DNA of 13,571 bases from Desulfobacterales bacterium. GTDB taxonomy: Bacteria; Desulfobacterota; Desulfobacteria; Desulfobacterales; UBA2174_A. Positions within the stretch are counted from its first letter, which is position 1. Every line of letters starts with the position of its first letter. Both the position numbers and the translations under genes were made by a program. The stretch covers positions 1 through 13,571 of the forward strand of contig JALOPD010000080.1 of NCBI GenBank assembly GCA_025454075.1, in the 5' to 3' direction. Below, one piece after another: positions 1 through 13,571 of this stretch. The notes under the pieces were generated by a model that was given only the letters and a program-made list of their open reading frames with translations, had not been told where the DNA came from and did not search any database.

Positions 1-1
1 G

Positions 2-595
2 ATGGACTGCAAGGCCTCCTACGAGATCAACCCCACCGGCCCCAACCAGCCGATCCAGAAGGGCGAGTGCCTCGACCCCAAGCTCGGCCAGTGGAAGGGC
101 GTCAACGAGTTCGTGTACAAGGCCTCGCGCGGCGCGGTCAGCCACTACAACTTCTACTCGATGGTGCACAGCCCCATGACCACCTGCGGCTGCTGCGAGG
201 CCATCGCGGCCATGCTGCCCTCCTGCAACGGGATCATGACCGTCAACCGCGACTACAGCGGCGAAACCCCCTGCGGCATGAAGTTTACGACGCTGGCCGG
301 CGTCATGGGCGGCGGCGCTTCCTCGCCGGGGTTCGTGGGCCACTCCAAGTTCAACATCACCCAGGGCAAATTCATCCTGGGCGACGGCGGCATCAAGCGC
401 CTGGTGTGGATGCCGAAGATCCTCAAGGAGGAGATCCGCGAGCGGCTCATCAAGCGCGGCAAGGAAGTGGGGATACCCGACCTGATCGACCGCATCGCCG
501 ACGAGACCGTCGGGACGACCGAGGAGGAGATCCTGCCCTTCCTGAAGGAGAAAAACCACCCGGCGCTGTCGATGGACCCGATCATCGCCGGATAA
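2..595 (+). CDS. acsB: CO dehydrogenase/acetyl-CoA synthase, acetyl-CoA synthase (beta) subunit, C-terminal part
   Basis: This is the 3' end of acsB; the frame is open to the left edge, so the true start lies outside and the Met at position 2 is internal. AcsB assembles acetyl-CoA from a methyl group (delivered by the corrinoid iron-sulfur protein), CO and CoA at the nickel-containing A-cluster in the cytoplasm. The 197 residues present match the C-terminal domain of bacterial AcsB. Visible landmarks are KASYEIN near the left edge, the Cys-Gly-Cys motif at 185-193 (TTCGCCEAI) that bridges the two nickel ions, TLAGVMGGG, and a C-terminus reading HPALSMDPIIAG. The cysteines for the [4Fe-4S] part of the A-cluster should lie upstream and cannot be checked. 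The family assignment is secure. A GC-rich hairpin and acsC follow. Confidence 0.96.
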   Translation: MDCKASYEINPTGPNQPIQKGECLDPKLGQWKGVNEFVYKASRGAVSHYNFYSMVHSPMTTCGCCEAIAAMLPSCNGIMTVNRDYSGETPCGMKFTTLAGVMGGGASSPGFVGHSKFNITQGKFILGDGGIKRLVWMPKILKEEIRERLIKRGKEVGIPDLIDRIADETVGTTEEEILPFLKEKNHPALSMDPIIAG

Positions 596-615
596 GGGAT
601 CGCAGGGGATTATCG

Positions 616-645
616 GGCGGCGCGCGTGCATGACCGCGCGCCGCC
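616..645 (+). other. GC-rich hairpin in the acsB-acsC junction
   Basis: A perfect 11-bp inverted repeat (GGCGGCGCGCG at 616-626, complement at 635-645) encloses an 8-nt loop. It starts about 20 nt after the acsB stop and ends 36 nt before acsC. There is no U-tract, so it is a poor intrinsic terminator. An mRNA-stability or processing element between co-transcribed genes is more likely, but that role is inferred. Confidence 0.55.
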
Positions 646-681
646 GGCACCGGACCTGAAACGCGCACAAAGGAGACCGAG

Positions 682-2022
682 ATGGCATTAACCGGGATTC
701 AGATATTCAAGCTCCTTCCGAAAACCAACTGCAAGGAATGCGGGGTGCCGACCTGCCTGGCCTTCGCGATGAACCTGGCCTCCGGCAAGGCCGAGCTCGA
801 CAGCTGCCCCTACGTCTCCCCCGAAGCCCGGGCGGCGCTCTCCGAGGCCTCGGCGCCCCCGATCCGGCCCGTGGCCCTGGGCAAGGGGGTGCGGGCGGCG
901 ACCACCGGCGGGGAAACCGTGCAGTACCGCCACGAAAAGACCTTTTTCAACCCGACCCTGCTCGCGGCGACGGTCGCATCGGATATTTCCGAGGCGGCCC
1001 TCGCGACCCAGCTGAAGAAGTGGAACGCCTTCCAGTACGAGCGCGTGGGCCTCAACCTGCGGCCGGAGCTGGTGGCCGTGAGGGACGTCAACGGCAACGC
1101 CGAGGCCTTTGCCAAGACCGCCAAGACCATCGCCGAGACCTCCGAGTTCAACCTCGTGCTGATGACCGAAAAGCCGGCCGTGATGAAGGCCGCCGTCGCG
1201 GCCACGAAGTTCAAACGCCCGTTGATGTATGCCGCCACCGCCGCCAATCTGGCGGAGATGGGTGCGCTGGCCAAGGAGAGCGGGCTGCCGCTCGCCGTCA
1301 AGGCCGGCTCGGTGGCCGACCTGATCCCGCTGACCCAGAAGCTCACCGAGATGGGGTTGAAGGACCTGGTGCTCGACCCGGGCTGCCGGGAGATCAAACA
1401 GGCGCACCAGGACATGATCGCCATCCGGCGCGCGGCGCTCAAGGACGGCAACCGGGCGCTCGGCTTCCCGACCATCGTCTTCCCGTGCGAGATGGCCGGG
1501 AACCTCGATGTCGAAACCCTGCTGGCGGGGACCTTCGTGGCCAAGTACGGGGGGGTGGTCGTGATGTCGGACTTCGCCGGTGAAAACCTCTTCCCCCTGC
1601 TGCTGGAACGGCTGAACATCTTCACCGACCCGCAGCGGCCCATGACCGTGACCCAGGGGATCTACGAGATCAACAACCCCAACGAGGCCTCGCCGGTGAT
1701 GGTGACGACCAACTTCGCCCTGACCTACTTCATCGTCTCCGGCGAAATCGAGGCGAGCCGCGTCCCCTCCTACCTGCTGATCAAGGACTCCGAGGGCCTG
1801 TCGGTGATGACCGCCTGGGCGGCCGGCAAGTTCGCGGGCGACGACGTGGGCATGTTCGTGAAGAAGAGCGGCATCGAGGAGAAAATCAAGAAGAAGGAAG
1901 TCATCATCCCCGGCTACGCCGCCGCCATCGCCGGCGACATGGAGGAAGAGCTGCCCGGCTGGAAGATCACGGTGGGGCCGCGGGAAGCCGCGCACCTTCC
2001 GGCCTTCCTCAAGTCCAAATAA
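682..2022 (+). CDS. acsC: Corrinoid iron-sulfur protein (CFeSP) large subunit
   Basis: AcsC is the large subunit of CFeSP, the cobalamin- and [4Fe-4S]-containing methyl carrier of the Wood-Ljungdahl pathway. It accepts a methyl group from methyl-tetrahydrofolate via AcsE and donates it to the A-cluster of AcsB. The N-terminus shows the cluster-binding spacing Cys17-X2-Cys20-X4-Cys25-X16-Cys42. The middle should form the TIM-barrel and the C-terminal part the corrinoid-binding domain. At 446 residues it is the usual length. The start is supported by AGGAG at 671-675, 6 nt before the ATG. It lies 86 bp after acsB on the same strand, and an acsE-type gene follows after 85 bp. Its partner acsD is not in the window. 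In many acetogens acsD sits beside acsC, so here it is probably upstream or elsewhere. Confidence 0.95.
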   Translation: MALTGIQIFKLLPKTNCKECGVPTCLAFAMNLASGKAELDSCPYVSPEARAALSEASAPPIRPVALGKGVRAATTGGETVQYRHEKTFFNPTLLAATVASDISEAALATQLKKWNAFQYERVGLNLRPELVAVRDVNGNAEAFAKTAKTIAETSEFNLVLMTEKPAVMKAAVAATKFKRPLMYAATAANLAEMGALAKESGLPLAVKAGSVADLIPLTQKLTEMGLKDLVLDPGCREIKQAHQDMIAIRRAALKDGNRALGFPTIVFPCEMAGNLDVETLLAGTFVAKYGGVVVMSDFAGENLFPLLLERLNIFTDPQRPMTVTQGIYEINNPNEASPVMVTTNFALTYFIVSGEIEASRVPSYLLIKDSEGLSVMTAWAAGKFAGDDVGMFVKKSGIEEKIKKKEVIIPGYAAAIAGDMEEELPGWKITVGPREAAHLPAFLKSK

Positions 2023-2034
2023 CCGCTGACCTTG

Positions 2035-2078
2035 ACGGCCGCCGCCGGATGGGGCGTCTTCCGCCCGGCGGCCGCCGT
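2035..2078 (+). other. GC-rich hairpin in the acsC-acsE junction
   Basis: Arms at 2035-2048 and 2065-2078 (ACGGCCGCCGCCGG against its complement, one mismatch in 14) enclose a 16-nt loop. It starts 12 nt after the acsC stop and has no U-tract. Its position mirrors the hairpin after acsB, so it may modulate mRNA stability or relative expression within the operon. That function is inferred. Confidence 0.5.
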
Positions 2079-2107
2079 TGACCATTCCGTTTGAGAGGGG
2101 AGGGTGT

Positions 2108-2998
2108 ATGATTTTAATCGGTGAAAGCTTGAACGTCATCAACAAGAAGATCGGCAAGGCCTACAAGGAACGCGATCCGAAGCCGATCCAGGAGGAAGCA
2201 CTGTTCCAGAAGTCCAAGGGCATGGACTACATCGACATCAACCTCGGGCCGGCCAAAAAGGAAGGCCACGAGCTGATGCCGTGGGTGGTGAAGACGGTCC
2301 AGGAAGTGGTCCCGGACCTCCCCCTGGCCCTGGACACCTCCAACATCGACGCCATCGCCGCCGCGCTCAAGGTCTACAAGCCCACCGCCCAGCCGCCGCT
2401 CATCAACTCCATCATGGTGCGGCCGGAGCGCTACGAGAAAATGGTACCGATCGCCAAGGAGCACGACGCCGATTTCATCGCCCTGATGTGGGGGCCGGAA
2501 GGCCTGCCGCGCGACGAGAACGAGCGCGCGGCCCTGTGCGTGGAGCTGCTGTACTTCGCCAACGAGGCCGGGATTCCCAACGAGAAGATCTGGGTCGACG
2601 GCATCGTGACGCCGGTGAACATCCAGCAGCCGCAGGCCATCAGCCTGATGAACTTCCAGTCCATGATCCCGGACATGGCGCCGGGCGCCAAGAGCACCTG
2701 CGGCCTGTCGAACATCTCCAACGGCCCTCCGGGCCACCTGCGGCCGATCCTGAACCAGACCTACATGGTGATGCTGCAGAAGCACGGCATGTACTCGGTC
2801 ATCGCCGACCCGCTGGACGACCAGTTGATCGCCATCGCCAAGGGCAAGCGCCAGGACATCGTGGACCTGATCTACGGCATCATGGACGGCACCCAGCCGA
2901 ACCTGGCGTCGCTTTCCAAGGAGATGCAGGACTACGTCAAGACGGTCAACGTCATTCTCGGAAACACGCTGTACTCGGACTCCTGGCTCGACATTTAA
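2108..2998 (+). CDS. acsE: Methyltetrahydrofolate:corrinoid iron-sulfur protein methyltransferase
   Basis: AcsE (MeTr) transfers the N5-methyl group of methyl-tetrahydrofolate to Co(I) of CFeSP, joining the methyl branch to acetyl-CoA synthesis. The 296-residue protein has the pterin-binding (DHPS-like TIM barrel) pattern throughout: GESLNVI at the N-terminus, DINLGPA, LALDTSN with Asp76, INSI with Asn100, WVDGIVTP with Asp164 and GLSNIS with Asn202. These match the pterin-contacting Asp/Asn positions described for the Moorella enzyme. It is about 30 residues longer than that enzyme; the extra length is mainly near the C-terminus, before NTLYSDSW. The ATG at 2108 is preceded by a strong GAGGGGAGGG ribosome-binding site (2095-2104); a TTG at 2078 in frame is rejected. 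A related corrinoid-protein methyltransferase is the only serious alternative, and the acsBC context favours AcsE. Confidence 0.92.
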   Translation: MILIGESLNVINKKIGKAYKERDPKPIQEEALFQKSKGMDYIDINLGPAKKEGHELMPWVVKTVQEVVPDLPLALDTSNIDAIAAALKVYKPTAQPPLINSIMVRPERYEKMVPIAKEHDADFIALMWGPEGLPRDENERAALCVELLYFANEAGIPNEKIWVDGIVTPVNIQQPQAISLMNFQSMIPDMAPGAKSTCGLSNISNGPPGHLRPILNQTYMVMLQKHGMYSVIADPLDDQLIAIAKGKRQDIVDLIYGIMDGTQPNLASLSKEMQDYVKTVNVILGNTLYSDSWLDI

Positions 2999-3022
2999 GC
3001 CGGGGCTGCACGACATCAATGC

Positions 3023-3058
3023 GAGAAGCCCTTCCGTCTTCGCGCGGGAGGGCTTCTC
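3023..3058 (+). terminator. Intrinsic terminator-like hairpin closing the acs operon
   Basis: GAGAAGCCCTTCC (3023-3035) pairs over 13 bp, with one G-U, with 3046-3058 around a 10-nt loop. It is followed by a short GTTTC rather than a long U-run. It lies 24 nt after the acsE stop and is the likely end of the acs transcript, though termination may be leaky because the T-tract is weak. Confidence 0.7.
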
Positions 3059-3070
3059 GTTTCGGGGTCG

Positions 3071-3135
3071 CCGGTCGGCCGGTCTGCCGGTCAGTCAGGA
3101 GGTTTTTGTGTCTGACGGGCAGACCGGTCGACGGG
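3071..3135. repeat. Inverted repeat with 24-bp arms built from CCGGTC octamers
   Basis: The left arm at 3071-3094 consists of three tandem octamers, CCGGTCGG, CCGGTCTG and CCGGTCAG. The right arm at 3112-3135 is its inverted copy, with 21 of 24 positions complementary, across a 17-nt spacer. It sits between the acs terminator and the DUF3786 gene. It could be a degenerate REP-like element or an extra transcript-end hairpin. No protein-coding content is visible. Confidence 0.6.
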
Positions 3136-3199
3136 TGACCGGCAGAAGTTATTTCAAAGACTGATTTTCTAAGATAAACCCCATCCTCCGGCCATTATC

Positions 3200-3814
3200 A
3201 TGCCCCGCATCGACGACTACATCACCGCCTGCCGGCTGGCAAGGGGGCAACTCTCGATGGAACCCTGCGAGGTCCTCTCGGTGCGCTCCGGGTTCGAGCC
3301 GGCGGATCGAGGCGCCCTGCGCATCCCCTTCCTCAACCGCCTCTATCGCCTGAGCTGCCCGGGGCTGGAGTTCACCGATGCCTCCGCCGACGGCAAGGAG
3401 GTCCCCTTGCAGGAGCAGGTGCTGATCCTGCACTATCTCCAGGCGGACCTGCCGGCGGGGCCGTCCGGCGACTGGGTCGCTTACCGCGAGATACCGGGGG
3501 CGGCGTTTTACTTCGGCGCCTTCGTGAAGCGGGCGGTCGACCCCCTCAAGAAGGCGTTCGGGCAGGACGTCGCCGGGTTCGGCCGCGCGGCGGGTCGGCT
3601 GCGGGGCGAGCCGCTCGAGATCGGGGACGCCGGCTACGAGTTTAGGGTCCTCCCGAAGGTCCCGGTCCGCCTGGTGCTCTACGCCGGCGACGAGGAATTC
3701 CCGGCCGAGGCCAACATCCTCTTCGACCGCAGCATCGGCCGGATGCTCTCGCCCGAGGACGTGGCCTGGCTGGCCGGGATGCTGGTGTACCGGCTGATCG
3801 CCCTCTTGCGATAG
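3200..3814 (+). CDS. DUF3786 domain-containing protein
   Basis: This predicted 204-residue soluble protein has no signal peptide or membrane segment. The C-terminal half carries the pattern I associate with DUF3786: a PVRLVLYAGDEEFPAEA stretch, then ILFDRSIGRML and a PEDVAWLAG segment. The N-terminal half is less recognisable. DUF3786 has no established biochemical role. The family occurs in anaerobes, often near corrinoid or one-carbon genes, which fits its place downstream of acsE, but a role in CFeSP metabolism is only inferred. It is probably a separate transcript, because a terminator-like hairpin and an inverted repeat precede it. The ATG at 3200 lacks a clear ribosome-binding site. An in-frame TAA at 3170-3172 rules out an ATG-started longer form. 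A long palindrome begins exactly at its stop codon. Confidence 0.75.
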   Translation: MPRIDDYITACRLARGQLSMEPCEVLSVRSGFEPADRGALRIPFLNRLYRLSCPGLEFTDASADGKEVPLQEQVLILHYLQADLPAGPSGDWVAYREIPGAAFYFGAFVKRAVDPLKKAFGQDVAGFGRAAGRLRGEPLEIGDAGYEFRVLPKVPVRLVLYAGDEEFPAEANILFDRSIGRMLSPEDVAWLAGMLVYRLIALLR

Positions 3815-3938
3815 GCGGTGTTGCAACAAGCCCGATTTCGGCGTTGCGCTTCATTCCGCAGTCGCTGCGGCGTACGGGGAGTACGCCTCGCCCCGCGGGA
3901 CTCGCGTGCCTTGATCTTGGGCTTCTTGCAACGCCACC
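3814..3938. repeat. Long imperfect palindrome, copy 1 of an intergenic repeat family
   Basis: The outer ends GGCGGTGTTGCAACAAGCCC and GGGCTTCTTGCAACGCCACC are inverted copies of each other. The centre is GGCGTAC / GTACGCC around a few bases. Much of the sequence between also pairs, giving a ~125-bp cruciform-capable unit. It shares the identical 19-mer GCGGGACTCGCGTGCCTTG (3895-3913) and the GGCGTAC core with a second copy at 9735-9853. No ORF of substance is inside. It resembles a non-autonomous palindromic element (MITE- or REP-like). It starts at the last base of the DUF3786 stop codon and may act as that gene's terminator. Confidence 0.75.
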
Positions 3939-3985
3939 TCGCTTGAAAGCTATTCGCTTTCTCCCATCCAGGGTCAAACTTTTTT

Positions 3986-4057
3986 TTGTGGGAGCGGCTT
4001 TCCAGCCGCGATCCATCCGGCAATAGGCCATCGCGGCTGGAAAACCACCCCCACCAA
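3986..4057. repeat. REP-like inverted repeat
   Basis: TTGTGGGAGCGGCTTTCCAG and the following CCGCGAT (3986-4012) are mirrored by an imperfect inverted copy at 4030-4057, with a 17-nt spacer. The inner CTGGAAA/TTTCCAG plus CCGCGAT part pairs perfectly and the outer part has mismatches. A run of seven T precedes the left arm. The pattern is reminiscent of short extragenic palindromes that occur in many copies in other proteobacterial genomes. Only this one copy is visible here. Confidence 0.6.
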
Positions 4058-4108
4058 GCGTTGAGAAAGACCGGAGCCGCCCGCTGTGCGCCATTTCCCT
4101 GCGGAAGC

Positions 4109-4137
4109 TTGTCACCGGCCGCCCCATCTGGTAAAGT
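4109..4137 (+). promoter_or_regulatory. Sigma70-like promoter for the dikinase-like/GAPDH-like operon
   Basis: TTGTCA (4109-4114, one mismatch to TTGACA) and TAAAGT (4132-4137, four of six to TATAAT) are separated by the optimal 17 bp. Transcription would start near 4144, giving a ~135-nt leader before the ATG at 4280. It is the best promoter candidate in this gap; no operator palindrome is evident beside it. Confidence 0.5.
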
Positions 4138-4159
4138 GATCACAGAAGGGAGAATCCGA

Positions 4160-4216
4160 ATGCCCCGTTCTTGCGGCACCCCGCGGTCTTCCGCCTCGAT
4201 GCTTCCTGCCGGATGA
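4160..4216 (+). CDS. Possible 18-aa leader peptide (upstream ORF)
   Basis: An ATG at 4160 follows a good ribosome-binding site (GAAGGGAGA, 4145-4153) and reads MPRSCGTPRSSASMLPAG before a TGA. It lies inside the predicted leader of the dikinase-like transcript, 63 bp upstream of that gene's ATG, which itself has no obvious Shine-Dalgarno. A leader peptide that affects downstream translation is possible. There is no run of a single regulatory codon, and chance is a real alternative. Confidence 0.25.
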   Translation: MPRSCGTPRSSASMLPAG

Positions 4217-4279
4217 TCTCCCTGCAGGTCGTTGTGACGACACGGGCCGGCCGTCTCCGGTGTGATCGGACACCACGTC

Positions 4280-7200
4280 ATGGATGCAGCCCCCAAAGTC
4301 AAATCCAAAGCCCTCGAGGTCAACCTGGCCGATTACCACGTCGAAGTGGCCGTCGACCCGAAGTACGCCGTGCTCCAGGAGGTCCTGAGCAAATACTACG
4401 GCTTGATGGAGGGGCTGAACACGTTCCTGGGGGAACTGTCCCACCCGTACCTGAATTGGCGCTTCATCGTCAGCGAGGCGCGCAAATATGCGCTGGACTA
4501 CTTTCACCTGTTCCGGCAGCACCCGCGCGGCCCGGACGCCGCCCGCCTGGTGGCGGAGATCCTCATCACCGCCGTTCGTTCGGCCCGGTCGGGGGAGGTG
4601 GCCTCCTCCGCCGTCGACAACCTGCTCCTCTACCTGCAGACCATCCTAAGGGAGTCCGATGCGGACTTCGGGCGGTTCCGTCCGGTCGTCAGCGAGGCGT
4701 TCGCGCAGATGCATCAGCTGCCGGAGGAGGCCTTCGGCCTCGTGGTTCGGAGCTACTATCCCGTAAAGCGCCTGGCGGCGGCGTTTATGAAACGCTCCGC
4801 GGCCTCCCGGGAGGGGTTCGCCCCTCTCCATCGCCTGCTGGCCAGGTATTTCGACCACACCTATGCCTACTGGTTGAGCGAGAGCGACCCCGAGGCCGCC
4901 TGCGACCGGGAGGCCGCCGAATTCGGCGGGGCCGGTGCCTGCGACGACCTCTTTGACGACATCTCCCACCGCCGGATCCGGGCGTGGCAGGCGGAGCTGC
5001 TGGCGGCCCGGGACCCGGCGGACCCGGATTCGCGGGAGGCCGCGGATCGGCTGCTCGCCCTGCCCGGGTTCGACCATTTCGTCGGGGCGTACAAGAAGAT
5101 CCCCCAGCAGCTGCTGCAGCGCGGCGCCGCCGGCGGCCGGGGCCGGCACCTCAAGCTGATCTTCCTCTTTCAGATGATGAATGTCGCCGGTCTGGCCTTG
5201 ATCCACGAGGAAACCCTGCGGGACATCAACCAGACCTTGACCTGGATCATCGTCAACGAGAACTACCGCAACATCCAGCAGTTGATCCGCAAGACCTTCT
5301 CGATCCTGAAAGAACGGTCGCAGAGCTACCCGGCGACGGCCCTCACCTGTGTGCTCAACATGGGCAGAGGGGTCTACAAGACGGACGACATCGACCTATT
5401 GAATTTTTTCATCGACGCCCTCATCGATTTCGGCTTTCAGTCGCCGTCGCTGCAGGGGGTGGACGACGAGTGGCGGATAAGGGTCAACAGCTCGCACCTG
5501 CTGAACATCCGCACCTGGCTGGAGTTGATCAAACTGAACCCGAAGCGCTCGACGCGGCTGCTCTCGGCCCTGGTCATTCACCTGTCCGTGGGCGGGGTGC
5601 TCATCCGCGACATCGACCTGTTCCCGCGGGATGTGACGGGGCTTCTCAACAGCCCGGTCCACCCCGCCTACCACCTCGTCAAGCAGCTGGCCCGTTTGTG
5701 CCCGGTGTTTTTCAACGACATCGGCGCTGAAGGGCGGCTGCGGGACGTGTCCACCCGCATCGACGAGCTTTCCCAGCGCCGGGATGTTCTCGTTCATTTC
5801 CTGCGCAAGCAAAGCCACGTCGAGAGCAGCAACCAGATCATCCCCTTCATGGAGGCGGCCTTCCGGTTCTGGCAGACCCAGGAAAAAGAGGGTCTGGCGC
5901 CGTTCGTGCCGCCCTCGATTTTCGATCAGATCGATTCGAGGGGCCCTCACGTCAAGGGGCTTCACCGCGTCATGCAGCGGCTGGTGAAGAAGGGTGTCCG
6001 CATCCCCGACGACCTGCTGACGCTGCCGCCGGAAGACCTGGCCTCCCGGCTGGGATATGTCCCCGGCGTTTCCACCGTCGACATCGAGCGGTTCGAGCTG
6101 GCCGTCGAGTTTTACAAACTGCTGTGCCAGAAATACCGGTTCGGCATCGTGGAGCTGGAAAACTACCTGTCCCAATTGCGGCCCGAGGCCCTGCCGGAGC
6201 TGAGCCGCCTGGAGCAGGCGCTGGCCGAAACCGATGCGCCCCGGCGGATGGCTCTCCTCCTGGGCTATCTCGAGACGCTGAAGGCGGTCATCACCTCCGA
6301 TGCCGTCTACGACATCCGCGAGGACATCTACCAGAAGCGGCACATCACCATCGACATCCCCTCCATGTACGGCAGCTACCACGAGATGAAGTTCGACTGC
6401 CTGGGACTCACGCTGCGGCTGGAGGCGATCGTGAACGCGCTCTTCGAGAGCTTGATCCGCGACATCGACCTCACCCTGATCACCCAGGCCACCTTCGGCC
6501 AGATCCACCAAACGTTGCAGCTGTTCGACCAGGCGCTGCGGCTGGACGGCATCCGGTCGGCGGAATTTGAACGCCAGTTGGAGTTTTTGAGAGACTCGCT
6601 GGCCGTCAAGGGATTCACACTGACCCAGTACCTGGACATCTTCAAGGGTTTCGCGCAGGCCGTGCAGAACATCATCAAGGACCACTTCAACAACCTGCAC
6701 GGGGCGAACCTGAACCGGATCCTGCCGCAGCTGCCGGCGGAACGGGTCCTGCCGAAGTATCTGCCGCGGGAGCCCCTGGAGGACCGCGAGCGCTTGAACC
6801 ACCGCATCGCGGAGATTTTTTTCCGCGACCAGATCGCGGGCGCCCTGGGCCTTCAGCAGCTGGACCTGTTTTTGGGCCGGATTCTGAACACGCTCTTCCA
6901 GCAGTCCTACAAACTGCCCCAGGCCCAGCTGCGGCAGCTGCTGCTGTACGACCCGCACACCAGCCTGGTGGCGATCGACTCGCCCCACAGCTGCGAGATC
7001 GGGGTGATCCATCTCGGAACCAAGGGCTTCAACCTGGTCAGACTGCACGACCTCGGGTTCCGGGTGCCCCCCGGCTTTGTCGTCACCACCGAGGTCTTTC
7101 GCTGCCGCGAGGTGATCGAGAGCTATGCGCCGGCGCAGCGCTACTTTCACGAACAGATCACCCGCCACCTGCGCCGGCTGGAGCAGGCCACGGGCAAGGT

Positions 7201-8473
7201 CTTCGGCGACCCCGCCAACCCCCTGCTCCTGTCCGTGCGCAGCGGGTCCGCCATCTCCCAGCCCGGGATGATGGACACTCTCCTCGACGTGGGCAACAAC
7301 CTGGACATCGCCGCCGGTGTGGCCGGCCGCACCGGCAACGCCTGGTTCGCCTGGGACAACTACCGGCGGTTTCTCCAGAACTACGGCATGGCGCACGACA
7401 TGACCCGCGACGACTTCGACGCCGTGATCGCCGACGGCAAGCGGCGATGGGGGATCCCGCTGAAGCGTCATTTTTCAGGCGAGCAGATGCGCGAGGTGGC
7501 GCTCGCCTACCGGCGTCTGATCGAGGAGGCCGGCATCGAGATGATCGACTCGCCCATCGAACAGCTGCTGCTCGCGATCCGCCGGGTGCTGGCGTCCTGG
7601 GAATCCCCGAAGGCGCTGGCGTACCGGTGCATCATGGGGATCTCCGACGACTGGGGCACCGCCATCGCCATCCAGGCCATGGTCTACGGGAACGTGTCCC
7701 CCGAAGCCGGCACCGGGGTCATCTTCACCCACAACCCGCGCTGGTCCGGGGACGTGCTGAAGCTCTGGGGGGACTTCACCACCGCCAATCAGGGGGAGGA
7801 CGTGGTCTCCGGGCTGGTGCGCACCATGCCGATCTCGCTCTTTCAGCAGGACATCGAAATGCGGGAGACCGACGTCACCCTGGAGACGCACTTCCCGGAG
7901 ATCTACCGCGAGCTGAAGCGTTGGGCCCACGCGCTGATCGACGACCACGGCTGGAGCCCCCAGGAGATCGAGTTCACCTTCGAAGGCCCATCGGCCGCCG
8001 ACCTCTACATGCTGCAAACGCGGGACATGGCCATTCGCGAAAGCCCGAAGGTGTTGACCTTCGATTTCGAGGCGCCGCCCCACGACCTGCTGCTGGGCCA
8101 CGGCATCGGCGTTAGTGGGGGCGCGATGAGCGGCCGGCTGGTGTTCGGCCTCGAGGACATCGAGGCGTGGCGGGTGCGGGAGCCGAGCACGCACCTCATC
8201 CTGGCCCGCACCGACACGGTGCCCGACGACATCCGCGAGATCAACGCGGCCGACGGGCTGCTGACCGCCAGGGGCGGCTTGACCTCCCATGCGGCGGTCG
8301 TGGCCCACCGCCTGGGCAAGACCTGCGTGGCGGGGTGCGGCAGCATGGAGTGCAGCGAACGCGAAAAGGTGTGCACCTTCCCCACCGCCGTGCTGAAGGC
8401 CGGCGATTGCCTCAGCATGGACGGTCAGGAGGGGTCGGTGTATCGGGGAATCATCCGGGTCAAGGAGGCGTGA
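4280..8473 (+). CDS. Pyruvate phosphate dikinase-like protein with a ~900-residue unassigned N-terminal region and no PEP/pyruvate barrel
   Basis: The protein has 1397 residues. Residues ~905-1265 match the ATP-grasp domain of pyruvate phosphate dikinase: LGTKGFNLVRLHDLG with Lys915, SVRSGS with Arg987, SQPGMMDTLLDVG, EFTFEG with Glu1231 and LQTRD with Gln1246/Arg1248. Residues ~1285-1390 are the swivelling phosphohistidine domain, with His1337 in GGLTSHAAVVAH. The chain ends where that domain ends, so the C-terminal PEP/pyruvate TIM barrel of true dikinases is missing. Residues 1-900 look soluble and largely helical; I recognise no family there. ATP-dependent autophosphorylation of His1337 is plausible, but the acceptor is unknown and the N-terminal region may bind it. 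It should therefore not be called ppdK outright. The ATG at 4280 is preferred to an in-frame GTG at 4262; neither has a clear ribosome-binding site. The GAPDH-like gene begins 2 nt after its stop. Confidence 0.88.
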   Translation: MDAAPKVKSKALEVNLADYHVEVAVDPKYAVLQEVLSKYYGLMEGLNTFLGELSHPYLNWRFIVSEARKYALDYFHLFRQHPRGPDAARLVAEILITAVRSARSGEVASSAVDNLLLYLQTILRESDADFGRFRPVVSEAFAQMHQLPEEAFGLVVRSYYPVKRLAAAFMKRSAASREGFAPLHRLLARYFDHTYAYWLSESDPEAACDREAAEFGGAGACDDLFDDISHRRIRAWQAELLAARDPADPDSREAADRLLALPGFDHFVGAYKKIPQQLLQRGAAGGRGRHLKLIFLFQMMNVAGLALIHEETLRDINQTLTWIIVNENYRNIQQLIRKTFSILKERSQSYPATALTCVLNMGRGVYKTDDIDLLNFFIDALIDFGFQSPSLQGVDDEWRIRVNSSHLLNIRTWLELIKLNPKRSTRLLSALVIHLSVGGVLIRDIDLFPRDVTGLLNSPVHPAYHLVKQLARLCPVFFNDIGAEGRLRDVSTRIDELSQRRDVLVHFLRKQSHVESSNQIIPFMEAAFRFWQTQEKEGLAPFVPPSIFDQIDSRGPHVKGLHRVMQRLVKKGVRIPDDLLTLPPEDLASRLGYVPGVSTVDIERFELAVEFYKLLCQKYRFGIVELENYLSQLRPEALPELSRLEQALAETDAPRRMALLLGYLETLKAVITSDAVYDIREDIYQKRHITIDIPSMYGSYHEMKFDCLGLTLRLEAIVNALFESLIRDIDLTLITQATFGQIHQTLQLFDQALRLDGIRSAEFERQLEFLRDSLAVKGFTLTQYLDIFKGFAQAVQNIIKDHFNNLHGANLNRILPQLPAERVLPKYLPREPLEDRERLNHRIAEIFFRDQIAGALGLQQLDLFLGRILNTLFQQSYKLPQAQLRQLLLYDPHTSLVAIDSPHSCEIGVIHLGTKGFNLVRLHDLGFRVPPGFVVTTEVFRCREVIESYAPAQRYFHEQITRHLRRLEQATGKVFGDPANPLLLSVRSGSAISQPGMMDTLLDVGNNLDIAAGVAGRTGNAWFAWDNYRRFLQNYGMAHDMTRDDFDAVIADGKRRWGIPLKRHFSGEQMREVALAYRRLIEEAGIEMIDSPIEQLLLAIRRVLASWESPKALAYRCIMGISDDWGTAIAIQAMVYGNVSPEAGTGVIFTHNPRWSGDVLKLWGDFTTANQGEDVVSGLVRTMPISLFQQDIEMRETDVTLETHFPEIYRELKRWAHALIDDHGWSPQEIEFTFEGPSAADLYMLQTRDMAIRESPKVLTFDFEAPPHDLLLGHGIGVSGGAMSGRLVFGLEDIEAWRVREPSTHLILARTDTVPDDIREINAADGLLTARGGLTSHAAVVAHRLGKTCVAGCGSMECSEREKVCTFPTAVLKAGDCLSMDGQEGSVYRGIIRVKEA

Positions 8474-8475
8474 TC

Positions 8476-9732
8476 ATGGCGGCATCGGTCGGTTCCGAAT
8501 TAAAACTGGGCATCAACGGCCTCGGCCGCATCGGGAAGCTGACGCTCTGGCACCATGCGGCCCGAAAATTCTTCGGCGAGATCGTGGTCAACCTCGGCCG
8601 CAAGGCGGGGACCTCCCTGTCGGACGTCGCCCATTACATCGAGCGCGACTCCACCTACGGGTGGCTGCACGGCTATCTCTACGGCCATCAGGCCCGCTCC
8701 GTCGTCACCGACATCGACGAGGCCAAGGGCCGCCTGCGGATCGACGGCCTCCCGGTCCGGTTCCTGCGCGAGACGCGCAACCCGGCCGAGATCGGCTGGG
8801 CCGAGCACGGCGTGCGGCTGGTCGTGGACGCCAGCGGCCAGTTCCTGGACCCCAGCGCCGGCCCGGATGCCGTCAGGGGCTCCGTGCGCGGGCACCTGGC
8901 GGCCGGCGCCGAGAAGGTGGTGGTCTCGGCCCCCTTCAAGCTCAAGGACAAGGCGGCGCCGATGCCGGCGGACATCATCACCACCGTCATGGGGGTGAAC
9001 GGCAACGACTACGACCCGCGGCGGCACCGGATCGTGTCCTGCGCGTCCTGCACCACCACCTGCCTGGCGCACATGATGCGCCCGCTCATCAACGCCTTCG
9101 GGGCCAAGCGCATTCTGTCGGCGTCCATGGCCACCGTGCATGCGGCCACGAGCTCCCAGGAGGTGCTCGACCGGCTGCCGGAGGCCGGCAAGACCGACCT
9201 GCGCAAGAGCCGCAGCATCCTGAACAACATCATCCTCACCTCGACCGGTGCGGCCAACGCGCTGCGCCTGGTCATCCCGGAGATGAAGGACATCCCCTTC
9301 ATCGCGGAGTCGGTGCGCATCCCCACCAGCACGGGCTCGCTCATCATCCTGGTGATCAACCTCCAGGAGGAGCCCGCCGGCGGCCGCATCGATCGGGCGG
9401 CGATCAACGCCATCTACCGCCAGGCGGCAGCCGACACCCCGGAGGGCTACCTGCTCTACAGCGAGCAGCAGAACGTGTCGGCCGACATCATCGGCATGCC
9501 GCGCGCGGCGGCGATCATCGAAAGCTGCGAGACCCACACGCGCACGGCCGAGGCCTCGGTGGACCTGTCGAAGGTCCCCGGGATGCCTCCGGAGCTGCTG
9601 GCCTCCCTGAAAAGCATGGTGATCCGGGTCCCGGTGACCCAGGCGGTGATCTACGGATGGTACGACAACGAGAAGGGCAGTTACGTCCGCATGCTGGGCG
9701 ACCGGACGGTGTCCATCGCCGAGACGCTCTAA
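8476..9732 (+). CDS. Glyceraldehyde-3-phosphate dehydrogenase-like protein, long divergent form
   Basis: This 418-residue homologue of phosphorylating GAPDH (usual length ~335) keeps the Rossmann start GINGLGRIG (residues 12-20), the nucleophile Cys192 in SCASCTTTCLAH (usual form SNASCTTNCLAP), catalytic His222 in TVHAATSSQ, the NNIILTSTGAA segment, SVRIPT and the C-terminal WYDNEKGSY. The reaction would be oxidation of glyceraldehyde-3-phosphate to 1,3-bisphosphoglycerate, or the reverse in gluconeogenesis. Differences are notable: the Asp that normally follows Asn after the second beta strand and contacts NAD is absent (VNLGRKAG, residues 38-44), two Asn near the nucleophile are Cys189 and Thr195, and ~40 extra residues precede Cys192. 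Another aldehyde substrate or NADP use is possible. AAGGAGG at 8462-8468 sits inside the end of the preceding gene, and 2 nt separate stop and start, indicating translational coupling. A housekeeping gap gene may exist elsewhere. Confidence 0.85.
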   Translation: MAASVGSELKLGINGLGRIGKLTLWHHAARKFFGEIVVNLGRKAGTSLSDVAHYIERDSTYGWLHGYLYGHQARSVVTDIDEAKGRLRIDGLPVRFLRETRNPAEIGWAEHGVRLVVDASGQFLDPSAGPDAVRGSVRGHLAAGAEKVVVSAPFKLKDKAAPMPADIITTVMGVNGNDYDPRRHRIVSCASCTTTCLAHMMRPLINAFGAKRILSASMATVHAATSSQEVLDRLPEAGKTDLRKSRSILNNIILTSTGAANALRLVIPEMKDIPFIAESVRIPTSTGSLIILVINLQEEPAGGRIDRAAINAIYRQAAADTPEGYLLYSEQQNVSADIIGMPRAAAIIESCETHTRTAEASVDLSKVPGMPPELLASLKSMVIRVPVTQAVIYGWYDNEKGSYVRMLGDRTVSIAETL

Positions 9733-9734
9733 CC

Positions 9735-9853
9735 GGCGGCCGATAAACGCCCATCTGCGGTGTTACGCTCATCCCGCTTCCATTGCGGCGTACTGAAGTA
9801 CGCCGCATGGAGCGGGACTCGCGTGCCTTGCATCCGGGCATTTCTCGACCGCC
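9735..9853. repeat. Long imperfect palindrome, copy 2 of an intergenic repeat family
   Basis: The ends at 9735-9752 and 9836-9853 are inverted copies (15 of 18 positions). The core is GGCGTAC-TGAA-GTACGCC flanked by CCCGCT..CCAT / ATGG..AGCGGG, so nearly the whole 119 bp can fold back on itself. It shares GCGGGACTCGCGTGCCTTG (9812-9830) and the GGCGTAC core with copy 1 at 3814-3938. Like copy 1 it begins within 2 nt of a stop codon, here that of the GAPDH-like gene. Confidence 0.75.
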
Positions 9854-9866
9854 TGTTTCTCTAATG

Positions 9867-9899
9867 AAAAAACCGTGCACGAAGGTGCACGGTTTTTTT
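9867..9899. terminator. Bidirectional intrinsic terminator
   Basis: AAAAAACCGTGCAC (9867-9880), a GAAG loop, then GTGCACGGTTTTTTT (9885-9899) form a tight hairpin with a U-tract on both strands. It ends the GAPDH-like transcript on the plus strand and can stop the minus-strand transcript from the ABM gene. Confidence 0.9.
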
Positions 9900-9905
9900 C
9901 ATGAC

Positions 9906-10003
9906 ATAAAAGCGGCCTTCCACGTCCGGTCACAGGAGCGATTGACGACCGCCGTGTCAAAAAACTTCGTTCGGCAGCGGAACAGACCGAAGGCCGCTTT
10001 TAT
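9906..10003 (-). other. Structured inverted-repeat element with nested hairpins
   Basis: ATAAAAGCGGCCTTC (9906-9920) and its perfect 15-bp complement (9989-10003) enclose 68 nt. Inside, CACG..CGGTC (9921-9931) pairs with GACCG..CGTG (9947-9956), and TTCGG / CCGAA can form a second hairpin, giving a three-way-junction-like fold. The right arm overlaps the TAA stop (10000-10002) of the minus-strand ABM gene, so on that strand it would form its 3' UTR. It could be a mobile-element remnant, an RNA-stability element or part of a termination region. I recognise no known RNA family. Confidence 0.5.
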
Positions 10004-10296
10004 CCGGTGAACCCGTAGTGGTAGACTTCGTAGGTGGTTTCCCCGCCCAGCAGTTTGTCCACCTTGGCCTGGATCTCTTTGCGGTCCCGGCTGGCCAGCC
10101 AGTTCTTCCAGTCCTGCGAAGATTGCCAGGTGCTGATCACGATGAATTCTTCGGGCTTTTCGAGGCTGCGCAGGGTCTCGCCGGAGATGTAGCCTTCCTG
10201 CGCCGTGGCCAGCATGCGCATCTGCCGGAAGAGGGTGATCATCTCCCGGGCCTTGTCTGCGGACACTCGTCGTTTGATCAATACCTTGATCGCCAT
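10000..10296 (-). CDS. Antibiotic biosynthesis monooxygenase (ABM) domain protein
   Basis: This 98-residue single-domain protein has the pattern of the ABM / dimeric alpha-beta barrel fold: the opening strand MAIKVLIKRRV, a helix with KAREMITLFRQMR, GYISGETLRSLEKPEEFIVISTWQS, then SSQDWKNWLASRDRKEIQAKVD. Members range from heme-degrading or quinol monooxygenases to proteins with no known reaction. The substrate here cannot be read from sequence, and the ABM name does not imply antibiotic synthesis. The ATG is well supported, because the minus strand carries GGAAGGAGGG just upstream (complement of 10302-10311). It is transcribed opposite to the GAPDH-like gene and shares a bidirectional terminator region with it. 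A hairpin and 220 bp separate it from rsmA on the same strand, so it is probably a separate transcript. Confidence 0.85.
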   Translation of the reverse strand: MAIKVLIKRRVSADKAREMITLFRQMRMLATAQEGYISGETLRSLEKPEEFIVISTWQSSQDWKNWLASRDRKEIQAKVDKLLGGETTYEVYHYGFTG

Positions 10297-10345
10297 GACA
10301 CCCTCCTTCCGAAAACACCTCGTTTAGGCTTTGATCTCCTGTCAA

Positions 10346-10374
10346 AGAGTAGACCAGCCGCCCGACACGGTCAA
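10346..10374 (-). promoter_or_regulatory. Candidate promoter for the ABM gene
   Basis: Read on the minus strand, TTGACC (complement of 10369-10374) is followed after exactly 17 bp by TACTCT (complement of 10346-10351). The -35 is strong and the -10 is weak. The start would fall about 45 nt upstream of the ATG. No operator is evident. Confidence 0.35.
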
Positions 10375-10481
10375 GCCCCAAGCAAAATCGCTCAAAGCCG
10401 GCCGGCCCGCCGTTTCCTCGAGCGGTGCCGACATCGGCGTTGATTCAAAAGTGATTCGGCTCCTCCCCTTGGTTCCTGGCA

Positions 10482-10521
10482 AATGAATCATCCCCGCCGT
10501 TTACGGAGGGGATGATTCATT
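10482..10521 (-). terminator. Hairpin at the rsmA stop, probable terminator
   Basis: AATGAATCATCCCC (10482-10495) pairs perfectly over 14 bp with 10508-10521, and the loop contains a further CCGT/ACGG stem. On the minus strand it overlaps the rsmA TGA (10517-10519) and is followed only by TTTGCC. Termination is therefore likely but not classical. Confidence 0.6.
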
Positions 10522-11374
10522 CGGGCATCAGACGCCTCAGGCTGATTTCCAGGGCGACGAACTCCTCCGCCGACAGGGTCTCGGCGCGCCGCGCGGAGTC
10601 GATTCCCGCTTGCTCCAGCGCGCGGGCCGCCAGGCCGGGGCTGATCGAAAGCCCCGATGCGGACAGCGCGTTCCTGAGGGTTTTTCTGCGCTGGCCGAAG
10701 GCCGCGGCGATCAGTTTGAACAACCGGGCTTCATCGTGAGGCGGGTCGGCGCGGGGCGGCGCAAATCGGATTTCGAGCACCTCGGAGTCGACTTTGGGGA
10801 CGGGGTGGAAGGCTCCGGCCCCGACGCGGCACAGGGGCTTCACCGCCGCGCAGTAAGCGAGCATGGCGGTGATGCGGCCGTAGTCCCTGCCGCCGGGCGG
10901 CGCTGTCAGCCGGACCGCCAGTTCCCGTTGAAACATGAGCACGGCTCTCGGCACGTGTCGGCGGGATTCGATTAAACGGATCACGACCTGAGAGGAGATG
11001 TTGTAGGGAAGATTGCCGAAGACGGTGAGCGGTCGGCCGGCCTGCCGGGCCAGGCCGGCCCAGTCGATGTCAAGAACATCCGCCTCCACCATCTGCACAT
11101 TTGAGACCCCGGCGGCCTGAAGCTCGTCTTTCAGGACCGCAGCGAGACGGCGGTCTTTTTCGATGGCGATCACGGACCGCACCGCCTGCGCCAGAGGAAG
11201 CGTCAACGCACCCAGGCCGGGGCCGATTTCCACCACGACATCTTCCTGGCAGACCCCCGACCGGTTCACGATCATCTGCGCGATCGAAGGGTCGGAAAGG
11301 AAGTTCTGCCCCAGCCGCTTCTGCGGATGAAGCGCATGCAAACGGAGAAGCGCTCGAGGAGACATCAGGGCCAT
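10517..11374 (-). CDS. rsmA: 16S rRNA (adenine(1518)-N(6)/adenine(1519)-N(6))-dimethyltransferase
   Basis: RsmA (KsgA) uses S-adenosylmethionine to dimethylate two adjacent adenines in the 3'-terminal helix of 16S rRNA, a late small-subunit maturation step. The 285-residue product has every expected landmark: KRLGQNFLSD (19-28), the SAM-binding VVEIGPGLGALT with GxGxG-type loop at 51-55, the acidic EADVLD, the catalytic NLPYNISS (121-128), FQRE, and the C-terminal FGQRRKTLRNAL helical region. It is close to the usual ~270-residue length. The ATG at 11374 is chosen; Met4 at 11365 is an alternative start. A longer reading from a TTG at 11464 adds 30 residues that do not look like the family. 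No clear Shine-Dalgarno is visible. It is a housekeeping gene, divergent from the small winged-helix gene. Confidence 0.96.
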   Translation of the reverse strand: MALMSPRALLRLHALHPQKRLGQNFLSDPSIAQMIVNRSGVCQEDVVVEIGPGLGALTLPLAQAVRSVIAIEKDRRLAAVLKDELQAAGVSNVQMVEADVLDIDWAGLARQAGRPLTVFGNLPYNISSQVVIRLIESRRHVPRAVLMFQRELAVRLTAPPGGRDYGRITAMLAYCAAVKPLCRVGAGAFHPVPKVDSEVLEIRFAPPRADPPHDEARLFKLIAAAFGQRRKTLRNALSASGLSISPGLAARALEQAGIDSARRAETLSAEEFVALEISLRRLMPE

Positions 11375-11435
11375 TTTCGTTCTACCGACCGAATCGCTTC
11401 GCACACGTAGAAAAAAAGTCCTCGGATTCGGCGGC

Positions 11436-11464
11436 AGCGTAGCAGGAAATCGCGGCGGGATCAA
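11436..11464 (-). promoter_or_regulatory. Candidate promoter for rsmA
   Basis: On the minus strand, TTGATC (complement of 11459-11464) and TACGCT (complement of 11436-11441) are spaced 17 bp apart and lie about 60 nt before the rsmA ATG. Both boxes are partial matches. The call rests on spacing and on the position in a divergent intergenic region. Confidence 0.33.
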
Positions 11465-11500
11465 TCCGGCTGGAGAATCCGCATCTGTTCTTCTCTTTTC

Positions 11501-11529
11501 TTGACTTTTCTAATTTCATCCATTAGGTT
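11501..11529 (+). promoter_or_regulatory. Candidate promoter for the coiled-coil/winged-helix gene
   Basis: TTGACT (11501-11506) and TAGGTT (11524-11529) are separated by 17 bp in an AT-richer patch. The -35 is nearly consensus and the -10 is weak. Transcription would begin near 11536, about 50 nt before the ATG at 11588. It is back to back with the proposed rsmA promoter, about 36 bp away. Confidence 0.4.
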
Positions 11530-11587
11530 GCCTTTCAAATTGCTAATTCGCGGATCAGAAACCACATCCTATAGAGGGAGGCAACCC

Positions 11588-11947
11588 ATGCCTAGAAAAA
11601 AAGGCAAGTCCATCAGTTTCGACGCCATGGTGAAGTTCTTCCTGCACACCTACGATATCCCGACCAAGCGGGATGTCGAAAAACTCATGGGTCGCCTGGA
11701 CCGCCTGGAGACCATGATCGCATCGGCGGCGGCAGCCGGCCGCGGCCGAGCCGTTCGGCGCCGCGGCGGGGTCCCGGCCGCCGAAGCCGTTCTGGGCGCC
11801 ATCAAGCGTTCCCGGCAGGGGCTCAAGTTCGCCGACATTCAAGCCAAAACCGGTTTTGTCGACAAGAAGATCCGCAACATCATTTTCCGCCTGAACAAGC
11901 TCGGCAAAATCAAGCGGCACAGCCGCGGGGTTTACGTCGCCCTATAG
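11588..11947 (+). CDS. Small coiled-coil and winged-helix-like protein, function unknown
   Basis: I do not recognise a named family for this 119-residue protein. Residues 1-10 are basic (MPRKKGKS). Residues ~11-45 (FDAMVKFFLHTYDIPTKRDV and on to RLDRLETMI) form a short amphipathic helix and coiled coil resembling the phasin-type TKRDVE..RLDRLE pattern. Residues ~46-65 are an Ala/Gly/Arg-rich linker. Residues ~66-119 resemble a winged-helix DNA-binding domain, with the LKFADIQAKTGFVDKKIRNI helix-turn-helix and a KIKRHSRGVYVAL wing. A small oligomeric, basic nucleic-acid-binding protein is the best guess. The ATG has GAGGGAGG (11574-11581) just upstream; an in-frame upstream TTG at 11501 lies inside the promoter and is rejected. 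An M16C peptidase gene begins 11 nt after its stop, so the two are probably co-transcribed. Confidence 0.75.
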   Translation: MPRKKGKSISFDAMVKFFLHTYDIPTKRDVEKLMGRLDRLETMIASAAAAGRGRAVRRRGGVPAAEAVLGAIKRSRQGLKFADIQAKTGFVDKKIRNIIFRLNKLGKIKRHSRGVYVAL

Positions 11948-11958
11948 CCGGGTCCTGC

Positions 11959-13571
11959 ATGAACCCCCACGCCGAAGCCTCTCAAACAGACGTTGCCCCG
12001 GGCGACGAGATTCACGGCTATCGCATCCTGCGAGTGGAACGCCTGCCGGAAATCCACGCGGTGTTCCACGAACTGCAGCACCGGGCCACCGGCGCCCGGC
12101 ATATCCACGTCCGCCGGCCGGATCGCGAGAACACTTTCGGTGTCATCTTCAAGACGGTGCCCCGGGATTCCACCGGCGTGGCGCACATCCTCGAGCATGT
12201 GGTCCTGTGCGGATCCGAGCGCTTCCCCGTGCGGGACCCCTTTTTCTCGATGCTCAAGCGCAGCCTGAGCACCTTCATGAACGCTTTCACGGCGTCCGAC
12301 TGGACCATGTACCCGTTTGCGTCCCAAAACCGCAAAGATTTCTACAACCTGATGGACGTCTACCTGGACGCCGCTTTTTTCCCCCGGATAGACGAGCTCA
12401 GCTTTAAGCAGGAGGGCCACCGCCTGGAGCTCGAGCCCGCGGCGGAGGGAGGCGACCGCCTCGCCTACAAGGGGATCGTCTACAATGAAATGAAGGGGGC
12501 CATGTCCTCCCCGGACCAGGTCATGGTGCGCTCGATTTTGAAGGCCCTGTACCCGGACACCACCTACTCCAACAACTCCGGCGGCGACCCGTCCGACATC
12601 CCCTCTTTGAGCTACCACCAGCTGAAGGAGTTCCACCGGCGGCACTACCATCCCAGCAACGCCTACTTTTACACCTACGGCGATCTGCCGTTGAAGGACC
12701 ACCTGGCGTTTATTGCCAGCACCGTTTTGAGCCGGTTCGACGCCATCGACCCGGCGACCGATGTGCCGCCCCAGCCGCGCTGGGACACCCCGCGCACGGC
12801 GCGTTTCCCGTACCCCTTCTCCCGGAACGAGGACCCGGCCCACAAACACCAGACGTGCGTGGCCTGGCTCACGAGCGACATCCGTGAGACGGGCGAGGTC
12901 CTGTCGCTGGCGCTGCTCGAGCAAATCCTGATCGGAAACGCCGGGTCGCCGCTGCGCAAGGCGCTGATCGACTCCGGCCTGGGTTCGGACCTGTGCGACG
13001 GCAGCGGGTACGATGCGGACAACCGGGACACGCATTTCACGGCCGGCTTGAAGGATGTGGCGTCGGACGCGGCGGAGAAGGTCGAGCGGGTCGTCTTCGA
13101 TGTGCTCACCGGCCTCGCCGAACGCGGCATCGACGCGGAGCTGGTGGCGTCCGCCATTCATCAGCTGGAATTTCACCGCCGGGAGATCACCAACACGCCC
13201 TACCCTTACGGCATCAAGCTGCTGCTGGCCGCAGGCGGCACCTGGATCCACGGCGGAGACCCGCTGCGCGTGCTGAAGTTCGACGCCGACCTGGCGGCCA
13301 TCCGCCGTGAAATGGAACGCGGCCGGTTCTTCGAACGGCAGCTCGCGCGGTTTTTTCTGGAGAACCCCCACCGGCTCCGCTTGACCCTTTGCCCCGACCC
13401 GGAAATGGCCGAACGCGAGGAGCGGCGCGTGGCGGCGGAGCTGGGGCGGATCCGACAGGCGCTGACCGTCCCCGAAACCGAAAAGCTGCGGCAGGACGCG
13501 GAGGCGCTGCAGCGGCGGCAGGAGGCCCAGGAGAGCGTCGACTGTCTGCCGACCCTGGAACGCGGGGACAT
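11959..13571 (+). CDS. M16C family zinc metallopeptidase (presequence-protease-like), N-terminal part
   Basis: The reading frame from the ATG at 11959 stays open to the right edge, giving 537 residues of an expected ~970-1000. It belongs to the inverzincin (pitrilysin/insulinase) superfamily, subfamily M16C, related to mitochondrial/plastid presequence protease PreP. The inverted zinc motif HILEH is at residues 76-80 and the distal zinc ligand Glu177 is in YNEMKGAMSS. The conserved flanks ENTFGVIFKTVP, HVVLCGSERFPVRDPF, FMNAFTASDWTMYPF and YHPSNAYFYTYGD are all present. The first two M16 domains and the start of the hinge are included. Such enzymes degrade unfolded peptides inside a closed chamber; no signal peptide is visible, so a cytoplasmic role is likely. 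The ATG has a weak ribosome-binding site and lies 11 nt after the preceding gene, consistent with coupling. Confidence 0.93.
   Translation, partial: MNPHAEASQTDVAPGDEIHGYRILRVERLPEIHAVFHELQHRATGARHIHVRRPDRENTFGVIFKTVPRDSTGVAHILEHVVLCGSERFPVRDPFFSMLKRSLSTFMNAFTASDWTMYPFASQNRKDFYNLMDVYLDAAFFPRIDELSFKQEGHRLELEPAAEGGDRLAYKGIVYNEMKGAMSSPDQVMVRSILKALYPDTTYSNNSGGDPSDIPSLSYHQLKEFHRRHYHPSNAYFYTYGDLPLKDHLAFIASTVLSRFDAIDPATDVPPQPRWDTPRTARFPYPFSRNEDPAHKHQTCVAWLTSDIRETGEVLSLALLEQILIGNAGSPLRKALIDSGLGSDLCDGSGYDADNRDTHFTAGLKDVASDAAEKVERVVFDVLTGLAERGIDAELVASAIHQLEFHRREITNTPYPYGIKLLLAAGGTWIHGGDPLRVLKFDADLAAIRREMERGRFFERQLARFFLENPHRLRLTLCPDPEMAEREERRVAAELGRIRQALTVPETEKLRQDAEALQRRQEAQESVDCLPTLERGD

Follow-up and report, generated by a model that had tools for sequence, protein, structure and literature searches.

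A barrel-less dikinase and its divergent GAPDH partner, a probable unrecognised step or control point in sugar synthesis

The protein encoded at 4280..8473 is a large, widespread and so far unstudied bacterial dikinase that is found almost without exception together with GAP2, a divergent GAPDH. Together the two proteins probably make up a step, or a control point, of sugar synthesis that has gone unrecognised. We put at roughly 40% the probability that they are an obligate two-protein module acting at the 3-phosphoglycerate/1,3-bisphosphoglycerate/glyceraldehyde-3-phosphate step via an acyl phosphate. Literature searches returned no description of the pair; PMC4103992 mentions the same gene cluster for Desulfococcus biacutus. 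The window (the whole stretch of DNA analysed, 13,571 nucleotides) contains the following features, all on the forward strand.

2..595, +: acetyl-CoA synthase (acsB type), C-terminal part, cut by the window edge (Pfam)
682..2022, +: corrinoid protein large subunit (acsC type) (Pfam)
2108..2998, +: pterin-binding methyltransferase (acsE type) (Pfam)
3200..3814, +: DUF3786 protein (Pfam)
4280..8473, +: barrel-less dikinase, 1397 aa plus stop (ORF call, Pfam, database entry)
4280..6964, +: N-terminal region of the dikinase, residues 1-895, without known family, conserved in relatives, putative acceptor or partner region
5714..5833, +: conserved motif 1, residues 479-518, NDIGAEG.LRD.ST..DE...RRD.L.HFLRK..HVESSN (alignments)
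6326..6424, +: conserved motif 2, residues 683-715, IY.KRH...DIPSMYGSYHE.KFD..GL..R.E (alignments)
7004..8047, +: PPDK-type ATP-grasp domain, about residues 909-1256, with Lys915, Arg987, Glu1229, Glu1231 and Gln1246 (Pfam, NCBIfam, alignments)
8093..8452, +: phosphohistidine (swivelling) domain, about residues 1272-1391, with His1337 at 8288-8290 (Pfam, alignments)
8476..9732, +: GAP2, divergent GAPDH, 418 aa plus stop, starting 2 bp past the dikinase stop behind GGAGG (Pfam, NCBIfam, alignments)

An ORF check confirmed the location of the dikinase gene. The longest ORF starts at a GTG at 4262; the database entry for the same protein (P0002) has 1397 residues, as do many relatives, so the ATG at 4280 and the residue numbering given in the original prediction are right. 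Matches to the N-terminal region come from 1,611 protein clusters, and 114 of 120 relatives among the matches listed are 1391-1420 residues long; for these reasons the gene is not a break. The frameshift or assembly break that might have detached a barrel gene is not what we find, as the gene has no detached barrel next to it and the relatives are equally long.

The C-terminal part of the protein is clearly of the PPDK type. Pfam detects PPDK_N (6.8e-28, 98.3 bits against a cut-off of 27) and the PEP-utilizers mobile domain (7.3e-17, 61.2 bits against 23.1). The residues for ATP use and His phosphorylation, which had been judged intact, are indeed so: Lys915, Arg987, Glu1229, Glu1231 and Gln1246 are invariant in 62/62 locus proteins, and His1337 is kept in 61, the remaining one having a gap there (the poor rows L012, L016 and L042 were dropped from these counts and from the hydrophobic-moment calculation below). 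The absence of the PEP/pyruvate barrel is likewise upheld. PF02896 has no Pfam match in the dikinase or in the nine other window proteins scanned, and the alignment with Clostridium symbiosum PPDK covers PPDK residues 18-514 (6.6e-85) and ends there, whereas PPDK chains extend to about residue 873. The protein is thus, as had been proposed, a member of the PPDK superfamily for an unassigned acceptor, with a large unassigned region in place of the barrel.

Several public annotations for the dikinase read pyruvate, orthophosphate dikinase. Such a label would suit an ordinary PPDK or PEP synthase, or a broken remnant of one, that borrows its barrel from a separate protein, as would the best family match, the PPDK equivalog TIGR01828 (NCBIfam). 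This reading was already disfavoured and we consider it very improbable. The TIGR01828 score of 381 bits lies far below the curated cut-off of 843.45, none of the ten window proteins scanned carries a barrel, and the relatives keep the length given above. Moreover, PPDK-sized barrel ORFs separate from the dikinase are present in 10 of 12 relatives' genomes, which answers in relatives the question of a separate full-length ppdK. In a quick tree of the catalytic domains, whose root is open and in which one row (L188) is in the wrong reading frame, the dikinases cluster with support 82 and stand apart from PPDKs found in such genomes. The rifampin phosphotransferase family RIF_Ptrans_rph (NF041857, NCBIfam) also scores below its cut-off (31.5 bits against 999).

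The N-terminal region of some 900 residues had been described as without recognised family, and this was borne out. With residues 1-900, Pfam gave a sub-threshold Viral_Hsp90 match alone (E 0.21) and NCBIfam nothing, and a profile of the region (57 sequences) run against PDB sequences gave one match, to a collagen construct (E 0.49); a known domain did not emerge from any of the three. Its apparently helical character received indirect support from the ratio of mean hydrophobic moments at 100 over 170 degrees, which is 1.91 for residues 1-290, 1.63 for 291-595 and 1.25 for 596-895 (the two catalytic domains give 1.12 and 1.21), but plain helix propensity does not separate the region from the catalytic domains. 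Both motifs persist in all four subfamily-3 rows aligned, and the genomes of subfamily 3 are without GAP2; for this reason a ligand site is a better reading of the invariant Arg/Lys/His-rich motifs than a dock for GAP2. One row of the subfamily alignment (s1_L174) is the wrong protein, and the invariant-residue list from that alignment was left unused. For a remote subfamily (15 members), Pfam found PPDK domains, with four further families matched in one member each (E 0.016-0.041), and its profile against PDB sequences retrieved PPDKs only.

The pairing of dikinase and GAP2 is well supported. Among 395 genomes of one phylum, the dikinase occurs in 115, GAP2 in 116 and both in 114, a co-occurrence whose p-value takes no account of shared descent. 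In a second phylum, GAP2 is present in 15/15 dikinase genomes and in 0/25 others tested. Within the 115 dikinase genomes, GAP2 lies directly downstream, on the same strand in 71 and on the opposite strand in 16; it is on another contig in 23 and far away on the same contig in 4, and is absent from 1. Because the pair persists when unlinked, genetic linkage alone does not explain it. One genome (G090) has GAP2, with 15 kb of contig upstream of it, and no dikinase was found there. Among the 119 loci with room for it, GAP2 does not adjoin the dikinase in 13 (18 minus the 5 where GAP2 is convergent); for L031, L045 and L072 this count covers the surroundings of the gene. Loci L097-L116 partly duplicate L001-L080, so the locus counts are not independent, and it is the per-genome counts that carry the argument.

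The catalytic residues of GAP2 are complete. Cys149, His176, Thr179, Arg195, Thr208 and Arg231 are kept in 87/87 sequences, Thr150 in 86 and Gly209 in 82. All 87 have lost the Asp of the NAD site and gained a Gly-Arg, from which NADPH as cofactor and an anabolic role are predicted. In 30 of 60 genomes the gene immediately upstream of the dikinase is an ordinary gap, pgk often follows GAP2, and the order gap-dikinase-GAP2-pgk occurs on one strand in 8 of the 60. In three genomes (G040, G077 and G238), GAP2 is the sole GAPDH match. A near-obligate GAPDH partner with intact residues, together with the gap/pgk clusters in which many relatives lie, argues for an acceptor that is a central carbon metabolite, or GAPDH itself; the earlier suggestion of a macromolecular acceptor is not supported.

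The chemistry that we envisage for the dikinase-GAP2 module is as follows. His1337 would be phosphorylated by ATP (with Pi, as in PPDK), and the His domain would then swing to the N-terminal region, where the Arg/Lys/His-rich motifs would hold the acceptor instead of a pyruvate barrel. The acceptor may be a carboxylate; sequence does not name it, and 3-phosphoglycerate is the most likely candidate. The acyl phosphate would be passed to GAP2 and reduced by NAD(P)H to the aldehyde, the overall drive being ATP to AMP in a gluconeogenic lane. Carboxylate kinases work with GAPDH-fold reductases in the pairs aspartate kinase/ASADH and ProB/ProA, which the dikinase and GAP2 would resemble. In its most specific form, namely an ATP-to-AMP 3-phosphoglycerate dikinase with a new acceptor domain that gives its acyl phosphate straight to an NADPH-type GAPDH, as a one-way gluconeogenic lane beside ordinary GAPDH/PGK in two phyla, the proposal is tentative and on balance unlikely. 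PGK is found in 60/60 dikinase genomes (two as short fragments), including the three in which GAP2 is the sole GAPDH match, and in 12/12 of a smaller sample; since PGK makes 1,3-bisphosphoglycerate, the dikinase is not needed as a replacement, which counts against the module reading as a whole. A role as simple PGK replacement was rejected on these counts.

The main rival to the module, a possible, though doubtful, reading, is that the dikinase is a phosphohistidine regulator. The constant presence of PGK speaks for it, since there is no missing reaction to fill. Here the dikinase would autophosphorylate and its N-terminal region would bind or phosphorylate GAP2, perhaps ordinary GAPDH, making no metabolite but tuning the triose-phosphate step to ATP/AMP/Pi/PPi status. 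The strict pairing fits a dedicated target, and the remote subfamily adjoins a 592-residue protein resembling, by eye, a sigma54-type regulator in 2/2 loci. A precedent is VadK (PMC13400623), a barrel-less PPDK derivative that autophosphorylates on His422 and has enzymes of the methylcitrate cycle as interaction partners. VadK-like autophosphorylation by the dikinase is putative, the needed residues being present. However, VadK is without the 900-residue region, the motifs of that region are kept in GAP2-less subfamily 3 and have the look of a ligand site, and GAP2 almost never occurs without the dikinase, which would be odd for a merely regulated enzyme.

The acsB, acsC and methyltransferase genes are neighbours in 27, 30 and 35 of 80 loci, respectively. 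A Wood-Ljungdahl tie as a general rule was rejected, with CdhD matched in 329/395 genomes and the dikinase in 115. ATP sulfurylase is found in 46/60 genomes with the dikinase and in 10/20 without it (Fisher p 0.046), a weak association with sulfate activation. That association would fit a catabolic direction, in which GAP2 would make the acyl phosphate and the dikinase would use it with AMP and PPi to form ATP, recycling the AMP and PPi of sulfate activation much as PPDK works with PEP in PPi-dependent glycolysis. PMC8100219 describes the dikinase reaction as reversible and as glycolytic in several organisms. We nevertheless regard the catabolic direction as improbable: ATP sulfurylase was not seen in 14 of the 60 dikinase genomes and is present in half of the 20 without, and a preference for NADPH, as predicted, speaks for biosynthesis.

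To our knowledge, the catalogue of triose-phosphate steps in sugar metabolism is regarded as complete. A widespread protein pair of anaerobic bacteria, annotated as PPDK and GAPDH, seems to be placed at these very steps. If the pairing can be taken at face value, annotation credits a protein with PEP synthesis although the domain needed for it is absent, and has overlooked either a reaction or a control point based on phosphohistidine. Should the gluconeogenic lane be real, it would be a new central carbon reaction in two bacterial phyla.

With PPDK (EC 2.7.9.1), the dikinase shares the ATP-grasp and swivelling His domains, the catalytic residues and the TSH motif, but it has a 900-residue N-terminal region and a GAP2 partner and no PEP/pyruvate barrel. 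The superfamily logic is that of the glucan and phosphoglucan water dikinases, in which the ATP and His domains serve another acceptor domain. In rifampin phosphotransferase, too, they serve an acceptor domain that is not a PEP barrel (PMC4844700). Neither these dikinases nor the phosphotransferase have an N-terminal region like the one described here. VadK (Rv1127c) is alike in having an ATP-grasp and a His domain without a barrel and a proposed tie to central-metabolism enzymes; it differs in its size of about 50 kDa, its occurrence in Actinobacteria and its methylcitrate enzymes in place of GAPDH (PMC13400623). Its two-domain layout is not that of the dikinase, which has about 900 extra N-terminal residues. 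GAP2, for its part, resembles type I GAPDH in its catalytic Cys-His pair and in its two phosphate sites, but several insertions bring it to 418 residues (about 335-350 in type I GAPDH), its nucleotide site has Gly-Arg, its TIGR01534 score is below the curated cut-off (316.7 bits against 367.2, NCBIfam) and it co-occurs with the dikinase.

The dikinase gene and its neighbor, GAP2, lie in the window as follows.

4280-8473, + strand: dikinase, ATG start at 4280, stop at 8473, 1397 aa
8476-9732, + strand: GAP2, a divergent GAPDH gene whose start is 2 bp past the dikinase stop, behind GGAGG

The PPDK-like part of the dikinase comprises its last ~490 residues, in which Pfam finds PPDK_N and PEP-utilizers and which align with residues 18-514 of pyruvate, phosphate dikinase (PPDK) from C. 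symbiosum. Whereas the PPDK chain continues past residue 514 into the PEP/pyruvate barrel, the dikinase chain ends there. Lys915, Arg987, Glu1229/Glu1231, and Gln1246 are invariant in an alignment of 62 locus proteins, and His1337 is kept in 61, the remaining row being a gap; these residues are the equivalents of PPDK Lys22, Arg92, Asp321/Glu323, Gln335, and His455, respectively (PPDK numbering). No family match to residues 1-900 was found in Pfam, NCBIfam, or a profile search against PDB sequences. Hydrophobicity periodicity points to helix for residues 1-595 and, less strongly, for residues 596-895; by plain helix propensity, this N-terminal region (N-region) is not distinguishable from the catalytic domains. 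At one relative's locus (L119, genome G077), the dikinase frame is interrupted near residue 595, which may represent a sequencing error, decay, or a natural split.

A barrel protein is present in 12 of 12 relatives' genomes, 10 of which have a PPDK-sized ORF (911-950 aa); the two that do not are G005 and G009, the latter carrying L003, among the closest relatives of the window. The PPDK-type His motif is found in nine of these ten ORFs, and the row for the tenth (L188) is in the wrong frame. In a quick, unrooted tree of 44 catalytic domains, the wrong-frame L188 row included, a branch with support 82 sets the 20 dikinases apart from the PPDKs.

The dikinase is a real, old family. Scoring of the 7,994 candidates with the most words in common with the N-region gave 1,611 matching protein clusters at E ≤ 0.001, and 114 of the best 120 are 1391-1420 aa long. 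Scanning GTDB species genomes for two peptide patterns yielded 85 confirmed relatives, and 80 of these were retained. Apart from a single Nitrospiraceae, their titles are Desulfobacterales-type, Deltaproteobacteria, or Olavius-symbiont. Two genome draws, both samples of genomes with no stated completeness, were also searched; each phylum is identified by the title of the genome at the center of its draw. The draw from the Desulfonema magnum (G003) phylum, 395 genomes, gave 117 matches, or 115 after setting aside the weak matches in G323 and G397, members of a remote subfamily. The 148 genomes from the phylum of G006 (titled Nitrospiraceae) gave 21 matches, 15 strong and 6 weak, the weak six being subfamily 3 (L163-L168, six genomes). 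Subfamily 3 and a Desulfomonile-type subfamily (87 proteins) are both remote with the same architecture, and profile comparison of the dikinase with the latter reaches significance across 1,274 columns that take in the catalytic domains. Desulfomonile-type proteins have 1485-1543 aa and GGRGAH around the His (L117:5873-10330, L118:4734-9365); directly downstream in both loci is a 592-aa protein that, by eye only, looks like a GAF/sigma54-type regulator. Glutamate synthase is directly upstream of the subfamily-3 gene in L163 and L166.

Among 141 loci examined, 20 are truncated within or close to the dikinase and 2 belong to a remote subfamily, leaving 119. GAP2 directly follows the dikinase on the same strand in 101 of the 119 and, among the other 18, adjoins it in the opposite direction in 5. 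Across the 395-genome draw, the dikinase is present in 115 genomes, GAP2 in 116, and both in 114. Of the 115, 71 carry GAP2 immediately after the dikinase on the same strand and 16 immediately after it on the opposite strand; in 23 it is on another contig, in 4 it is distant but shares the contig (in G320, at the contig's opposite end), and in 1 it is absent. In the sole dikinase-only genome, G125, 94 bases separate the dikinase from the contig end; the two GAP2-only genomes are G017, where a contig end cuts GAP2, and G090, which is unexplained. The Fisher p value for this co-occurrence (1.4e-96) ignores shared descent; the better argument is that the two genes stay together in genomes where they are not linked, and in another phylum too. 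In the G006 phylum, GAP2 (at least 515 bits) occurs in 15 of 15 genomes with the main dikinase subfamily, in none of the 6 that have subfamily 3, and in none of the 19 that have neither; the best score in those 25 genomes, at most 153 bits, is ordinary GAPDH. We found no description of the pair in open-licence papers.

The positions of ordinary gap, GAP2, and pgk were taken for 60 dikinase genomes, and the 39 with such genes close together were tabulated; as matches are partial, up to 1.7 kb between them was accepted. In 30 of the 60, ordinary gap immediately precedes the dikinase on its strand.

Gene orders among the tabulated genomes
gap - dikinase - GAP2 - pgk: 8 genomes (G041, G113, G141, G192, G215, G239, G259, G280)
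the same order split over two ends of one contig: G320
dikinase - GAP2 - gap - pgk: 6 genomes (G049, G085, G118, G173, G244, G382)
gap - dikinase and GAP2 - pgk at separate places: 4 genomes (G166, G206, G229, G251)
GAP2 - pgk away from the dikinase: 3 genomes (G026, G064, G292)

A PGK match is present in all 60, two of them short fragments, and GAP2 is the sole GAPDH match in G040, G077, and G238. Near the 80 Desulfobacterales dikinase loci of the GTDB scan are acsB (27), acsC (30), and a methyltransferase gene (35), as in the window. For the same cluster of D. biacutus, a published description lists a 'phosphoenolpyruvate synthase/pyruvate phosphate dikinase' and a 'dehydrogenase' behind acetyl-CoA synthase genes (PMC4103992). 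A DUF3786 protein (window 3200-3814) is a recurrent feature of the interval from the methyltransferase gene to the dikinase, and 21 of 80 loci have one close to the dikinase. Past GAP2 (window 10000-13569) are genes for an ABM-domain protein (-), an RsmA-type rRNA dimethylase (-), a small protein (+) whose phasin-like match is weak, and an M16 peptidase (+) that runs off the window, an order that recurs in several loci. In L169-L172, a divergent purF-type gene and an M29-peptidase-like gene lie beside the dikinase-GAP2 pair (checked for L170 only).

Comparison of 87 GAP2 and 36 ordinary GAPDH sequences shows that GAP2 keeps Cys149, His176, Thr179, Arg195, Thr208, and Arg231 in 87 of 87, Thr150 in 86, and Gly209 in 82 (GAPDH numbering). 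Ordinary GAPDH has INDL at the nucleotide site, the Asp of which binds the NAD ribose, whereas GAP2 has N(I/L/V)GR, the Gly and Arg of which are present in all 87 sequences. Because the acid is lost and an Arg gained, GAP2 is predicted to use NADP(H). It also carries insertions at several points, the longest of them a little ahead of the C-terminal WYDNE motif.

Our preferred reading is that the dikinase and GAP2 are a putative catalytic pair. The main rival is that the dikinase is a regulator, with mycobacterial VadK (Rv1127c) as precedent: this barrel-less PPDK derivative undergoes autophosphorylation at His422 and has enzymes of the methylcitrate cycle as interaction partners (PMC13400623). 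For the catalytic reading, the dikinase has, in place of the missing barrel, a conserved N-region with many invariant Arg, Lys, and His residues. In the PPDK superfamily, the His domain ferries phosphate between the ATP-grasp domain and each enzyme's own acceptor domain. The N-region motifs at residues 479-518 and 683-715 are kept in all four subfamily-3 rows aligned; in the Desulfomonile-type subfamily, the first is kept only in part and the second is different. Since subfamily-3 genomes lack GAP2, the motifs read better as a candidate ligand site than as a GAP2 dock. With its phosphate sites intact, GAP2 makes 3-phosphoglycerate the natural candidate for a putative acceptor, although the constant presence of PGK counts against it. 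Together, the dikinase and GAP2 would reduce a carboxylate via its acyl phosphate, a route for which a kinase and a GAPDH-fold dehydrogenase are a familiar pairing.
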